A stretch of 64,000 bases of DNA from Pseudoclavibacter sp. AY1H1. Its GTDB lineage: Bacteria; Actinomycetota; Actinomycetes; Actinomycetales; Microbacteriaceae. Below the pieces are notes generated by a model that ran no database searches, was not told the origin of the DNA, and was given only the letters and a program-made list of their open reading frames with translations. The stretch is taken from assembly GCF_002931055.1 (NCBI RefSeq), contig NZ_PSXX01000014.1:1-64000 (forward strand), given 5' to 3'. The translations under genes were made by a program, and so were the position numbers. This document shows positions 1 through 64,000 of the stretch, one piece after another. The stretch's first letter is position 1. The number at the start of each line of letters is the position of its first letter.

Positions 1-16
1 GGCGTGGATGCTCGCG

Positions 17-756
17 CTAGTTGAGTGCCGGGGTGTCGGTCGGGATGACCCCGTTGCCGTACAGGTCGAAGCCGAGGCCGTCGCCGACCTGAAGTGCGCG
101 GCCAGCAGCTCCCCGGAGTGGATGATGTGCTCGCTCGCGGCATGCCTCGCCGCCTCCGCGTCCCTGGCCTTGATGGCGTCGATGATCTGCGTGTGGTCCG
201 CACGGGTCGCCTCGGGCCACCCCTCGATCTGCGCGTAGAAGTTGCGGGGCACGTACTTCGAGAAGAGGGCGACGAGCCAGCGGAGCCTCGGAGCATCCAC
301 GATGTGGTTGAGCAGGTGGTGGAACTCGTTGTTGCGGGCCTCGAGCGCTTCGACGTCCCCGCGCACGGCCGCGGCGAGCAGCTCGTAGTGCAAGGCCTCG
401 AGCACTCGCAGCTGCTCATCGGAGATGCTGCGCGCGGCACGCGCGGCGAGCTCTCCGGCCACGTTGGCGTGCACGAGGAAGACGTCTTCGATGTCCGCAG
501 CCGTGATCGGGTGCACGCGGAACCCCTGGCCGCGCACGCCGTCGACGAAGCCCTCCACGCGGAGCGACTGCAGCGCCTCGCGAACCGGAGTCGCCGACAC
601 CTTCAGCCGCTGCGCGATCTCGTCGATCTGCAGGGATTCCCCGGGCAGAAGCACCCCGGAGATGATGCGCTCTCGGAGGTACTCGGCCGCGAACGAGCGC
701 ATGCTGCCGTAGCGACGGGCTGCGTCTTCGAGGCGTTCGTCGGGTGGGAGCGGCAC
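17..756 (-). CDS. GntR/FadR-family (FCD) transcriptional regulator, apparent frameshift near its 3' end
   Basis: Probable local regulator of the catabolic operon upstream. The N-terminal winged helix is clear (LQIDEIAQRLKVSATPVREA, then LRVEGFV), followed by an all-helical FCD effector domain (roughly residues 85-225). I chose GTG 756 because an in-frame TAA, the stop of the upstream PrpD-like gene, lies at 766-768, so the two genes are nearly contiguous and probably co-transcribed. The HTH frame has no stop before the window edge, but third-position GC in that frame collapses at about position 90. The next frame becomes strongly coding there and ends in TAG at 17-19. I read this as a one-base frameshift near 88-100 (mutation or sequence error). 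If not, the gene simply runs off the left edge with an odd Ser/Thr/Arg-rich tail. Confidence 0.8.
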
Positions 757-765
757 GGGGACATC

Positions 766-2139
766 TTACTGAGCGGGCAATTCGGGCCGCGGCATGGCTT
801 CCATGAGCCCCGCGACGGATGCGGTGCGGTCGCGTTCCACGAGCGCCCAGAGCGCGTTCGCGCACGTCTCGCCGACGAGCCCCCTCGCCTTGGCGTGCAG
901 GTCCTGTCGGGATGCGCGTGCGCCGGGCGAGCCGCGATAGGCGCTCGTCGAAGCCTCGTGCACGGTGCCGTCCGTGAAGGTGACCCGCACTTCGGCGGTC
1001 CAGTCTGCCGGGAACGCCGCTTCGACCGCAGGCGAGGTCACACATCTCACCTTCCTCATGAGCGGGAGCAGCTCGTCCGCGAGCTCCGCCGCCCGGTCGA
1101 ACTGGTCGACGGTCGCGGTGCCCGTGGTGAGCGCGAGCGCTGCGCCGAACGGCATGTTGAACTGCGCATCCACGGCCGATTCGACGCGCAGCTTCGCGTC
1201 TGCTGGCACGCTGACGAGGCGCGCGCCCGCTTCGATAACGGCCACCTCGACGTCGTCGACGTCGTCCGCGGACAGGCCTGGCCGCTGCGAGGCGACGTCG
1301 AGGAGCAGGTCGATGTTGCCGTGCATGTAGCGGCAGCAGGGGTAGAGCTTGATGCTCGTCCGCCAGGCGTATTCGCCTGGCGTGATGGTGCGCACACGAT
1401 CGGGGTGGAAGCCGTCGCCGTAGTTCGCGAGGAACCCGTCGCGTCCTTCGAGGGCCGCGGCCGGCGCGACGAAGCCGACGGCGGCGAGCCGGGTCGCGCG
1501 GATTCCGACGGCCGCGGCGTGACCCGCGTTGAGGCGCTTCGTCCAGGCGCCGTCGGAGAGGAACTCGAGCGAGCCCGCCGCGAGGTTCGAGGCGAGGCCG
1601 ATGGCGTCGACCGTCTGCGACTCGTCGAAGCGGAGGAGGCGGGAGACGGCTGCGGCGGCTCCGATGGCGCCTGCGACTCCGGTCGGGTGGAAGCCGCGGC
1701 CGTAGCTCTCGGCGGCTCCGAGGACGACCCCGATGTCGCACATCACGTCGTACCCGACGACCGCGGCATCGAGGAGGGCACCGTAGCTCGCCTCGTGCTC
1801 TTCCGCCGCGGCGAAGAGGGCCGGGAACAGCACAACGGCGGGATGCAGTGACGCTTCCTCGAAGGTGTCGTCGAGCTCCAGCCCGTGGGCGGTGATGCCG
1901 TTGACGAGCGCCGCATCCTCAGCGGACAGCCGGATCGCAGCCCCGAGCACGGACGACGGCGCAACGTCCGTGGCGAGCCCTGCGTAGGCGTCGCGTGCAG
2001 CTCGGGCCGACTCGCGTCCGCTGCCTCCGAGCGTCACGGCGAGGGCGTCGAAGAGCAGCGCGCGCATCCACGCGGAGCGCTCCCCGCCGAGGTCAACGGG
2101 GCCGAGGGCATGCTGCGCGTAGCTGCGGGCGAGTGACAT
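766..2139 (-). CDS. MmgE/PrpD family protein (457 aa)
   Basis: Member of the family that includes 2-methylcitrate dehydratase (PrpD), cis-aconitate decarboxylase (CadA/IRG1) and iminodisuccinate epimerase. All act on small di- or tricarboxylates. The length is typical, and the family's N-terminal helical half (ALLFDALAVTLGGSGRES) and central GVAGAIGAAAAVSRLLRF / AWTKRLNAGHAAAVGIRA segments are visible. It starts one base after the stop of the CaiB gene and ends ten bases before the GntR start. PrpD-like, CaiB, CitE and MaoC genes also occur together in the Pseudomonas aeruginosa itaconate cluster (PA0878-PA0883). A role as isomerase, dehydratase or decarboxylase on a branched dicarboxylate is therefore likely, but the exact reaction cannot be read from sequence. 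Confidence 0.9.
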   Translation of the reverse strand: MSLARSYAQHALGPVDLGGERSAWMRALLFDALAVTLGGSGRESARAARDAYAGLATDVAPSSVLGAAIRLSAEDAALVNGITAHGLELDDTFEEASLHPAVVLFPALFAAAEEHEASYGALLDAAVVGYDVMCDIGVVLGAAESYGRGFHPTGVAGAIGAAAAVSRLLRFDESQTVDAIGLASNLAAGSLEFLSDGAWTKRLNAGHAAAVGIRATRLAAVGFVAPAAALEGRDGFLANYGDGFHPDRVRTITPGEYAWRTSIKLYPCCRYMHGNIDLLLDVASQRPGLSADDVDDVEVAVIEAGARLVSVPADAKLRVESAVDAQFNMPFGAALALTTGTATVDQFDRAAELADELLPLMRKVRCVTSPAVEAAFPADWTAEVRVTFTDGTVHEASTSAYRGSPGARASRQDLHAKARGLVGETCANALWALVERDRTASVAGLMEAMPRPELPAQ

Positions 2140-2140
2140 G

Positions 2141-3292
2141 TCAGTTCCGTTCTTCGGTGGCGGCGAATTCGTGCCGGATGCGTTCGGTGTGCTCGCCCGT
2201 GTCGGGCACTGGCTTCATCGCCGGCCGGTAGGAGCCTGCTGTCACGGGGGGAAGGAGCGAGCGGGCTGACCCCCCAGGGGTCTCGACCTCGACCCACCTG
2301 TCTCGCTCCGCGAGCTGCGGATGCGCGGAGAACTCCGCCATCGTCCGCATACGCGCGTTGGCGATCGCCAGGGAGTCGAGGCGTCTGATCACCTCATCGC
2401 TCGGGGTCTCGGCGATCGCCGCTCCGATGAGCTCGCTGAGCGCGTCCCGGTTCGCGACTCGATGCTCGTTGAGGCTGAACCTCGGGTCGTCGGCGAGCTC
2501 CGCCGCCCCCAGGACGTCGCGGCAGAAGCCCGCGAACTCCGTCTCGTTCTGGATGCCGATGAACACGGTCCCGTCGGAGGCTTCGAACGGGCCGTATGGG
2601 GCGATGGTGGCGTGGGATGCACCGTGCCGCTGGGGCGGGTGGCCGCCGTACTCGGCGAACAGGTAGGGCTGCTGCATCCATTCGCCGAGCGCCTCGAGCA
2701 TGGAGACCTCGATGCGGTCGCCGACGCCGGTCCGTCCGCGCTGGATGAGCGCGGCGAGCACACCGGAGTACACGTACATGCCCGCCGCGATGTCGGCGAC
2801 GGAGGCCCCGACCTTCGACGGCTGCTCCGGGGTGCCGGTCACCGAGAGGAGGCCGGCTTCGCACTGCACGAGGAGGTCGTAGGCCTTCTTGCGCGTGTAG
2901 CTGCCGCCCGTGCCGTATCCGGAGATCTCGGCGTAGATGAGTCGGGGGTTGCCTGCCGCGAGTGCGTCGTAGCCGAGGCCGAGGCGGTCGAGCGCGCCTG
3001 GTGCGAGGTTCTGCACGACGACGTCGGCGGTCGCGGCGATGCTGCGGAACAGCTCGGCGTCCGCCTCGTCCTTGAGGTCGAGCACAACCGATTCCTTGCC
3101 GCGGTTGAGCCAGGCGAAGAAGCTCGACGTGCCGTGCACGGTGGAGTCGTAGCGGCGCGCGAAGTCGCCACCTGCACGCTCGATCTTGATGACGCGGGCG
3201 CCGAGGTCGGCGAGCTGTCGCGTCGCGAAGGGGGCGGCGACCGCCTGCTCGACGCTGAGCACGGTGATGCCGTCGAGCGGCCTGCCGTTCAT
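2141..3292 (-). CDS. CaiB/BaiF family III CoA-transferase (383 aa)
   Basis: Transfers CoA between carboxylic acids, via a glutamyl- or aspartyl-CoA intermediate. The family hallmarks are present: N-terminal LDGITVLSVEQAVAAPFATR with LADLGARVIKIER, and the segment KKAYDLLVQCEAG containing the catalytic Asp (about residue 141). The length is normal. The start ATG overlaps the stop of the CitE-like gene by 4 bases, indicating translational coupling. Beside MaoC and CitE-type genes it corresponds in position to itaconate CoA-transferase (Ict), so succinyl-CoA:dicarboxylate CoA-transferase activity is a reasonable inference. The substrate is unproven. Confidence 0.92.
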   Translation of the reverse strand: MNGRPLDGITVLSVEQAVAAPFATRQLADLGARVIKIERAGGDFARRYDSTVHGTSSFFAWLNRGKESVVLDLKDEADAELFRSIAATADVVVQNLAPGALDRLGLGYDALAAGNPRLIYAEISGYGTGGSYTRKKAYDLLVQCEAGLLSVTGTPEQPSKVGASVADIAAGMYVYSGVLAALIQRGRTGVGDRIEVSMLEALGEWMQQPYLFAEYGGHPPQRHGASHATIAPYGPFEASDGTVFIGIQNETEFAGFCRDVLGAAELADDPRFSLNEHRVANRDALSELIGAAIAETPSDEVIRRLDSLAIANARMRTMAEFSAHPQLAERDRWVEVETPGGSARSLLPPVTAGSYRPAMKPVPDTGEHTERIRHEFAATEERN

Positions 3293-4128
3293 GATGCTTC
3301 CCCGAGCGCGGCGAGCAGGCGCCGCGCTCGCCGCAGCACGGGTGCGTCGACCATGGCCCCGTCGACCTGCACGGCGCCGGAGCCTGCGCCGACCACGCGG
3401 CGGGCCCAGTCGATCTGGGCGTCGGTCGGCCGGAACGCCGAGGCGATGGCGGGCAGCTGGGCGGGGTGGATGGCGAGCATGCCGCCGAAGCCGAGGGCGA
3501 CGGCGTGCGTGGCGGCGGACTCGACGGCCGCGACGTCGCGGATGCTGGCGCTCGGGGATTCGACTGGGGCTGGTGCCCCGGTGAGGCGCGAGACGAGGAC
3601 CAGCTCGACGCGTGCCGCATCGAGCAGCGAGTCCGCGTCGCCGCCCGCATCGACCGCGAAGTCGAGCGCCCCGAAGGCGAGGCGCACGTCGAGCTCGGGC
3701 TCACCCGGGCCGCGGGTGACGAGCGTCTCCGCCACGCGAAGGCCGCGCACGGTCTCGACGAGCGCGAGGAGCGGCGCGCCACCCGAGGCGTCGCTCACCT
3801 GCCGGAGGTAGGCCCGCGACTCGGCCTTCGGCACGGCGACGCCAGCGAGGGCGCCGGGCGACCTGGCGGACACATCCTCCAGCAGCGCGAGGTCGGGCGC
3901 GCTGTCGCCCGTGTCCGCCGGGTTGACCCGCACGAGCACACGACCGGGTGCGGCCGTGGCCAGCAGATCGCGGATGGCGGTCCGCGCCCGTTCCCGGTTG
4001 TCGGCCGCGACCGCATCCTCGAGGTCGAGGATCACCAGGTTGGCCCCGGAATCCAGCGCCTTCGAGAAGCGGTCGGGCCGATCCCCCGGGACGAAGAGCA
4101 GCGTCTGCGCTGCCGCGAGGGCGCTCAT
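3289..4128 (-). CDS. HpcH/HpaI-CitE family acyl-CoA lyase (279 aa)
   Basis: A TIM-barrel lyase of the citrate lyase beta / malyl-CoA lyase type. Family motifs are TLLFVPGDRPDRFSKAL near the N terminus, the metal-site motif ILDLEDAVAADNRERAR, the VAVPKAES strand and the Glu in LALVETVRGL. It cleaves 2- or 3-hydroxyacyl-CoA such as citramalyl-CoA (to acetyl-CoA and pyruvate) or beta-methylmalyl-CoA (to propionyl-CoA and glyoxylate). The true start is ATG 4128; the same frame stays open further upstream, but that part reads antisense-like and overlaps the MaoC gene. ATGA overlaps at both ends (with MaoC and CaiB) tie it to the operon. Confidence 0.92.
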   Translation of the reverse strand: MSALAAAQTLLFVPGDRPDRFSKALDSGANLVILDLEDAVAADNRERARTAIRDLLATAAPGRVLVRVNPADTGDSAPDLALLEDVSARSPGALAGVAVPKAESRAYLRQVSDASGGAPLLALVETVRGLRVAETLVTRGPGEPELDVRLAFGALDFAVDAGGDADSLLDAARVELVLVSRLTGAPAPVESPSASIRDVAAVESAATHAVALGFGGMLAIHPAQLPAIASAFRPTDAQIDWARRVVGAGSGAVQVDGAMVDAPVLRRARRLLAALGEAS

Positions 4129-4655
4129 CGCTCGACCGCGTCGGGCAGCGACGACTCGTCGGGGCGTGGCGTCGGGGAGACGGGCAGGAACCCGCGTCTC
4201 GAGACCATGAACGTGCGTCGGAAGCTGATGACGACGACGCCCTCCTGGTTGTACCCCTCGGTCGCGACCTCGACGATGCCGACCGAGGAGCGCGAGCGCG
4301 ACTCCCGGAGCGAGAGCACCTTGGAACGCGACGAGATCGTGTCTCCCACGAAGACCGGATGCGGGAGCCGGACCTCGTCCCAGCCGAGGTTCGCGAAGAC
4401 GTTCATGGACAGATCGATCGTCGACTGCCCGGTGACGAGGGAGAGCGTGAAGCAGGAGTTCACGAGGATGCGCCGGAACTCGGTGCTCTCCGTGAGGCGC
4501 GCGTCGACGTGCACCTTCGCGACGTTCTGCGTCATGAGGGTCGACGTCATGTTGTCGTCCTCGGTGACGGTCTTGGAGAACGGGTGGTAGTAGAGGTCTC
4601 CCGGGGTGAAGTCCTCGAAGACCCGCCCCGTCCACCCTTCGACGATCTGCGTCAT
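4125..4655 (-). CDS. MaoC-type hotdog-fold enoyl-CoA hydratase (176 aa)
   Basis: A single hotdog-fold hydratase. The active-site pattern TEDDNM...QNVAKVHVDA (Asp/Asn...His) resembles mesaconyl-CoA hydratase and itaconyl-CoA hydratase (Ich) more than fatty-acid (R)-hydratases. It would add water to an unsaturated C5 dicarboxylyl-CoA and feed the CitE-type lyase encoded just downstream. A ribosome site (GGGAG) lies in the end of the aldehyde dehydrogenase gene, 8 bases away. The stop overlaps the next start by 4 bases. The C-terminal 20 residues are polar and probably disordered. Confidence 0.88.
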   Translation of the reverse strand: MTQIVEGWTGRVFEDFTPGDLYYHPFSKTVTEDDNMTSTLMTQNVAKVHVDARLTESTEFRRILVNSCFTLSLVTGQSTIDLSMNVFANLGWDEVRLPHPVFVGDTISSRSKVLSLRESRSRSSVGIVEVATEGYNQEGVVVISFRRTFMVSRRGFLPVSPTPRPDESSLPDAVER

Positions 4656-4663
4656 GATGCTCC

Positions 4664-6109
4664 CTACAGTTTGACGATGACGGTCTTGGTCTCGGTGTAT
4701 GCGTCGAGCGACTCGACGCCCTTCTCTCTGCCGTAGCCGGACTTCTTGAAGCCGCCGAACGGGTACTCGACGCCGCCGCCCGCCCCGTAGGCGTTGACAT
4801 ACACCTGCCCGGCCTCGACGCGCGCGGCGAGGCGGTGTGCCCTGGAGATGTCGCGGGTCCAGATCGCCGCCATGAGCGCGTAGTCGGTTCCGTTGGCGAT
4901 GCGGACCGCCTCGTCCTCGTCGGCGAAGGTCGTGGCGACCAGCACGGGGCCGAAGACCTCCTTCTGCGCGATCTCGGAGCTCGGGTCGACGTCGGCGATG
5001 AGCGTCGGGGCGAAGAAGGCGCCGGCCCCGTGCCCGTCTGGCACGTGCCCGCCGGTGATGACGCGGCCGTCGGCGCCGTCGACGAGGCCGCGTACCCGGT
5101 CCTGCTGCTTGACGGACACGAGCGGGCCGAGGTCGCGGTCGTCGGAGCCCGGGCCGATGGTCACCCGCTCGAAGGAGGTCTTGAGCTTCGCGAGAAGCTC
5201 GTCGGCGACATCCTCGTGGACGATGAGTCGTGAGCCCGCCGAGCAGGTCTGACCCGCGTTCTGCAGGATGCCCTTCGTGATGAACATCATCGCCTCATCG
5301 AGGTCGGCGTCGGGGAACACGACGTGGGGGCTCTTTCCCCCGAGCTCGAGCACCGCCGGGATCACGTTCTGCGCGGCCGCGGTCGCGATCGACGTACCGA
5401 CCGCAGTCGAGCCGACGAAGCCGATGTGGTCGATGCCCGGATGCTCGGCGAGCGCGGCACCGACCTCGACGCCGATGCCGGTGACGATGTTCAGCACCCC
5501 GGCGGGGATGCCGACCTCGACCGCGAGCTCCGCGATGCGCACCGCGGTGCGGGGCGTCTCGTCGGCCGGCTTCAGCACCACGGTGTTGCCCGTGGCCAGG
5601 GCGGGCGCGACGGCCCGACCGAAGAGCTGCATGGGGTAGTTCCAGGCGATGACGCTGCCGCAGACGCCGAGCGCCTCCCGCCGCGTGTACACGTGGAACG
5701 CCGGATCGACGGGCAAGGACAGGCCGTAGTAGGAGTCGATGGCCCTGCCGTAGAAGGTGAAGTACCGAGCAGCGACCGTCGCATCCGTTCGCGCCTGGGT
5801 GAGCGGCTTGCCCGTGTCCTGCGATTCGAGCAGCGTGAGCTCCTCGCGGTTCGCGATGATGGCCGCCGCGAGCGCCTGCAGCAGGTCGGCGCGCACCTCC
5901 GGCTTGGTGGCGGCCCATCCGGGTTGCGCGGCCCGGGCGGCTGCGACCGCGGCATCCACGTGGGAGGCATCGCATCGCGCGGTGAGGCCGAGCACCTCCC
6001 CCGTCGCCGGGTCGATGTTCTCGTAGCTGCGCTCGGAAGCTACGCGCTCGCCGCCGATGTAGGCCGTCGTCGTGGCAGCTCCCGACGCGGTGTGCACTGA
6101 TTGGGACAT
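4664..6109 (-). CDS. NAD(P)-dependent aldehyde dehydrogenase (481 aa)
   Basis: Oxidises an aldehyde to a carboxylate. It is complete, with the NAD-site WNYPMQLFGRAVAPALATGN, general base Glu in VLELGGKSPHVVF, catalytic Cys in ILQNAGQTCSAGSRL and the C-terminal EVFGPVL. It most resembles the betaine/gamma-aminobutyraldehyde (BetB/PuuC) branch. Its position after a lactonase and an alcohol dehydrogenase parallels blcA of the Agrobacterium blcABC gamma-butyrolactone operon, so the likely substrate is a semialdehyde from an opened lactone. A good ribosome site (AGGAGAG) precedes ATG 6109 and directly abuts a triple 17-bp repeat. Confidence 0.93.
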   Translation of the reverse strand: MSQSVHTASGAATTTAYIGGERVASERSYENIDPATGEVLGLTARCDASHVDAAVAAARAAQPGWAATKPEVRADLLQALAAAIIANREELTLLESQDTGKPLTQARTDATVAARYFTFYGRAIDSYYGLSLPVDPAFHVYTRREALGVCGSVIAWNYPMQLFGRAVAPALATGNTVVLKPADETPRTAVRIAELAVEVGIPAGVLNIVTGIGVEVGAALAEHPGIDHIGFVGSTAVGTSIATAAAQNVIPAVLELGGKSPHVVFPDADLDEAMMFITKGILQNAGQTCSAGSRLIVHEDVADELLAKLKTSFERVTIGPGSDDRDLGPLVSVKQQDRVRGLVDGADGRVITGGHVPDGHGAGAFFAPTLIADVDPSSEIAQKEVFGPVLVATTFADEDEAVRIANGTDYALMAAIWTRDISRAHRLAARVEAGQVYVNAYGAGGGVEYPFGGFKKSGYGREKGVESLDAYTETKTVIVKL

Positions 6110-6120
6110 GTCTCTCCTGG

Positions 6121-6166
6121 AATCTCTGCTGGCCTGGAATCTCTGCTGGCCAAAAATCTCTGCTGG
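6121..6166. repeat. Three tandem 17-bp repeats in the intergenic leader
   Basis: The core AATCTCTGCTGG occurs at 6121, 6138 and 6155, an exact 17-base period. The two left units also share the following GCC. The array lies between the alcohol dehydrogenase stop (6201) and the aldehyde dehydrogenase start (6109), immediately upstream of the ribosome site. It is the only sizeable non-coding gap in an otherwise overlapping operon. Confidence 0.9.
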
Positions 6167-6200
6167 TCGTCGGCGGATGTCGACGTGGTGTCGCCGGTGA

Positions 6201-7331
6201 TCAGTCGTCGATGACGATGCCGGCGCGGGTCACCTGCCGCGCCTCTGCGGCGGCGAGGGCCTCTGGCACCTGATCGAGGGTGTAGTCGGCGTCCACGAGC
6301 GACTCCCACGGGAACTGCGGCGTCGCCTCGATGAAGCGCACGGCCTTGCCGAGCACCTCGAGCGGGTAGCGGATGGCGGCGCGGATCTGCACGCCGGTCC
6401 GGGTGAAGAGGCCAGGGTCGAAGTCCGTGAACTTGTTCGGAGAGATGTTGCCGATCTCGACGACGATGCCGCCGGATCTCGCCGACCGCACCGACTCCGA
6501 GAACGCGGACGGCACGCCGGTGAGGTCGATCACGACGTCACCGCCCCCGCCCGTCGCGTCGCGGACGAGCTGCACGCGTGCCGCGCCGTCAGCGGCCTGC
6601 GAGAGATCGATCGTGTGGTGGGCGCCGAAGTCCTTGACCTTCTCGAGGCGACTCGGCGTCATCTCCGCCACGTAGACCTCCGCCCCCAGCACCGAGGCGA
6701 CGGCGGAGGCGCAGACACCGAGCCCGCCGGCGCCGAAGATGACGACCTTGTCCCCGTAGGAGACCTCCCCGAGGAGGCACCCGTAGTAGACCTGCGACAG
6801 GGCGCAGTTGGCGGAGGAGGCAGCCTTCGAGGTGACGCCGTCCGGCACCTTGTACACGGCCTGGTTCGGGCCCACCGCATAGTGCGTGCCGAACGTGCCG
6901 AAGAAGTGCGGGGCCTCGTCGGCCTGCTTCGACCATCCCGTGTAGGCGTTGCGGCAGATGTTGCCGTGCCCGTTGTTGCACTCGGGACAGCGGCGGCATG
7001 CCTGGAAGTACGTGGCCACGACTCGGTCTCCCACGGCGAGCGGCTCCCCCGCGAAGTCGGTCGTGACGCCGTCTCCGAGGGCGGCGACTCGGCCGACGCC
7101 CTCGTGTCCCATGACGCAGCCGGGTCGAACCAGCGGGTGGCTGCCGTGCAGGATGTGCACATCGGAGCCGCACACGTTGGCGCGGATCATGGACAGCACG
7201 ACCCCGCCCGGCACGGGGGAGGGCACCTCGTAGGACCGGGACGCGGTGCGGTCGATGTCGTCGAGGATCGTCGTCGTGCCGTGCGCCTGCTGCGCATCGG
7301 TCTGGGCGTGCGTGGAAGCTGTCGCAGTCAT
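6201..7331 (-). CDS. Zinc-dependent alcohol dehydrogenase, MDR superfamily (376 aa)
   Basis: A medium-chain dehydrogenase. Catalytic zinc ligands are Cys in ANVCGSDVH and His-Glu in GHEGVG. The structural zinc loop CRRCPECNNGHGNICR carries all four Cys. The Rossmann motif is VIFGAGGLGVCASAVASVLG. It probably oxidises the hydroxy group of a hydroxyacid made by the lactonase, giving a semialdehyde for the next enzyme, like blcB function-wise although from another superfamily. The N-terminal 20 residues are polar and atypical. The start overlaps the FmdB-like stop by 4 bases; 91 bases separate it from the aldehyde dehydrogenase gene. Confidence 0.92.
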   Translation of the reverse strand: MTATASTHAQTDAQQAHGTTTILDDIDRTASRSYEVPSPVPGGVVLSMIRANVCGSDVHILHGSHPLVRPGCVMGHEGVGRVAALGDGVTTDFAGEPLAVGDRVVATYFQACRRCPECNNGHGNICRNAYTGWSKQADEAPHFFGTFGTHYAVGPNQAVYKVPDGVTSKAASSANCALSQVYYGCLLGEVSYGDKVVIFGAGGLGVCASAVASVLGAEVYVAEMTPSRLEKVKDFGAHHTIDLSQAADGAARVQLVRDATGGGGDVVIDLTGVPSAFSESVRSARSGGIVVEIGNISPNKFTDFDPGLFTRTGVQIRAAIRYPLEVLGKAVRFIEATPQFPWESLVDADYTLDQVPEALAAAEARQVTRAGIVIDD

Positions 7332-7777
7332 GCTCCGGCCCCTCTCCTGGTGGTTGTGTTCGCCGTCGAGGCTTGCGATTCCGTTGCGCGAGCCGCGGCG
7401 GCCGTCGCGGAGGCGACCGATGCGCCGATGTCGTCGCCCGCACGCAGCGGGCGCCCCTGGAAGATCCCCTCGTGGGCGAGGATCGGGCGCCGGTCACCGG
7501 CGAGCTCCGGGTACTTGGCCTCGAGCTTCTCGCGCTTCTCGATCTTGGAGCGCCAGTGGGCGACCGCTTCGGGGCGGCCGCGATCGATGCCCTGCCAGCT
7601 GTGCGGCATCTCGGCGCGGCTGGGTCCTGCGTCGGCGGCGCCCCCGATGCGCACCGCGGAGGGGACACGGCTGGTCGCCGTCCCGCATCCGGGGCAGGCG
7701 GGGTTGTCGGCAAGCATCGACTCGATGCCGGCCTCGAAGCGATGGCCTTCCTGGCAGCGGAAGTCGTAGAGGATCAT
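7328..7777 (-). CDS. FmdB-type zinc-ribbon protein (149 aa)
   Basis: The N terminus is a CxxGH...CPxCG zinc ribbon ([18 protein letters not shown], then [12 protein letters not shown]) of the FmdB/zf-RRPF family, named for a putative regulator of formamidase in Methylophilus. The remaining 100 residues are charged and Ala/Thr-rich with no recognised domain, making it longer than a typical family member. It overlaps both neighbours by 4 bases, so it is produced with the lactonase and alcohol dehydrogenase. The function is unknown; a regulatory or metal-handling accessory role is inferred only from the family. Confidence 0.8.
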
Positions 7778-8592
7778 GAGTAGAACCCGTTCGGCGCGAA
7801 GGTGAGCTCCTTCTTCTGCTCTTCGTCGTGGCCGAAGATCACCTGGGCGTCGGTCTCCTGGGCGATGCGGCGGAGCTTCTCGACCGACTCGAGCCACGCG
7901 AGGTTGTTCCACACGATGGCCGCTCCGACCGCGGGCGGCCCCCAGGAGTCGGCGAGGTAGACGGCGTCGGAGGTGAAGATCTTCGTGCCGTCGTTGGGCA
8001 GGTCGACCTTGAGCGACATGGTTCCCCACGTGTGGCCCGGCGTCTGGATGACGCTGACGCCCGGCAGGATCTCGTCGTCACCGGCGATGCCGCCGATGTT
8101 GAGGCCCTTGAAGTCGTCGGGGATGTGCGCGCCCAGGTTGTACCCGGTGATGGTGGCGACTCCGTCGAGCTCGGCCTGGCTCGTGACGATGCGGGTCTTG
8201 CCGTTGTCGAACATCCTGGCGTTGGCGGCGTGGTCGAAGTGCAGGTGCGAGAGCACGAGGATGTCGATGTCGTCCGGGGTGAGCTCGAGCTGCTTGAGGC
8301 TGGAGTCGAGGTAGCCGGTGTCTGCCTGTGGGTCGTCGATGACGGGGAAGAACTCGTCGAAGCCGGTCGGGGCCCAGTGCTCAGCCCAGTTGCGTGGGAC
8401 GCCGGTGTCCCACAGGATGCGCCCGTCCGGGTGGTCGATGAGCACGGCGTGCGTCGGCACCTGACCCCATGCGCGTTCGTCGTGGCGGTGGTCGCGGGTC
8501 TTGATGACCCTGCCTGGCTTGAGCAGCAGCCAGGTGAGGTCGGCTTCCATGGTTCCTGACTCCAGGATGTGGAGCTTGATGTCGTTCGTCAC
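7774..8592 (-). CDS. Metallo-beta-lactamase-fold lactonase, AttM/AiiA-like (272 aa)
   Basis: A dinuclear-zinc hydrolase with the signature [21 protein letters not shown] and a metal-bridging Asp in FTSDAVYLA, as in N-acyl-homoserine-lactone and gamma-butyrolactone lactonases (AiiA, AttM/BlcC). GTG 8592 is the preferred start because AAAGGAG (8601-8607 on this strand) lies 8 bases upstream. A longer frame up to 8691 would cover the promoter. It is the first gene of the catabolic operon, so a nutritional lactone is likelier than a quorum signal, though AHL quenching is possible. The stop overlaps the FmdB-like start. Confidence 0.88.
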
Positions 8593-8670
8593 TTGCCATC
8601 TCCTTTGATTGGCCCAGCGGGGGAAGGCGCTCGGGCTCTGGGTGGCGAGCGTGAGGAGCGCTTCCCGATT

Positions 8671-8699
8671 ACCGTAAGCGAATATATTCAAGGGGTCAA
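8671..8699 (-). promoter_or_regulatory. Predicted promoter of the lactonase operon
   Basis: On the minus strand TTGACC (8694-8699) is followed after 17 bases by TACGGT (8671-8676), a plausible sigma70-type -35/-10 pair about 80 bases upstream of the lactonase start. The lower GC of 8670-8760 also fits a promoter region. Confidence 0.5.
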
Positions 8700-8706
8700 T
8701 ACCTTG
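8689..8706. promoter_or_regulatory. Imperfect palindrome over the -35 region (candidate operator)
   Basis: CAAGG(8-base centre)CCTTG is an 18-bp inverted repeat that covers the predicted -35 of the lactonase operon. It lies in the 214-bp divergent region shared with the acyl-CoA dehydrogenase gene. The FCD regulator at the operon end is the obvious candidate to bind it, but this is inference. Confidence 0.4.
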
Positions 8707-8806
8707 TAGCCCGCTCTCAGCCTTGCTATGTTGGCGAACATCCTAAAAATATTTGACGGCCTGTCGCCCTGTCGCGAGTGCCGCCCCTGATCGAAGGAGA
8801 GCCGCT

Positions 8807-9973
8807 GTGACAAGCCGGACTGCCAGCGACGACAGAACAGCCCTGCGTGCGCGCACTGAAGCGGTCTGCGACGAATTCGACGACACCTACTGGCGTGAGA
8901 CCGACCGCGAGCGCCGCTATCCGCAGGAATTCGTGGACGCCATGGGAGCTGCCGGCCTCCTCTCGGTCATGATCCCCCGCGAGTACGGCGGTGGCGGCTA
9001 CGGCATCGACGCCGCCACGGGAGTCATGGAGGCGATCAACCGCTCCGGAGGACACTCCGCCGCCTGCCACGCGCAGATGTACACGATGGCCGCACTGCTG
9101 CGGCACGGCACCGACGCGCAGAAGGACCGCTACCTCCCCGGCATCGCGGACGGCAGCATCCGCCTCCAGGCGTTCTCGATCACCGAGGACGCCGGCTCGG
9201 ACACCCTCGCCATCACGACCACCGCGACGCCCGACGGCGACAGCTATGTGATCGACGGCCACAAGACCTGGACGAGCCGGTTCGAGGAGTCCGACCTCGC
9301 ACTCGTGCTCACCCGCACCTCCGAGACCCCGAAGGGAACCACGGACGGCCTCACGCTGTTCCTGCTCGACCTTCGCGAGATCCGCGCACAGCAGCCGGAT
9401 GCCCTGCTCGTCACCCCCGTGCGCACCATGTTCAACTACGCCACCAACCAGGTCACCTACCGAAGCGTCCGCGTGCCCGCCGACGCGGTCATCGGACGCG
9501 TCGGCAACGGCTTCCGGCACGTGCTCGACGGCTGGAACGCCGAGCGCATCCTGCTCGCCTCCGAAGCCATCGGCGACGGCTACTGGTTCATCGAGCGCGC
9601 CGTCTCCTACGCCAAGTCCCGCCACGTGTTCGGACGCGCCATCGGCACCAACCAGGGCGTCCAGTTCCCCATCGCCGACGCCTACATGAAGGTTCGCGCG
9701 GCCGAGCTCATGCGGGACGAGGCGACCGCACGCTTCGATGCGGGTGAGCCCGCCGGCGCGGAGGCGAACATGGCGAAGCTGCTCAGCTCCGAAGCGTCCT
9801 GGGCGGCCGCCAACATGTGCCTCGACACGCACGGCGGCTACGGATTCGTCGACGAATACGACGTCGAACGCAAGTTCCGGGAGACTCGGATGTTCTCCGT
9901 CGCACCCATCAACAACAACCTGGTCCGCAGCTTCGTCGCCACGAAGGTGCTCGGGCTGCCGAAATCGTACTGA
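8807..9973 (+). CDS. Acyl-CoA dehydrogenase family protein (388 aa)
   Basis: A flavoprotein that would introduce a 2,3-double bond into an acyl-CoA. It shows the FAD/substrate motif FSITEDAGSDTLAI, the WTSRFEESDLALVL strand and the C-terminal HGGYGFVDEYDVERKFRETR. The usual YEGT(x)EIQR catalytic-Glu segment is absent: the corresponding stretch reads MFSVAPINNNLVRSFVA, and the protein ends in GLPKSY. The start is GTG 8807 with AAGGAG at 8794-8799. It is divergent from the lactonase operon. An acyl-CoA dehydrogenase gene also belongs to the Pseudomonas itaconate cluster, so a methylsuccinyl-CoA-like substrate is possible. Confidence 0.88.
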   Translation: MTSRTASDDRTALRARTEAVCDEFDDTYWRETDRERRYPQEFVDAMGAAGLLSVMIPREYGGGGYGIDAATGVMEAINRSGGHSAACHAQMYTMAALLRHGTDAQKDRYLPGIADGSIRLQAFSITEDAGSDTLAITTTATPDGDSYVIDGHKTWTSRFEESDLALVLTRTSETPKGTTDGLTLFLLDLREIRAQQPDALLVTPVRTMFNYATNQVTYRSVRVPADAVIGRVGNGFRHVLDGWNAERILLASEAIGDGYWFIERAVSYAKSRHVFGRAIGTNQGVQFPIADAYMKVRAAELMRDEATARFDAGEPAGAEANMAKLLSSEASWAAANMCLDTHGGYGFVDEYDVERKFRETRMFSVAPINNNLVRSFVATKVLGLPKSY

Positions 9974-10028
9974 ACCGAGCCCACCCCGGGCCGCAGCATC
10001 CACCGCATGTATCGACGAAGGAGTCAGC

Positions 10029-11138
10029 ATGAACATCCAGGGAGCAGTTCTCGAGGAGATCGGCCTGCCGCGGCCGTACTCGGAGTCGAAGCCGTTGAAG
10101 GTCGTCGAGCTGGAACTCGACGATCCGGGACCCGACGAGGTCCTGATCCGCATCAGGGCGGCAGGGCTCTGCCACTCCGACCTGTCCGTCGTCGACGGGA
10201 ACCGGGTACGGCCGACGCCCATGCTGCTCGGCCATGAGGCTTCGGGGATCGTGGAGAAGGTGGGTTCGAACGTCACCGACCTCGAGATCGGCGAGCAGGT
10301 GACGACGGTCTTCCTCCCCCGCTGCGGTAAGTGCGACAACTGCAAGACCGACGGGAAGCTGCCGTGCACTCCCGGCAGCGTGGCCAATAACGCCGGCTAC
10401 CTGGTCGGCGAGCACTTCCGGCTGCACCGCGACGGGAAGGACATCTTCCACCACGTCGGCGTCTCCGGATTCGCGACGCACGCGGTGCTCAACCGCCAGT
10501 CGGTGGTGCCCATCGGGCACGACGTGCCCCCGGAGATCGCCGCCGTGCTCGGCTGCGCGGTGCTCACCGGTGGCGGCGCCGTCATCAACGCGGGCAAGCC
10601 GCAGGACGGCGACACCGTGATGATCGTCGGCCTGGGCGGCGTCGGGATGGCGGCGCTCCTCACGGCCGTCTCGCTGGAGAAGGGCAAGGTCATCGGCGTG
10701 GACGCGAACCCCGAGAAGCTCACCCGAGCCCTGGAGCTTGGCGCGAGCGAGGTCTACACGCCAGCGGAACTCGCCGAGAACGGCGTGAAGGCCCCCATCG
10801 TCATCGAGGCGGCTGGCCATCCGCGCGCCTTCGAGACCGCAGTCGCCGCTACCGGCGTCGGCGGCACGACGGTCACGGTCGGCCTGCCCTCACCGGATGC
10901 GCGTTCATCGATCGCTCCGCTCGGGCTCACCGGGGAGGCACGGACCATCGTGGGCTCCTACCTGGGATCGGCAGTCCCGGCTCGCGACATTCCCGTCTAC
11001 GCGCAACTCTGGCGCGACGGGAAGCTGCCCGTCGAGGAGCTCATCTCGGGACGCATCCGACTGTCGGAGATCAACGATTCCCTCGACAAGCTCGCCGACG
11101 GGCAGGCCGTGCGACAGGTCATCATCTTCGACGAGTAG
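10029..11138 (+). CDS. Zinc-dependent alcohol dehydrogenase, class III-like MDR (369 aa)
   Basis: A second zinc MDR enzyme. Catalytic site GLCHSDLS and GHEASG; structural zinc loop RCGKCDNCKTDGKLPC; cofactor motif IVGLGGVGMAALLTAV. The long substrate loop is typical of class III / NDMA-type actinobacterial dehydrogenases. AAGGAG (10017-10022) precedes ATG 10029. It follows the acyl-CoA dehydrogenase by 55 bases and is probably co-transcribed. It is not a close duplicate of the 6201-7331 enzyme, so the two may act on different alcohols of the pathway. Confidence 0.92.
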   Translation: MNIQGAVLEEIGLPRPYSESKPLKVVELELDDPGPDEVLIRIRAAGLCHSDLSVVDGNRVRPTPMLLGHEASGIVEKVGSNVTDLEIGEQVTTVFLPRCGKCDNCKTDGKLPCTPGSVANNAGYLVGEHFRLHRDGKDIFHHVGVSGFATHAVLNRQSVVPIGHDVPPEIAAVLGCAVLTGGGAVINAGKPQDGDTVMIVGLGGVGMAALLTAVSLEKGKVIGVDANPEKLTRALELGASEVYTPAELAENGVKAPIVIEAAGHPRAFETAVAATGVGGTTVTVGLPSPDARSSIAPLGLTGEARTIVGSYLGSAVPARDIPVYAQLWRDGKLPVEELISGRIRLSEINDSLDKLADGQAVRQVIIFDE

Positions 11139-11174
11139 AGCGATCGCCGCCGGGCTCCGACCGGGGCGAGCCCC

Positions 11175-11227
11175 AGAGCTGACTTGTGGTCGTCAACCCT
11201 CAAGGTTGACGACCACAACTCAGCTCT
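11175..11227. terminator. Long hairpin between convergent genes (likely bidirectional terminator)
   Basis: Arms 11175-11198 and 11204-11227 pair over 24 bases with one mismatch around the loop CTCAA. There is no U-tract on either strand. It sits between the convergent alcohol dehydrogenase and membrane-protein genes, as expected for a U-less actinobacterial terminator. The remaining 110 bases of the gap show nothing recognisable. Confidence 0.7.
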
Positions 11228-11341
11228 CGGCGTTCAGGGGGACGCGAGCGCCGGGTGCCGGGTGCCGGGCGGCGGGCGGTGGCCCGAGGAGTTACGCGTC
11301 ACTCGGACGCGGGCCCGGACGGCGGACCGCGGGGTTACGCG

Positions 11342-12532
11342 TCACTCGGGCGCGGGCGCGGACGCGGGCTGGAGAGCCTCCGCGGCGGCCACGAGGTCGG
11401 GGTGCCCCGCGAGCCCACGGACCCCGTGCATCGAGTACGTCGCCATCATGATCGCGACCGGCACGTGATCGCCGACGAGCATCAAGGGCTCCGCCCCCTC
11501 GAACTGCAGCACCAGCGACCGCTCGCGCAACGACGGGTAGCTCGCGACGACCCCCGAGTACCAGAACGACAGCCACCGCCCGCCCGCGAAGCAGATCAGT
11601 CGCTGGTTCGAGACCAGGACCCTCGCCGTCTGCCACTCTCGCCACTGCTCCGCGGCTTCTCGCTCAGCGCTCGACCGGGCGGATGCGTTGCCGAGCGCAT
11701 TCACTGCAAGCCCGGCCGCGACGAAGGCCGGGCTGCCGAAGAAGAAGCCGGAGGTGGTGGAGTAGCTGACGTCTCGCCCGTAGTAGCGGGCGTAGGTCGC
11801 TGGCGCATCCTGGAAGAACACCTCGTCAGGTGAAGCGCGGAAGTCCCACACTTCGACGGTCTGCGGGATGCGCTGCTCGAGCAGCTCATCCCGGAAGCGA
11901 AGCGCAGCCGTGAGCCGGTCGTGGGAGTAACGCTGCGCGTCGAGCCGCTCGCGCTCTCGGCTCGTGTACTTGCCGCGGCGGTGCCTGCTCTCGCGGCGAT
12001 TCACGGCGGCCCCTCGGAGCGCCGCGCGGCCAAGGCCCAAGAGGAGGAGGACAGCGAAGAGCATGCATGCCCAGAAGAGCAGCGAAAGGCCGAGTCCCGT
12101 GAAGGAGCGGCCGACCTCGTCGTCCGCTGACGGAGCCCCCTCGAATCCGGAGAGCACCGGGGTGACGATGGCCGCGATGAGCACGAACACGGCCCCGAGG
12201 ACGAGCAGCGGCACGAGCCAGCGCCCTCGCCGCTTCCACCGCTCGGCCTCACCACCCTCACCGTGCTTCCGCGCTGCCCAGCGTCGTTCGACGGCGCGCA
12301 GGAGGTCGACTCGGACGACGTACGTCGACAGGATCACCAGGGCGAGCAGCGCGGCAGGGAGGAGCAGGAAGTACGCGAGTGTGGCGAAGCTGAACGCGAG
12401 CTCGTCCGCCGATTGCGCTATGTGGAGCCGTTCGAGCGACTGGGGTGCAGCACCGAGCCCGAATGCGACCAGGGCGACGAGCAGCCCGAGCCAGATGAAG
12501 CGGCCTACCTGTGAGCCCCGTTTCGTCGTCAT
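11342..12532 (-). CDS. Hypothetical membrane protein with PH-like C-terminal region (396 aa)
   Basis: Not recognised. Four hydrophobic segments lie in the first half (about residues 10-30, 50-75, 105-127, 145-170), followed by a basic stretch (RRESRHRRGKYTSRERERL) and a soluble C-terminal half. The segment ARVLVSNQRLICFAGGRWLSFWYS has the look of a bacterial PH-like domain (membrane-localised sensor or scaffold). That is inference from pattern only. ATG 12532 is chosen because upstream sequence in frame is low-complexity Arg/Pro/Ser. There is no clear ribosome site. Confidence 0.75.
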   Translation of the reverse strand: MTTKRGSQVGRFIWLGLLVALVAFGLGAAPQSLERLHIAQSADELAFSFATLAYFLLLPAALLALVILSTYVVRVDLLRAVERRWAARKHGEGGEAERWKRRGRWLVPLLVLGAVFVLIAAIVTPVLSGFEGAPSADDEVGRSFTGLGLSLLFWACMLFAVLLLLGLGRAALRGAAVNRRESRHRRGKYTSRERERLDAQRYSHDRLTAALRFRDELLEQRIPQTVEVWDFRASPDEVFFQDAPATYARYYGRDVSYSTTSGFFFGSPAFVAAGLAVNALGNASARSSAEREAAEQWREWQTARVLVSNQRLICFAGGRWLSFWYSGVVASYPSLRERSLVLQFEGAEPLMLVGDHVPVAIMMATYSMHGVRGLAGHPDLVAAAEALQPASAPAPE

Positions 12533-12635
12533 GACGCCAACGTACGACGATCCACCGACGTTCGGCCAGGTCAGTCCTCCCCCGCCAGGCCGCAGAAGCG
12601 AACGCACCGGCCGAGTGCGGGATCGAGGACGAGGG

Positions 12636-13172
12636 TCAGGCGGTGACGCCCACCTCGCCGGTCGCGGTCGCATCGGCGACGGCGCGCCTGCTGGCGCGGG
12701 CACCGAGGGTACCGCGGAACCACAGCGCGCCCGCGACCGCGAGGCAGACGAGGAAGGCGCCGAGTGCACTCACGACGGGCACGAGCGCCTCGCTCGGTCC
12801 TGCCACGAACGGCATGAAGGCGACGACGAAGAACACGACGACGGCGATGGGCGGCGAGAAGAGCAGCGGCAGCGTCCAGGTCGCGAAGAGCGGTGTCTCG
12901 CGCAGTGCGATCCACCCGAACGTGGTGCCGACGGCGTACACGGCGTAGGCGATGAGACCGACGATGAACGCGAGGAGCACAAGCGGCACGAGCGTGCCGA
13001 GGAAGAACTGGTAGGCGTCGCGCCCGAACAGCACCATGACGTCGTCGCTCGCGACGGGCGTGGACGTGAGCCGTCGCAGCGAGAGGGCGATGACGCCGAC
13101 GATGCCGAGCACGGCGACGACGGGCGCGGCGATGAGTGGCAGTATCCAGCGCAGGTGCTCCATGCCGCTCAA
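12636..13172 (-). CDS. Hypothetical multi-pass membrane protein (178 aa)
   Basis: No family recognised. Four strongly hydrophobic helices are evident, for example WILPLIAAPVVAVLGIVGVI, FFLGTLVPLVLLAFIVGLIA, PPIAVVVFFVVAFMPFVAG and VVSALGAFLVCLAVAGAL, with a short polar C-terminal tail. An alternative start is Met 13163. It lies 103 bases upstream of the other membrane gene on the same strand. Confidence 0.75.
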   Translation of the reverse strand: MSGMEHLRWILPLIAAPVVAVLGIVGVIALSLRRLTSTPVASDDVMVLFGRDAYQFFLGTLVPLVLLAFIVGLIAYAVYAVGTTFGWIALRETPLFATWTLPLLFSPPIAVVVFFVVAFMPFVAGPSEALVPVVSALGAFLVCLAVAGALWFRGTLGARASRRAVADATATGEVGVTA

Positions 13173-13278
13173 GATAAGCGCGGTTGCGGATGCGCGCGGC
13201 GAGCGACGCGCCCGAGTTACCCACCAGAGACCTCCCGACTGCGTCTCCCTGCCGCCTCACTCGGCGCTCACCCGGCGC

Positions 13279-13334
13279 AAGAGTGAGCCAGATGCAGGCT
13301 CCAGCGAACTGGAACCTGCATCTGGCTCACTCTT
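13279..13334. terminator. Long hairpin downstream of clpB
   Basis: Arms 13279-13303 and 13310-13334 are complementary over 25 bases with one G/A difference around loop GCGAAC. It lies 64 bases after the clpB stop. There is no U-run. It is similar in architecture, not sequence, to the hairpin at 11175-11227. Confidence 0.7.
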
Positions 13335-13397
13335 CTGTCACCGGCGCCGGCGCCGGCACTGATACTGGCGCCAACGCAGGCGCCAGGCGCCAGCGCC

Positions 13398-15569
13398 CTA
13401 CTCGATGGCCGCGGAGTGCGGCGTGGTGGACTGCACGTTGAGAGACTCGCCGTCGCTCGCCACGACGACGGAGATCGTGTCGCCGTCGCGGACCGTGCCC
13501 GCAAGGAGTGCCCTCGCGAGGCGGTCGTCGATCTCGCGCTGCATGAGCCGACGCAGCGGCCTGGCCCCGTAGATGGGGTCGTAGCCTCGCTCAGCGAGCC
13601 AGGCCCTGGCGTCGTCGTCGACCTTGATCGTGAGGCGACGCTCGCCGAGCCTGCGCTGCAGCCGCTCGATGTACAGCGCCACGATCTGCGCCAGCTCATC
13701 CTGCGAGAGGGCGCTGAACACGACGATGTCGTCGAGTCGGTTCACGAACTCCGGCTTGAACGAGTGCCGGACGGCTGCCATGACGCTCTCCTCCCGATCC
13801 TCGGGGGTGAGGAGCGGGTCGATGAGGTACTGCGAGCCGAGGTTCGAGGTGAGGATCAGGATGACGTTGCGGAAGTCGACCGTGCGTCCCTGGCCGTCGG
13901 TGAGGCGCCCGTCGTCGAGCACCTGCAGGAGGATGTCGAAGACCTCGGGATGCGCCTTCTCGACCTCGTCGAACAGCACGACCGAGTACGGCCTGCGTCT
14001 GACGGCCTCGGTGAGCTGCCCGCCCTGCTCGTAGCCGACGTACCCGGGAGGGGCGCCGACGAGCCGGGCGACGGAGTGCTTCTCCCCGTACTCGGACATG
14101 TCGATGCGGATCATGGCCTTCTCGTCGTCGAAGAGCAGCTCGGCGAGCGCTCGCGCGAGCTCCGTCTTCCCGACTCCGGTGGGACCCAGGAAGAGGAAGG
14201 AGCCCGTGGGGCGGTCGGGGTCTGCGATGCCCGCGCGCGTGCGGCGGATCGCATCCGCGACCGTCGCCACGGCCTTCTCCTGCCCGACGAGTCGCTTGCC
14301 GAGTTCGGCCTCGAGGTGGAGGAGCTTCTCCATCTCGCCTTGCAGCAGCCTGCCCACGGGGATGCCGGTCCACGCGGCCACAACCCCCGCGATGTCCTCG
14401 GCGGTGACGTGGTCGTTGACGAGCTTGGGCCCGCCGCCTTCCGTGGCCTCAGCCTCGTGCAGCTGCTTCTGGATGCCGGGGAGCTCCCCGTAGAGCAGCC
14501 GGGAGGCGAGCTCGAGGTTGCCCTCGCGCTGCGCACGGTCGGCGCGCACGCGGATGTTGTCGAGCTCCTCGCGGAGCTCGCCGATGCGGTTGAGGGATGC
14601 CCGCTCGATGCTCCAGCGCTCCTTCAGCTCGCCGAGGCGCGCGTTCTTCGTGTCGAGGTCGGCACGGAGCGTGGCGAGGCGCTGCCGCGAGGCGTCGTCG
14701 TGCTCCTTCTTGAGCGCGAGCTCCTCGAGGCGGAGACGGTCGACCTGCCGCTGGAGGGTGTCGACCTCGACCGGCGAGGAGTCGATCTCCATCCGCAGGC
14801 GCGAGGCCGCCTCGTCGATGAGGTCGATCGCCTTGTCTGGCAGCTTCCGGCCCGTGATGTAGCGGTTCGAGAGCGCGGCTGCGGCGACGAGCGCCTGGTC
14901 GGCGATCGACACCTTGTGGTGCGCTTCGTACCGCTCCTTCAGACCGCGGAGGATCGCGATCGAGTCCTCGACGCTTGGCTCACCGACGAACACCTGCTGG
15001 AAGCGTCGCTCGAGCGCCGCATCCGATTCGATGAACTGGCGGTACTCGTCGAGTGTCGTCGCGCCGATGAGGCGCAGCTCGCCACGAGCGAGCATGGGCT
15101 TCAGCATGTTCGCTGCCGAGATGCTCGACTCTCCGCCCCCAGCACCCATGAGGGTGTGGAGCTCGTCGATGAACGTGATGATGCGCCCGTCGGATTCGGT
15201 GATCTCCTTGAGGACGGCCTTGAGCCGCTCCTCGAAGTCGCCGCGGTACTTGGCGCCCGCGATGAGCGCCGACATGTCGAGGCTGACGAGCTCCTTGTCC
15301 TTGAGGGATTCGGCGACGTCGCCGGCGACGATGCGCTGGGCGAGGCCCTCGACGACCGAGGTCTTCCCGACGCCGGGTTCGCCGATGAGCACTGGGTTGT
15401 TCTTGGTGCGCCGGGTCAGCACCTGGCTGACGCGTCGGATCTCGGAGTCGCGGCCGATGACCGGGTCGAGCTTGCCCGAGCGGGCGATGTCGGTGAGGTT
15501 GATTCCGTACTGTTCGAGTGCGCTCTTGGCCTCTTCGTCTGGTGCCTGAGCGCCTTGCATGTTTGCCAT
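13398..15569 (-). CDS. clpB: ClpB-type AAA+ disaggregase lacking the N-terminal domain (723 aa)
   Basis: An ATP-driven protein disaggregase working with DnaK. Two AAA+ modules are complete: Walker [10 protein letters not shown] and Walker B FIDELH in the first, GPTGVGKTE and [11 protein letters not shown] in the second, with a full coiled-coil middle domain (about residues 265-400). The normal ClpB begins with a ~140-residue Clp_N domain. This one starts at the linker just before [20 protein letters not shown], and only 188 bases separate it from the next gene, so the N domain is truly absent. AAGGAG precedes ATG 15569. A HAIR element upstream points to HspR control. Confidence 0.95.
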
Positions 15570-15613
15570 GGGGCTCCTTCGTCAAAGTTGCTTCCGACCC
15601 AGATGGATCAAAA

Positions 15614-15634
15614 GTTGAGTCGGAATGGCTCAAG
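15614..15634. promoter_or_regulatory. HAIR element (HspR-binding inverted repeat) upstream of clpB
   Basis: Read on the clpB strand the site is CTTGAGC-N7-ACTCAAC, matching the HspR consensus CTTGAGT-N7-ACTCAAG at 12 of 14 fixed positions. It lies 45-65 bases upstream of the clpB start, where HspR represses dnaK and clpB operons in Streptomyces and mycobacteria. A second small palindrome (ATTCCG-AGA-CGGAAT, 15640-15654) follows. Confidence 0.8.
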
Positions 15635-15757
15635 TTTAGATTCCGAGACGGAATAACACCACCCAAAGCTGGGTGGCTCAGCCAACTCCCAGCGCAACCT
15701 CGACGCCTCCGCACCGCCTCTGACCAGGACTTCTCCTAACGTGGCAGAGTTCCTGTT

Positions 15758-16309
15758 ATGCCAGAAGCACCCGAAGAGTCGCCGCTCGACGTCAACGCAC
15801 TCCGCGTCGGCAGCGTCGAGCTGCTCGGCGAGCGATTCTCGATCGTCAAGGCCGGGCCGTCGGAGGCCGTGCGCGCCTCAGGATTCGGGAGCCCGAACTC
15901 GCTCGCCTACGCGGTCTTCGGCCGCCGATCCGAGCTCCTCGAGGTGCAGGAGCTCGATGACGCCGACGCCGCACTCGCCGCCGTCCGAGCCTTCGATGAC
16001 GGCGACCCGTCGCTCCTCGACGCCATCGACGTCCACCAGGACGGCACCGAGCTGCGCCGCGCCATGTGGAGGGCGGCCAGGCTCGTCGAACCCGGCACCC
16101 TCGCGAGCTACGGCGACGTCGCGACCATCGCCGGGCATCCACGCGCCGCCCGCGCCGCCGCGAGCGCGTGCGGCGCCTGCCTCGTGGGCCTCTTCGTGCC
16201 CGTGCACCGCATCGTCCGAGCCAGCGGCAAGCTCGCGGGGCACGCTGACGACATCGCCGTCCGGCAGGCGCTCATCGACCACGAACGCGCGACGGGGATG
16301 CGCGGCTGA
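15758..16309 (+). CDS. O6-alkylguanine-DNA alkyltransferase-like protein with Val in place of the acceptor Cys (183 aa)
   Basis: The C-terminal half has the MGMT DNA-binding fold (AMWRAARLVEPGTLASYGDV, then the helix with ARAAASACGA). The active-site motif PCHRV is here VPVHRIV, encoded by CCC-GTG-CAC, so the methyl-accepting Cys is Val. A catalytic suicide repair enzyme is therefore excluded. Alkyltransferase-like (ATL) proteins have Trp at this position and flag O6-alkylguanine for nucleotide excision repair. A similar non-catalytic sensing role is inferred. The N-terminal 80 residues are unlike the usual Ada fold. Confidence 0.82.
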   Translation: MPEAPEESPLDVNALRVGSVELLGERFSIVKAGPSEAVRASGFGSPNSLAYAVFGRRSELLEVQELDDADAALAAVRAFDDGDPSLLDAIDVHQDGTELRRAMWRAARLVEPGTLASYGDVATIAGHPRAARAAASACGACLVGLFVPVHRIVRASGKLAGHADDIAVRQALIDHERATGMRG

Positions 16310-16312
16310 CGG

Positions 16313-17410
16313 TCAGGAGCGCGCCGCGGTGGAGCTCCGCGCGTGCAGCACGGGGAGGACACGCGTGCGCTGCACGGGTCGACGGGGACCCTCCTCGAGG
16401 CGCGACACCATCGTCTCGACGGCCAGCCGGCCGATGTGCTGCTTCGGGGGACGCAGCGCCGTGATGGGCGGCTCGGCGTTCTGCGCCACCTCGTCGTCGT
16501 AGGCGATGACGGCAAGGTCGTCGGGGATCGACCAGCCGTGATCGCGGGCGTACTGCTGCACGAGCACCGCTTGAGGGTCGGAGTGGATGAGCAGGGCCGT
16601 CGCCGATGCCCGGCGGCAATCATCGAGCACTCGAGCGATGAACGCCTCCCTCGACTGCCCGTCCATGTCGTCGAGGTTCGCGTCGACGTCGACCACCGAT
16701 TCGAGGCCGAGCTCCTCGACGGCACCGCTCCAGCCCTGCCGGAGCTGCGCGGAGGTCGGGGAACCGGTCGAGGTGAGGATGCCGACCCGGCGGTGCCCGA
16801 GCGCCGCGAGGTGGTCGGCAGCGAGTGAGCCGCCGAAGACGTGGTCCGTGGTGACCCATTCGAGGCTCGTGAGCGTGGCGACGGAGGAGGCGTGGCGCTC
16901 GGCGAGCACGACGGGCACCGGGAGGGACTCCAGCCAGTGCAGCAGCGCCCGTCCGTCTGCACCGCCCGTCTCCGGTGCGGCGATGATGCCGTGGAGGCCG
17001 CCCGATTCGACGAGGGAGGAGATCTGCCTGCGCTGATCGTCGACGGAGTAGCTGGCACCCCTGAGCACGAGCTGCACGCCGAGGTCAGTGGCCGCGGCCC
17101 GTGCGCCGACGATCACCTGCGGCCAGTAGTAGCTCAGAGACGGCGTGACCATGCCGACCCTGAAGCGAATCGCGGTCGCCTGTGCGGCGACCGATGGCAC
17201 CGAGGTGTCGAGGCGGCTCCGCAGCGTCGCGCCGCCGTGGACTCTGGTCAGGAGACCGCGATCGGAGAGGTGCGTGATGTCGCGGCGGATCGTGAGCTCG
17301 GACACCTCGAGCTGCCGCGCGAGCGCGGCGACGCGGACGGACCCTGACCGCCGCAGTTCGTTGAGGATCCGCTCTCGACGCAGGAGACCGAACGGCGGCA
17401 TGTCGTCCAC
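16313..17410 (-). CDS. DeoR-type HTH / LacI-type sensor hybrid regulator (365 aa)
   Basis: Residues about 10-65 form a DeoR helix-turn-helix (RRERILNELRRSGSVRVAAL, ELTIRRDITHLSDRGLLTRV HGGA). The rest is a periplasmic-binding-protein/LacI effector domain (VGMVTPSLSYYWPQVIVGAR ... VTTDHVFGGSLAADHLAALG). It is divergent from the giant secreted glycosidase gene (172-bp gap), so it probably controls that gene in response to a released sugar. Possible operator words TGTTCGC at 17430 and 17460 and the palindrome GAACGGTTC (17451-17459) lie between. An alternative start is Met 17401. Confidence 0.88.
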   Translation of the reverse strand: MDDMPPFGLLRRERILNELRRSGSVRVAALARQLEVSELTIRRDITHLSDRGLLTRVHGGATLRSRLDTSVPSVAAQATAIRFRVGMVTPSLSYYWPQVIVGARAAATDLGVQLVLRGASYSVDDQRRQISSLVESGGLHGIIAAPETGGADGRALLHWLESLPVPVVLAERHASSVATLTSLEWVTTDHVFGGSLAADHLAALGHRRVGILTSTGSPTSAQLRQGWSGAVEELGLESVVDVDANLDDMDGQSREAFIARVLDDCRRASATALLIHSDPQAVLVQQYARDHGWSIPDDLAVIAYDDEVAQNAEPPITALRPPKQHIGRLAVETMVSRLEEGPRRPVQRTRVLPVLHARSSTAARS

Positions 17411-17581
17411 GGATCCGAGCGTACAGACATGTTCGCATCGCGTCGAGCATGAACGGTTCTGTTCGCTTTGCTGGCCTTTTCACCGACCCCACTCCAAGAT
17501 CAGCTCGGAAGCACACAGTCGTGCCCGCCGCGCACTCAACGAACGAGCCCGCGCGGACAGCGCACAGAACGGAGAGCGCAC

Positions 17582-20500
17582 ATGCCTCAGGACCATCGGC
17601 TCGGTCGAGTCACGAGCACGAGCAGGGTCCGCAGGCGGCGGATGAGTCTGGCATTCATCGCGGCCACGGCGGTGGCGATGATCGCGCCGGTTCTCGTCGC
17701 CCCCACGTCCGCGCAGGCCGCGGGATCGGATCCCGTCTCGGTGACCGTGGACGGCGCAGACGTCGCGGCAGCCGCAGAGAACGTCAACGGCCTCACGTTC
17801 AAGGGCTTCGGCGTGCTCACCGCCAACTCGACGAGCGCTCTGCTCCTCGACTACAAGGCGCAGCATCCGGAGAAGTACTGGGAGCTGATCGAGACGCTGT
17901 TCGGGGGCGACCGCCCGATCATGAACACCATCAAGATCGAGATGGGCAACGACCGCAACACCTCCACCGGGCCGAACGCAGCCACGATGCGCACTCGTGA
18001 CGAGTACCCGAACGTGCAGCGCGAGCCCGGCTTCCAGCTCGCGGCCGACGCGCAGCTCGTCGCGCACGGCGACGTGCACGTCAGCATCCTGCGCTGGAAT
18101 CGGCCGGCCTGGGCCACCACGCACGCCGCCCAGTACATCTGGTTCAAGAACACCGTGCTCGCCGCGTACCGCGAATACGGCATCATGGTCGACTCGATCA
18201 ACCCGGACGCCAACGAGACGAGCAACCCCGAGGTCCAGCTCTACAAGGACTTCTCCGGGTGGCTCCGCGGCGACGACAAGGGCTACGAGAGCGCGAGTGC
18301 GGGCGACCCGAACAGCGGCTTCGCCTCGGATCAGGAACGGGACCTCTACCGATCCATCGAGACGGTCGCCGCCGACACGGTCGGGACTCCGCCGGTGTCC
18401 TTCGGCAACCAGATGACTTCCCCGAGCGACTCCTCGCTGCGTGACGCCGTCGACATCGTGGGCTTCCACTACTCGAGCGCCGACGACAACGCGGGCAACC
18501 TCAAGAAGGTTGCAGAGGAGCTGGACAAGGAAGTCTGGAACTCGGAGGGCCAGTCCACGTTCTCCAACTCGGCCGACCGGCCGAACAACACCAACAGCGA
18601 CGAACGGGGCGGAACGGGCACCGAATTCGGCGGCCCGAACAGCGCCCTCGAGATGGGCAACTGGGTCACGACCGGATTCGACGAGTCCCGACGCACCCTC
18701 AACATCTTCCAGCCCGCGATCGGCTCGTTCTACGACGGGTTCCAGTACTCCTCCAAGGAGCTCGTGAGCGCGCGCGACCCGTGGTCCGGCTGGCTGTACT
18801 ACGACGGCGGCCTCGCGATGATCGAGCAGTTCACGAAGTTCGCGAAGCTCGGCTGGGAGAACGACGACAACACGGCGGGAATCTGGCGGGCGATCCCCCA
18901 GGCGTCCGACAGCGAGCTGGGGAAGGGCAATCCGCCGAGCGGTGCCCGCCTCGGTGGCGCATCCTTCACGACCCTGGCGGCACCCGACGCCAGTGACTTC
19001 TCGACCGTCATCATCAACGACAGCAGCTTCACGAAGACGTACCGCATCACGGCCAAGGACATGGAGCTCGGGGCCGACCGCACGGCCGAGCTCTGGGAGA
19101 CGCGCGCCGCGGACGACGGTCAGGCCTACAACGACAACTACCTCACCCCCATCGGCGAGATCTCGCCGGATGGGGACGGGCTCTACACCGTCGAGGTCAA
19201 GCCCTGGTCGTCGTTGACCCTCACGACGCTCGACCAGGCGACAGCAGCAGCCGACGGCAGCCTCGCGCCCAGGGACGGCTACGCCAGCTCGCTGCCGACA
19301 TCCCCCGAATACACCGACCAGGACGGGGGCCGCGACGTTCTCGACACCGACCCGACCGGCGCCCAGAACGGTGTCACCGATGACGAGGTCCTGTACGCCG
19401 ACGACTTCGAGTACGCCGGCGCAGGCAACATCAGCGGCTACGACCCTGCCACCGGAGCGCTGGTCGATTCCGGAGCGTCGTTCCTGGACAGCCGCGGCGC
19501 CAAGCAGAAGCCGAGCGGAACCCCAGCGCTGCAGCCGGAGGACCAGGGCGTGACCCCGCGCTACACCAACGACACCAACGGCGCATTCGAGTCGGTTGCC
19601 ACATCCGATGCGACGCACGGCCGGGTGCTCAGGCAGCAGGTCGGCCCCGGCATGGCCGGCGGCGCGTGGAACAGCGGCGACCCCAAGACGACGATCGGCG
19701 ACGCCCGGTGGGCGAACTACACCGTCTCGACCGACGTGCTCTTCGAGGCGGCGGGAGCGCAGTACGCGACCATCGGCGCCAGGGAGCAGGGTGGCACGGC
19801 GAACGGGCAGAACGTCTCGGCGGCCGAGCTCAAGGTCGACCCCACCGGCGCGTGGACCTTCAGCCGCTACGGCGCGACGCTCGCGAGCGGCACCGTGGCA
19901 GGCAACGCGGAGGTTGCGTTCAATGCTGGTGCCGGCGTCTGGAACAGCATCGCCGTGACCGTCGCAGGCGACACCTCCACTGCCTCGATCAACGGCGTGC
20001 AGATCGCGTCGCACACGGATACCGCGCCGCAGGCCGCAGGGCGCATCCAACTCGGGTCCAGCTTCAACTTCGTGCAGTTCGACAACCTGCGGATCCAGAC
20101 ACTGCCCGGGTACACGCCCTACTACACGCAGATCATCGACGGGATGCACCAGAGCAGCTGGTCGAACACGTCGACCCCGGTGCTCGAGTTCGACGCCAAC
20201 TGGAGCCACGTCAACGGACAGGGCATGTTCGAGTGGCAGCGAACCGCATCCAAGAGCACGGCCAAGGGAGCCGCACTGAGCTACTCCTTCACCGGAACGG
20301 GCTTGGACATCATCGGCGCCAACCCCGGCACCGCGACGCTCGATGTCGAGGTGGACGGGATCCCCGTCGCGCTCGCAGCTCCAACCTGGAGCGCCGGCAG
20401 CGCCCGAACGACCTTCACGCTCCGCGGGCTCGCGAACGGCGCCCACACGGTGGTCATCAGGACCGCCAACGACAGCGCACTCAACGTCGACTCGGTCGCC

Positions 20501-23044
20501 ACGATCAGTGCGGTCGCCGACTCCGCGCGCGTCGACACGGGAGCACTCACCGAAGCCGTCTCCGCCGTCGCGCAGCTCGTCGAGGCAGATTACGGCCCCC
20601 AGTCGTGGGCCCCGTTCGCTGCCGCACGGACGGCCGCGCAGGCCGCGATCGCCGACCCGGTCGGCTACGGACTCGACGTCGAGGGCGCCACAGCGCTCGA
20701 ACGGCGTCTTGACTCCGCGGCAGACGCGCTCACCCCCAAGGATGTGAGCGCCGACGTGACGGACCTCGGCTCCCTGGCCATCACGACCGCCGAACGTGCC
20801 CTGCCCGGCACACTCCTCCTCTCGGGTAGCGAGGAAGAGGTCATCTGGACTGCCGCGTCGAACGCCGGCGCCACGACCACCGGCGAGCTCGCGAGCTTCG
20901 CCGCCAGCGGGCGCACCTCGGAGAAGACCGAGGCCGGCGTCTACCAGCGCTTCTCGGCGACGGTGCTCGTCGTCCCCGCCGATCTCGACTACTTCATCGA
21001 CTCCGGCTCGAGCGGTTCGGAGGCAGGCTCGGCCCACGCGGCCGCGGCAGGCGTCTCGCCTGAGCTCCGCAACGAGACCGCCGACGAGAAGTGGGACGGC
21101 ACCGCCCCGGGCAGCACGTGGGGGTACTCGACCGCGGCGACCACGCTCGCGAGCGGAGCACCGCAGGATTGGGGTTCCTCCTACATCGGCGCCGACTTCA
21201 ACAAGCCGGTTACCTACCACCTGACCCTCCCCGCCGGTTCCTACAACGTCGTCGGAGTTCAGGCGCCCCGTGCTGGACTCACGACGAACCTCTCCGCGAA
21301 GCTCACGGCGAACGGCGAGACCGTCTCGAAGACGGCGACCTCGACAGGGTCGGCGACGCCGATCGCGCAGACGCTCACGCTCGACGAGGAAGCCGTCGTC
21401 CAACTGGAGTTCGGCACCAACGGAACGAGCGGCTACAACGCACGACTCGCACTCGTCTACGTGCAGACGCTGCCACGCGACCTCGGCGTGCAGGGCGTGC
21501 TCGACACCGACGATCCGCTCCCGAGCACGGTGAAGGTCGCAGACGCCGAACGCGCCGTCACGTGGGAGCCCGCAGCCCACGAGCAGCCCCGCACCGAATA
21601 CGAGACGATCACGGCCAATGGACGCCTCGACGAGAGCGACGCACCGGTCGTCGCGCAGTTCGAGATCGTGCCACCCGGGCTCGTGTACTTCATCGACGCC
21701 GGAACGGACGGCGCCGCCTCGCCCCAGTACTCGGCAGTGTCAGCCGCCGTCGATGGACTGCGCAACGACAAGGTCGACCAGGTCTCCACATCCGCCACGC
21801 AATGGGGGCACCTCTCTGACGGCATGAAGCTGAAGACGGGGACCGATATCAAGGACAAGTACTCGACGGGGCTCTACCAGGACACCACCAAGCTGAGCTA
21901 CCGGCTTCCTCTCGAGGCTGGCACCTACACGCTGACCGGCGGCTTCACCGAGTGGTGGAACCTCAGCAGGACCATGTACCAGACCGTGTCGGTCGACGGC
22001 ACGGAACTCGCGAAGGGGAGCATCCCCCTCTCCGGTTCAACACCCAAGCTCTCCGCCGGCCTGACCTTCACGCTCTCGGAGGCGGCGACGGTCGACTACC
22101 TCGTGACCAACGAGGGCGCGGGCGGCGAGAAGCCGGTCATCTCCTGGCTGGCCGTCGCCGACGAGACGCTGCCGGGGACTCCGCAGAACGCCGTCGCGAC
22201 GCAGGAGGGCGACACCTCCATCGCCGTCTCCTGGGATGACCTCGCCAACCCCGGTGCGGGCTTCGCGGGCTACCGCGTCTACGAGGCAGGGGAATCGGAA
22301 CCGGTCTGTGCAGCGACCGAGACGAGCTGCACCGTCACCGGACTCGCTCCAGGTTCGACCCACTCCTACGAGGTGACCGGCGTCAACGCCTCCGGCGAGG
22401 GTCCTCGCTCGGCGGCGACCGCACCCGTGACGCTGCCGGAGGCGCCGACGGACGACGGCGCGACGAAGGCGCCGGGAAAGGGAGTGCTCTCCTCCAACGA
22501 CGGCTGGAACACCGGTCTCCGTGACGGCGAGTTCCAGCTGACGATGAACCTGTGGTGGGGCGAGAACGGCTCCACCTTCCGGCTCTACCAGGACGGCCAG
22601 CTGGTCAGCACGACACCGCTCAGCACGAACTCGCCAGCGGCGCAGTCAGCCGTCGTCGACATCGCCGGCCTGGCGAACGGAACCTACGTCTTCACCGGCG
22701 AGCTGGTGAACTCGAAGGGAACGACCGCAACGGAGTCACTCACGGTGACGGTGACGAACGCCTCCCCCGGCGCCCCGTCCCTCTCCTCGGACAACTGGGA
22801 CGGCGACGGCACCTACACCGTGACGGCGAACCTCTGGTGGGGTACGAACGCCACCGCCTACCGCTTCCTCGAGAACGGCGTCGAGGTCGGCACCGGCGAA
22901 CTCACCGCGGCGAGCCCCGCCGCCCAGAAGGCGACGCTGCAGGTCGAGGGCAAGGCGCCGGGGCAGTACGCCTACACGGTCGAGTTCATCAACGCCGCAG
23001 GCACCACCGTGAGCACAACCCACGAGGTGTCGGTCACGAAGTAG
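17582..23044 (+). CDS. Secreted multidomain GH59-like (galactocerebrosidase-type) glycoside hydrolase (1,820 aa)
   Basis: Residues 1-46 are a Sec signal (VRRRRMSLAFIAATAVAMIA ... AQA). The TIM barrel (about 60-420) resembles GH59: GFGVLTANSTS, TIKIEMGNDRNTSTG, a candidate acid/base Glu in DANETSN (about 212) and nucleophile Glu in VWNSEGQST (about 322). Then follow a LamG-like concanavalin domain (about 600-840), a beta-sandwich possibly binding carbohydrate (845-985), a helical segment, two Ig-like/carbohydrate-binding repeats (1055-1530), fibronectin III (1535-1620) and two tandem NLWWG-containing modules (1635-1820). There is no LPXTG anchor, so the protein is probably released. ATG 17582 has GGAG at 17571. 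The substrate is probably a galactoside, not proven. Confidence 0.85.
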   Translation: MPQDHRLGRVTSTSRVRRRRMSLAFIAATAVAMIAPVLVAPTSAQAAGSDPVSVTVDGADVAAAAENVNGLTFKGFGVLTANSTSALLLDYKAQHPEKYWELIETLFGGDRPIMNTIKIEMGNDRNTSTGPNAATMRTRDEYPNVQREPGFQLAADAQLVAHGDVHVSILRWNRPAWATTHAAQYIWFKNTVLAAYREYGIMVDSINPDANETSNPEVQLYKDFSGWLRGDDKGYESASAGDPNSGFASDQERDLYRSIETVAADTVGTPPVSFGNQMTSPSDSSLRDAVDIVGFHYSSADDNAGNLKKVAEELDKEVWNSEGQSTFSNSADRPNNTNSDERGGTGTEFGGPNSALEMGNWVTTGFDESRRTLNIFQPAIGSFYDGFQYSSKELVSARDPWSGWLYYDGGLAMIEQFTKFAKLGWENDDNTAGIWRAIPQASDSELGKGNPPSGARLGGASFTTLAAPDASDFSTVIINDSSFTKTYRITAKDMELGADRTAELWETRAADDGQAYNDNYLTPIGEISPDGDGLYTVEVKPWSSLTLTTLDQATAAADGSLAPRDGYASSLPTSPEYTDQDGGRDVLDTDPTGAQNGVTDDEVLYADDFEYAGAGNISGYDPATGALVDSGASFLDSRGAKQKPSGTPALQPEDQGVTPRYTNDTNGAFESVATSDATHGRVLRQQVGPGMAGGAWNSGDPKTTIGDARWANYTVSTDVLFEAAGAQYATIGAREQGGTANGQNVSAAELKVDPTGAWTFSRYGATLASGTVAGNAEVAFNAGAGVWNSIAVTVAGDTSTASINGVQIASHTDTAPQAAGRIQLGSSFNFVQFDNLRIQTLPGYTPYYTQIIDGMHQSSWSNTSTPVLEFDANWSHVNGQGMFEWQRTASKSTAKGAALSYSFTGTGLDIIGANPGTATLDVEVDGIPVALAAPTWSAGSARTTFTLRGLANGAHTVVIRTANDSALNVDSVATISAVADSARVDTGALTEAVSAVAQLVEADYGPQSWAPFAAARTAAQAAIADPVGYGLDVEGATALERRLDSAADALTPKDVSADVTDLGSLAITTAERALPGTLLLSGSEEEVIWTAASNAGATTTGELASFAASGRTSEKTEAGVYQRFSATVLVVPADLDYFIDSGSSGSEAGSAHAAAAGVSPELRNETADEKWDGTAPGSTWGYSTAATTLASGAPQDWGSSYIGADFNKPVTYHLTLPAGSYNVVGVQAPRAGLTTNLSAKLTANGETVSKTATSTGSATPIAQTLTLDEEAVVQLEFGTNGTSGYNARLALVYVQTLPRDLGVQGVLDTDDPLPSTVKVADAERAVTWEPAAHEQPRTEYETITANGRLDESDAPVVAQFEIVPPGLVYFIDAGTDGAASPQYSAVSAAVDGLRNDKVDQVSTSATQWGHLSDGMKLKTGTDIKDKYSTGLYQDTTKLSYRLPLEAGTYTLTGGFTEWWNLSRTMYQTVSVDGTELAKGSIPLSGSTPKLSAGLTFTLSEAATVDYLVTNEGAGGEKPVISWLAVADETLPGTPQNAVATQEGDTSIAVSWDDLANPGAGFAGYRVYEAGESEPVCAATETSCTVTGLAPGSTHSYEVTGVNASGEGPRSAATAPVTLPEAPTDDGATKAPGKGVLSSNDGWNTGLRDGEFQLTMNLWWGENGSTFRLYQDGQLVSTTPLSTNSPAAQSAVVDIAGLANGTYVFTGELVNSKGTTATESLTVTVTNASPGAPSLSSDNWDGDGTYTVTANLWWGTNATAYRFLENGVEVGTGELTAASPAAQKATLQVEGKAPGQYAYTVEFINAAGTTVSTTHEVSVTK

Positions 23045-23232
23045 CTGCACGCCCGAGTGGGCTCCGCGTCGGACACGAACGCGGCGCCCGCTCGGCGGCG
23101 TTCGCCGGGCCCGCGGCCGAAGCGCTCACCGAGGGCACCACCCAGTTCCCGGCCGTGCCCGTTCGATAGCGTCGTCGTCGACCCAGAAGCCGGCAGCGCC
23201 TGCCGAAACGCGACGCGACAACGGGGGCCTCG

Positions 23233-24087
23233 ATGCCAAAGAACCGCAACCGCAAGGGAGTGCTCGCAGTCCTCGCGAGTGCTCTCCTGCTCATCGGCCT
23301 CGTGACCGCTGCTGCGCTGCTCGGCCTCCCGACCGGCTGGGTGATCTTCATCGCCATCGCTGGTCTCCCGCTCGTCCTCGTGCTTGCCGCTTTTCTCGGG
23401 CTTCGCTGGGGCGACGCCCGGATGGCCAAGGCTGGGCCCGGCGTCCTGACTGCCCTCGGCCCGGGGGAGATCCACGAAGTGGACATCGCTGAGACGTCCG
23501 TCGCGAAGCTCGGCTGGCGGGCCGCCGTGCAGCATCTCCCCGCTCAGCTGCCGCCGGCACGCATCCGCACCCTGGTGGTCGCTGGAGTCGTCGGCGCGGT
23601 CGCGGGCGTGTGGTTGACCGTGACACTCACCGAGGCCCCCGAACCGTGGCAGACGACCCTCGGGGCAGCGCTCCTCGGCGTGACCGGGTCAGCGGCCCTC
23701 TGCCTCGCACTGCTCCTCGCCTGGCTGGTCATGACTCGCCGAGACACCCCACTTGATCGGAGCTCGCGCAGGCTCCTGGAACAATCGATCAACCCGGTGA
23801 ATGATCGAATCCGCATCAACATCGCGAGGATCGATGAGCTGCAGGAGGCGATCGATCAACGACGCACGGTCACCCCACTGCTCCTACCCATCGCAGCCGG
23901 CACGACGATAGCCTTCTTCACCGCTGCCGCCGCCGAGCTCGTCCTCACGGGCGGCGAGCAGTTCCCCCGCCTGGCGTCATTCGCATCACCGCCGATCATG
24001 CTCTGGATGGGCCCCACGGTTCCCGGCAGAGTCGAGCAAATCGCCCTGGCGCTGGAGGAGCTGCGGTCGCGCGAGGGGGCCGCCTGA
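23233..24087 (+). CDS. Hypothetical membrane protein (284 aa)
   Basis: Not recognised. Two N-terminal transmembrane helices (about residues 10-30 and 36-56), two central ones (about 113-135 and 140-165), and a C-terminal hydrophobic pair (LLLPIAAGTTIAFFTAAAAE, then SPPIMLWMGP) flank a predicted coiled segment with an acidic/basic pattern (RINIARIDELQEAIDQRR). The 188 bases between the glycosidase and this gene hold no clear element. No link to the glycosidase can be shown. Confidence 0.75.
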   Translation: MPKNRNRKGVLAVLASALLLIGLVTAAALLGLPTGWVIFIAIAGLPLVLVLAAFLGLRWGDARMAKAGPGVLTALGPGEIHEVDIAETSVAKLGWRAAVQHLPAQLPPARIRTLVVAGVVGAVAGVWLTVTLTEAPEPWQTTLGAALLGVTGSAALCLALLLAWLVMTRRDTPLDRSSRRLLEQSINPVNDRIRINIARIDELQEAIDQRRTVTPLLLPIAAGTTIAFFTAAAAELVLTGGEQFPRLASFASPPIMLWMGPTVPGRVEQIALALEELRSREGAA

Positions 24088-24103
24088 CGTCCGCACCAGG
24101 GGT

Positions 24104-24514
24104 TCAGCCCTCGCGAATGAAGCGAGCTTCTCCAGCAGACGTCGGCATGACGATCTCCTCACCATCGACAGACAAGCCCGTGAAGCCGCTGTAGAGCAGG
24201 TCCTCCACTTCGTGGAGATTCGGATCGCAGCCGACCTCGGACGCGGCCCAGAAGTCGATTCGGATCCGGTTCCCAACCACGGAGTACGGGCCGGATGCAC
24301 CGTTGCAGCCAGCTCCGGCGAAGGCGTGCTCGTCGGTGAACTCGATCGTCGCCGAACCGAACTCCGCAGGGACGTCGGCTGGCGACTGGCTCACGACCCA
24401 GGTGCCGATCAGCTCCTCCTGCGAGAGCGTCGGTGCCGTGCAGGCTGCAAGAGCGAGAACGACGAGGGCAAGCGACGACAAAGCCACTCGGGTGCGGCGG
24501 GACGTGTGCTGCAA
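24104..24514 (-). CDS. META/HslJ-domain lipoprotein (136 aa)
   Basis: An N-terminal lipoprotein signal with lipobox LALAAC (Cys about 25) predicts export and lipidation at the membrane surface. The mature part matches the META/HslJ domain pattern: ELIGTWVV near the start, ATIEFTDEHAFAGAGCNGASG with the conserved GCN and YSVVGNRIRI. HslJ-type domains are linked to heat or novobiocin resistance in E. coli, but function is unclear. It is convergent with the preceding membrane-protein gene. Confidence 0.82.
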   Translation of the reverse strand: MQHTSRRTRVALSSLALVVLALAACTAPTLSQEELIGTWVVSQSPADVPAEFGSATIEFTDEHAFAGAGCNGASGPYSVVGNRIRIDFWAASEVGCDPNLHEVEDLLYSGFTGLSVDGEEIVMPTSAGEARFIREG

Positions 24515-24610
24515 GATACCTCCGGTGTGGTCGAGTGCTCGTCGAGCATCCGCTCACCATCACCCTACGAAGACCACGCGCTGCAGACCAGGCCGACTGA
24601 GCCTCAGCCG

Positions 24611-25198
24611 CTACGCCGAGTCGCGCCTCGAGTCGGGTTCGGTCGTGGCGGCACGGATGAGGCCCGACGCCATCCGCCGTGCCGTGGCCGTCGAGTACCG
24701 CTCATCGCGGAGACGCATCGCGAGGTAGCCCGTGACGAGCAGCAGCAGCTCCTCAGCGAGGGACGCTGACTCGTCGAACGGGCTCGCGAGGTGCGTGAGC
24801 CGCGACCGCAGCGACTCGGTGTCAGTCTGCACCGCTGCACGGACCTCGGCGGGAGCGTCGGCGTACTCGGCGGAAGCCCCGAGGAAGGCGCACCAGCGAG
24901 AGCCGAGAGGCTGCTGCCGAAACGCGTCCAGGGCATCGAAGACGGCGAGCAGCTGCTGCTCGTCATCGCGATGCTTGGCGATCTCCGCATCCCACAGCTC
25001 GATCCAGGCACGGTGTCGGCGCTCGAGGGCCGCCGCGACGAGGGCCTCCTTGCTGGCGTATCCGCGATAGAGCGTGGCCGCCGAGACCCCCGCGCGCTCG
25101 AGGACGGCGTCGATCGGCGTCGCGTGGATGCCCGCCGTGAAGAACAGCTCGTCCGCGGCGTCGAGCAGCTTGGTCTCGGTCCTGGAGCGGATTGCCAT
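24611..25198 (-). CDS. TetR-family repressor (195 aa)
   Basis: The N-terminal TetR helix-turn-helix is typical (TKLLDAADELFFTAGIHATP, VLERAGVSAATLYRGYASKE). The C-terminal half is a helical ligand-binding domain. It is divergent from an MFS transporter gene only 23 bases away, with a perfect 12-bp palindrome at the transporter start, so it most likely represses the exporter and itself. Confidence 0.92.
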   Translation of the reverse strand: MAIRSRTETKLLDAADELFFTAGIHATPIDAVLERAGVSAATLYRGYASKEALVAAALERRHRAWIELWDAEIAKHRDDEQQLLAVFDALDAFRQQPLGSRWCAFLGASAEYADAPAEVRAAVQTDTESLRSRLTHLASPFDESASLAEELLLLVTGYLAMRLRDERYSTATARRMASGLIRAATTEPDSRRDSA

Positions 25199-25221
25199 GC
25201 CAACACTCTAGAGTCGTAAAT

Positions 25222-26496
25222 ATGAAACGATCGTTTTCGTTACGGGGTCGCCGCCCACTCCTGCTGGCCGCCTCGGGGACCGCCCTGATCGCAGCCACCT
25301 ACGGGCTCGTCCGCCTCGCCTACGGACTCTTCCTCCCCGATGTCCAAGCGGAGCTCTCACTGAGCGCATCCGCCGCCGGACTCATCTCGAGCGGCGCCTC
25401 CGCCGCCTACTGCGCAGCCGCGCTCGCCAGCTTCCTGCTGGCGGCCCGCGCCCCGCACCTCTTCGCGGCCCTCGCGACCGTTACCGCTGCCGGCGGCGCG
25501 CTCGGCATGGCCCTCGCCGCTGACGGAGGCGTCTTCGCGGCCTCGGCGATCCTCGCGTCGAGCGGAGCCGGCTTCGCGTCACCCGCCCTGGTGGAGCTGC
25601 TGCACAGGACAGTCAAGAAGGAGCACGTGGGACGGATGCAGGGCGTCGTCAACGCGGGCACCGGCCCCGGCCTCGTCGCAGCAGGCCTCCTGGCGCTCGT
25701 CCTGCTGCCCGACTGGCGACTCGCCTGGACGCTCGCCGCGGGGGCCAGCATCGTGGCCGGCGGCTTGGTCATCGCCTCGACCTGGCGAGGAACCACCGCC
25801 ACCACCGCGCGACCGGATGCTGCGCCCCGCCTCGCCCCCGTTCCGCCGCGATCGTGGTTTCGCCAGCACCTGCCCGTCATCGCCGCGGCGCTCTTCCTCG
25901 GCGCAGGCTCAGCCGCCGTCTGGACGTTCGGGCGCACCGCGCTCGTCGACGCAGGCGCAAGCCAGGAACTCTCCGCCGGGGCCTGGATCGCGCTCGGTGT
26001 GGGAGGAGCGGCGGTCATCGCCTCAGCCGGCAGACTCCAGAAGCTGACCTCTCGACGGGCCTGGCTCATGACCAGCCTGCCCGTCGCCGCGGCGACGGTC
26101 CTGCTCGGCACCTCCGCGGGGGTGTGGCCACTCGCCTTCGCCGCCTGCATCGCCTTCGGCTGGGGGTACACGGCCGGCACCGGCGTGCTCATCTGGTGGA
26201 CGACGCGACTCGATCCCACCCGCGCGCCGGCAGGGACGGCGCTGCTGTTCGTTGTCCTCGTCCTTGGCCAGGCGCTCGGCTCGGCACTTGTCGGGCAGGC
26301 CATCGAGCTCGTGGGCATCCCTGGCAGCTTCATCGCATCCGCCCTGCTCGTGGTGATCGGCATCCTCGCCGCCTCGAAGCAACCGGCAGCGAGCTCACCG
26401 GCGCGCGCCTCGGACGCGCCTCCCGCGCAGGTCAGTCGTACTGCAGGCGCAGACGCAGCCGCTCACCGACCTCGAACTGCGCATCCGCCAGCTTGA
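25222..26496 (+). CDS. MFS transporter (424 aa)
   Basis: A twelve-helix major facilitator. N-terminal ALIAATYGLVRLAYGLFLPD and the following helices match the YbfB/CynX-like branch of small MFS permeases. ATG 25222 is chosen; the frame opens at 25192, but that Met overlaps the TetR start codon region. With start 25222 the TetR-like operator lies in codons 2-5, implying a leaderless or very short 5' end. The last 65 bases overlap the convergent gene 26432-27382, and the polar tail there (after ILAASKQPA) looks non-conserved. Confidence 0.88.
   Translation: MKRSFSLRGRRPLLLAASGTALIAATYGLVRLAYGLFLPDVQAELSLSASAAGLISSGASAAYCAAALASFLLAARAPHLFAALATVTAAGGALGMALAADGGVFAASAILASSGAGFASPALVELLHRTVKKEHVGRMQGVVNAGTGPGLVAAGLLALVLLPDWRLAWTLAAGASIVAGGLVIASTWRGTTATTARPDAAPRLAPVPPRSWFRQHLPVIAAALFLGAGSAAVWTFGRTALVDAGASQELSAGAWIALGVGGAAVIASAGRLQKLTSRRAWLMTSLPVAAATVLLGTSAGVWPLAFAACIAFGWGYTAGTGVLIWWTTRLDPTRAPAGTALLFVVLVLGQALGSALVGQAIELVGIPGSFIASALLVVIGILAASKQPAASSPARASDAPPAQVSRTAGADAAAHRPRTAHPPA
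25225..25236. promoter_or_regulatory. Palindromic TetR-type operator
   Basis: AAACGATCGTTT is a perfect 12-bp palindrome, three bases into the MFS gene and 27 bases from the divergent tetR start. Position and symmetry fit the autoregulatory operator of the neighbouring TetR protein. Confidence 0.65.
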
Positions 26497-27382
26497 GCGG
26501 ATCGAGCTGCAGGTCACGGAGATCGATCGGGTCCTTGAGCTCCTCGCGGATCTGACTGCGGACCGCCAGCAGCAGCAGGCCGATGAGCGGGTTGCGGCTC
26601 GTGAGGCGAGGGTTGATGAGCTGCAGCTTCAGGTCGTCGCCGAGCTGCGCCTCCGTCGTGAACAGCAGACTCGCGCGCAGGAAACCCCGCCGGACCTTGC
26701 CGGACGCGTGCAGGTGCGCGCCTCGGGGGCCGGCCTGCGTGAGCTCGAGATCGACATCGGACACGTGGATGCCCTGGCTCTCCCCCGACTCCGTGACGAT
26801 GGACACGAGCGCATCCACCACCTCCCGCTGCCTCGCGGAGACGTCGATCAGCAGCGTGTCGACGGGGAAGACCGTCGCGGCCTCACCACCCGCGATGCCC
26901 TGCCTCAACGCCAGCGCGAGCTGCCCGCGATCATCCTCCGCCCAGTCGACGTGCACACCGGCGGCAGTGATCGATGCCTCGACTTCGGCGCCCTGGATGC
27001 GAACCGGGAGGCCCCGCACCCGCACCTCGGCGACGCGGGCGTCGGTCCTCGCGACCTCGGTGCCGAACTCGGGGAACTCCGGGAGCGGCGGCGCCTCCTC
27101 GACCGTGGCGTCGAAGGTGACCTCGATGCCCGTGAGATCGATGTCGATGCCGAGGAGGTCGCCCGCGAGCGGATGCGCGGTGACACGCGCCAGGTCAAGG
27201 CCGCGCACGTCCATGGTGTTGTCCGCATCGAAGATCGGCGGCACCACCTCGCGCACGAAGCGCTCCAGCACTCGGGAGACCGCCTCAGGCGTCGTCGGCC
27301 GCGGGGTCGTTGCGATGACCAGCGCCTCGGGTTCGACCTCGGAGGATGCGTCGCCTTCTGGGCCCTGCTGAGGAGTCTCCAT
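26432..27382 (-). CDS. Hypothetical protein, possibly LmeA/DUF2993-like lipid-binding (316 aa)
   Basis: No firm family. The protein is rich in beta-strand patterns (GDLLGIDIDLTGIEVTFDA, ARVAEVRVRGLPVRIQGAEV, DVSARQREVVDALVSIVTES) that recall the DUF2993/LmeA class of elongated lipid-binding proteins, but no export signal is visible. ATG 27382 is preferred over an upstream start at 27412 because residues from METPQQG onward look native. It is divergent from the YrdC-like gene (145-bp gap). Its 3' end overlaps the MFS gene. Confidence 0.7.
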   Translation of the reverse strand: METPQQGPEGDASSEVEPEALVIATTPRPTTPEAVSRVLERFVREVVPPIFDADNTMDVRGLDLARVTAHPLAGDLLGIDIDLTGIEVTFDATVEEAPPLPEFPEFGTEVARTDARVAEVRVRGLPVRIQGAEVEASITAAGVHVDWAEDDRGQLALALRQGIAGGEAATVFPVDTLLIDVSARQREVVDALVSIVTESGESQGIHVSDVDLELTQAGPRGAHLHASGKVRRGFLRASLLFTTEAQLGDDLKLQLINPRLTSRNPLIGLLLLAVRSQIREELKDPIDLRDLQLDPLKLADAQFEVGERLRLRLQYD

Positions 27383-27527
27383 GCCCTCAACCCTACGGGC
27401 GAGCGGGTGCACGACCCTGGCTGCGGGCCAACACCAAGTAGGATCGATCCTCGACGCGACCCAAGCGGACGCGACAGTTCACTCCGGCTCGACGAGCCCG
27501 AGCACCAATTTCGAGAGAAACGCAGCT

Positions 27528-28307
27528 ATGGACAGCAAATTGATCGCGTGGAACGGCGACGTGCAGCCAGAAGCCGTCGAGATCCTCACGGGAGACGGCG
27601 GACTCGTCGTCGTCCCGACGAAGGTCGGCTACATCATCATGACCTCCGACAAGGAGGGACTCGAGCGGAAGTTCGAGGCGAAGGAGCGCAACCGCAACAA
27701 GCCTGGCGTCGTGCTGTGCGGTTCCCTCGAGCAGCTGCGCGAGCTCGCGCAGCTCACGCCGGAGATCGACGCGTTCTACGAGCGCCACTGGAACGACGAC
27801 ATCCTCCTCGGCTGCATCCTCCCGTGGAAGGAAGAGGCCGTCGCGGCCCTTCCCGACGACGGCACGAAGGAGCTCATGATGGACGGGCGCGGCACGAGCT
27901 GCTTCGTCATCAAGTTCGGCGTCCCCGGCGAGAAGCTCGCGAAGGAGCTGTACGAGAAGCACGGACGCTTCGCGTTCGCGAGTTCCGCGAACCCGTCCGG
28001 CAAGGGCAACCGTGGACTCGTCGAGGGCATCGGCGAGCGCATCCACGACCGCGCCGACCTCATCATCGAGGCGAACGACTACGTCGCATCCATCCAGCCT
28101 GAGGCCACCACGGAGACGCGCCACGAGCAGGGCGTCATGATCTCGATGGTCGACGCCGACGGAACGCTCATCCCCGAGCAGGGCGGCCAGCGTTCCATCT
28201 CGCCGGCTCCCGTCGTGATCCGCAAGGGCCTCGACATCAACCGCATCATGGCGATCCTCGCTGAGTCGTTCAACAGCTGGGACTTCCGCCAGGGCGAGTA
28301 CTACTGA
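27528..28307 (+). CDS. YrdC/Sua5-family protein, divergent (259 aa)
   Basis: Single YrdC fold related to L-threonylcarbamoyladenylate synthase (TsaC). The nucleotide-site landmarks are recognisable but altered: PTKVGYIIM instead of PT(D/E)TVYGL, RNRNKPGVVLCGS for the K-R-x-x-KP loop, and FASSANPSGKGNRG for TSAN(x)SG. There is a C-terminal extension of about 50 residues. ATG 27528 has GAGAG 10 bases upstream; the 145-bp gap before it shows no other gene. The changes argue for a paralogue rather than the essential tRNA t6A enzyme. Confidence 0.82.
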   Translation: MDSKLIAWNGDVQPEAVEILTGDGGLVVVPTKVGYIIMTSDKEGLERKFEAKERNRNKPGVVLCGSLEQLRELAQLTPEIDAFYERHWNDDILLGCILPWKEEAVAALPDDGTKELMMDGRGTSCFVIKFGVPGEKLAKELYEKHGRFAFASSANPSGKGNRGLVEGIGERIHDRADLIIEANDYVASIQPEATTETRHEQGVMISMVDADGTLIPEQGGQRSISPAPVVIRKGLDINRIMAILAESFNSWDFRQGEYY

Positions 28308-28395
28308 TTCCGGCTCGCACCGGGGGCTGAGCGCCTCTTGTGCGTACGGCAGATTCACGACGTGATTTGTCGGACGGGCTCGCTACGCTTTCCGC

Positions 28396-29733
28396 GTGCG
28401 AGCCCGTTCTTCGTCTGCTGACCTCACCCGCCTCATCGCGTCGCGGCCCATCTCGCGTGGGCGCCTGCGTCGTGTGCTGAACGCGCCTCCCACGGCCGCG
28501 ACGACGCGGGAGTGGTGGGGCGCCTTGTCGGAGGCCGAGCGCGCGCGTCTCCTGAAGCAGGTTCCGCTGCTTGTCGGCAACCTCGATGGCATCCCGTGGT
28601 CGGTTCGCGTGCGGGCCAACCGGGAGTCGCTCGGGCGTGCGATCGGTGCTTTGGAGTCGGGCGCCTCCATCGAGCGTGCGCTCGGCAGTGCGAGTGCGTT
28701 CGCGGGTGGTGAGATCAAGAGCATCCTGGCGGATGCGAGCCGCGGGGAGCTGCGCGACCGCGAGCGGCTCGTGCACCAGCTGCGGGAGCTGCACGGGGGC
28801 CGTGGCTTCGTCGACCGCGGCGGGAAGCCGCGCTTCGTGCTCGCGTTCGATCCCGAGCGGGACTCGATCGTCGAGTACGTGGGCGCGGCGATCTCGGAGT
28901 CGGAGGACCCGTTCGCGTCTCCGTTCGCGGAGGGGGTCACGTCGGTGGGGGTGTTCGTGCCCGGCAACGAGTCGCGGCTGCTCGACTTCGAGGGCAAGGC
29001 GCACACCATGTCGGAGCTCATCACGCTCGCGCCCGCTGGCACGGCCGGGCTCGTCGTGTGGCAGGGCGGGCGGTTCCCGCGTGGCCCGTTGGCGTTGTCG
29101 GCGGCGATGGCGGATGGGCTGGCGCGCAAGCTGGGTGGGTTCGTGAACTCGATCCCCCGTGACGGGCGCGTGGAGCTGACGGCGTTCGGGTTCAGTTTCG
29201 GCGGCGGCGTGACGGGGCGGGCGATGGCACTCGGGATGCGGGTCGACCGGGTCGTGCACGTGTCGAGTGCCGGGCTGGGGCACGGTGTGGCGTCGCTCGA
29301 CGATCTGCCCGTGTCGGCTCGCGTGCCGCATTACTCGCTGCTCGCTCCCGTCGATCCCTCCGTCGGTCCGATCCTGGGCATCAACGTGCACCTGCCGTTC
29401 CTGGGGCGGGTCGGCCATTTCGGGCATGGTGTGGATCCGGCGCATGCGCCCGGGGTGGTTCGATTGGAGACGGGGGTGCTCGGTGCGGCGCAGGGGAAGC
29501 GCGCTGCGGGTGCGGCGCTGTCGCTCGGTGACGTGCTGACGGGGCACTCGGCGGTTCTGGAGCAGTGGGGGACGACGGCGAAGCGCAACATGGTGGCGGT
29601 TCTCATGGGTGGTGGCGCTGAGGTCGAGTTGGCGGCCGACGGCGGCGTGCTCGGCCGCATCGCGCAGCGTCTCGTCGTGCCGTACGTGCCGTTCCTGCGG
29701 GTGCGCGAACCGGAGCTGCGCAGCGTCGCCTGA
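28396..29733 (+). CDS. Alpha/beta hydrolase of the DUF1023 (Abhydrolase_8) type (445 aa)
   Basis: The actinobacterial DUF1023 pattern is visible in order: WSVRVRANRESLGRAI, FVLAFDPERDSIVEYVG, VGVFVPGNESRLLDF, AGLVVWQGG and the nucleophile elbow TAFGFSFGGG (Ser about residue 261). No signal peptide or WXG-like helical partner is visible at the N terminus. GTG 28396 lies 7 bases after TACGCT (28384-28389), a possible -10, suggesting a leaderless transcript. It converges on the zeta-toxin locus. Substrate unknown. Confidence 0.8.
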   Translation: MRARSSSADLTRLIASRPISRGRLRRVLNAPPTAATTREWWGALSEAERARLLKQVPLLVGNLDGIPWSVRVRANRESLGRAIGALESGASIERALGSASAFAGGEIKSILADASRGELRDRERLVHQLRELHGGRGFVDRGGKPRFVLAFDPERDSIVEYVGAAISESEDPFASPFAEGVTSVGVFVPGNESRLLDFEGKAHTMSELITLAPAGTAGLVVWQGGRFPRGPLALSAAMADGLARKLGGFVNSIPRDGRVELTAFGFSFGGGVTGRAMALGMRVDRVVHVSSAGLGHGVASLDDLPVSARVPHYSLLAPVDPSVGPILGINVHLPFLGRVGHFGHGVDPAHAPGVVRLETGVLGAAQGKRAAGAALSLGDVLTGHSAVLEQWGTTAKRNMVAVLMGGGAEVELAADGGVLGRIAQRLVVPYVPFLRVREPELRSVA

Positions 29734-29752
29734 ACGGGTGCGGTGCCGGAGG

Positions 29753-30907
29753 TCAGCGTTCGTCGCGTTCGTGCTGCGGGGAAGCCTGCTGCGTGCGCGC
29801 ACGGGTGGACGTGTGGGAGCGGGTTGGGTCGGCGAGTGGGCTGGTGGTGTGTCCGAGCGCCGTGGCGAGCTCGGTGGTGAGGCGCGGGCCCTGCGCGCGC
29901 TCCTCGACCGCGCCCGCTCGAGTGGGCCGCTCGCCGTGGCTGAGGGCTTCGCGTGCGGCGCTGGTGCGGGCGCCGAGGGCCGCGAGCGCTGCCGACGTCT
30001 CCGCGTGGGCGGGGCTCTGCGTGGTGTGGGCGCGGGCCGCGATGTGGGGTGCGTCGGCTCGGAGGTCATCGATGGTGGCGAGCACGTCGCCGCCGAGATC
30101 GGCTTGTCTGAGCACGAAGTTCGCGTCTCGGTCGAGTGCTGCGAGCCAGGTGTTCGCGTCGCTCGGGGTGAGGTTGTCGAGGCCCCTTCCGGCGATGACG
30201 GCTGCTCGGGCGTCGGCGCCGTCGCGCGCGCCGGTTGTGCTCGCAGCGTTCGTGTCGATGTCGGCTGCGTGGAGGGCACGACCGCCGCGGTCGACGACAA
30301 GCACCCGGTCGACGCGCCCCTCGGCGATGACCCGTTCGAGCGACTTGGGCATCTGCTCGGCGGCGACGTCGTGGAATGCCTGTGGGGTCCACCTGCCGGC
30401 CCCTTGGTCGCGGACCTGTTCCGCGTACCGCGAGAGCACGCCGAGCCGCGAGACCGCTTCGGGCACGGCAAGCGCGCGCACTTCGACGCGGTAGCCGGCA
30501 TCGCGAAATTCCTTGGCCGTCGCGACGACGGCGTCCGGCTGTCGGAACGTCGTCTCGAACACCACGGATGCCTGACGTTCCCGCAGGTAGTCGCTCGACA
30601 TGCGCGCCCACGCGCCAGCAGCCTGCGCCGTCACCTCCGGCATGCGAAGCGGGTCCTCCCGCATCACGCTCACGTAGTCGGGATGAAAGACTCGCAGGTC
30701 GTCCCCGATAACCGGGATAGCCCCTCGGAAGTCCTTCTGCACGCGACCCACCGTTCGCGTTTTCCCGGCACCGGGTTGTGCTCCAACAAGCACGAGCGTC
30801 GGCTCCGAGGCTCGTTGGGAAGATCGGAGAGCATCGAGTTCCGGCCGAATGGACTTCTCAAAGATCTCGCGCAGTTGCTCGCGGGTGACCTCTGACTCCG
30901 AGCTCAA
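29753..30907 (-). CDS. Zeta-toxin-type kinase (384 aa)
   Basis: Residues about 35-210 are a zeta-toxin P-loop kinase: Walker A VGAQPGAGKT (41-50), GDDLRVFHPDY after the second strand, and the motif SVVFETTFRQPD. Zeta and PezT toxins phosphorylate UDP-N-acetylglucosamine and block wall synthesis. The C-terminal 170 residues are charged and Ala/Arg-rich without a recognised domain. The start is TTG 30907, overlapping the small upstream gene by TTGA, which couples toxin to antitoxin translation. Confidence 0.9.
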   Translation of the reverse strand: MSSESEVTREQLREIFEKSIRPELDALRSSQRASEPTLVLVGAQPGAGKTRTVGRVQKDFRGAIPVIGDDLRVFHPDYVSVMREDPLRMPEVTAQAAGAWARMSSDYLRERQASVVFETTFRQPDAVVATAKEFRDAGYRVEVRALAVPEAVSRLGVLSRYAEQVRDQGAGRWTPQAFHDVAAEQMPKSLERVIAEGRVDRVLVVDRGGRALHAADIDTNAASTTGARDGADARAAVIAGRGLDNLTPSDANTWLAALDRDANFVLRQADLGGDVLATIDDLRADAPHIAARAHTTQSPAHAETSAALAALGARTSAAREALSHGERPTRAGAVEERAQGPRLTTELATALGHTTSPLADPTRSHTSTRARTQQASPQHERDER

Positions 30908-31164
30908 TGGTCCTCCGCCTTGAGCCGTGCGACGAACGACGCCCGGAGAGCTTGCACCGCATTGAGCGAGTACGTGTCGACTTCATCCGCCTCGATCCTG
31001 ACGGCGATCTGCTTCTCCAGCCAGTGCTGTCGCTGTTGTTCAGAGGCGGCTTCATTCTGTCGAGCAACATAAAGACCCCTGAGCCGGTTCGCGGCTTCGC
31101 GCATGGCGTCGTAGATCATCGGGTCGTAGTCGTCGATGGGCTCGTCGCTGGGCATGTCGGTCAT
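30904..31164 (-). CDS. Small antitoxin-like protein upstream of zeta toxin (86 aa)
   Basis: An acidic, helical 86-residue protein translationally coupled to the toxin (4-base overlap). That is the canonical antitoxin position, although it is not an obvious epsilon or PezA homologue. The core DPMIYDAMREAANRLRGLYV ... HWLEKQIAVR...EVDTYS recurs in the next upstream gene. Antitoxin function is inferred from position and size. Confidence 0.78.
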   Translation of the reverse strand: MTDMPSDEPIDDYDPMIYDAMREAANRLRGLYVARQNEAASEQQRQHWLEKQIAVRIEADEVDTYSLNAVQALRASFVARLKAEDH

Positions 31165-31213
31165 GTTCGTCCTCTCGTGGTGCGTGTCTGCCGTGGCGCA
31201 ATCACCGTCGCGT

Positions 31214-31558
31214 TCATCCGGTGCCCCGGACTGCCCTGCCGCTGCCGCGCCCGCTGGCGACGATGCTCGCCTCTGCCCGGTGCCGCTCCAGCAGCTCGTT
31301 GCGCTTCCGGACGACGCTCACGTTCGACTGGGCGTCGACGCCCGCGACCTCCTCGCGGAGTTCGGCGAGCTTCCCCAGCCACCGCCTGGACTCGAGGTCG
31401 CTGCGGGCACGCGCTGCTCGCGCGGCATAGAAGGCGGCCAGCCTGCCGCCAGCATCCAGCAGGAGGTCGTACACCTCAGGCGAGTAGCCTCCCGTGCTCG
31501 GCACCCCTCGCGGGTCGCCGGGTGAACTGTCGAACGTCGTGGTGCGCGGCACGTGCAT
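31214..31558 (-). CDS. Paralogue of the adjacent antitoxin-like protein (114 aa)
   Basis: By eye it aligns along about 70 residues with the protein at 30904-31164. Shared positions include YD near the start, RL.xxxY.AR, (R/H)WLxK, VDxxS and R..AE near the end. It carries an extra N-terminal stretch and a Gly/Arg-rich tail. It lies 49 bases upstream on the same strand and is probably co-transcribed. A duplicated antitoxin or regulatory subunit is likely; direct toxin binding is not shown. Confidence 0.72.
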   Translation of the reverse strand: MHVPRTTTFDSSPGDPRGVPSTGGYSPEVYDLLLDAGGRLAAFYAARAARARSDLESRRWLGKLAELREEVAGVDAQSNVSVVRKRNELLERHRAEASIVASGRGSGRAVRGTG

Positions 31559-31636
31559 CCTCCCGATTGCGTACTCGCGAACCTACTCGCGGCGCGGCGC
31601 CCGAAACGGTGGAGGGGCGAATCTGTGGACAACGGC

Positions 31637-31661
31637 AGCCGACCACGCATCGCGGTCGGCT
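31637..31661. terminator. Hairpin after the maltokinase gene
   Basis: AGCCGACC (31637-31644) and GGTCGGCT (31654-31661) form a perfect 8-bp stem with a 9-base loop, 22 bases past the maltokinase stop. There is no U-tract. It lies between maltokinase and the toxin-antitoxin locus. Confidence 0.5.
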
Positions 31662-31682
31662 CCGTCGAGACCGGCAGCGCCC

Positions 31683-33233
31683 CTAGGCGAGGATGCGCTG
31701 CACCGCGCGCACGGGAATCCTGAGCCAGGCCGGCCGCTGAGATGCCTCGTAGATCACTTCGTACAGTGCCTTGTCGAGCTCGAAGACCCTGATGAGCGCG
31801 GCTGACTCCGCAGCGCTCAGCGGCAGCGAGCTCGACTGACCCCCTTGCGAGAAGGGACCAGACCCACCTCTCGCGTCGCGCGTGCCCCTGGCATCGTCGA
31901 AGTCACGCGCCTGCCTGCGCGCGGCCCGGCTGTCGAGCGTGATCGCGCCCGTGTGACGCCCGATTCGCTCCTGGCCGCTCACGGCCGCGGCGTAGCCGTT
32001 CAGGAACGACTGCCGAGCACGGGCGGCCCAGTCACCGGCGACATCCCGCCCAGTCGTCATCTCCAACGACCCGGCGACGTAGTCGAACGATCGCAGGATG
32101 CCGGCGATGTCGCGTTGCGGGGCATCCGCCGTATTGCGCTGCTCGATGCTGCGCAGCGGCTCTCCCTCGAAGTCGAGGAACACCCAGCCGCTGCCCTCCA
32201 CGGCAAGCACCTGACCCAAGTGCAGGTCGCCATGCACCCGCTGCAGCGTCGGCCAGTGCATCTCGGCGGCGTGCGCGTAGACCTCCTCCGCTGCACCCCG
32301 CAGGCGCTCGAGGGCCGGGGCGACGGCGATGGCCGCATCCAGGCGCTGCCGCATCGCGTCGACCTCAGCCTGCACCTTCAGGGCGCTCGCCTCGACGCTC
32401 GGCAGCACCTCGCGGAGCGTGCGGTGCACCTCAGCGGTCGCCTCCCCGAGCGTGTACGCGGCGTCACCGAAGTCGTCCCCAGTCTCGGCGGCGCGCAGCG
32501 CCACCCGCCACGCATCCTCGACCCCGGGGAGGAACTCCTGCGCGAACACGAAGTTGCCAGAGGCGCGCCCGCTGCTGACGCGCGGGTCGGGCCAGTAGCC
32601 CGACAGGTGGCCGATGGCGGGCGGCACACGCACGGAACCGGCCGCGGCGAGCGCCGACTGCAGCGTCACCTCCGGGTTCTCGCCATCGTGCAGCATGCGG
32701 AAGACCTTGAGGATGAGCGGGGCAGCGGCGCCCCCATCTGGCATGCGCATCTCGCAGATGATCGACGAGTTCGACTGCTCCCCAGACAGCACCCGACTCG
32801 TCACGAAGCTGCCGAGCACGGCCCCGGGCATCGGCAGTCCGTACGCAGCGATGTCCGTCCGCCCACCGGCCCCCGCCGCGTGCCCCTCGCGCTCGAGCAG
32901 CGCCAGGAGCGCCCGAGCGAACGCGATGTCGTGCGGACCATCGACGACGGCGCTCACACGCCCGGCTGCGTTGCTGATCGACCCGATGTACCCGAGCGCG
33001 GGAACGCGCGCATCCACCTCGCGGAGCACGATCGGCACCTGGTACACGACCGGGACATCGCCGGAGGAATCGAGGATGCACGGCACCGTGACGAGATGTA
33101 CCCCGGCCTCCCCGTTCGGGTTGGCGAGCACGTAGCTGCCGAGGTGCGTGAGCTGCGGCGTCCGACCCTCACCGCCCGAGTACCAGCGCTGCTTCGGCAT
33201 CCAGTCGCGAAGCATGTGGATGAGATCGGTCAT
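31683..33233 (-). CDS. mak: Maltokinase-like phosphotransferase (516 aa)
   Basis: An aminoglycoside-phosphotransferase-fold kinase. In actinobacteria it makes maltose-1-phosphate for the TreS-Mak-GlgE alpha-glucan pathway. Seen: N-terminal WMPKQRWYSGG, typical of the maltokinase cap; the catalytic loop RVHGDLHLGQVL; and the metal-binding FLDFEGEP (DFG-equivalent). The insert RGTRDARGGSGPFSQGG near residue 470 is low-complexity. GGAGG lies 4 bases before ATG 33233 inside an inverted repeat. No treS or glgE is adjacent here, so the pathway link rests on family alone. Confidence 0.88.
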   Translation of the reverse strand: MTDLIHMLRDWMPKQRWYSGGEGRTPQLTHLGSYVLANPNGEAGVHLVTVPCILDSSGDVPVVYQVPIVLREVDARVPALGYIGSISNAAGRVSAVVDGPHDIAFARALLALLEREGHAAGAGGRTDIAAYGLPMPGAVLGSFVTSRVLSGEQSNSSIICEMRMPDGGAAAPLILKVFRMLHDGENPEVTLQSALAAAGSVRVPPAIGHLSGYWPDPRVSSGRASGNFVFAQEFLPGVEDAWRVALRAAETGDDFGDAAYTLGEATAEVHRTLREVLPSVEASALKVQAEVDAMRQRLDAAIAVAPALERLRGAAEEVYAHAAEMHWPTLQRVHGDLHLGQVLAVEGSGWVFLDFEGEPLRSIEQRNTADAPQRDIAGILRSFDYVAGSLEMTTGRDVAGDWAARARQSFLNGYAAAVSGQERIGRHTGAITLDSRAARRQARDFDDARGTRDARGGSGPFSQGGQSSSLPLSAAESAALIRVFELDKALYEVIYEASQRPAWLRIPVRAVQRILA

Positions 33234-33234
33234 T

Positions 33235-33287
33235 GCGCCTCCGGTTCAGTTCCCCAGCCTACCGACCGGATGCCCGCCCGGAGGCGC
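33235..33287 (-). promoter_or_regulatory. Inverted repeat sequestering the maltokinase ribosome-binding site
   Basis: On the mak mRNA strand GCGCCTCCGG (33287-33278) can pair perfectly with CCGGAGGCGC (33244-33235) across a 33-base loop. The second arm contains the GGAGG ribosome site, 4 bases before the ATG. It could act as a translational switch or, read differently, as the terminator of the transcription unit ahead. Confidence 0.5.
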
Positions 33288-33310
33288 GAATCCGCCACTT
33301 CTCGTCGCGA

Positions 33311-34432
33311 TCAGCCGCGCCTGCGACTGAGCACCACCGTGAACTTGGCACCGCGCGAGATCTGCGTGCTGGGGCCGACGATCCGCTCGAGCGCCGCACG
33401 GTGGGCCAGACCCGAGTTGAACACCGTGAGCATGCTGGCGCCGGGCTTCAGCATGCGCGCGGCCTGCTCGAACAGCGGATGCGCCATGTCCTCGACCACC
33501 TCGTGCCGGTCGTGGAACGGCGGGTTGAGGAGCAGCACATCCACCGAACCGGTCTCGATGCTCGACCCCGCGTCCTCGCGGCGCACCTCGACCCTGTCTT
33601 CGACGCCCGCGATGCGCACCGTCTCGCGAGCAGAGGACACGGCAGCCCAGGATCGATCGCTCGCGATCACCTCGAGCTCCGGTCGGAGCCTCGCGAGCGC
33701 GACGGCAAGCACGCCCGTGCCGCAGCCGAGGTCGACGGCGAGGCCCGCCTCCGGGAGCTCGTCCGCGGGGAGGTCACGCAGGGCTCCGAGCAGCTCGCGC
33801 GTGCCCAGATCGAGGCGCGGGCCCGCGAACGCACCACCGTGGCTCGCGATCGAGAAGCCGAGCTCGTCGGAGCTCTGCACGATCGGGTACGCCGACGCCG
33901 CGCCTCGCAGCTCCGCCTTCGGGGCGCTCGCGTGCAGCACCCTCGACTTCTGCCTGCCGAGGCTCGCCGTCACACTCTCGAACGAGCGCTCGAGGGTCTC
34001 GTTCATTCCGCGGCTCATGTGCTTGATGCGTCCGCCAGCGACGATCCGCACCTCTGGATGCGCGTGCGCCGCGACGAGGCGCGCGATCTCATCGAGTTCC
34101 GCGAGCGACTTCGGCAGGCGCAGCAGCACGAGGCGAGCGCCGTCGAACAGCGCCGGCTCCAAGCCGAAGCGAACGGCCTTGAGCGAACGGAAGCTCGCCC
34201 GCACTGCATCGTCGCTGGCCCGCTCCTCCGAGACGGCGTCGTGGAAGGTGCGCACCGTGTCCAGGTCGAAGCGCTCAGCGGCCGCAACGGCCAGCGCACC
34301 CGTGGCGTCGCCGACGACCGCGAGCGGCACATCCACCACACCCAGCTCGGCGGCTTCATCGAGGATGAGCCGGTCGACGGGGTCGGGCTCCGTGACGCCG
34401 GAAGCTGCGGCACTCAACAGGGGATCCGGCAT
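33311..34432 (-). CDS. RsmC/RlmG-type rRNA guanine-N2 methyltransferase (373 aa)
   Basis: Two-domain class I methyltransferase. The N-terminal half is the degenerate duplicate typical of RsmC/RlmG (GDATGALAVAAAERFD). The C-terminal half has SAM motif LAVDLGCGTGVLAVALA, acidic EVIASDRS and the base-flipping motif VLLLNPPFHD. It methylates 16S G1207 or 23S G1835 in the E. coli homologues. It is two bases from the PNPOx-like gene upstream and 78 bases from mak downstream. Confidence 0.88.
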   Translation of the reverse strand: MPDPLLSAAASGVTEPDPVDRLILDEAAELGVVDVPLAVVGDATGALAVAAAERFDLDTVRTFHDAVSEERASDDAVRASFRSLKAVRFGLEPALFDGARLVLLRLPKSLAELDEIARLVAAHAHPEVRIVAGGRIKHMSRGMNETLERSFESVTASLGRQKSRVLHASAPKAELRGAASAYPIVQSSDELGFSIASHGGAFAGPRLDLGTRELLGALRDLPADELPEAGLAVDLGCGTGVLAVALARLRPELEVIASDRSWAAVSSARETVRIAGVEDRVEVRREDAGSSIETGSVDVLLLNPPFHDRHEVVEDMAHPLFEQAARMLKPGASMLTVFNSGLAHRAALERIVGPSTQISRGAKFTVVLSRRRG

Positions 34433-34434
34433 GC

Positions 34435-34875
34435 CTAGGCGATGGTGTCGATGAGGGGCTCGGCCTCTTCACCGGTGATGTAGCGGCGGCCAGAGACCTC
34501 GACGACCGTGATCGCCACGTACTCGTTCTTGGGTGCCGCGATGAGCGGGCGCACGCCGAGCGCTTCCGCCTTCTCGAGCTCAGCCTCCGTGCTGAGCACC
34601 CGGGCTCCCCCGCGTGCCACGAGGCTCGTCGCGAACCCGTCGCCGAGGGCGTCGGATTGGAACACGACCTCCTTCGCGATGGAGGCCCCCGCGAGCTTGA
34701 AGCCGGGCGCCGACTTGAAGACGATCTCACCATCGCGCTCGCTGAACACGACGTTGATCGGATAGATCTCCACACGGCCGTTCACGGCGAACGCGATGCG
34801 ACCGAACGTCGTCGCGCGCAGCAGAGCGCGGCTTTCCTCGTCACTCAGGACGGTGATCAGTTGCTCGTCTTCCAT
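34435..34875 (-). CDS. Pyridoxamine-5'-phosphate oxidase-like flavin-binding protein (146 aa)
   Basis: Split-barrel PNPOx-like fold, recognised by LLRATTFGRIAFAVNGRVEI, YPINVVFSERDGEIVFKS and a strand VVFQSDALGD. These small actinobacterial proteins often bind F420, FMN or haem; the cofactor cannot be decided here. It ends 2 bases before the methyltransferase start and is probably in one transcription unit with it. Confidence 0.82.
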   Translation of the reverse strand: MEDEQLITVLSDEESRALLRATTFGRIAFAVNGRVEIYPINVVFSERDGEIVFKSAPGFKLAGASIAKEVVFQSDALGDGFATSLVARGGARVLSTEAELEKAEALGVRPLIAAPKNEYVAITVVEVSGRRYITGEEAEPLIDTIA

Positions 34876-35029
34876 GCGTCCATCATGGCCTGATCGGCGC
34901 CCCCTCGCCTGACCGATTCTCGTCGCCGCGCACGAATCGACATCTGGGAGTCGAGTTACGACGCGAGCGGTGCGAAACTTGAGGCATCCCCCGAGCGACG
35001 TCCGCTCGATCCGACACGGAGGTCATCCA

Positions 35030-35278
35030 ATGGGCTACGGCAGCGGCATCGCACTCATCGTCATCGGCGCCATCCTGGCGTTTGCCATCAACATCGACCT
35101 CGACGGCTTCGTCGACCTCAAGACCATCGGCTACATCCTCATGGGTGCTGGCGTCGTCGTCTTCATCCTGAGCCTCGTCACGGCGCTGCGCCGCAAGCAG
35201 TCCACGTCGACGACCCGGAAGGTCATCGACCCCAACACGGGCCAGGAAGTCATCGAGCGCACGAACCGCAGCAACTGA
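35030..35278 (+). CDS. DUF6458-like small membrane protein (82 aa)
   Basis: Two transmembrane helices (GIALIVIGAILAFAINID and TIGYILMGAGVVVFILSLVT) with a short acidic link and a basic polar tail containing DPNTGQEVIE. This matches the small actinobacterial DUF6458 type. CGGAGG lies 8 bases upstream of ATG 35030. It is divergent from the PNPOx-like gene; the 154-bp gap holds no other recognisable element. Confidence 0.82.
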   Translation: MGYGSGIALIVIGAILAFAINIDLDGFVDLKTIGYILMGAGVVVFILSLVTALRRKQSTSTTRKVIDPNTGQEVIERTNRSN

Positions 35279-35315
35279 CCTGAACGGTCAGCGCTGAGTT
35301 CGGCACCCGCTGCGC

Positions 35316-36692
35316 TCAGGCGGAGACGAAGAACAGGCGCTTGTTGGCGAACTCGCCGATCCCGATGGGGCCCATCTCGCGTCCGAAGCCCGAGTTCTTG
35401 ACCCCGCCGAAGGGCAGCTCTGCCGCCTCCGCCGCGATCGTGTTGACGTGCGCCATGCCCACCTCAAGGCGCTGCGCGATACGGGTCGCGCGCGCTTCGT
35501 CGCTCGAGAAGACCGAGCCGCCGAGGCCGAGCGCGCAGTCGTTCGCAAGGTCGAGCGCCTCCTCGTCACTCGACACTCGGTAGACCGTCGCGACGGGACC
35601 GAAGAGCTCGACGCCGTACGACTCGGAGTCGCGTGGGACGCCGGTGAGCACGGCCGGCGAGTAGTGGGCTCCCGGGCCGTCGGACAGCACTCCGCCGATC
35701 TCGAGCGTCGCGCCCTCCGCGACCGCCTTCTGCACCTGAGCATCCACGGTCTCGGCCGCCGTTCGGCTGGACATCGGCGCGAACTGGCCCTCGGCCATCT
35801 CGAGCTGGTCGCCGGGGACGAGTCCCGTCGCGAGCTTCTTCAGCTCCTCGACGAACTCGTCGTAGATGTCGTCCATGACGATGAGACGCTTGTTCGAGTT
35901 GCAGACCTGGCCCACGTTGTAGACGCGGAAGTCCCACGCCTGCTTCGCGACAGCCGCGACGTCATCCGAGTCGAGCACGATCATGGGGTCGATGCCGCCG
36001 AGCTCGAGCACGCACTTCTTCAGGTTCCGGCCCGCCTGCGCCCCGATGATCGCCCCAGCACGTTCGGAGCCCGTGAGCGAGATTCCCTGCACGCGCGAGT
36101 CGGCGATGAGTGTCGCGATCTGATCGTGCGACGCGAAGACGTTCTGGTAGCCCCCGACCGGGACGCCGGCCTGCTCCATGATCTCCTGAATGGTCAGGGC
36201 CGACCGCGCGCAGATGTCCGCGTGCTTGAGCAGGATGGTGTTGCCCAGCACGAGGTTCGGTGCCGCGAAGCGCGCCACCTGGTAGTAAGGGAAGTTCCAC
36301 GGCATGACGCCGAGCAGGGTGCCGACGGGACGATGCTCGATGAACGCCTTGCCGGGAATGGTGCTGGGGATCTCGGCGTCGGTGATGAGGCTCGGGCCGT
36401 GCACGCCGTAGTAGTCGATGATCGACGCAGCGAACTCGACCTCGTCGATCGACTCCTGCACGGACTTGCCCATCTCGACGGCGATGAGGTGGGCGAGCTC
36501 GTCCTTGCGCTCGAGGAAGATCGCGGCGACGCGTCGCACGACAGCGGCCCGCTCTTGCACGCTGCGCTCACGCCATTCCCGGTACACGGTGTCGGCGCTC
36601 GCGACGGCCTGCTCGATCTGCGCATCCGTCGCGTCGTCGAACGTCTCGATGATCTCGCCGGTCGCGGGATTCTGCACTCGGTACTCGGACAT
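35316..36692 (-). CDS. NAD(P)-dependent succinate-semialdehyde dehydrogenase family protein (458 aa)
   Basis: Aldehyde dehydrogenase of the GabD2/SSADH branch: VMPWNFPYYQVARFAAPNLV, Glu base in VLELGGIDPM, catalytic Cys in YNVGQVCNSNKRLIV and ELFGPVA. The start is ATG 36692 after GAGGAG; the open frame continues upstream through the promoter but is not coding-like. It diverges from mmsA. With PucR and a class III aminotransferase nearby it fits GABA or beta-alanine breakdown. Confidence 0.92.
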   Translation of the reverse strand: MSEYRVQNPATGEIIETFDDATDAQIEQAVASADTVYREWRERSVQERAAVVRRVAAIFLERKDELAHLIAVEMGKSVQESIDEVEFAASIIDYYGVHGPSLITDAEIPSTIPGKAFIEHRPVGTLLGVMPWNFPYYQVARFAAPNLVLGNTILLKHADICARSALTIQEIMEQAGVPVGGYQNVFASHDQIATLIADSRVQGISLTGSERAGAIIGAQAGRNLKKCVLELGGIDPMIVLDSDDVAAVAKQAWDFRVYNVGQVCNSNKRLIVMDDIYDEFVEELKKLATGLVPGDQLEMAEGQFAPMSSRTAAETVDAQVQKAVAEGATLEIGGVLSDGPGAHYSPAVLTGVPRDSESYGVELFGPVATVYRVSSDEEALDLANDCALGLGGSVFSSDEARATRIAQRLEVGMAHVNTIAAEAAELPFGGVKNSGFGREMGPIGIGEFANKRLFFVSA

Positions 36693-36749
36693 TTCGCTCC
36701 TCGGTCGCACGGTTCGTCGGTGCCAGTCTGTCGCAAAACCCGCTGCCAG

Positions 36750-36832
36750 TTTGGTCGAATACCGGGACGCGGCTCTACAAAGCCGCCATTCGAACGTCGG
36801 TGCCCGTCCGTAGGCTGACCATGTTTTCAGCC
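36750..36832. promoter_or_regulatory. Divergent control region with several inverted repeats
   Basis: Between the two dehydrogenase genes lie GCGGCT/AGCCGC (36769-36774, 36781-36786), GGCTGA/TCAGCC (36813-36818, 36827-36832) and TTTGGTCGAAT (36750-36760). A 9/11 match of the last, TTTTGTCGAGT, occurs at 40714-40724 in front of the aminotransferase gene. A common PucR site is possible but unproven. Confidence 0.35.
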
Positions 36833-36862
36833 AGAACAAGCCCGCACCCCGAGGAGCATCAC

Positions 36863-38383
36863 GTGGACTCTGCCCTTCCCACGATCCAGCACTGGATCGA
36901 CGGCGCCTGCTCGACCTCGACGCCCGCGCGCACCTCGCCGGTCTTCAACCCCGCACTTGGCGTCGCCACCAAGCAGGTCGCGCTCGCCGAGCAGGCGGAG
37001 ATCGACGCGGCGGTAGCGGCGGCGAAGGCGGCGTTCCCTGCGTGGTCGAACGCCTCCGTCGCGAAGCGCCAAGGGGTGCTGTTCCGCTTCCGTGAGCTGT
37101 TGAACGAGCGGAAGCTCGAGCTCGCGCGCATCATCACCTCCGAGCACGGGAAGGTCGTCTCCGACGCCGCTGGCGAGATCCAGCGGGGCCTCGAGGTCGT
37201 GGAGCTCGCGACCGGGTTCCCCCACATCATGAAGGGCGACTTCACCGAGAACGCCTCGACCGGCGTCGACGTGTTCTCCATCAAGCAGGCCCTCGGCGTG
37301 GTCGGCATCATCAGCCCGTTCAACTTCCCCGCCATGGTCCCGATGTGGTTCTTCCCCATCGCGATCGCGGTCGGCAACACCGTCGTCCTCAAGCCGAGCG
37401 AGAAGGACCCCTCCGCAGCGATCTGGCTCGCGGAACTCTGGAAGGAAGCGGGCCTGCCCGACGGCGTCTTCAACGTCCTGCACGGCGACAAGCAGGCCGT
37501 CGACGGCCTCCTCAACCACGACGACGTCGCCGCGATCAGCTTCGTCGGCTCGACCCCCATCGCGCAGTACATCTACGAGACCGCCTCCAAGAACGGCAAG
37601 CGGGTGCAGGCCCTCGGCGGCGCGAAGAACCACATGCTCGTGCTCCCCGACGCCGACCTCGACCTCGTCGCCGACCAGGCCATCAACGCCGGCTACGGGT
37701 CCGCGGGCGAGCGCTGCATGGCCATCAGCATCGTCCTCGCGATCGAACCCGTCGCGGACCAGCTCATCGAGAAGGTGAAGGAGCGCATCACGAAGCTCCG
37801 CATCGGTGACGGCACCCCCACCGACACGCACGCCGAGCCCGACATGGGCCCCATCGTCTCGGAAGTGCACCGCGACAAGATCGCCTCCTACATCCAGATC
37901 GCCCACGACGACGGCGCCGACGTGCTCGTCGACGGGCGCGAGATCAGCGCAGAAGGCGCCGAGGGCGGGTTCTGGCTCGGCCCGACCCTCATCGACAACC
38001 TCCCCACCACCAGCCGCGCCTACACGGAAGAGATCTTCGGCCCCGTCCTGGGCATCGTGCGCGTGAAGAGCTTCGAGGAAGGCGTGGAGCTCATCAACAC
38101 CGGCCAGTTCGGCAACGGCACCGCGATCTTCACCAACGACGGCGGCGCCGCCCGCCGCTTCCAGAACGAGATCCAGGTCGGCATGATCGGCATCAACGTG
38201 CCCATCCCCGTCCCCGTCGCCTACTACTCCTTCGGCGGTTGGAAAGACTCCGCGTTCGGCGACTCCAAGGCCTACGGCCTCCAGGGCTTCCACTTCTACA
38301 CCCGCGAGAAAGCCGTCACCAGCCGCTGGCTCGACCCCGCCAAGCACGGCGGCATCAACCTCGGCTTCCCCGAAAACGACTAG
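36863..38383 (+). CDS. mmsA: CoA-acylating methylmalonate-semialdehyde dehydrogenase (506 aa)
   Basis: Converts malonate or methylmalonate semialdehyde to acetyl- or propionyl-CoA. MmsA features: IISPFNFPAMVPMWFFPIAI, FVGSTPIAQYIYETAS, the GAKNHMLVLPDADLD stretch that replaces the usual Glu-bearing ELGGK motif (MmsA enzymes lack that general base), and catalytic Cys in GYGSAGERCMAISIVLAI. Start GTG 36863 has GAGGAG six bases away; a longer frame from 36800 lacks a ribosome site. It is the likely end step of beta-alanine catabolism together with the aminotransferase at 40789. Confidence 0.94.
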   Translation: MDSALPTIQHWIDGACSTSTPARTSPVFNPALGVATKQVALAEQAEIDAAVAAAKAAFPAWSNASVAKRQGVLFRFRELLNERKLELARIITSEHGKVVSDAAGEIQRGLEVVELATGFPHIMKGDFTENASTGVDVFSIKQALGVVGIISPFNFPAMVPMWFFPIAIAVGNTVVLKPSEKDPSAAIWLAELWKEAGLPDGVFNVLHGDKQAVDGLLNHDDVAAISFVGSTPIAQYIYETASKNGKRVQALGGAKNHMLVLPDADLDLVADQAINAGYGSAGERCMAISIVLAIEPVADQLIEKVKERITKLRIGDGTPTDTHAEPDMGPIVSEVHRDKIASYIQIAHDDGADVLVDGREISAEGAEGGFWLGPTLIDNLPTTSRAYTEEIFGPVLGIVRVKSFEEGVELINTGQFGNGTAIFTNDGGAARRFQNEIQVGMIGINVPIPVPVAYYSFGGWKDSAFGDSKAYGLQGFHFYTREKAVTSRWLDPAKHGGINLGFPEND

Positions 38384-38398
38384 GAGGCGGAGGAGGCG

Positions 38399-38421
38399 GG
38401 GCGCCCGCCCCGTGGGCGCCC
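38399..38421. terminator. GC-rich hairpin after mmsA
   Basis: GGGCGCCC (38399-38406) and GGGCGCCC (38414-38421) pair perfectly with a 7-base loop, 16 bases after the mmsA stop. The region to 38456 also contains near-duplicate words (GCGCCCGCCCCGTG at 38401 and 38434; GTGTCCGCTTC twice). Confidence 0.5.
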
Positions 38422-38576
38422 TGTGTCCGCTTCGCGCCCGCCCCGTGTCCGCTTCCCCGCGCCGGAGTTGTGGCGAGATGCGCTTCGGTACCGCGGCAGC
38501 AGCATCAGGCCACAACGCTGTCGCGGACAGGCGAGACGTGCAGGTGCCGCGCGGAGACACGAGGGAGGATGCACAC

Positions 38577-39056
38577 GTGCGAATCCTCCTCAAGCTCAAG
38601 CTCGACTGCCCAACCGAACTGCTCGCCGACGCCCTCCAGCGGCCGGAAGCCTTCCGCGCAGTGGCGGGCCCACTCGCGGAAGTGCGCTCGCTCGAACCCG
38701 GCGGCTTCCCCGAACGCTGGTCACCCGAGCGCCCGCACCGCGTCGAGATCCGCCTGCTCGGCGTGGTTCCGCTCGGCACGCAGATCATCGACGGCCAGTA
38801 CCGCGACCTGGGAGACGGGATGCACGAGCTCCGCGACCGCGGGTACCCGGAGTCGGGACTCATGGCCGTCATGACGACGTTCGAGCACACGATGGTCGTC
38901 TCGCCGCTGCCCGGCGGTCGCACGCTCTACCGCGACCAGCTCAAGCTGGGTGCTGGCCTCCTGACCCCGTTCGTGTGGTTCGGGATGTGGACCTTCTGGC
39001 AGAAGCGCGCCCTCAGCATGCGGCAGCTCGCAGACCGGCTCCGGAACGGGCAGTAG
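38577..39056 (+). CDS. Hypothetical SRPBCC-like protein (159 aa)
   Basis: No firm family. The pattern of alternating strands (VRILLKLKLDCPTELLADAL, VEIRLLGVVPLGTQIID, YRDQLKLGAGLLTPFVWFGM) with a C-terminal helix resembles START/SRPBCC ligand-binding folds common next to oxidoreductases. Start GTG 38577 is chosen for GAGGGAGG 8 bases upstream. An upstream structured stretch (stems 38467-38474/38519-38526 and 38477-38481/38512-38516) lies in its leader. It converges on pucR. Confidence 0.65.
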   Translation: MRILLKLKLDCPTELLADALQRPEAFRAVAGPLAEVRSLEPGGFPERWSPERPHRVEIRLLGVVPLGTQIIDGQYRDLGDGMHELRDRGYPESGLMAVMTTFEHTMVVSPLPGGRTLYRDQLKLGAGLLTPFVWFGMWTFWQKRALSMRQLADRLRNGQ

Positions 39057-39069
39057 CCGCCGCGCTGAG

Positions 39070-40680
39070 TCAGGCGTCGTCGAGGAGGCGCATCGCCGAC
39101 CACACCTCGGCCCGCCCCGCGAAGGACTGCAGGTCGATGCCGAGGAGCTGCTCTGCCGTGGTCACGCGGCTGCGAAGCGTGTGCCGGTGGATGCCGAGTG
39201 ACTTCGCGACCGGGTCCCACGCGCAGTTCCCCTCCGTCCAGGCGGCGAGCGTGTCGAGCAGCAGGCGGCCCTGCTCCCCATGCTCGAGCAGGGGCTGCAG
39301 GACGCGGCGCGCGGTGACTCGGCCGTCGGCCGCCTCGAGCGCGCCGAGCATCCCCGTCGTGGCGAGGTCCTCGAACCGCACGGACGGCCGGTTCGGCGTG
39401 CTGCGCTCCGCGGCCTTGCGCGCCTCCGCGAGCAGTCGCGGCAGCTCGGGCCAGTCGCCGGGCGCGGAGGCGCCGGCCGAGAAGCCAGCCTCTGTGAGCG
39501 CCTCGAGCAGTGCCGCGCCCCCTCGTGCTGGCACGATCGCCACGAGGTCGTGGTCCCGTGCGGCGAAGAAGATCGGCTCGGGACCGGACCCCGCGAGCCG
39601 CTCGAGCCGGTCGAGCAGCGCCTGCCCGGGTTCGCCGCCCCGCGCCTGCATGACCCGGATCGGAGCCGCGGGGAGCTTGCCCCACACCGTCTCGGCAGTG
39701 CGCGTCGCCACCTCCATCTCGCCGGCGAGGAGCAGCTCGAGGAGGCCGACGCGCAGGTGCCCGCGGGCCGCATCCAGCTCCCGATTCTGCTCGAGCGCGA
39801 TCGACGCGTGACCGATCGCGCTCGCGACGAGGTCGTTGCCCGCCAGATCAAGCGGGGCTCGCCCGCCGACCGCGAGCACCCCGCGGAGCTGGCCGTGCTG
39901 GCCGACGGTCTGCAGGGTCACGTCACCGCTCTCGCCGTGCAGGTGCGCCCCCGAGCGACCGCCGCGCGCGAGGAGGCTCTGCACCATCCGCTCGATCTCA
40001 GGGGCTTCGTTCTCCGGCACCCGGATGCGCGTCTGCGCGTCCACGCGGAGCCCCGTCGAGTCGTAGAGCGCCACCCAGCTCTCCAGCTGCCGTTCGAGCT
40101 CGACGAGGATCGCGCCGAGACCGCCGGGCCTGAGGGCGGCCCTCGCGAGCTTGCGCTGCGCCTGCAGCGACCATTCGAGCCGTGCTCGCTGCTCAAGGGC
40201 GCGCTGGTCCGCGAGGTAGCGGATGATGCCGATGAACGGGGTGCGTTCGGCGACCTCGACGAGCGTCAGGCCGTGGCGCTCGCAGGCGGCGACGAGGTCA
40301 GCGGGCACCTCCGCGTGGATGACCTCGGTCGCGAAGCCGAGCGCCGCGATGTCGGCCGCCCGCAGTCGGGCGACATAGGCGTCGAAGACGTCCTCGCTGG
40401 CGAGCGCTTGGAATCGAACGGTCGCGGTCGCGGAGACCGGCGAGCGCAGTCCGTTCGCGGCGCTCTGCGGCTGCGCTCCGGGGCCCGGCACCTCGGACAC
40501 CGCGAACTGCATGCCATCGGTGAGCAGGAGCTGGCCGGCTTCGAGCCACGGTGTCGGGTCGCCGAGGTCGGAGCTGTGCGCCCACACGAGCTCGCGGTCC
40601 AGTGCGCTCGCGTCCGCGGCGTGCAGCACCCGCAGCTTGAACTCGGTCTCCTCCACGAGCTCGCGCAGCGTGACACTCAC
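39070..40680 (-). CDS. PucR-family transcriptional regulator (536 aa)
   Basis: The N-terminal PucR sensor domain begins at VTLRELVEETEFKLRVLHAA. A GGDEF-like CdaR central domain follows, and the C terminus is an HTH_30 (WDPVAKSLGIHRHTLRSRVT). PucR/CdaR-type regulators control purine, allantoin, GABA or beta-alanine use in actinobacteria and bacilli. GTG 40680 is selected because it starts the PucR domain; the frame is open further up, into the divergent aminotransferase gene. It probably activates the aminotransferase and the semialdehyde dehydrogenases. Confidence 0.88.
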   Translation of the reverse strand: MSVTLRELVEETEFKLRVLHAADASALDRELVWAHSSDLGDPTPWLEAGQLLLTDGMQFAVSEVPGPGAQPQSAANGLRSPVSATATVRFQALASEDVFDAYVARLRAADIAALGFATEVIHAEVPADLVAACERHGLTLVEVAERTPFIGIIRYLADQRALEQRARLEWSLQAQRKLARAALRPGGLGAILVELERQLESWVALYDSTGLRVDAQTRIRVPENEAPEIERMVQSLLARGGRSGAHLHGESGDVTLQTVGQHGQLRGVLAVGGRAPLDLAGNDLVASAIGHASIALEQNRELDAARGHLRVGLLELLLAGEMEVATRTAETVWGKLPAAPIRVMQARGGEPGQALLDRLERLAGSGPEPIFFAARDHDLVAIVPARGGAALLEALTEAGFSAGASAPGDWPELPRLLAEARKAAERSTPNRPSVRFEDLATTGMLGALEAADGRVTARRVLQPLLEHGEQGRLLLDTLAAWTEGNCAWDPVAKSLGIHRHTLRSRVTTAEQLLGIDLQSFAGRAEVWSAMRLLDDA

Positions 40681-40788
40681 GCCAGCCCCCTGGGCGCGGA
40701 ACCATGCTGACGCTTTTGTCGAGTCATGGCACCCATTCTCACCGATTTGACCACGAACGCGACGCATTCCGGGCCGCAGAGTGGAGAC

Positions 40789-42108
40789 ATGACCGCTCCC
40801 ACCCTCAGCCCCCACCTCAGCAACACGGACGTTCGCGAGCGCGACCTCGCCTCGGTGTTCCACTCCTGGTCAGCTCAGGGGAAGATCTCGCCGCTGCCCA
40901 TCGCCCGCGGCGAAGGCGCGAGACTGTGGGACTTCGACGGCAACGAGTACCTCGATTTCTCGAGCCAGCTCGTGAACGTCACGATCGGCTACCAGCACCC
41001 GAAGGTCATCGCGGCCATCCAGGAGCAGGCCGCGAAGCTCGTGACGATCGCCCCGGCGCACGCCAACGAGACCAGGGCGAAGGCGGCGGAGCTGATCCTG
41101 TCGCACGCCCCAGAGAGCTTCTCGAAGGTGTTCTTCACGAACGGCGGTGCGGATGCGGTCGAGAACGCGACTCGCATGGCCCGCCTCTCGACGGGGCGCG
41201 ACAAGGTCGTGTCCCTGTACCGCAGCTACCACGGCAACACGGGAGCCGCGATCGTCGCGACCGGCGACTGGCGACGCATCCCCAACGAGTACGCGCGCGG
41301 CCACGTGCACGCCTTCGGCCCGTACCTGTACCGCTCGGAATTCTGGGCCGAGACGCCCGAGCAGGAGAGCGCACGGGCACTTCGACACCTCGAGCGCGTC
41401 GTCCAGGCGGAGGGCCCCGCGTCCGTCGCGGCCATCCTCATCGAGAGCATCCCCGGAACCGCTGGCGTGCTCGTGCCGCCGCCCGGGTACCTTGCCGGCG
41501 TGCGGGAGATCTGCGACCGCTACGGCGTCCTGCTCATCCTCGACGAGGTCATGGCCGGGTTCGGGCGGACCGGCGAGTGGTTCGCGTTCGATGCCTACGA
41601 TGTCCGTCCCGACCTCATCACCTTCGCGAAGGGCGTCAACTCGGGCTACGTGCCGGTCGGCGGGGTCATCATCTCCGAGGAGATCGCCGCGCGCTTCGAC
41701 GAGGAGGTCTTCCCAGGCGGGCTCACGTACTCGGGGCATCCACTGGCCGCCGCATCCATCGTCGCGACCCTCGAGACCATGGAGGAGGAGGGCATCGTCG
41801 AGAACGCGGCCCGCCTCGGACGCGAGGTCATCGGCCCCGAACTGCACGAGCTTGCCGCACGTCACGACGTCGTCGGCGAGGTGCGCGGCAAGGGTGTCTT
41901 CTGGGCGGTCGAGCTGGTCAGCGACCCGCTGACGCGCGCCCCGCTCGCCGCGGCCGACATGGCGACCATCAAATCGCAGCTCGTGGCCCGCGGCCTGCTG
42001 CCGTTCGTCGCCGACAACCGCATCCACGTCGTGCCACCCGCCGTCATCACCGACGCCGATGCGCTCCGCGGCATTGCCATCATCGACGAGGTGCTCGCCG
42101 GATTCTGA
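40789..42108 (+). CDS. Class III aminotransferase (beta-alanine/GABA type, 439 aa)
   Basis: Fold-type I PLP enzyme of the omega-amino-acid:pyruvate / GABA aminotransferase group: TNGGADAVENATRMARLSTG, the PLP-binding Asp in LLILDEVMAGFGRTGEWFAF, and the Schiff-base Lys in LITFAKGVNSGYVPVGG. The start is ATG 40789 with GGAGA. It is divergent from pucR. Combined with mmsA and the SSADH it would turn beta-alanine or GABA into acetyl-CoA or succinate. Which amine is used cannot be told. Confidence 0.92.
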   Translation: MTAPTLSPHLSNTDVRERDLASVFHSWSAQGKISPLPIARGEGARLWDFDGNEYLDFSSQLVNVTIGYQHPKVIAAIQEQAAKLVTIAPAHANETRAKAAELILSHAPESFSKVFFTNGGADAVENATRMARLSTGRDKVVSLYRSYHGNTGAAIVATGDWRRIPNEYARGHVHAFGPYLYRSEFWAETPEQESARALRHLERVVQAEGPASVAAILIESIPGTAGVLVPPPGYLAGVREICDRYGVLLILDEVMAGFGRTGEWFAFDAYDVRPDLITFAKGVNSGYVPVGGVIISEEIAARFDEEVFPGGLTYSGHPLAAASIVATLETMEEEGIVENAARLGREVIGPELHELAARHDVVGEVRGKGVFWAVELVSDPLTRAPLAAADMATIKSQLVARGLLPFVADNRIHVVPPAVITDADALRGIAIIDEVLAGF

Positions 42109-42190
42109 GCGCTGGGCCTCGGCGCCGCCGCGCTCCTGCACGACTGGACTGCTGCGGCAATGGGTGTCGCCGCGAACGGAATCGCGTTTC

Positions 42191-42270
42191 CTGTCCAACT
42201 TCCGTGACGATTCGGCACCGGCGGACCGCCGGGGCGTCAGCGCAAGCACGGCGTCACGGAAGTTGGACAG
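42191..42270. terminator. Inverted repeat between convergent genes
   Basis: A perfect 19-bp inverted repeat (42191-42209 and 42252-42270) encloses 42 bases that contain a second tight hairpin, CCGGCGG-A-CCGCCGG (42218-42232). It lies between the aminotransferase stop and the convergent membrane protein. It is probably a bidirectional terminator, without U-tract. Confidence 0.6.
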
Positions 42271-42310
42271 CCGCGGCTTCGCGCCGCAGGGAACGCCCGC
42301 GGCCGAGGGC

Positions 42311-42892
42311 CTACTTGTCCTCTGGCGGCGGAATCAGCGCCATGAGCGCAGTGAGGCCGCCGATCACGAGGCCCGTCTTGGTGTGCGCGGCCGTCACCCC
42401 GCCGTTGGCGCGACGCTCGCCGAAGCGGTAGATCCACCGCTCGCCGGCGACAGCGGCGAGGATCGCCCCGGCTCCAGCAGCCGTGGCGAGCCCGCCGAGG
42501 GCGACCCGGCTCGCCGGAGAGAGCGAGATCCAGAACTGGGAGAAGCTCTGCGGCTTCCCGTCTGCACCGTCTTCACCGTTCGGTCGCTCGCCCGACGCCG
42601 GGTGTGGCGCATCAGCCTGCTCGCCTGGGCCGCCGATGAGCTCGCCCGGTGCCTGCGCCGCCGGCTGCACGAGCAGGTCGGTGTCTTCGGCGCGGCCGCG
42701 CTTGCCGATCTTCAGCTCGTCGTACTCCGACGCCGCGAGCCCGCCGACGCCGAGGGCCAGCATCGTCTTCGCGACTCCGCGACCAGCCCTCGACGAGATC
42801 ACGTCAGGGGTGGCGTAGTAGAGGGCGGTCAGCGCGCCCTGTCCCGCTGCCAGGATCGCGCGCTTGCGGAGGTCGGTTCTCGGAGAAGTCAT
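42311..42892 (-). CDS. Hypothetical membrane-associated protein (193 aa)
   Basis: Not recognised. Two or three hydrophobic stretches (GVAKTMLALGVGGLAAS, ALGGLATAAGAGAILAAVAG, TGLVIGGLTALMALIPP) flank an acidic, Pro/Gly-rich linker (about residues 65-115). This layout is seen in Microbacteriaceae peptidase-adjacent proteins of unknown role. It is convergent with the aminotransferase gene. Confidence 0.65.
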   Translation of the reverse strand: MTSPRTDLRKRAILAAGQGALTALYYATPDVISSRAGRGVAKTMLALGVGGLAASEYDELKIGKRGRAEDTDLLVQPAAQAPGELIGGPGEQADAPHPASGERPNGEDGADGKPQSFSQFWISLSPASRVALGGLATAAGAGAILAAVAGERWIYRFGERRANGGVTAAHTKTGLVIGGLTALMALIPPPEDK

Positions 42893-42948
42893 GCCCCCAT
42901 TGTCCCGACTCGGTCTGATCAGAGCCTCAGCGGCGAACCGCAGCGCGG

Positions 42949-43626
42949 CTAGGCCGCGCCTCCACCTGCGGCCATGCGCATGAGGTCGGAGTTCAGCTCG
43001 ATGCCGAGCTCGGTTCCGCCTGCGCTGCCGAGCTCGTGCTGGTAGCCGCCCCAGTTGTCGCCGCGGATCGTCTGCTCGACGCCAGCCTCCATCAGGGCGA
43101 GGAGCTCGACGGATGCGCGCTCGATGCGGGACCCGAGGCCCGCATCCTGCCAGTCCTCGGTTGAGGCGAAGAGCGACGTGGGCGCGGTCATGGTGCGCAG
43201 GTACGCGAACATCGACCGCATCTGCTCGTCCACGACAAGCGCGTGACGCGCAGTGCCGGCGGTTGCGGCGAGCACGACGGGCTTGGCGATGAGGAGGTCG
43301 TTGTCGAGGGTCTGGAAGAACGACGTGAAGAGTCCGCTCGGCCCGGCCTTGTAGACGGGGGCGGCCGCGATGATGCCGTCGGCGTCGCGGAGCGCCGCGA
43401 TGGCGCGCTCGAACTGGGGGCCGAAGCTCTGCGAGCCGAGGGCTGCTGGCAGTTCGGGGAGGAGCATCCGCAGATCGATGTGCGTCGATACAACGTCACG
43501 GCCTCGTGTCGCCGCGAGCTTGGAGACGCCACGCTCGATGCGGTCTGCGAGCAGCTTCGTCGACGACGGGTCGCTGATACCGGCGTTGACGACGGCGACG
43601 CGGTAGGCGCCTTGTGCGTTGGTCAT
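42949..43626 (-). CDS. NAD(P)H-dependent FMN reductase, LLM-partner (CE1759) type (225 aa)
   Basis: Flavodoxin-fold reductase: VAVVNAGISDPSSTKLLADR (phosphate loop), ADGIIAAAPVYKAGPSGLFTSF and LVVDEQMRSMFAYLRT. It supplies reduced FMN to the two-component monooxygenase encoded just upstream (116-bp gap, same strand). GGAAGG precedes ATG 43626. The long frame running through both genes on this strand is an artefact. Confidence 0.9.
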   Translation of the reverse strand: MTNAQGAYRVAVVNAGISDPSSTKLLADRIERGVSKLAATRGRDVVSTHIDLRMLLPELPAALGSQSFGPQFERAIAALRDADGIIAAAPVYKAGPSGLFTSFFQTLDNDLLIAKPVVLAATAGTARHALVVDEQMRSMFAYLRTMTAPTSLFASTEDWQDAGLGSRIERASVELLALMEAGVEQTIRGDNWGGYQHELGSAGGTELGIELNSDLMRMAAGGGAA

Positions 43627-43742
43627 GGAAGTCCTTCCGAACGGGTTGGAGCTGAGGAGAGAGCGAAAAGCAGAGGCGAGGAGCCGAACGGATGCGCGGG
43701 GCCGGTCGAATGGGCCGGCCCCGCGCACTCGCTTCGCGGTCG

Positions 43743-44909
43743 CTAGGCGACGAGCGCGGTGTCCTGGTAGGGCGAGGAGCCGGTGACGTTGTCGCCGCGG
43801 TTCTCGTTGGGGCGCGGTTGGCGCGGCGCGGCGTCGCCGTACTTCGCGAGGACAAGCGACTCGTGCGTGGGCGCGTCTGGGACCTCGGCGGGGCGGAGCG
43901 CCTCGAGCTCGCGGCGCAGCACTGGAACCACTTCGGAGCCGAGGAGCTCGAGCTGGTCGAGCACCATGCCGAGCGGCAGGCCGGCGTGGTCCATGAGGAA
44001 CAGCTGGCGCTGGTAGTCGCCGAAGTGCTCGCGGAACGTCAGGGTCTTGTCGATGACCTCCTGCGGGCTGCCGACCGAGAGCGGGGTCTGCTGCATGAAG
44101 TCCTCCATCCGCGGCCCGTGGCCGTAGACGGGTGCCTCGTTGAAGTAGGGGCGGAACTGGTCCTTCGCATCCTGCGAGTTCTTGGCGATGAACGCCTGCC
44201 CGCCGAGGCCGACGATCGCCTGCGATGCCTTGCCGTGGCCGTAGTGCTCGTAGCGCTGGCGGTAGAAGTCGATGAGGCGCATGTAGTGCTCCTTCGGCCA
44301 GAAGATGTTGTTCGCGAAGAACCCGTCGCCGTAGAAGGCGGCCTGCTCGGCGATCTCCGGGGTGCGGATGGAGCCGTGCCACACGAACGGTGCCACGTCG
44401 TCGAGGGGGCGGGGCGTCGAGGTGAAGCCCTGCAGGGGGGTGCGGAACTTGCCTTCCCAGTCGACGACGTCCTCGCGCCAGAGGCGGTGGAGCAGATTGT
44501 AGTTCTCGAGGGCGAGGGGCAGGCCGGAGCGGATGTCCTTGCCGAACCACGGGTAGACGGGGGCGGTGTTGCCGCGGCCGAGCATGAGGTCCATGCGGCC
44601 CTTGGAGAGGTGCTGCAGCATCGCGTATTCCTCGGCGATGCGCACGGGGTCGTTGGTCGTGATGAGGGTCGTCGACGTGGAGACGCGCAGCGTCTTCGTG
44701 AGTGCCGCGATGTGCGAGAGGAGCACGGCGGGCGAGGAGGAGAAGAAGGGCGGGTTGTGGTGCTCGCCGATGGCGAAGACGTCGAGGCCGACCTCTTCGG
44801 TCTTCTGGGCGATCTTGACGATCGCGTCGATGCGCTCGGCCTCGCTCGGCGTCTCGCCGGTGACCGGGTTGCGTGTGATGTCGCTGACGGAGAAGATTCC
44901 GAACTGCAT
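43743..44909 (-). CDS. LLM-class flavin-dependent monooxygenase, CE1758 type (388 aa)
   Basis: Luciferase-like TIM barrel: N-terminal MQFGIFSVSDITRNP, GLDVFAIGEHHNPPFFSSSP, TSTTLITTNDPVRIAEEYAM and GRMDLMLGRGN. It is paired with the FMN reductase downstream, the usual arrangement for this actinobacterial duo. Substrate unknown. AAAGGG is seven bases before ATG 44909. A 12-bp palindrome lies upstream. Confidence 0.92.
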   Translation of the reverse strand: MQFGIFSVSDITRNPVTGETPSEAERIDAIVKIAQKTEEVGLDVFAIGEHHNPPFFSSSPAVLLSHIAALTKTLRVSTSTTLITTNDPVRIAEEYAMLQHLSKGRMDLMLGRGNTAPVYPWFGKDIRSGLPLALENYNLLHRLWREDVVDWEGKFRTPLQGFTSTPRPLDDVAPFVWHGSIRTPEIAEQAAFYGDGFFANNIFWPKEHYMRLIDFYRQRYEHYGHGKASQAIVGLGGQAFIAKNSQDAKDQFRPYFNEAPVYGHGPRMEDFMQQTPLSVGSPQEVIDKTLTFREHFGDYQRQLFLMDHAGLPLGMVLDQLELLGSEVVPVLRRELEALRPAEVPDAPTHESLVLAKYGDAAPRQPRPNENRGDNVTGSSPYQDTALVA

Positions 44910-44971
44910 GTTCAGCCCTTTCGTTGTGGATGCACGGGCCGGGTCGGTCCTGGTTCTGGATTCCCAACTCC

Positions 44972-44983
44972 ATGCATATGCAT
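44972..44983. promoter_or_regulatory. Palindrome ATGCATATGCAT upstream of the LLM monooxygenase gene
   Basis: A perfect 12-bp AT-rich palindrome in a GC-rich context, 63-74 bases before the monooxygenase start. TACGTT, a possible -10, lies immediately before it on the minus strand. It looks like an operator for a MarR- or TetR-type repressor encoded elsewhere. Confidence 0.45.
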
Positions 44984-45003
44984 ACAACGTAGCGCGTTCG
45001 GAT

Positions 45004-45987
45004 CTATTCCCGCGTGCTCGACTCCACTGGCAGCACACCTTCGCCGGGAGCAGCGACAGGGGCGGCGACGGCGGTTCGAGCCCGCATCCCGGGCACGCGC
45101 CCCTGGCTCGCGAGCACCCCCACCACAACGATCAGACCGCCGAGCGGCTGGTTCCAGTGCACCGACTCCCCCAGCACCACGACCCCCAGGATGACGCCGA
45201 CAACTGGCGAGAGATAGGTGACGGTGGATGCGCGGGCCGGGCCCCAGTCACGCAGGATGCGGTTGTACCAGATGTAGGCGAGTCCGGTCCCGAGCACGCC
45301 GAGCCCCGCGACGGCCAGGAGCACCGGCAGGTCGATCGCGACCTCGCCCCGCGCGGTGAGGGGCGCGAGGAGCCACACGATGACGGCGGCCAGGCCGATC
45401 TGGACGGTCGACAGGGTGATCGTGTCGTATCCCGAGCTCGTGAGGAACCGGCGCATGTAGAGCCCGGCGAATCCGTAGGAGATGGTGGCGCCGAGGCAGG
45501 CGAGCTGGGCTGGCAGCAGCTCGGGTACCTGGCCCGTGCCGATGAGCTGCCAGGGAGCCGCGAGCACGACGACCCCGCTCAGGCCGACCACGAGGCCAAC
45601 GACCTGCGTGCGCGTGAGCCGCTCGCCGACGAGCACAAGCGGCATGAGCAGGAGCGTCATGATGGGTGTCGTCGCGTTGTAGATGCTCGAGAGGCTGCTC
45701 GGCATGTACTGCCCAGCCCAGGCGAAGAGCGAATAGGGCACAACCGCGAGCGCGAGGGACACGACGAGCATGTGCACCCAGATCTTCCGCCCCCTGGGCC
45801 AGCGTCGCCGAGTGACCAGCATGATCGCGACGAGTGCCGCGGCCCCCAGCGTGAGGCGTCCCAACACGAGCTGCGCTGGACTGAGCCCCTCGAGCCCGAC
45901 TTTCATGAAGAGGAAGCTCGCACCCCAGACGAGGGAGAGGACGACAAAGGCGGCGACGGTGCCGCGGGTGTTGCCGGTAGGTCTCAT
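45004..45987 (-). CDS. EamA/DMT-family transporter (327 aa)
   Basis: Ten-helix drug/metabolite exporter with duplicated EamA domains: VVLSLVWGASFLFMKVGLEG at the start and VLGTGLAYIWYNRILRDWGP plus VVGVILGVVVLGE in the second half. ATG 45987 is chosen; upstream in-frame sequence covers the control region and the LysR gene. It is divergent from lysR (70-bp gap), so it is probably under LysR control. The exported compound is unknown. Confidence 0.9.
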   Translation of the reverse strand: MRPTGNTRGTVAAFVVLSLVWGASFLFMKVGLEGLSPAQLVLGRLTLGAAALVAIMLVTRRRWPRGRKIWVHMLVVSLALAVVPYSLFAWAGQYMPSSLSSIYNATTPIMTLLLMPLVLVGERLTRTQVVGLVVGLSGVVVLAAPWQLIGTGQVPELLPAQLACLGATISYGFAGLYMRRFLTSSGYDTITLSTVQIGLAAVIVWLLAPLTARGEVAIDLPVLLAVAGLGVLGTGLAYIWYNRILRDWGPARASTVTYLSPVVGVILGVVVLGESVHWNQPLGGLIVVVGVLASQGRVPGMRARTAVAAPVAAPGEGVLPVESSTRE

Positions 45988-46008
45988 GGGACTTATTGTT
46001 GGCGGCAC

Positions 46009-46059
46009 CCCCACATGAGGCAAATGCATCTGCTTCATCCCCACATGAGGAGACCTCAT
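46009..46059. promoter_or_regulatory. LysR-type control region with direct and inverted repeats
   Basis: CCCCACATGAGG occurs at 46009-46020 and 46039-46050 (30-base period). The palindrome ATGAGG-AGA-CCTCAT (46045-46059) overlaps the lysR start codon, and GCAAATGCATCTGC (46020-46033) is an imperfect dyad between them. This is typical layout for an autoregulated LysR operator. Confidence 0.55.
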
Positions 46060-46945
46060 GAGCGTCACCATCGCCCAGCTCCGTGCGCTGGTCACGGTCG
46101 TGGATCGCGCGTCCTTCACCGTTGCCGCCACCGAGCTGGGGGTCAGTCAGTCGGCGATCTCGCACTCCGTGACGGGCCTCGAGAAGGCTGTCGGCGGCCG
46201 GGTCCTGCGCCGCGACGGCGGGATCACCCTCACCGCGCTCGGCCTCGGCGTGATCGAGCACGCCCGAGCCGCACTGGCCTCCGTCTCAGCGCTGGAGAGC
46301 GCCGTGCGCCGCGACGAGACCCTGTCCGGCACCGTCCGACTCGGGGCGGTCGCGACGGTCTGCCAGGGACTGGTCCCTGACCTGCTGGCCCTGTGGTCCG
46401 CGCGGCTGCCCAACATCGCCGTGTCGATCTACGAGGGCGACGACGAGGAGATGCCCGAGTGGCTCGAAGCGGGACTCGTGGACGCTGCGGTCCTCGTCGA
46501 GCCATCCCCCGCGCCGCCAGGCGGGCTCCTCGTCGCCACGGACGAGTTCGCCGCGCTCGTGCCTGCCGACCACCCGCTCGCGCAGCAGGACTCGATCCCG
46601 CTCGACGAGCTCGACGACGACGGCCTCATCGTGTCGACGGGCGGATGCGAGACGCACGTCAGGAAGATGCACGACGAGCTCGGGCTCCCCTACGTCTTCT
46701 CGCACCGCGTCCGCGAGATGAGCACGATGTTCCGCATGGTGCAGCAGGGCATGGGTGTCGCCGTCATCCCGTCCCTGGGGCGCGGGATGCTCCCGGACGA
46801 CCTCGTGATGCGCCCGCTCACGGCACGCAGGCCGCGGCAGCTCGTGCTGTCCGGGCCCAACACTCGCCCATGGCACCCGCTTGTGGGGGCACTCGTCGAT
46901 GCGACTGGCGTCGACTTCGCGAGCACGGTGAAGGTCGAGCTCTGA
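46058..46945 (+). CDS. LysR-family transcriptional regulator (295 aa)
   Basis: N-terminal winged helix (QLRALVTVVDRASFTVAATE, VSQSAISHSVTGLEKAVGGR) and a type 2 periplasmic-binding effector domain. It is divergent from the EamA exporter, its likely target. It ends 7 bases before the convergent gluconokinase gene. Confidence 0.92.
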   Translation: MSVTIAQLRALVTVVDRASFTVAATELGVSQSAISHSVTGLEKAVGGRVLRRDGGITLTALGLGVIEHARAALASVSALESAVRRDETLSGTVRLGAVATVCQGLVPDLLALWSARLPNIAVSIYEGDDEEMPEWLEAGLVDAAVLVEPSPAPPGGLLVATDEFAALVPADHPLAQQDSIPLDELDDDGLIVSTGGCETHVRKMHDELGLPYVFSHRVREMSTMFRMVQQGMGVAVIPSLGRGMLPDDLVMRPLTARRPRQLVLSGPNTRPWHPLVGALVDATGVDFASTVKVEL

Positions 46946-46952
46946 TGGCCCC

Positions 46953-47516
46953 TCAGGCCTCGGAGGGTTCGGCTCCTTCGAGGTACGCGACGATCGCGTC
47001 CACGATCTCGACTGGCGTGCCCGCGACGGGAACCACGACCCCCGCCTCCCAGGGCGCGAGCGGTTCGAGCACCTCGAACTGACTGTCGAGCAGCGTCGTT
47101 GGCATGAACTCGTGCTGTCGCGTTGCGAGGCGTGAGGCGACGAGGTCGCGCTGGCCTGACAGGTGGATGAAGCGCAGCTCTGGCACGCTCGAGCGCAGCA
47201 GCTCCCGATACCAGCGCTTGAGCGCCGAGCAGGCGACGATCGTCACGCGCCCTTCGGCGGCGTTGGCGGCGATCGTCGCGCCGATGACCTTGAGCCAGGG
47301 CACACGGTCTTCGTCGTCGAGGGGGTTCCCTGCCGCCATCTTGGCCTTGTTGGCGGGCGGGTGCAGGTCGTCGCTGTCGATGAAGGTCACGTCGAGTCGC
47401 GTTGCCAGTGCCGAGCCGATCGTGGTCTTGCCCGTGCCCTGCACCCCCATGACGACCATGGGCGGATGCGCAGGAGCGGGACGCGCGGCGCCTTCGGCGG
47501 CCTCCGCAGCGCTCAC
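46953..47516 (-). CDS. gntK: Gluconokinase, GntK family (187 aa)
   Basis: Phosphorylates D-gluconate to 6-phosphogluconate. P-loop VMGVQGTGKTTIGSALA near residue 22, substrate-binding FIDSDDLHPPANKAKMAAG and the VACSALKRWYRELLR motif are all present. Length is normal for the short thermoresistant type. The start overlaps the idonate dehydrogenase stop by 4 bases, so it is the last gene of the sugar-acid operon. Confidence 0.95.
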   Translation of the reverse strand: MSAAEAAEGAARPAPAHPPMVVMGVQGTGKTTIGSALATRLDVTFIDSDDLHPPANKAKMAAGNPLDDEDRVPWLKVIGATIAANAAEGRVTIVACSALKRWYRELLRSSVPELRFIHLSGQRDLVASRLATRQHEFMPTTLLDSQFEVLEPLAPWEAGVVVPVAGTPVEIVDAIVAYLEGAEPSEA

Positions 47517-48583
47517 GACGCGGCCCCGTCCACGCGAGCGTCGGCGTCGGCGAACGAGAGCAGCACCTTCGACGATCTGGAGGCGTCGCCTGCGACGGCA
47601 AACGCCTCGAGCGCCTGCTCGACCGAGAACTCGTGCGTGAGCACTGCATCCACGACCAGTGAGCCGTCGGCGAGCGCGCCGATCACGGCGTCGATCTCGT
47701 CGGTGAAGCGGAACGAGCCGACGAGGGTCAGCTCGCGAGTGATCGCGAGCGACAGCAGGGCGGGGACCTCACCGCTGCGCTGCAGACCGAGCAGGACGAC
47801 GCGGCCCGCGCGACCGGCGCCACGGATGGCACTGGCGAGCCCCGGCACCGTGCCAGACGACTCGATGACGACGTCGGCGTGCACGGCGGCGATCGCCGCC
47901 GCATCGCGCGCGTCGATGACGCGATTCGCCCCGAGCTCGGTGGCGACGGCGAGCGGCAGCTCGTGGAGGTCGCTCGCGATGATCTCGGCGGCGCCGTGGT
48001 GCTTCATCACGGCGACGACAAGCGCACCGATCGGGCCGGCGCCGATGACGAGCACCCGCTTGCCTCGCACGTCTCCAGCCTGCCCGACTCCATGCCAGGC
48101 GACGGAGGCCGGCTCGGCGAGTGATGCCAGCTTGAGGTCGAGGCCCGCTGGCAGCGCGCGGAGCATGCGTGCTGGCAGGGCGACTCGACGCGCGAATGCC
48201 CCCTGGGTGTGCGGGATGCGCGCGGCGGAGCCCAGATAGGTGCCGGCAGGAGAGAGGTTCGGTCGCTCGGCCGGGTAGGGCGTCACGCCATCGTCACCCT
48301 GCGTGGCGGGGTGGACGGCGACTCGCTGGCCGACCCGAGGGCCGCTCCCGTCAGCCGCTGCCTCGAGCACGGTGCCGACGATCTCGTGGCCGAGGAGGAG
48401 CGGGTCGCGCAGGATCGACTCCCCCGCGGCCCCGTGCATCCAGTAGTGCAGATCCGATCCGCACACGCCGCCATACGCGATCGCGACGACGGCCTGATCC
48501 GGGGTCGGCTCCGGTTCCGGCAGCGCATCGAGCCGCAGGTCGTCCTTGCCGTGGGCGACGACTCCGAGGTTCTCCTGGGTCAC
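47513..48583 (-). CDS. idnD: L-idonate 5-dehydrogenase-like MDR enzyme (356 aa)
   Basis: Zinc MDR dehydrogenase resembling E. coli IdnD: GGVCGSDLHYWMHGAAGESI, GHEIVGTVLE, EPASVAWHGV, VIGAGPIGALVVAVMKHHGA and LVGSFRFTDE. The loop that carries four structural-zinc Cys in E. coli IdnD is here Cys-free (PATQGDDGVTPYPAERPNLS), so only the catalytic zinc is expected. It would give 5-ketogluconate for the SDR upstream, with gluconokinase next in the operon. Confidence 0.88.
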   Translation of the reverse strand: MTQENLGVVAHGKDDLRLDALPEPEPTPDQAVVAIAYGGVCGSDLHYWMHGAAGESILRDPLLLGHEIVGTVLEAAADGSGPRVGQRVAVHPATQGDDGVTPYPAERPNLSPAGTYLGSAARIPHTQGAFARRVALPARMLRALPAGLDLKLASLAEPASVAWHGVGQAGDVRGKRVLVIGAGPIGALVVAVMKHHGAAEIIASDLHELPLAVATELGANRVIDARDAAAIAAVHADVVIESSGTVPGLASAIRGAGRAGRVVLLGLQRSGEVPALLSLAITRELTLVGSFRFTDEIDAVIGALADGSLVVDAVLTHEFSVEQALEAFAVAGDASRSSKVLLSFADADARVDGAAS

Positions 48584-48617
48584 TTGCGATCTCCTTGCAC
48601 GTCGAATGGTTCGTGAG

Positions 48618-49355
48618 TCAGACGCACGGCGTCACCAGCGGCACGCCCGCGACGGTGATCTCGATGAGGTCCCCGGGTTCGGCTGCGAACCCCGACTTCG
48701 GGGCGCCCGTCATGATGATGTCGCCGGGGCCGAGCGGCACCCAGCTCGTGACGTAGGCGACGCACTCGGCGATGCCCGCTGGCAGCTCCTGGCTTCCGGT
48801 GAGCACCTTCCGCTCGCCGTTGATGCGCACCTCGAGCTCGGCGGCGGCGAAGTCCGCTCCTGTCTCGATCCAGGGGCCGAGCGGCGTGTAGCCGACGCCG
48901 CCCTTGCCCTCGAAGTTCCGGGGGTCGATGCTGCCCCGGTCTGGGTTCGAGATGTCGTTCACGGCGGTGAGACCGAGGATCACGGTGTGCGCGTCCTCCG
49001 CAGACACGTCGACCGCGCCACGGCCGATGACGACGCACACCTCGCCCTCGATGACGACCTTGCCGACGCCTCGGCGCAGCGCCACCGGGGTTCCGCTCGG
49101 CACGACCGTGCGGGGGCTCTTCAGCCAGGCCTGCACCGGAGAGGGATGCTCTGGGCCGTTCTGCGCGATCCCGACGACGATGCGCGGCTCGCTCGGAGCG
49201 AGCAGCGTCGCATCCGCGACACCCCCGCCTTTGCGCGTCGGCTCGACGCCGCGTGCGAACGCCTCGTAGGGGTCGCTGCAGGGCACCCACGAGTCGCCAT
49301 CGGCGAACGCGTGCGTGACGGTGCCGTCACTGGTCTGGATCCTGGAGATTCGCAT
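48618..49355 (-). CDS. Fumarylacetoacetate hydrolase (FAH) family protein (245 aa)
   Basis: FAH fold with metal ligands visible in VVIEGEVCVVIGRGA and the downstream NDISNPDRGSID. It ends in PGDIIMTGAPKSG, the family's C-terminal signature. Family members hydrolyse or decarboxylate 2-oxo acids. ATG 49355 shares its A with the SDR stop; GTG 49358 is an alternative. Its place inside an idonate/gluconate operon suggests action on a 2-keto sugar acid, which is inference. Confidence 0.88.
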   Translation of the reverse strand: MRISRIQTSDGTVTHAFADGDSWVPCSDPYEAFARGVEPTRKGGGVADATLLAPSEPRIVVGIAQNGPEHPSPVQAWLKSPRTVVPSGTPVALRRGVGKVVIEGEVCVVIGRGAVDVSAEDAHTVILGLTAVNDISNPDRGSIDPRNFEGKGGVGYTPLGPWIETGADFAAAELEVRINGERKVLTGSQELPAGIAECVAYVTSWVPLGPGDIIMTGAPKSGFAAEPGDLIEITVAGVPLVTPCV

Positions 49356-50152
49356 CACACAACCGCCGTCATTCCGCCATCGACATAGATCGTCTGGCCG
49401 TTCACGAACGCCGAAGCGTCACTGGAGAGGAACACGAGCGTGCCGACGAGCTCGTCGACCTGCCCCCAGCGCCCGGCGGGCGTCCTCTGGGCCACCCAGG
49501 CCGAGAACTGGGCGTCGTCGACGAGCGCCTTCGTGAGCTCGGTCGCGAAGTAGCCGGGTGCAAGCGCGTTCACGGTGATCCCCGCCGGCGCGAGGTCGGC
49601 GCAGAGCCCCTTCGTGAGCATCACGATGGCGCCCTTCGTCGCACTGTACGGCGCGATCGAGGGGCGGGCGATCTGCGACTGCACGCTCCCGATGTTCACG
49701 ATCTTGCCGGTGCCGCGCTCGAGCATGCCGCGAGCCACGCGGCGCGAGAGCAGGAACGCGCTCGTGAGGTTCGTGGCCAGCAGCTCATGCCAGTCGGAGT
49801 CGGTGAACTCGGCGATGGGGGCGCGCCGCTGGATGCCCGCGTTGTTGACGAGGATGTCGACCGTTCCGATGCTCGCCTCGAGTTCGCCGATGCCGGCATC
49901 CACGGCTGACGCATCCGTCACGTCGAAGGTCGAGACGATCGGCTCGGCCGTCGTTCCCTCGAGGCCGAGGGCCTCGGCGATGGACGCCGCCGCGCGCTCG
50001 GCTTTCGCCCGGTCCCGTCCGTGCACCACGACCCTGGCCCCCGCGGCGGCGAGACCGCCCGCGAGTGCCCGGCCGATGCCCTGGCTCGACCCCGTGACGA
50101 GGGCTGTCCGACCCGTGAGGTCGAACGCCTTCAGCCCGGCGGGGAGGCTCAC
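49355..50152 (-). CDS. SDR oxidoreductase, gluconate 5-dehydrogenase-like (265 aa)
   Basis: Classical short-chain dehydrogenase: cofactor motif ALVTGSSQGIGRALAGGLA, NNAG in VDILVNNAGIQRRAPIAEF, active-site Tyr-x-x-x-Lys in APYSATKGA and ITVNALAPGYFATELTKAL. The sequence AGIQRRAP with FATELTKAL fits the IdnO/Ga5DH branch (5-ketogluconate to gluconate). It overlaps the transporter stop by 4 bases and lies before the FAH gene. Confidence 0.92.
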   Translation of the reverse strand: MSLPAGLKAFDLTGRTALVTGSSQGIGRALAGGLAAAGARVVVHGRDRAKAERAAASIAEALGLEGTTAEPIVSTFDVTDASAVDAGIGELEASIGTVDILVNNAGIQRRAPIAEFTDSDWHELLATNLTSAFLLSRRVARGMLERGTGKIVNIGSVQSQIARPSIAPYSATKGAIVMLTKGLCADLAPAGITVNALAPGYFATELTKALVDDAQFSAWVAQRTPAGRWGQVDELVGTLVFLSSDASAFVNGQTIYVDGGMTAVV

Positions 50153-51606
50153 GACTTGGCCCCCACCGCGGCGGATGCGCTGCTCGCAGTGCCTGCGGCA
50201 GGTGCGGCCTCGTAGATGTCCTGCAGGTCGATGAGGCCGGTGTCCTCCTCATCGGTGGAGACGCGAATGGCGTCTTCCTTGCGGAGCAGGTCGCGGCCCT
50301 TCGTCTCTGGAACGAGGAACGTCGCTGCAGTGGTGATCGCGGCGAGCGTCGCGAGGTAGAGCCCCATGACCACCCAGTTGCCGCCGGTGAGCGTGAGCAG
50401 CCACGTGCCGACCACGCCGGCCAGGCCGCCGGCGAGCACGGCAGAGAGCTCTCGGGCCATGGCCACGCCGAGGTAGCGGTGCTTGTTGCCGAACAGCTCA
50501 GGGAGCATGGCGCACTGCGGCCCGAGCATCGAGTTGACGGCCACACCGATACCGACGGCGATGACGGCGATCGTGAGGGGTCCGTTGCCGAGCGAGAGCA
50601 TCCACCATGCGGGGAATGCGAAGAGCAGCATGAAGACGGCGCCGAACCGGTAGACGGCGCGGCGGCCGAGCTTGTCGGAGAGGTGCCCGGAGAGCGGCAC
50701 CGAGAAAATGCCGATGAGCGAGCCGATCGTGACACCCCAGGTCGCGATGCCGCGGTCGACGGGGTTCGCGATGAACGTGCCGGCGACGAACGCGAGCGAC
50801 ACGTTCTGGAAGATGTACGAGCCGCCGTTCTCGGCCATGCGCAGGCCGATGCCCGTGATGACGCCCGGCATGCCGCGGGTGAAGATCTCACGGATCGGGT
50901 GGTCGGCGACCTGGTCGCTCTTCTCGAGCTCGACGAACGTCGGGGTCTCACGGAGGCGCATGCGGATGAACAGTGCGACGAGGATGAGGGCGAACGACCC
51001 GAGGAACGGGATCCGCCAGCCCCACGACAGGAACGCCTCATCCGGCATGAGCGTCAGCAGGCTGAAGACCACGGCGGCGAGGAGCGTGCCGGCCTGGATG
51101 CCGACGAACGGGAGCGCGGAGAAGAACCCGCGGCGCTTCACGGGCGCGTACTCGGCCATGAGCACCGTGGCACCGGCCTGCTCGGCGCCGGCACCGAAGC
51201 CCTGCGCGAGTCGGAGGAGCACGAGCAGCGCTGGGGCCCACAGCCCGATCGTCTCGTAGGTGGGGAGGAGGCCGATGGCGGTGGATGCGCCGCCCATGAG
51301 CACGATCGTGATGACAAGCACGCCCTTGCGGCCGAGGCGGTCACCCATCGTGCCGAAGAAGAGCCCGCCGAAGGGTCGGGCGACGAAGCCGACGCCGTAG
51401 ATGGCGAAGGCCCCGATGACGGCGACGGCCGGGTCGCTCTGGTCGAAGAAGAGCTTGTTGAAGACGAGCGCGGTCATGAGGCCGTAGAGCGCGAAGTCGA
51501 AGTACTCGAGGGCGGAGCCGATGCTCGAGGCCAACGTCGCGCGGCGCAGGTTGTCTGCGTACTCCGGGTCGTCGGTCGGCACTGGAGGCCGGGTGTTCTC
51601 AGTCAC
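50149..51606 (-). CDS. MHS-family MFS sugar-acid symporter (485 aa)
   Basis: Twelve-helix metabolite:H+ symporter with the MHS signatures SSIGSALEYFDFALYGLMTA, GFVARPFGGLFFGTMGDRLG and RLRETPTF. The start is GTG 51606 with AAAGGAG 8 bases upstream. It is the first gene of the idonate/gluconate operon, so uptake of that substrate is likely. The promoter ahead overlaps an IclR-type palindrome. Confidence 0.9.
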   Translation of the reverse strand: MTENTRPPVPTDDPEYADNLRRATLASSIGSALEYFDFALYGLMTALVFNKLFFDQSDPAVAVIGAFAIYGVGFVARPFGGLFFGTMGDRLGRKGVLVITIVLMGGASTAIGLLPTYETIGLWAPALLVLLRLAQGFGAGAEQAGATVLMAEYAPVKRRGFFSALPFVGIQAGTLLAAVVFSLLTLMPDEAFLSWGWRIPFLGSFALILVALFIRMRLRETPTFVELEKSDQVADHPIREIFTRGMPGVITGIGLRMAENGGSYIFQNVSLAFVAGTFIANPVDRGIATWGVTIGSLIGIFSVPLSGHLSDKLGRRAVYRFGAVFMLLFAFPAWWMLSLGNGPLTIAVIAVGIGVAVNSMLGPQCAMLPELFGNKHRYLGVAMARELSAVLAGGLAGVVGTWLLTLTGGNWVVMGLYLATLAAITTAATFLVPETKGRDLLRKEDAIRVSTDEEDTGLIDLQDIYEAAPAAGTASSASAAVGAKS

Positions 51607-51675
51607 GAAACATCTCCTTTGATGTGCGGTGCACCGAGGCCGTGGTGAACCCGTCGGTGCATGCTTGCTGACCAC

Positions 51676-51715
51676 AAGCTAACACTCCAGTGGACGACGT
51701 TCAACACTTTGAACG
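51676..51715 (-). promoter_or_regulatory. Promoter with overlapping IclR-type operator
   Basis: Minus-strand TTGAAC (51699-51704) and TAGCTT (51676-51681) are 17 bases apart. The palindrome CGTTCAA-CACT-TTGAACG (51698-51715) covers the -35. A 13/15 copy of its core TTCAACACTTTGAAC lies at 53737-53751. The IclR gene next door supplies the likely repressor. Confidence 0.65.
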
Positions 51716-51739
51716 CACGAGATGTTGCCGAGGCCTGAG

Positions 51740-52552
51740 CTACCGCCCTGCCAGCGGGTTCGTGAGCTCCCGCGCAGCCTCGATGAGCGCCGCACCGACG
51801 CGAGCGACGTGCTCAGCATCCGCGAGCTCCGTCGGCAGAGCCGCCCCGAGCGCAAACGGGGGATCACTCGGCGACCAGGAGGCGAGCGGCACCGCGACGC
51901 CCGTCACTCCCCCGACCGAGCCGTTCGAGTCGATCGAGTAGCCGCGCTCCCGAGCGACGGCGAGGCAGTCGAGCAGCTCCCTCGTCGTCCCGATGCTCTG
52001 CGGCGTCAGCTTCGGGAAGGAGGCGGAGGCGCCGACGAGCTCCACGACCTCCTCGTCGTCGAGACGCATGAGCAGCGCACGACCCGAGGCCGTGAGCGCC
52101 GCCGGCAGGCGCGAACCCAGCGGCGTGCCCAGCTGGTAGCGCCGTCGACCCTCGTGACGAGCGAGGTAGACCGTGTCCGGGCCGTCCAGCATGACCACCT
52201 GCACGAGCTCGCTGCGAAGCACGGGAGACGCATCGCATACCCCGAAGAACTCTCTGATCTGGTTGAACTGCTGCGCGAACGCGCCGCCGAGCTCGGCCGT
52301 GCGCCTGCCCAGCTGGTACCCCTGCGGCACACGCTGCAGCATCCGCCCGTCTTCGAGCACGGCGACCAGATTGGCGGTCGACGATTTCGCGATACCGAGC
52401 GCCCTGGCGATATCGCTCAGCGTCATGGGCGCGCCATCAGCGTCGGCCAGCAGCGACAGGATGCGCAGCGAGCGCGTCACCGCCGGCGCGAGGTCGCGCT
52501 CCGGCGCGTCCTGCGCGCCCGCCTTCGTTGATGCATCCGCAGCTTCTGGCAC
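51740..52552 (-). CDS. IclR-family transcriptional regulator (270 aa)
   Basis: N-terminal winged helix (TLSDIARALGIAKSSTANLV) and a C-terminal IclR effector domain (YLARHEGRRRYQLGTPLGSR, LTASGRALLMRLDDEEVVEL). GTG 52552 has GGAG 7 bases upstream, preferred over the much longer open frame. It lies between the hydroxyacid dehydrogenase and the transporter and probably represses both through paired operators. Confidence 0.92.
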   Translation of the reverse strand: MPEAADASTKAGAQDAPERDLAPAVTRSLRILSLLADADGAPMTLSDIARALGIAKSSTANLVAVLEDGRMLQRVPQGYQLGRRTAELGGAFAQQFNQIREFFGVCDASPVLRSELVQVVMLDGPDTVYLARHEGRRRYQLGTPLGSRLPAALTASGRALLMRLDDEEVVELVGASASFPKLTPQSIGTTRELLDCLAVARERGYSIDSNGSVGGVTGVAVPLASWSPSDPPFALGAALPTELADAEHVARVGAALIEAARELTNPLAGR

Positions 52553-52619
52553 GGTGCCGCTCCTCGCCTCGTCACGCCTGCCGGCCCGTTGACGTCGCAA
52601 CGGGCCCACAGGTGGGAAA

Positions 52620-53678
52620 TCAGTAGAACTCGACGATATCGACAACGTTCTTGAGCGGCTCACCGTCGAGGAGCCGGCGCGCGTTCTCGGCGAAGAGCTT
52701 CGCGATCCGGGGCTCCTCCGCGCTCGAGAGCGCGGCCGTGTGCGGGCTGACGAGCACGTTCGGGTGCGCCCAGAGCGGGCTCTCGGCTGGCAGCGGCTCC
52801 ACCTCGAAGACGTCGAGGGCCGCGAACCCGACGCGGCCGTCGTCGAGGGCCGCGAGAAGCGCGGATTCGTCGATGACCGTGCCGCGCCCGACGTTGGAGA
52901 CGATGACACCCGGCTTCACGTTCGCGAAGACCTCCTCACCGAGGAGTCCCGTCGTCGCATCGGTGCCGGGGAGCGTGACGACGATGGCGTCAGCCTCGGA
53001 CACAGCCGAGGCGAGCTGGTCGATGGGCACGAGCCTGTCGACACCCTCGACGGCCTCGCCACTGCGCGTCGTGCCGAGCACGGTGGCACCGAGGGCCGAG
53101 AACTTCAGCGCCGCCGCCTTGCCGATGCCGCCGAGGCCCACGATGAGCACGGTCATCTCATCGAGCTGGCGCATCTCCCAGCGGCCCGTCCACTGCCGGG
53201 CCGACTGCTGCTGCTGCAGGCGCGGAAGATCCTTCGCCCCGGCGAGCACGCCGAAGAGCGCGAACTCGGCGAGGGTCCCGCCGTGGACTCCGGCACTCGT
53301 CGTGAAGACGATTCGCTCGAGCGCATCTTGGCCGAGGCCCGCCGCCTTCACCTGCCCTCCACCGCCCGCCGCCGTCGCATGCACCCAGCGGAGTCGCGGG
53401 TTGGCCGCGACCGTGCGCGCGAGGGAGGCGGAGTCGACATCCGGGAGCCCGAAGAGGACGTCGGCCGAGTCGATCAGCTCGTCGAACGCGGCCTGCTGCT
53501 CGGGAGTTCGAGTCACGCTCGGATCTCCGGACCAGTCGGCGGGCCCTCGCATAGGCCGGTAGAACGTGTGGTCCCGCACGACTTCGAGTCGAGGCTCGAG
53601 GCGCTCGACGAGCTGGCAGAGCTCCTCGCTCAGGTCGACGGCGACGACCGCGCGCAGTTTCTGGGGGCTGTCAGTCAT
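52620..53678 (-). CDS. D-isomer-specific 2-hydroxyacid dehydrogenase (352 aa)
   Basis: NAD(P)-dependent 2-ketoacid reductase with cofactor motif VLIVGLGGIGKAAALKFSAL, catalytic Arg in VSNVGRGTVIDES, Glu in DVFEVEPLP and His in LVSPHTAAL. Within this cluster a role in reducing 2-ketogluconate-type acids is plausible. ATG 53678 has GAGGAT. A second IclR-type operator is 59 bases upstream. Confidence 0.9.
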   Translation of the reverse strand: MTDSPQKLRAVVAVDLSEELCQLVERLEPRLEVVRDHTFYRPMRGPADWSGDPSVTRTPEQQAAFDELIDSADVLFGLPDVDSASLARTVAANPRLRWVHATAAGGGGQVKAAGLGQDALERIVFTTSAGVHGGTLAEFALFGVLAGAKDLPRLQQQQSARQWTGRWEMRQLDEMTVLIVGLGGIGKAAALKFSALGATVLGTTRSGEAVEGVDRLVPIDQLASAVSEADAIVVTLPGTDATTGLLGEEVFANVKPGVIVSNVGRGTVIDESALLAALDDGRVGFAALDVFEVEPLPAESPLWAHPNVLVSPHTAALSSAEEPRIAKLFAENARRLLDGEPLKNVVDIVEFY

Positions 53679-53736
53679 GGGATCCTCTTCGATTCGTGGC
53701 GACAGGTGCAGTCTCTCGTGGTGAAGTCTACGTCGA

Positions 53737-53758
53737 TTCAACACTGTGGACACTGTCC
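53737..53758. promoter_or_regulatory. Second IclR-type operator in the divergent region
   Basis: TTCAACACTGTGGAC (53737-53751) matches the palindrome core at 51700-51714 at 13 of 15 bases. It partly overlaps another dyad, GGACA-C-TGTCC (53748-53758). It lies between the hydroxyacid dehydrogenase and the divergent GarR-type reductase genes. Confidence 0.6.
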
Positions 53759-53789
53759 CACACAATGATCAGCAGGCTAGGGTGTGCTC

Positions 53790-54686
53790 ATGACCACTGC
53801 TGCTCACACTCCTCGCGTCGGCGTACTCGGCCTCGGCGCCATGGGTCTCCCGATGGCCGGCCACCTGCTCGCCGCGCACGGCACCCTCCAGCTCACGGGG
53901 CGCCACCCCGACCGGGCAAGCGCCCTCATCGAAGCGGGCGCCACCTGGCACGAGTCGCCACGCGAACTCGCCGCGGCCAGCGACGCGATCCTCGTCATGC
54001 TCCCCGACCTCCCAGAGCTCGAGGCCGTGCTCGCCGGGGACGACGGCCTGCTCGCTGGCGCAGGAGAGCTGCTCATCATGGTCGGCTCCACCGTGTCGCC
54101 AACCGGGCTCCGCGGGCTCGCGGAGCGCCTCACCATCGAGACCGAGGGCCGCGTTCGCGTCATCGACTCCCCTGTCTCCGGAGGCGAAGATGGCGCGAAG
54201 GCTGGCACGCTCTCGATCATGCTCGGCGGAGGTGACGACGAGGTCGCGACGGCCACGAGCATCCTGAATGCCTGCGGACGCCCCGTGCATCTCGGGCCGC
54301 TCGGCGCCGGCGAGGTCGCGAAGGCCTGCAACCAGATGATCGTGTCGTCCACGATCCTGGCACTCGGCGAGGCGAGCGTGCTCGCCGAGCGCAGCGGCAT
54401 CGATCTCGCCGTGCTCTGGGACCTGCTCGGCGGCGGCTACGCCGGATCCAGGCTGCTCGAGAGCAGGCGCGAGAAGCTCGTCACGGGAGACGACTCCCCC
54501 TCCGGCGTCGCCAAGTACATGGTGAAGGACCTCACCTTCGCAGCCGACGTCGCCGACGCGACCGGCACGCATCCAGTGCTGCTCCCCACCCTGCGGGCCG
54601 CCTTCGACGAACTCGTGGATGCTGGCCTGGGCGAGCGGGACATCGCCGTCACCAGACGCTTCGTCGCGGAACGCTCCGAGAACTAG
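53790..54686 (+). CDS. 3-hydroxyisobutyrate dehydrogenase family reductase (GarR-like, 298 aa)
   Basis: Beta-hydroxyacid dehydrogenase: Rossmann VGVLGLGAMGLPMAGHLL, signature DSPVSGGEDGAKAGTLSIM and catalytic Lys in GEVAKACNQMIV. This is the tartronate-semialdehyde / 3-hydroxyisobutyrate reductase family. ATG 53790 (AGGG 7 bases upstream) is preferred to GTG 53784. It is divergent from the hydroxyacid dehydrogenase and likely in the same regulon. The last 4 bases overlap the convergent secreted-protein gene. Confidence 0.9.
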   Translation: MTTAAHTPRVGVLGLGAMGLPMAGHLLAAHGTLQLTGRHPDRASALIEAGATWHESPRELAAASDAILVMLPDLPELEAVLAGDDGLLAGAGELLIMVGSTVSPTGLRGLAERLTIETEGRVRVIDSPVSGGEDGAKAGTLSIMLGGGDDEVATATSILNACGRPVHLGPLGAGEVAKACNQMIVSSTILALGEASVLAERSGIDLAVLWDLLGGGYAGSRLLESRREKLVTGDDSPSGVAKYMVKDLTFAADVADATGTHPVLLPTLRAAFDELVDAGLGERDIAVTRRFVAERSEN

Positions 54687-55723
54687 ACCGCGAGCGACGT
54701 CCGCGGCGCGAGGAACTGGATGTCCTCGCGAGGAACGCGCTGCTTCCCGCCGCGCAGGTACCCGTAGGCGAGCGAGGTGACCACGCCCTCCTCGGCGTTC
54801 GGGCCTGCTGAGAACGTGAAGTCGAGGGTGAGCGTCGAGCCGACGGGAATCTCCTGCGTCGTGGTCCACACCTTGCTCGGCGCCGTGGCCCAGTCCTCTT
54901 CGTTCAGGAAGCCGGGGCGAGCAGCCCCGTCGATCGCCACCGTGGCGACGTCGAACGCGGTGATGAAGTCGGTCGGCTGGCTCGCGAACGAGTACTCGAT
55001 GGTCTCGCCGGCAGGGATCGGGTTGGGTCCGGTGGACGTGATCGTGAGCTGCCGCGGGAAGGAGTAGCTGTACTCGCTTCCATCGATCGTGACCGGATGC
55101 ACTCCCCACACGGTCGAAAGCGTCGCATCCCACGGCTCGATGTCCTCGATCTGGGACGTGTACGTGACGGTGTTGTTGCTCAGGTCCGGGTCTCCGCTGG
55201 TGATCACCTCGACCTTCCAGGGGGCGAGGTCGGGGAGCATCTCCGTCAGCGCGCTCGGTTGAGTGGGAAGGACACGGAGCCGGCCCTCCGCCCCAGCCGC
55301 GATCGACTCCGGGTGCTCGGCCGACTGGGTCGAGACGTTCCCGACCGTCGTGATCGGTCCCGGAACCGAGCCTTCGGTCCATTCGACTGCCGTCGCCCAG
55401 CGGGCGTCCCAGCTCGCGCGCGCCGTGAATCCCGTCGGCGCTGGCGCCGTGCTCAGATTCGTGACGGAGAACATGGTCCCGACCGTGAGCGACTGGAGCT
55501 GCAGACCGTCCTCGCTGTACCAGGAGTCGGTGTAGCCAGCTCCGTTCGTGAGCTGGAGGTCTGCGCCGGTCGCGCCACTCGCGGAGGAGGCCGGGGCGGC
55601 ACTGGCCAGAGCGATGACCGGAAGAGACCAGGCTGCTCCGGTGAGGATGCTGCGGCGGCCAATCTCGCGTCGCTCGCTGTTCGAGGCGCCGGCGGCGTGT
55701 GTGGAGGGTGTGGTGCGGGGCAT
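54683..55723 (-). CDS. Tat-exported surface protein with Ig-like repeats (346 aa)
   Basis: A twin-arginine signal is seen near residues 20-50 (REIGRRSILTGAAWSLPVIA, ending ASSASG). The mature part is Thr/Ser/Gly-rich with repeated beta-strand patterns typical of DUF11/CARDB-like Ig domains (FSVTNLSTAPAPTGFTARAS, TITSTGPNPIPAGETIEYSF). No LPXTG or transmembrane anchor is seen. ATG 55723 was chosen; Met 55750 is an alternative. Binding partner unknown. Confidence 0.78.
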   Translation of the reverse strand: MPRTTPSTHAAGASNSERREIGRRSILTGAAWSLPVIALASAAPASSASGATGADLQLTNGAGYTDSWYSEDGLQLQSLTVGTMFSVTNLSTAPAPTGFTARASWDARWATAVEWTEGSVPGPITTVGNVSTQSAEHPESIAAGAEGRLRVLPTQPSALTEMLPDLAPWKVEVITSGDPDLSNNTVTYTSQIEDIEPWDATLSTVWGVHPVTIDGSEYSYSFPRQLTITSTGPNPIPAGETIEYSFASQPTDFITAFDVATVAIDGAARPGFLNEEDWATAPSKVWTTTQEIPVGSTLTLDFTFSAGPNAEEGVVTSLAYGYLRGGKQRVPREDIQFLAPRTSLAV

Positions 55724-55869
55724 GGCGGGGGTCCAATCTGCGGAAGCCATCGGGGAGGTCGTACGGCTACGGCTCTCGCACCGAGGTGCGGAGAAGAGGC
55801 GCTTACGATACCCGGATTTCCCCGGTGAATTCCCGCTATCGCCCGGGGAGTTCTCCCCGGGCGAGAGCA

Positions 55870-56265
55870 CTACCAGGAGAACGGCACGGCAGACAGAATG
55901 GTGACGCGCTGCTGACCGGCCGGTGGCGTGAAGGTCACCGTGCTGCCGACTCGGCTCCCCAGGATGGCCTCCCCGAGGGGCGAGTCCGACGAGTAGACGT
56001 CGATCGCGACGCTCGGGTCCAACCCGGCGAGCACTCTGCTTCCGAGCAGGAAGGTCGCCTCGCGCCCGGCGTCGTCGAAGCGAACCGTGACCTGCATACC
56101 GGCCTCGACGAGCCCATCGTCGGGCTTGGCGGTGACCTCGGCATGATCGATGAGCTTTCGAATCTCCCTGCCGCGCGCCGACGAGTCGGCGCCCACGCGC
56201 AGCAGCGCCTCGAGCTCGTCCTGCAGGGCACGCAATGCCGTCGGCGTCATCCAGACCGTTTCCAC
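55870..56265 (-). CDS. GreA/GreB-family elongation-factor-like protein (131 aa)
   Basis: The C-terminal FKBP-like Gre domain is recognisable (GMQVTVRFDDAGREATFLLG, YSSDSPLGEAILGSRVGSTV). The N-terminal coiled coil is short, and the acidic tip that activates RNA cleavage in GreA (DLSEN-type) is missing. It is therefore more likely a Gre-like, RNA-polymerase-binding regulator than a transcript-cleavage factor. Start GTG 56265 has GAGGAGG 6 bases upstream; upstream Met codons lack such a site. Confidence 0.82.
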   Translation of the reverse strand: METVWMTPTALRALQDELEALLRVGADSSARGREIRKLIDHAEVTAKPDDGLVEAGMQVTVRFDDAGREATFLLGSRVLAGLDPSVAIDVYSSDSPLGEAILGSRVGSTVTFTPPAGQQRVTILSAVPFSW

Positions 56266-56427
56266 GGGAACCTCCTCTTTCATGTCGCGAGGCGACAAAA
56301 GGGTAAACGATCATGATAGCCCAAAAGCCCCCTGAAAAGCCATTTACCCCGAGGATGAGAACGCGCAGGAAATGGACTATGGTCGTCCGGATACCCGCCA
56401 GCTGAGAAAAGGGAAGCGAGTAAGAGA

Positions 56428-56547
56428 ATGGCAGACAGAAAGTCCAAGGAAAACGCGAAGAAGGCACCACAGCTCACGCTGAAGGAGCGACGCGCACTCA
56501 AGCGAGACAAGACCCAGGCAGAGGACCCGTTCAAGCGAAAGAGCTAG
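56428..56547 (+). CDS. Small basic protein (39 aa)
   Basis: ATG 56428 to TAG 56547, preceded by AGGGAAG about 13 bases upstream. It encodes a 39-residue Lys/Arg-rich helix-forming peptide with LTLKERRALKRDK at its centre. Such short basic proteins are common in Microbacteriaceae, with no known function. The A/T-richer codons and divergent placement from the Gre-like gene (162-bp gap) support a real, separately transcribed gene. Confidence 0.62.
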   Translation: MADRKSKENAKKAPQLTLKERRALKRDKTQAEDPFKRKS

Positions 56548-56628
56548 AACGACAGGCCACACGGGACACCTGAGACCACCGGAGGCTCCCATGCGCCTCC
56601 TTCGCAGCTCTGAACGAGGTATCAAGCC

Positions 56629-57219
56629 ATGTTTTCGTCGAACCCCGGCGCCTTTTCGGCGCCGGGGCATCGTCACGCAGGAAAAGCAGCCAAGAAGATC
56701 GTGCCCAAGCTCATTCTTCGGGGCGACGCGTTACCATGCCTTGCCGCCCTTGATCCACGTTTTCGGACAGATGAAAACGAAGCCTCGACATTCGAGGGAC
56801 TGGCGGATTCTCCTGTCTCCCTGGTTATCGGAAGGGACGCCTCTCGAAGAGAGAATCGCCGAAGCTTGTCCGACCTCCTCCAGGAGGTCATGCACGACTG
56901 CGTCGCGCTCTCCTCGAAGCTGCCGAAGCTGCGCCACGTCATCGTGGTGCTCGCGGACCCGGGCCTCAGTGATTCGATCGTTCTCACCGCCTGCGAGCAG
57001 GCCGCCTCGCGACTCTGCGAACGGGTCGCGAGAGAACACGGCGACTACCTGGTCACGACATTTCTCCTCGTCGCCGATTGCGACGACCCTGAGTTGCTCG
57101 CTCGACGCATCCGCGACCGAGCCGCGCAGCCACCGGCGACCGATTCCGCCTGCGCACTCACCTGGGACGACATCAGGGACGTCTCCATCGAGTTCGCGGC
57201 CATGAATCGCTACGTCTGA
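56629..57219 (+). CDS. Hypothetical protein (up to 196 aa, start uncertain)
   Basis: No family recognised. The second half is clearly coding by third-position GC and has alternating strands and helices (LPKLRHVIVVLADPGLSDSI, DYLVTTFLLVADCDDPELLA). The first half is lower in GC. ATG 56629 has GAGG nine bases upstream, but a terminator-like hairpin lies within codons 6-13. GTG 56701 (172 aa) is the main alternative. It is convergent with the WYL regulator gene, 11 bases away. Confidence 0.6.
   Translation: MFSSNPGAFSAPGHRHAGKAAKKIVPKLILRGDALPCLAALDPRFRTDENEASTFEGLADSPVSLVIGRDASRRENRRSLSDLLQEVMHDCVALSSKLPKLRHVIVVLADPGLSDSIVLTACEQAASRLCERVAREHGDYLVTTFLLVADCDDPELLARRIRDRAAQPPATDSACALTWDDIRDVSIEFAAMNRYV
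56643..56667 (+). terminator. Perfect GC-rich hairpin after the 39-residue gene
   Basis: CCCCGGCGCC and GGCGCCGGGG form a 10-bp stem with loop TTTTC, about 95 bases beyond the small gene. It overlaps codons 6-13 of the longest version of the next gene, hinting that this next gene really starts further downstream. Confidence 0.6.
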
Positions 57220-57230
57220 CACCGGCGCAG

Positions 57231-58208
57231 TCACTCAGGGGCGTCCGCCTCCTCTGGGAGGCCGACGCGCAGCAGCCGGCGACCCCAGGCTCGCAGCGCG
57301 TCGACGAGTTCAGGTGGTCCGACGACCTCGCACCGGGCATCGAGCCTGGCGAGGAGGTAGACGACGTAGTCGAGGTCGTCCGTGCGCATCCGCACCTCGC
57401 TCCACCCTTCTTCGAGCTCGAGGACCACACCCCACTGGCCAACCTCAGCCCGTGCGTCCTCGGCTGGCACCTCGACTCGCACGACCGCCTCGTAACGGGT
57501 GGGCAGGTTGCGGATGCTCGACTGCACGAACGCGTCAGCATCGCCTCCCGGAATGGGCCGCGAGCCGAAGCTCTTCGGCAAGGACTCGACGCCGCGCATC
57601 CGGTCGAGGCGGAACGTGCGCCAGCCGCCCGCCCCCTCGTCGAACGCGACGAGGTACCAGCGGCGGGCGACCGGAACGAGCGCATGCGGCTCGACGAGCC
57701 GACTCGAGAGGGCACCATCACGCTTCTCGTAGTCGAACGCCAGCATCGTGCGGTCCCGGCAGGCCGTCGCGACGCTGGCGAGCACGGCGACCTCGACCTG
57801 GGGCGCCCCCTCGCGCGCCTGCCCGGCACCGACCGTCGAGCCGATACCAGCAGCGAGCTTGCGCACGTGCATCGGCAGCACTGGCACGATCTTCGCGAGC
57901 GCGCCGACCGCCGCGTCCTGCACCCCTTGGACCCCACTGGCAGTCACGGCCCTGAGTCCGAGCACGATCGCCAGGGCCTCCTCGTCGCTGACCATGAGTG
58001 GCGGCAGCGAACCGCCAGCGCTCAGCCGGTACCCGCCCCCGACGCCGCGCGTCGTCTCAACCGGGTAGCCGAGCTCCCGGAGCTGCTCGACGTCACGCCG
58101 CAGCGTGCGCGGGCTCACCCGGAGCCTCGCGGAGAGCTCATCGCCGGTCCAGAACCGGTGGTTCTGGAGGAGCGTGAGCAGCGTGAGCATGCGGGATCCG
58201 GTGGACAT
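57231..58208 (-). CDS. WYL-domain HTH transcriptional regulator (325 aa)
   Basis: N-terminal DeoR-type winged helix (LSARLRVSPRTLRRDVEQLR, YPVETTRGVGGGYRL), then a WYL domain (VPVARRWYLVAFDEGAGGWR, FRLDRM) and a WCX-type C terminus. WYL domains sense ligands or nucleic acids. ATG 58208 is chosen. It is divergent from the MFS gene (142-bp gap) and is likely its regulator. Confidence 0.9.
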   Translation of the reverse strand: MSTGSRMLTLLTLLQNHRFWTGDELSARLRVSPRTLRRDVEQLRELGYPVETTRGVGGGYRLSAGGSLPPLMVSDEEALAIVLGLRAVTASGVQGVQDAAVGALAKIVPVLPMHVRKLAAGIGSTVGAGQAREGAPQVEVAVLASVATACRDRTMLAFDYEKRDGALSSRLVEPHALVPVARRWYLVAFDEGAGGWRTFRLDRMRGVESLPKSFGSRPIPGGDADAFVQSSIRNLPTRYEAVVRVEVPAEDARAEVGQWGVVLELEEGWSEVRMRTDDLDYVVYLLARLDARCEVVGPPELVDALRAWGRRLLRVGLPEEADAPE

Positions 58209-58350
58209 GGTCTCATCGTAGAGAGATAGCGGCCAGTATCCGTCCGCAATTACCGTCATCGTGAATCCTGCAAGCATCACCCGACCCGCTTCCGAATGTC
58301 GGAGGACAGGTGGATGATGAGAACACCGATTCAGGAAATCAGGGATACGC

Positions 58351-59829
58351 ATGGCCGACACCACACCCCCGTCCACACCTGAAGAACGCTCCTCGGCTCC
58401 AGAGGCCTCGCCGCGAGCGCTGCCACATCAGGACGTGCCGACGCTGGCGACCCTGCGCAGCTTCTACCAGGTGCTCGTCAACACGCTCATCGCCAACGTC
58501 ACGACGAGTTACCTGTGGTTCGCGCTCACCTTCTGGGCGTACCTCGAAACGGGTTCGGTGCTGGCGACGTCCATCATCGGCGGCAGCTACATGCTGCTCG
58601 TGGCGGTCTTCGGCATGATCTTCGGCGCGATCGTCGATCACATGAAGAAGAAGGCCGTCATGCTCATCTCGAGCGCGGTGACCCTCATCACCTACCTGCT
58701 CGCCGGCGTGCTCTACCTGAGCTTCCCGGAGGAGGCGCTCGTCGACTGGAACGGCATCTGGTTCTGGCTCTTCGCCGGCGTCATCCTGGTCGGCGGGGTC
58801 GTCGAGAACCTGCGCAACATCGCGCTGTCGACCACCGTCACGCTACTGGTGCCCGCCGACCGGCGCGACCGGGCGAACGGCCTGGTCGGCACGGTGCAGG
58901 GCATCGCGTTCATGGTCACCAGCGTGTTCTCCGGCCTGTCGATCGGCCTGCTCGGCATGGGGCCGACCGTGCTCATCGCGATCGTCGCGACCGCAGTCTC
59001 GTTCGCTCACCTCCTCTTCGTGTCGATCCCCGAACGCGGCATCGCCCACGACCCAGAAGCAGGCGCCGCGAAGATCAACTTCCGCGGCGCGATTCCCGCC
59101 GTCATGCTCGTGCCCGGCCTGCTCGCGCTCATCCTCTTCACGACGCTCAACAACCTCGTCGGCGGCGTCTTCATGGCGCTCATGGACCCGTATGGCCTCA
59201 CCCTCTTCTCGGTCGAGATGTGGGGAGTCTGGCTCGGCGTCACGAGCATCGGCTTCATCGTGGGCGGCGGCCTCGTCGCGAAGTTCGGCCTCGGGAAGAA
59301 CCCCGTCCGCACCCTCCTCATCGTCAACATCGGCGTCGCCCTGCTCGGCGCGACGTTCACCATCCGCGAGTACGGCTGGCTGTTCATCGTCGGCATGTTC
59401 ATCTTCATGGCGATCATGCCCATCGCGGAGGCGGCAGAGCAGACCGTCATCCAACGCGTGGTGCCGTTCGAGAAGCAGGGACGCGTGTTCGGCTTCGCGG
59501 CCACCGTCGAGTCGGCCTCGACGCCCATCAGCGCGTTCATGATCGGCCCCATCGCGGAGTTCTGGCTCATCCCATACATGGAGTCCCGCGAGGGCCAGGA
59601 GTCGCTCGGGTGGATGCTCGGCGACGGCGATGCCCGCGGCATCGCGCTGGTGTTCCTGGTCGCGAGCGTCCTGCTGCTCAGCCTCGTCATCGTCGCGTTC
59701 GCATCCCCGCAGTACCGTCTCCTCTCGAAGTCGTACGCGGAGACTCCGCCGCCGAACTCGGAGGCAGCCGAGGCCGCTGAAGGGGCTGTCGCCGCGGAGG
59801 CACCCGAGGAGGCCGAGCGGCAGCGTTAG
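58351..59829 (+). CDS. MFS transporter, MFS_3-like (492 aa)
   Basis: Twelve predicted helices with the enterobactin-exporter/multidrug-like pattern FGAIVDHMKKKAVMLISSAV between helices 2 and 3 and VPFEKQGRVFGFAATVESAS in the second half. The N-terminal 30 residues and the acidic Ala/Glu-rich C terminus are cytosolic. It is probably an exporter under the divergent WYL regulator. The stop overlaps that of the convergent NTF2-like gene by 4 bases. Confidence 0.9.
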   Translation: MADTTPPSTPEERSSAPEASPRALPHQDVPTLATLRSFYQVLVNTLIANVTTSYLWFALTFWAYLETGSVLATSIIGGSYMLLVAVFGMIFGAIVDHMKKKAVMLISSAVTLITYLLAGVLYLSFPEEALVDWNGIWFWLFAGVILVGGVVENLRNIALSTTVTLLVPADRRDRANGLVGTVQGIAFMVTSVFSGLSIGLLGMGPTVLIAIVATAVSFAHLLFVSIPERGIAHDPEAGAAKINFRGAIPAVMLVPGLLALILFTTLNNLVGGVFMALMDPYGLTLFSVEMWGVWLGVTSIGFIVGGGLVAKFGLGKNPVRTLLIVNIGVALLGATFTIREYGWLFIVGMFIFMAIMPIAEAAEQTVIQRVVPFEKQGRVFGFAATVESASTPISAFMIGPIAEFWLIPYMESREGQESLGWMLGDGDARGIALVFLVASVLLLSLVIVAFASPQYRLLSKSYAETPPPNSEAAEAAEGAVAAEAPEEAERQR

Positions 59830-60194
59830 GCGTCGCGCCAGGTCTTCGCCACGACCCGGAAATCACCGTCGATATTGGCGAGCGACAGGTGGTCCTCGAA
59901 GACCTGGTCGAGGATCCGCAGCCGTACCTTCGCGACGACCAGGTCGGCGGAGAGGAAGTCGAGCGACAGCAGCTCGTCCTCGCGCGCCTGCCCGACCGAC
60001 TGCGGCGACGGTCGATTGGCGACGATCTCGCGCCACTCGGCGAACGGCATGGCCGTGAACGTCCCGTCGGTGACGTCGAACAGGCTCGCGGAGCTGTCGA
60101 AGACCCGGTCGAGCTTGGTGACATCGCACTCGTGCAGCGCTTGGAAGTAGAGGTCGATGGCGGCGGTCACGGCGGGGACTGCGTGGAGTGACAT
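59826..60194 (-). CDS. NTF2-like (SnoaL/lumazine-binding) protein (122 aa)
   Basis: Small alpha+beta cone fold: an N-terminal helix pair (VTAAIDLYFQALHECDVTKL), FDSSASLFDV, a central strand and C-terminal IDGDFRVVAKTWR. This matches the putative lumazine-binding/SnoaL family, with many different activities. It is a lone gene between convergent MFS and divergent lrp. Confidence 0.82.
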   Translation of the reverse strand: MSLHAVPAVTAAIDLYFQALHECDVTKLDRVFDSSASLFDVTDGTFTAMPFAEWREIVANRPSPQSVGQAREDELLSLDFLSADLVVAKVRLRILDQVFEDHLSLANIDGDFRVVAKTWRDA

Positions 60195-60315
60195 GAGGCG
60201 AATCCTTCGGTCGTTGGTGTACCCCTCAATTCAAGCCAGGACGGCGTGGAGACTGAAGGCTCGCTCAACGGACCTGAGCTCTCGAGAGAACAGATTCCAC
60301 GGTAGTTTCGGTCTC

Positions 60316-60774
60316 ATGCCACCCGATCAACGGTCCAGCCTCGACGGCACCGATCATGCGATCCTCGCGCACCTGCAATCGGACGGTCGTGCCAGCATCG
60401 CCGATGTCGCCAGGTCAGTGCTGCTGTCGCCCAGTGCGACGGCGGAGCGGGTGCGCCGCCTCACGGACACCGGCGTCATCACCGGCTACTCGGTCACCGT
60501 CGACGCGGAGGCGCTCGGGTACACGGTCATGGCGTTCGTGCGACTCGCCTACCCCTCCGGCAACTACAAGCCGTTCCACGACCTCGTCGCGACGACACCG
60601 GAAATCGTGGAAGCCCACCATGTGACCGGGGCAGACTGCTTCATCATCAAGGTGCTCGCCAGGTCGATGCGGGACCTCGAGCGGATCACGGGCCGCCTGG
60701 CGACGCTCGGCGGCATCACGACGAGCGTCGTCTACTCCAGCCCGCTCCCTACACGCCACATCTCACCGGCATAA
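60316..60774 (+). CDS. Lrp/AsnC-family regulator (152 aa)
   Basis: AsnC-type winged helix (LDGTDHAILAHLQSDGRASI, SPSATAERVRRLTDTGVI) and a RAM effector domain (TPEIVEAHHVTGADCFIIKV). ATG 60316 is used. It diverges from the NTF2-like gene (121-bp gap), its possible target. Confidence 0.92.
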   Translation: MPPDQRSSLDGTDHAILAHLQSDGRASIADVARSVLLSPSATAERVRRLTDTGVITGYSVTVDAEALGYTVMAFVRLAYPSGNYKPFHDLVATTPEIVEAHHVTGADCFIIKVLARSMRDLERITGRLATLGGITTSVVYSSPLPTRHISPA

Positions 60775-60802
60775 CTCACCCGCTTCGGCGAGAATCGCCG
60801 TC

Positions 60803-61468
60803 ATGAGCGATCGAGTCTCCCCCAGACAATTTCGGCAAGCGGACGGCACCGCCGACTGGCGGGTCGTGGGTGACGGCGCCCGCGCGAACTTCACGACCGG
60901 CGACTTCGCGAGAGGCGCCGCGTTCGTTGCTGAGATCGCCCGCGCCGCCGACGAGGCCGACCATCACCCCGACGTGGACCTCCGCTACGGCTCGGTCATG
61001 GTGCGCCTCATCAGCCACGACGTGGGCGACATCAGCGAACGAGACACCGCCCTCGCCGCGCGCATCTCCGAGATCGCCCGCGGGCTGGGCATCGAGGCGA
61101 GCACGGGCGCCGTGCAGAGCATCCAGATCGCGATCGACGTCGTCGACCTCGACGCCGCGCTCCCCTTCTGGGAAGCAGTCCTCGCGTACGAGCGGCGCGG
61201 TGGCGAAGACCTCGCCGACCCGATCGCCGTCGGACCGAACGTCTGGCTGCAGCAGATCGACGCGCCCCGCGCCGAGCGGAACACGATGCACGTCGACGTG
61301 TACGTTCCACGCGACCAGGCTGACGCTCGCGTCGCAGCGGCGCTCGCCGCCGGCGGGCGCATCGTCGACGAAACCAACGCCCCGGAGCACTGGACGCTCG
61401 CCGACCCGGAGGGCAACGAAGTCGACGTCGCCCCGTGGCGCGACGACAGCCCATGGAAGCCCGAGTAG
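60803..61468 (+). CDS. Pterin-4a-carbinolamine dehydratase-VOC domain fusion (221 aa)
   Basis: Residues about 1-95 are a PCD/DCoH domain with the signature DEADHHPDVDLRYGSVMVRL, which supplies the His pair and Tyr of the dehydratase. Residues about 105-215 are a glyoxalase/VOC half (IQIAIDVVDLDAALPFWEAV, MHVDVYVPRD, TLADPEGNEVDVAPW). The fusion is known in actinobacteria; its joint role is unclear. It starts 28 bases after lrp and may be co-transcribed. Confidence 0.88.
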   Translation: MSDRVSPRQFRQADGTADWRVVGDGARANFTTGDFARGAAFVAEIARAADEADHHPDVDLRYGSVMVRLISHDVGDISERDTALAARISEIARGLGIEASTGAVQSIQIAIDVVDLDAALPFWEAVLAYERRGGEDLADPIAVGPNVWLQQIDAPRAERNTMHVDVYVPRDQADARVAAALAAGGRIVDETNAPEHWTLADPEGNEVDVAPWRDDSPWKPE

Positions 61469-61605
61469 CGCGCATCCGCCACCGCAGCGCAGTGCGACGG
61501 AAAGTTCAGACCCGAGACGCCCCGAGTCAGCGACCGTTTCGCAGCTGACGACGCCCGCATAGCTTGGCCCGAATACGCCAGGTACCAGCGAGGTGAGGAG
61601 TCCCG

Positions 61606-62268
61606 ATGTCCGCGCAACCCAAACCCTCAGCAGTGATGTCGATGGGCACGCTCCGGCTCGTGGAGGCGGGCGAGCAGGTCGAGCCACGAAGGCTCGCGCA
61701 TGCCAGGACCGACGCGCAGCTCCTCCAAGAGCTGCGCGCACTCCGCCGGGAGAACAGCGACCTCGCCGAGAGACTCCACGAGAGTGAGGCGCGACTCCGG
61801 GGCGTTCAGAAGCGACTTCGAGTCCTCCAGAAGGCCCGGGATGAGCGCGTCGGGAGCATCGACTTCGCCGACCAGGAGGAATGGGCTCGCCACCAGATCC
61901 ACGTCAGCTGGCTGCAGAACTCCTCCGCGATCGACCGGTCCGCGCATCCGCTCGGCGAGTACCTCGTAGGCCCCGCCTTCGCCGCCTCGGTCAGATCACT
62001 CGCGCCGCAGCTCCAGGCGAAAGTGTGGCGTGCGGCCGTCGACGTCGTGACCGGACGCGGTCGGCACCTGCACTCGAGGGGCGCGCATCCGCTGCGCAGC
62101 GGCAATGGCGCGCACGCCCACGACGTCGTCCGCGACGACGGCGCGAGGTGCTTCCGCTACTCCGTCGGCTTCAAGGCGGCGGGTGCCAGACGCCTGCACG
62201 CCTGGCACCTGCCGGACGGGCGAGTGGAGCTCTGCCGCGTCGTCGCCCACGGCGACATGTCACCGTGA
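61606..62268 (+). CDS. Hypothetical protein with N-terminal coiled coil (220 aa)
   Basis: Not recognised. After a short disordered N terminus, about residues 35-82 form a coiled coil (LLQELRALRRENSDLAERLH ... LRVLQKARDER). A globular C-terminal part has conserved-looking WARHQIHVSWLQNSS and RYSVGFKAAGARRLHAWHLP. Resembles small nuclease-associated or DNA-handling proteins only loosely. It is convergent with the VOC gene; the gap is 28 bases. Confidence 0.72.
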   Translation: MSAQPKPSAVMSMGTLRLVEAGEQVEPRRLAHARTDAQLLQELRALRRENSDLAERLHESEARLRGVQKRLRVLQKARDERVGSIDFADQEEWARHQIHVSWLQNSSAIDRSAHPLGEYLVGPAFAASVRSLAPQLQAKVWRAAVDVVTGRGRHLHSRGAHPLRSGNGAHAHDVVRDDGARCFRYSVGFKAAGARRLHAWHLPDGRVELCRVVAHGDMSP

Positions 62269-62296
62269 GCCGTGGCCGACACCCCGGTCCGGCGGC

Positions 62297-62758
62297 TCAG
62301 ACGGCAGCCGCGACATCGAGCACCCAGGTCACCCCGAAGCGGTCGCGGAGCATCCCGAAGCCCGCCGACCATGCCGAGGCGGCGAGCGGCTCGATGACGG
62401 CGGCCTCCACGGACAGGGCATCCCAGTAGGCGGTGATCTCGTCGAGCGTGTCCCCGCTCGCCGCGAGGAAGAAGGGCTGGGTCGTCACGGTGGCGCCCTG
62501 CTCCCGCCGCGTCTCCCCCACCGCGCCCGCGAGCCCCTCGGCAGCTTCGCCGAGGGTGTCGTAGGCGAGCACGCGGAAGCCGTTGGGGGCATCCACTCTG
62601 CCGAACACGACATTGGATGCGCCCGGCAGCTCGGCGGGCATCCCGAACTGCGCATAGGTGGCGATCGAGACCTCGCCGCCGAAGACGCCCGCGTAGAACT
62701 CGAGTGCCTCGCGCGCGGTGCCGGCGAAGTTGAGGTGGGTCGTCGTGGTGATGCTCAT
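62297..62758 (-). CDS. PhnB-like VOC/glyoxalase protein (153 aa)
   Basis: VOC fold of the 3-demethylubiquinone/PhnB type: THLNFAGTAREALEFYAGVF near the start, then DTLDEITAYWDALS and WSAGFGMLRDRFGVTWVLDV at the end. ATG 62758 is chosen. It is divergent from a WYL regulator (110-bp gap), a pairing often seen in actinobacteria. Confidence 0.88.
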   Translation of the reverse strand: MSITTTTHLNFAGTAREALEFYAGVFGGEVSIATYAQFGMPAELPGASNVVFGRVDAPNGFRVLAYDTLGEAAEGLAGAVGETRREQGATVTTQPFFLAASGDTLDEITAYWDALSVEAAVIEPLAASAWSAGFGMLRDRFGVTWVLDVAAAV

Positions 62759-62868
62759 GGTGTTCCCGCTTCCTGACTGGATTCGAAGGTGCGCGGCTCG
62801 TGCCGCTGCGGCGAGGATGACAGCAGTAGCGGACGGGTTCGGTCCTCTACTCGGGGGACACTGATCGC

Positions 62869-63858
62869 ATGACCTCGGCAACCTCCTCGCGCATCCTCAC
62901 CCTGCTGTCGCTATTGCAGACTCGGCGAGAATGGTCGGGCCTGGAGCTCGCCGAGCGTCTCGACGTGACCCCGCGCACCGTTCGCCGCGACATCGACCGG
63001 CTGCGCGAGCTCGACTATCGGATCGAGGCATGGAAAGGGCCCGCGGGCGGCTACCGCCTCGCGGCCGGCTCGGAGCTGCCACCGCTGCGGTTCGACGACG
63101 AGCAGGCCGTCGCGATCGCGGTGGCACTGCGCGGTGCGCCCGCACTGGGGGTCGACATCGACGATGCCGCCGCGCGTGCCCTGGAGACGGTGCGACAGGT
63201 CATGCCGTCCAGGTTGCGGCACCGGGTCGATGGCATCCGCTTCACGGGGTCGGCCGGCGCGCGGGCCGGGGAGCTCGTCGACCCAGACGTGCTCGAGCTC
63301 GTGAGCCGAGCGGCCCAGGAGCACCGCGTGCTGCGGTTCGACTATGCGGGCGGCTCGTCGCACGTCGCCGTCGGCGCGGCGACCCCGACGCCCCCTCGGC
63401 GGGTCGAACCGCACACGGTGCTCGCACGGAACGGGCGCTGGTACCTCGTCGCCTGGAACCTCGACCGGAGTGTGTGGCGCGTCTACCGAGTGGACCGGAT
63501 CGTGCCGCGGAGCCAGCTGGGCGCCCGCTTCGAGGAGCGGCAGCTGCCGAGCGGCGACGCCGCCGCCTTCCTCGCGGCGCGGTTCACAGGCTCGAGCGCG
63601 GAAGACCGGTGGCCGTGCACGGGCGACCTGCTCCTCCGCGTTCCAGCGCGCGAAGCCGCGAAGTGGTTGCCGGATGCGGTGGTCACCGAAGTCGACGACT
63701 CCTCCTGTCGGCTGCTGCTCGGCTCGTGGTCGTGGACCGGCATCCTCGCGTCGATCACGAGGTTCGATGCCGACTTCACGGTGCTCGGCCCGCAGCAGCT
63801 CGTCGAAGCATCCACGGCTCTCGCCGAGCGCCTTGCAGCGGCGAGCCGGCGTCCCTGA
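62869..63858 (+). CDS. WYL-domain HTH transcriptional regulator (329 aa)
   Basis: Winged helix (LAERLDVTPRTVRRDIDRLR) and WYL domain (ARNGRWYLVAWNLDRSVWRV). It is not a recent duplicate of the 57231-58208 protein. Likely controls the divergent VOC gene and perhaps the oxidoreductase 35 bases downstream. Confidence 0.9.
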   Translation: MTSATSSRILTLLSLLQTRREWSGLELAERLDVTPRTVRRDIDRLRELDYRIEAWKGPAGGYRLAAGSELPPLRFDDEQAVAIAVALRGAPALGVDIDDAAARALETVRQVMPSRLRHRVDGIRFTGSAGARAGELVDPDVLELVSRAAQEHRVLRFDYAGGSSHVAVGAATPTPPRRVEPHTVLARNGRWYLVAWNLDRSVWRVYRVDRIVPRSQLGARFEERQLPSGDAAAFLAARFTGSSAEDRWPCTGDLLLRVPAREAAKWLPDAVVTEVDDSSCRLLLGSWSWTGILASITRFDADFTVLGPQQLVEASTALAERLAAASRRP

Positions 63859-63892
63859 GCGTGGTCGGAGGTGGGACCCCGAGAATGATCGG

Positions 63893-64000
63893 ATGCCTAC
63901 GCTCATCGTGACCGCGCATCCCGACGAAGATTCCCTGACCCACGCCGCGGCGCTGCAGCTGCGCGAACGCCTCGAAGCAGACGGCGTGGAGGTGGAGCTC
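63893..64000 (+). CDS. Flavodoxin-fold NAD(P)H oxidoreductase, 5' fragment
   Basis: The first 36 codons from ATG 63893 read into the right edge. They contain the flavodoxin-like nucleotide loop LIVTAHPDEDSLTHAAALQL, as in KefF/quinone-reductase-like enzymes. The rest is outside the window. Confidence 0.7.
   Translation, partial: MPTLIVTAHPDEDSLTHAAALQLRERLEADGVEVEL

Follow-up and report, generated by a model that had tools for sequence, protein, structure and literature searches.

A candidate gamma-lactone and C5-branched-dicarboxylate degradation island in Pseudoclavibacter sp. AY1H1

Gene content and organization of the island

The window is a 64,000 nucleotide stretch of contig NZ_PSXX01000014.1 from Pseudoclavibacter sp. 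AY1H1, a soil-type actinobacterium. ORF and profile searches gave eleven genes at positions 1-11138, with all named families present as open genes. In order of transcription, the minus strand encodes LACT, ZnR, ADH1, ALDH, MaoC, CitE, CaiB, PrpD and GntR; the divergent pair ACAD-ADH2 lies on the plus strand. No uptake gene was found within the island. The original prediction had placed a lactonase, ADH and ALDH with MaoC, CitE, CaiB and PrpD genes in one coupled operon, with ACAD divergent, and all of these were recovered as open genes. Gene order and coupling also bear out its claim that a blcABC-like lactone half shares the operon with a half resembling the Pseudomonas itaconate genes. It had overlooked the zinc ribbon gene, the GntR gene and the operator.

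According to the coordinates, LACT/ZnR, ZnR/ADH1, MaoC/CitE and CitE/CaiB overlap by 4 bp, while the gaps are 91 bp for ADH1/ALDH, 1 bp for CaiB/PrpD, 9 bp for PrpD/GntR and 55 bp for ACAD/ADH2. An 8 bp gap between ALDH and MaoC is the junction of the lactone half and the dicarboxylate half. The minus-strand run is tightly coupled, the sole exception being the 91 bp ahead of ALDH, and is very likely a single transcription unit. LACT and ACAD are separated by 214 bp, given our choice of start codons for both genes, GTG with a Shine-Dalgarno-like sequence. For many LACT relatives the alignment begins at residue 1.

The island is missing from this site in 5/5 congeners compared by synteny. Its G+C content is 69.3%, against 68.9% for the remaining window; base composition gives no signal of foreign DNA, and insertion is indicated by synteny instead. 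The approximately 11 kb island thus appears to be an inserted, acquired catabolic unit.

Counting the genome of the island itself, LACT was found in 2/299 genomes of the family (E <= 1e-70), PrpD in 2/394 of the class (E <= 1e-90), MaoC in 14/299 of the family (E <= 1e-35) and ACAD in 14/396 of the order (E <= 1e-110). At the MaoC threshold, no match was obtained in the 5 further genomes of this genus within the 299-genome family sample. A lactonase of the LACT family was absent from all 20 MaoC loci examined (13 from the family and 7 from the class, some ended by the contig). The 13 other ACAD genomes comprise eight newly retrieved, one already in the set (G433) and four left out (G991, G852, G783 and G846); none of the 8 loci inspected carries a LACT-type lactonase. 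MaoC, CitE, PrpD and ACAD at 40% identity or more were found in the flanks (up to 10 kb) of 0/72 LACT relatives, and the full fusion is therefore a single case in this sample.

The lactone half

The first gene of the operon, LACT (7774-8592, minus strand), encodes a metallo-beta-lactamase-fold protein (Pfam Lactamase_B), a predicted gamma-lactonase. It contains the HxHxDH motif, and ADH and ALDH genes accompany this predicted metallo-lactonase in its operon. LACT shares 78-84% identity with seven copies from Brevibacterium (L031-L037) and approximately 32% with the nearest plasmid lactonases of AttM type. The nearest solved structures are GcL-type lactonases. LACT scored 159 bits against NCBIfam AhlS (cut-off 475) and 98 bits against the curated AttM/BlcC model (cut-off 390). 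An alcohol dehydrogenase is located close to LACT in 61/72 relatives.

ZnR (7328-7777, minus strand) is an FmdB-like zinc ribbon protein, its top profiles being slightly under cut-off (Zn_ribbon_8, 31.7 bits against 34.4; TIGR02605, 29.7 against 31.3). A zinc ribbon gene is found on the same strand within 2.5 kb of LACT in 65/72 relatives.

Both ADH1 (6201-7331, minus strand) and ADH2 (10029-11138, plus strand) are zinc alcohol dehydrogenases. Based on profile matches and relatives, we propose that ADH1 oxidizes the hydroxy acid. It is 73-79% identical to its counterparts in six Brevibacterium loci and 47% identical to the ADH of a Rubrobacter MaoC-PrpD-ACAD cluster. ADH2 is of a type that adjoins LACT, judging from neighbourhood counts: such a gene lies within 5 kb of LACT in 50/72 loci (38 at 61-82%, 3 at 50% and 9 at 30-35% identity).

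ALDH (4664-6109, minus strand) scored 440 bits against the NCBIfam BADH model and 343 bits against SSADH (SSADH cut-off 646); both are under cut-off, and other models beat SSADH. In the tree it forms a clade of its own with Brevibacterium, outside the SSADH-like clade, whereas the ALDHs of four other LACT cassettes scored 540-560 bits against SSADH. Since the enzymes of the window and Brevibacterium are not SSADH-like, the aldehyde substrate is probably other than plain succinic semialdehyde; we propose methylsuccinic semialdehyde.

The dicarboxylate half

All five families of the itaconate/methylsuccinate cluster are adjacent in the window. Trees for ACAD, CaiB, PrpD, MaoC, CitE, GntR and ALDH comprise sequences among the matches listed, filtered by E-value and coverage, some of them duplicated by reference sequences.

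CaiB (2141-3292, minus strand) shows 56% identity to the protein of the P. aeruginosa cluster, here and for ACAD taken from a plasmid copy, and shares a clade with it (support 100/100) that leaves 4 paralogues from its own genome outside. No NCBIfam model attains its cut-off. From identity and clade, we propose an itaconate/methylsuccinate CoA-transferase. ACAD (8807-9973, plus strand) is 51% identical to its P. aeruginosa counterpart, with a clade in common (support 97/99). A relocated-Glu signature (NAER / no-GEGT) is present in 7/7 aligned members of that clade and in 0/2 other aligned ACADs, and we propose that ACAD is an (RS)-methylsuccinyl-C4-CoA dehydrogenase. Activities have been published for the PAO1 counterparts of the P. 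aeruginosa ACAD and CaiB (PMC12290011, PMC9875883).

MaoC (4125-4655, minus strand) is a putative Ich/RipB-like mesaconyl-C4-CoA/itaconyl-CoA hydratase. RipB/Ich is its top NCBIfam model (167 bits, cut-off 340), and the tree places it with the MaoCs of the separate dicarboxylate module described below. At 176 aa it is shorter than the P. aeruginosa protein of 275 aa, with which it gave no BLAST match at 1e-5. The CitE-like protein (3289-4128, minus strand), a putative (S)-citramalyl-CoA lyase, has RipC/Ccl as top model (153 bits, cut-off 375) and is 42% identical to the P. aeruginosa lyase; the tree leaves its placement beside that protein unsettled. PrpD (766-2139, minus strand) belongs to MmgE/PrpD. 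It shares 34% identity with the P. aeruginosa protein and falls in a separate clade, but keeps 7/7 of the residues that have been reported for the isomerase of that species, and may be a methylsuccinate isomerase. The original description of this half as a Pseudomonas itaconate-like set thus holds for ACAD and CaiB, and less well for MaoC, CitE and PrpD.

GntR and the divergent promoter

The final gene of the operon encodes a GntR/FCD regulator (1-756, minus strand), identified by profile search. The window starts at the end of the contig (C6), so that GntR runs off it and the stop codon lies beyond. In the divergent promoter region (8593-8806) we suggest a minus-strand TTGACC hexamer (8699-8694), with the palindrome GAATATATTC (8680-8689) in the spacer after it. 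No other RAATATATTY occurs in the genome assembly, and this palindrome is our proposed GntR operator, at which GntR would repress. A motif scan gave a second, imperfect site, AAAAATATTT, on the ACAD side (8745-8754, plus strand).

The motif AATATATT is located upstream of LACT or MaoC at 10/12 loci with a GntR of at least 40% identity, against 0/79 other loci. The 40% limit was chosen by us, and counting two near misses the tally becomes 10/14; the motif is absent at two Pseudonocardia LACT loci with a GntR just below the limit (L080, 39.8%; L083, 37.7%), whose GntRs sit beside that of the window in an unsettled part of the tree. It is also absent at L116 and L118, MaoC loci having a GntR. In 1.63 Mb we found 18 sites, 15 of them upstream of module genes and the other three at L089 (two) and L123. 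The motif was derived from loci also used for testing, with the exception of L204, which was retrieved after its definition; there, two sites separate MaoC from ACAD, and the GntR is of 46% identity.

The two modules in other genomes

Module A occurs by itself in Brevibacterium (L031-L036) as ADH2|LACT-ZnR-ADH1-ALDH-GntR. Module B occurs by itself in other Micrococcales, for example L120 and L204, as ACAD|MaoC-CitE-CaiB-GntR. In the GntR tree, the regulators of both modules and the window fall within one region. In brief, the island corresponds to module B plus three additions: LACT-ZnR-ADH1-ALDH, placed between the promoter and MaoC; ADH2, behind ACAD; and PrpD, ahead of GntR.

At L121, a PrpD of 58% identity has two CaiBs, a TRAP transporter and a class I fumarase as neighbours, a setting that fits C5 dicarboxylates. 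Parallel linkages were found in other lineages. In five Saccharopolyspora loci LACT adjoins PrpD-ACAD-GntR, and two of the five also have CaiB. Rhodococcus GD02 has the entire CoA set together with hydrolases, an FMO/BVMO-like gene and a 59% identical relative of ADH2.

An Ict-type CaiB (E <= 1e-80) is encoded in 14 of the 30 genomes queried among those of the 72 LACT loci, a count confounded by kinship. All 5 Brevibacterium module A genomes queried (L035 and L037 were left out) encode a CaiB of 50-56% identity elsewhere, in three genomes within a PrpD-CaiB-ACAD set (L183, L186 and L187). At the Brevibacterium CaiB loci we found no AATATATT and no MaoC or CitE match.

Proposed pathway and alternatives

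Module architecture, the shared GntR and operator, the trees, the ALDH type and the parallel linkages favour flow via a C5 dicarboxylate. On balance we lean towards a cassette for gamma-lactone oxidation inserted into one for C5-branched dicarboxylates, a single GntR repressor and a single divergent promoter serving both, with flow from methyl-gamma-butyrolactone via methylsuccinate to acetyl-CoA and pyruvate. LACT would open a methyl-substituted gamma-butyrolactone to methyl-4-hydroxybutyrate, ADH1/ADH2 would oxidize its alcohol to methylsuccinic semialdehyde, and ALDH would yield methylsuccinate. PrpD would interconvert the methylsuccinate enantiomers, and CaiB would form methylsuccinyl-C4-CoA, being a possible entry point for itaconate too. 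Via ACAD this would become mesaconyl-C4-CoA, which MaoC would hydrate to (S)-citramalyl-CoA for cleavage by CitE into acetyl-CoA and pyruvate. Of the two sets of cleavage products in the original prediction, this is the one that fits. Propionyl-CoA plus glyoxylate lacks specific support and is disfavoured, because ACAD falls in the C4-CoA dehydrogenase clade and the top model of CitE is RipC. A route from mevalonolactone to HMG-CoA via CaiB, raised by matches of CaiB to succinate-HMG CoA-transferase structures, was rejected: CaiB fits better in the P. aeruginosa Ict clade, and the remaining genes do not suit such a route.

Two independent pathways could share island and regulator with no flow between them, one from gamma-butyrolactone to succinate and one degrading itaconate/methylsuccinate. 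Each module does occur alone, and other LACT cassettes resemble butyrolactone cassettes, with either an SSADH-like ALDH or an Fe-ADH and a D-2-hydroxyglutarate dehydrogenase-like protein. We nevertheless regard this as unlikely, given the interleaving of the halves in a single operon, the ALDH of the window and the linkages in Rhodococcus GD02 and Saccharopolyspora. It is very improbable that LACT is a quorum-quenching AHL lactonase in an incidental position: its nearest solved structures and top NCBIfam models are AHL lactonases, but every such model is below cut-off among the matches listed, and alcohol dehydrogenases recur near its relatives.

The original prediction gave two lactone examples, alpha-methyl-gamma-butyrolactone and tulipalin A (alpha-methylene-gamma-butyrolactone). 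A route leading from a methyl-gamma-butyrolactone to methylsuccinate suits the island better than one from tulipalin A to itaconate, because ACAD and PrpD both have counterparts among the genes of the methylsuccinate cluster (PMC12290011). Tulipalin A opened and oxidized to itaconate, entering at CaiB, would involve identical lactone chemistry, and loci L116-L119, with MaoC-CitE-CaiB and no PA-type ACAD or PrpD, fit an itaconate core. We judge it rather improbable, as it would leave ACAD and PrpD superfluous; the one paper containing the word tulipalin among the open-access matches listed was, by its title, a polymer-chemistry review. Similarly improbable is a substituted lactone of greater size or with another branching pattern, derived for instance from the degradation of cyclic ketones or terpenoids, that would yield an alkylsuccinate and then acetyl-CoA and a longer 2-oxo acid. 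Rhodococcus GD02 couples the same CoA genes to its FMO/BVMO-like enzyme and esterase-type hydrolases, Deinococcus has PrpD, ACAD, CaiB and MaoC together with a TPP enzyme and an ALDH, and the PrpD of the window is in a clade of its own; however, ACAD, CaiB and MaoC are nearest to module B relatives, one of them beside a class I fumarase.

The natural origin of methylsuccinate is poorly known, and the island suggests how bacteria could produce and consume it. Lactone oxidation ending in methylsuccinate genes is a concrete candidate aerobic source. More tentatively, and with less confidence than in the pathway itself, we speculate that the island may be a dedicated aerobic route in which methyl-gamma-butyrolactone is an environmental source of methylsuccinate, an actinobacterial GntR and its AATATATT operator coordinating lactone opening with C5-dicarboxylate CoA chemistry. 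If so, methylsuccinate would have an origin other than anaerobic itaconate reduction, and the PrpD clade of the window would add a second kind of isomerase acting on methylsuccinate. Two catabolic cassettes would have merged where regulator type and operator were already common to both.

Comparison with known systems

The P. aeruginosa PA0878-PA0883 and C. necator clusters likewise bring together a CoA-transferase, MaoC, CitE, ACAD and MmgE/PrpD (PMC9875883, PMC12290011). The window differs from the P. aeruginosa cluster in the shorter MaoC, the distant PrpD, the actinobacterial host and the added lactonase, ADH and ALDH; its regulator is a GntR, whereas a LysR gene lies beside the P. aeruginosa cluster. 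Methylsuccinate isomerases are reported to be 96.2% in Pseudomonadota (PMC12290011), whereas here the host of the five-gene set is an actinobacterium whose PrpD belongs to another clade.

Agrobacterium blcABC (attKLM), which degrades gamma-butyrolactone via the hydroxy acid and semialdehyde, resembles the island in combining a metallo-lactonase, ADH and ALDH within one operon (PMC5924552). In the window, LACT is below the AttM cut-off, ALDH is not SSADH-type and the product would enter a CoA pathway. Brevibacterium module A shares ADH2, LACT, ZnR, ADH1, ALDH, GntR and AATATATT with the window, without adjacent MaoC, CitE, PrpD or ACAD of the window types; in L033-L036, unlike in the window, ADH1 lies on the same side of the divergent promoter as ADH2. 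Module B (L120, L121 and L204) shares ACAD, MaoC, CitE, CaiB, GntR and AATATATT, and in L121 also PrpD, without a window-type lactonase, ADH or ALDH in the stretch examined.

In agreement with the original prediction, our open-access literature search gave no described operon combining both halves. The itaconate operon of P. aeruginosa offers a partial precedent: a small VOC protein encoded there is reported to be a 2-hydroxyparaconate lactonase (PMC9875883).

Gene content and genomic setting of the island

The island occupies positions 1-11138 (11.1 kb) of the window, at the start of contig C6 in a 4.2 Mb genome of 25 contigs. In brief, the minus strand carries a run of nine genes encoding a lactonase (LACT), a zinc ribbon protein (ZnR), a Zn alcohol dehydrogenase (ADH1), an aldehyde dehydrogenase (ALDH), hydratase-like MaoC, lyase-like CitE, CoA-transferase-like CaiB, an MmgE/PrpD protein (PrpD) and a GntR/FCD regulator (GntR). 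An acyl-CoA dehydrogenase (ACAD) and a second Zn alcohol dehydrogenase (ADH2) form a divergent pair opposite the run, with 214 bp between LACT and ACAD. Four junctions of the run are 4-bp overlaps, and 8 bp separate ALDH from MaoC, where the two halves join. The candidate lactone-to-dicarboxylate gene island of the original prediction is borne out in its gene content and layout; the genes it named are present, and it had overlooked the zinc ribbon gene, GntR and the putative operator.

In all five congeners fetched, homology to the window starts no further left than about 11,380 (at 11,380-11,382 in three congeners, at 12,636 and 13,477 in the other two). The 15.6-16.0 kb fetched from each contained no island protein. 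A ClpB-like protein is 97% identical in the same-genus genome G584. In L160, one of the five, the adjoining block matches the beginning of C14, another contig of the genome that holds the window, and further pieces match parts of C14 and C2. On this comparison, the island is flanked by two chromosomal blocks that adjoin each other in L160, its left end lying at a contig end. Pseudoclavibacter helvolus has a LACT-ZnR-ADH2 set at another site (L038, LACT 71%), without the other island genes.

The GntR reading frame continues beyond the FCD domain as an unusual tail up to the contig end (1-80), of which bases 12-80 weakly match (79%) the next block of a congener; the true end of GntR may lie at the junction. 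Directly past ADH2, close to the right border, is a REP-like hairpin repeat (11162-11237), and similar stretches are found on contigs C3 and C14 and in one congener.

The lactone half

A peptide-pattern scan of 84,980 species genomes gave 72 loci with LACT relatives. A zinc ribbon is encoded near LACT on the same strand in 65, and an alcohol dehydrogenase is nearby in 61, with overlapping types: ADH2 type (at least 30%) in 50, Fe-ADH in 11 and ADH1 type (at least 40%) in 7. The 50 ADH2 matches divide into 38 at 61-82% identity, 3 at 50% and 9 at 30-35%. An ALDH is found near LACT in 33/72 loci and a D-2-hydroxyglutarate-dehydrogenase-like protein in 5/72. The FmdB-like zinc ribbon (7328-7777 in the window) recurs near the LACT family and may be a dedicated partner of the metallo-lactonase.

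Fe-ADH scored 208 bits against the 4-hydroxybutyrate dehydrogenase model and 231 against sulfoacetaldehyde reductase, both below cut-off, and the best model for the FAD/Fe-S protein of LACT loci was D-2-hydroxyglutarate dehydrogenase YdiJ, also below cut-off. The ALDHs scanned from four other LACT cassettes (L045, L046, L051, L062) resemble succinic semialdehyde dehydrogenase (SSADH; 540-560 bits, cut-off 646). This suggests that LACT cassettes ordinarily serve to convert gamma-butyrolactone to succinate. In Amycolatopsis-type loci (L066-L068, L070, L072, L086, L095) Fe-ADH sits between LACT and the zinc ribbon, and in several the D-2-hydroxyglutarate-dehydrogenase-like protein is next; we take this pair to be, possibly, a transhydrogenase route for 4-hydroxybutyrate.

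The ALDHs of the window and of Brevibacterium loci L031-L037 make up a separate clade. For the window ALDH (343 bits with SSADH) and that of L031 (322 bits), models other than SSADH score higher, which suggests a semialdehyde other than succinic as substrate. The nearest relative of the lactone enzymes is B. daeguense (LACT 84%, ADH2 82%, ADH1 73%, ALDH 73%; GntR 51%).

The dicarboxylate half

P. aeruginosa and C. necator degrade methylsuccinate and itaconate via a CoA-transferase, MaoC, CitE, ACAD and MmgE/PrpD (PMC9875883, PMC12290011). Our yardstick was L139, a P. aeruginosa plasmid copy that agrees with the published cluster in gene order; the assayed proteins are those of PAO1. Identities to this copy are 51% for ACAD, 56% for CaiB, 42% for CitE and 34% for PrpD. 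The window MaoC gave no match to it at 1e-5, and is 49% identical to an annotated RipB of Paraburkholderia. Both MaoC and CitE scored below the curated cut-offs.

In trees of fetched sequences, ACAD falls into the clade of its P. aeruginosa counterpart (support 97/99) and CaiB into that of the P. aeruginosa CoA-transferase (100/100), separate from four same-genome paralogues. MaoC and CitE cluster with relatives from Micrococcales, and the CitE tree does not settle its position relative to the P. aeruginosa lyase. In ACAD and its six aligned clade relatives, the NAER position holds Glu, and AP stands in place of the canonical GEGT-type Glu seen in the two other ACADs aligned. By analogy with isovaleryl-CoA dehydrogenase, the NAER Glu would be the catalytic base. 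PrpD retains His88, Glu91, His102, Tyr148, His152, Lys202 and Lys266 (P. aeruginosa numbering), which is weak evidence since other rows retain five to seven; together with L121 and one Rhodococcus copy it forms a clade separate from the P. aeruginosa protein.

The nearest relatives of this half are in other Micrococcales, at identities of at most 69% for MaoC, 71% for ACAD and 66% for CaiB, and of 58% for PrpD. It stands alone in L120 and L204, with ACAD divergent from MaoC-CitE-CaiB-GntR. In L116-L119, MaoC-CitE-CaiB and a GntR are present, and the sole ACAD match is a distant one (28-30%). L121 encodes a TRAP transporter and GntR-CaiB-MaoC divergent from ACAD-CitE, followed by another CaiB, a class I fumarase and PrpD; the published C5 scheme, in its Fig. 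6 legend, includes class I fumarase as mesaconate hydratase (PMC12290011). The window has the Micrococcales arrangement with LACT-ZnR-ADH1-ALDH inserted between promoter and MaoC, ADH2 added after ACAD and PrpD ahead of GntR.

A proposed shared operator

The sequence GAATATATTC is located at 8680-8689, inside the LACT/ACAD divergent promoter. The genome assembly contains a single RAATATATTY, which as a palindrome covers both strands, and no copy of its reversed control; with one mismatch allowed, the window has 2 sites vs 0.09 expected. We compared 91 loci (L037, with no upstream sequence, was left out). Of the 12 whose GntR reaches 40% identity and 100 bits, 10 have AATATATT in the 350 bp upstream of LACT or MaoC; none of the other 79 do. 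The Fisher value of 1e-11 overstates this association, given the kinship among the loci and the use of these same loci to define the motif. The motif is absent in L116 and L118 despite GntR, and in the Pseudonocardia LACT loci L080 and L083, whose GntRs (39.8%, 37.7%) fall just under the 40% limit; counting these two gives 10/14 vs 0/77. The operator of L080 and L083 may differ from AATATATT. Within 1.63 Mb (loci of at least 50% G+C), 15 of 18 sites are upstream of module genes, the remaining three being in L089 (two) and L123 (one). In L204, added after the motif had been defined, two sites lie between MaoC and ACAD, and the GntR is 46% identical; the seven other loci added with it have neither AATATATT nor a GntR match.

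The GntR tree separates the window, Brevibacterium, standalone Micrococcales and two Pseudonocardia proteins from ten other GntRs (97/96), and does not settle the branching order within this group. We infer that GntR would act as a repressor by binding at GAATATATTC, and that the two modules probably responded to similar effectors before merging.

Proposed pathway

Most likely, the island would convert methyl-gamma-butyrolactone to acetyl-CoA and pyruvate. The lactone would be opened to methyl-4-hydroxybutyrate, which would be oxidized via methylsuccinic semialdehyde to methylsuccinate, activated to methylsuccinyl-C4-CoA, dehydrogenated to mesaconyl-C4-CoA, converted to citramalyl-CoA and cleaved to acetyl-CoA and pyruvate. 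Alpha- and beta-methyl lactones would have methylsuccinate as common product, and an isomerase would suit mixed enantiomers. Because MaoC and CitE fall short of their cut-offs, the PrpD relationship is distant and the full arrangement was seen once, support for the proposal comes from gene architecture, the putative operator and the clades in which the proteins fall.

Comparison with other systems

In five loci of Saccharopolyspora (L076-L079, L081), LACT-ZnR and PrpD-ACAD-GntR are divergently oriented, and in L076 and L081 a CaiB of the itaconate CoA-transferase clade comes next. The L081 ACAD keeps the canonical Glu; these loci have no nearby MaoC or CitE of the island types and lack the motif. 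Rhodococcus GD02 carries CitE-PrpD-CaiB-MaoC-ACAD with an ADH (59% to ADH2), an FMO/BVMO-like protein and two esterase-type hydrolases, and a Rubrobacter plasmid has MaoC-PrpD-ACAD alongside an ALDH and an ADH 47% identical to ADH1. Given such parallel loci in several lineages, the joining of alcohol/aldehyde oxidation to a CoA module probably arose more than once. The GD02 cluster (L143, on a Rhodococcus rhodochrous plasmid) could be a cyclic ketone or terpenoid counterpart. On a Deinococcus taeanensis plasmid (L142), a two-part TPP enzyme and PxpA accompany PrpD, ACAD, CaiB, MaoC and ALDH; this set could belong to a related pathway in which a 2-oxo acid is decarboxylated.

All five Brevibacterium genomes asked that have the lactone module encode a CaiB of 50-56% elsewhere, in a PrpD-CaiB-ACAD set (L183, L186, L187), beside a class I fumarase relative (L181, L182) or alone among the families searched (L184, L185). 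L181-L187 have no motif and no MaoC or CitE match at 1e-3.

Among the loci examined, a gamma-lactonase with the full CoA set occurs in the window only. In the open-access literature, mostly titles and abstract openings, we found no report of gamma-lactone oxidation joined to methylsuccinate or itaconate degradation. The nearest precedent for a lactone/itaconate linkage is the P. aeruginosa operon with a 2-hydroxyparaconate lactonase (PMC9875883).
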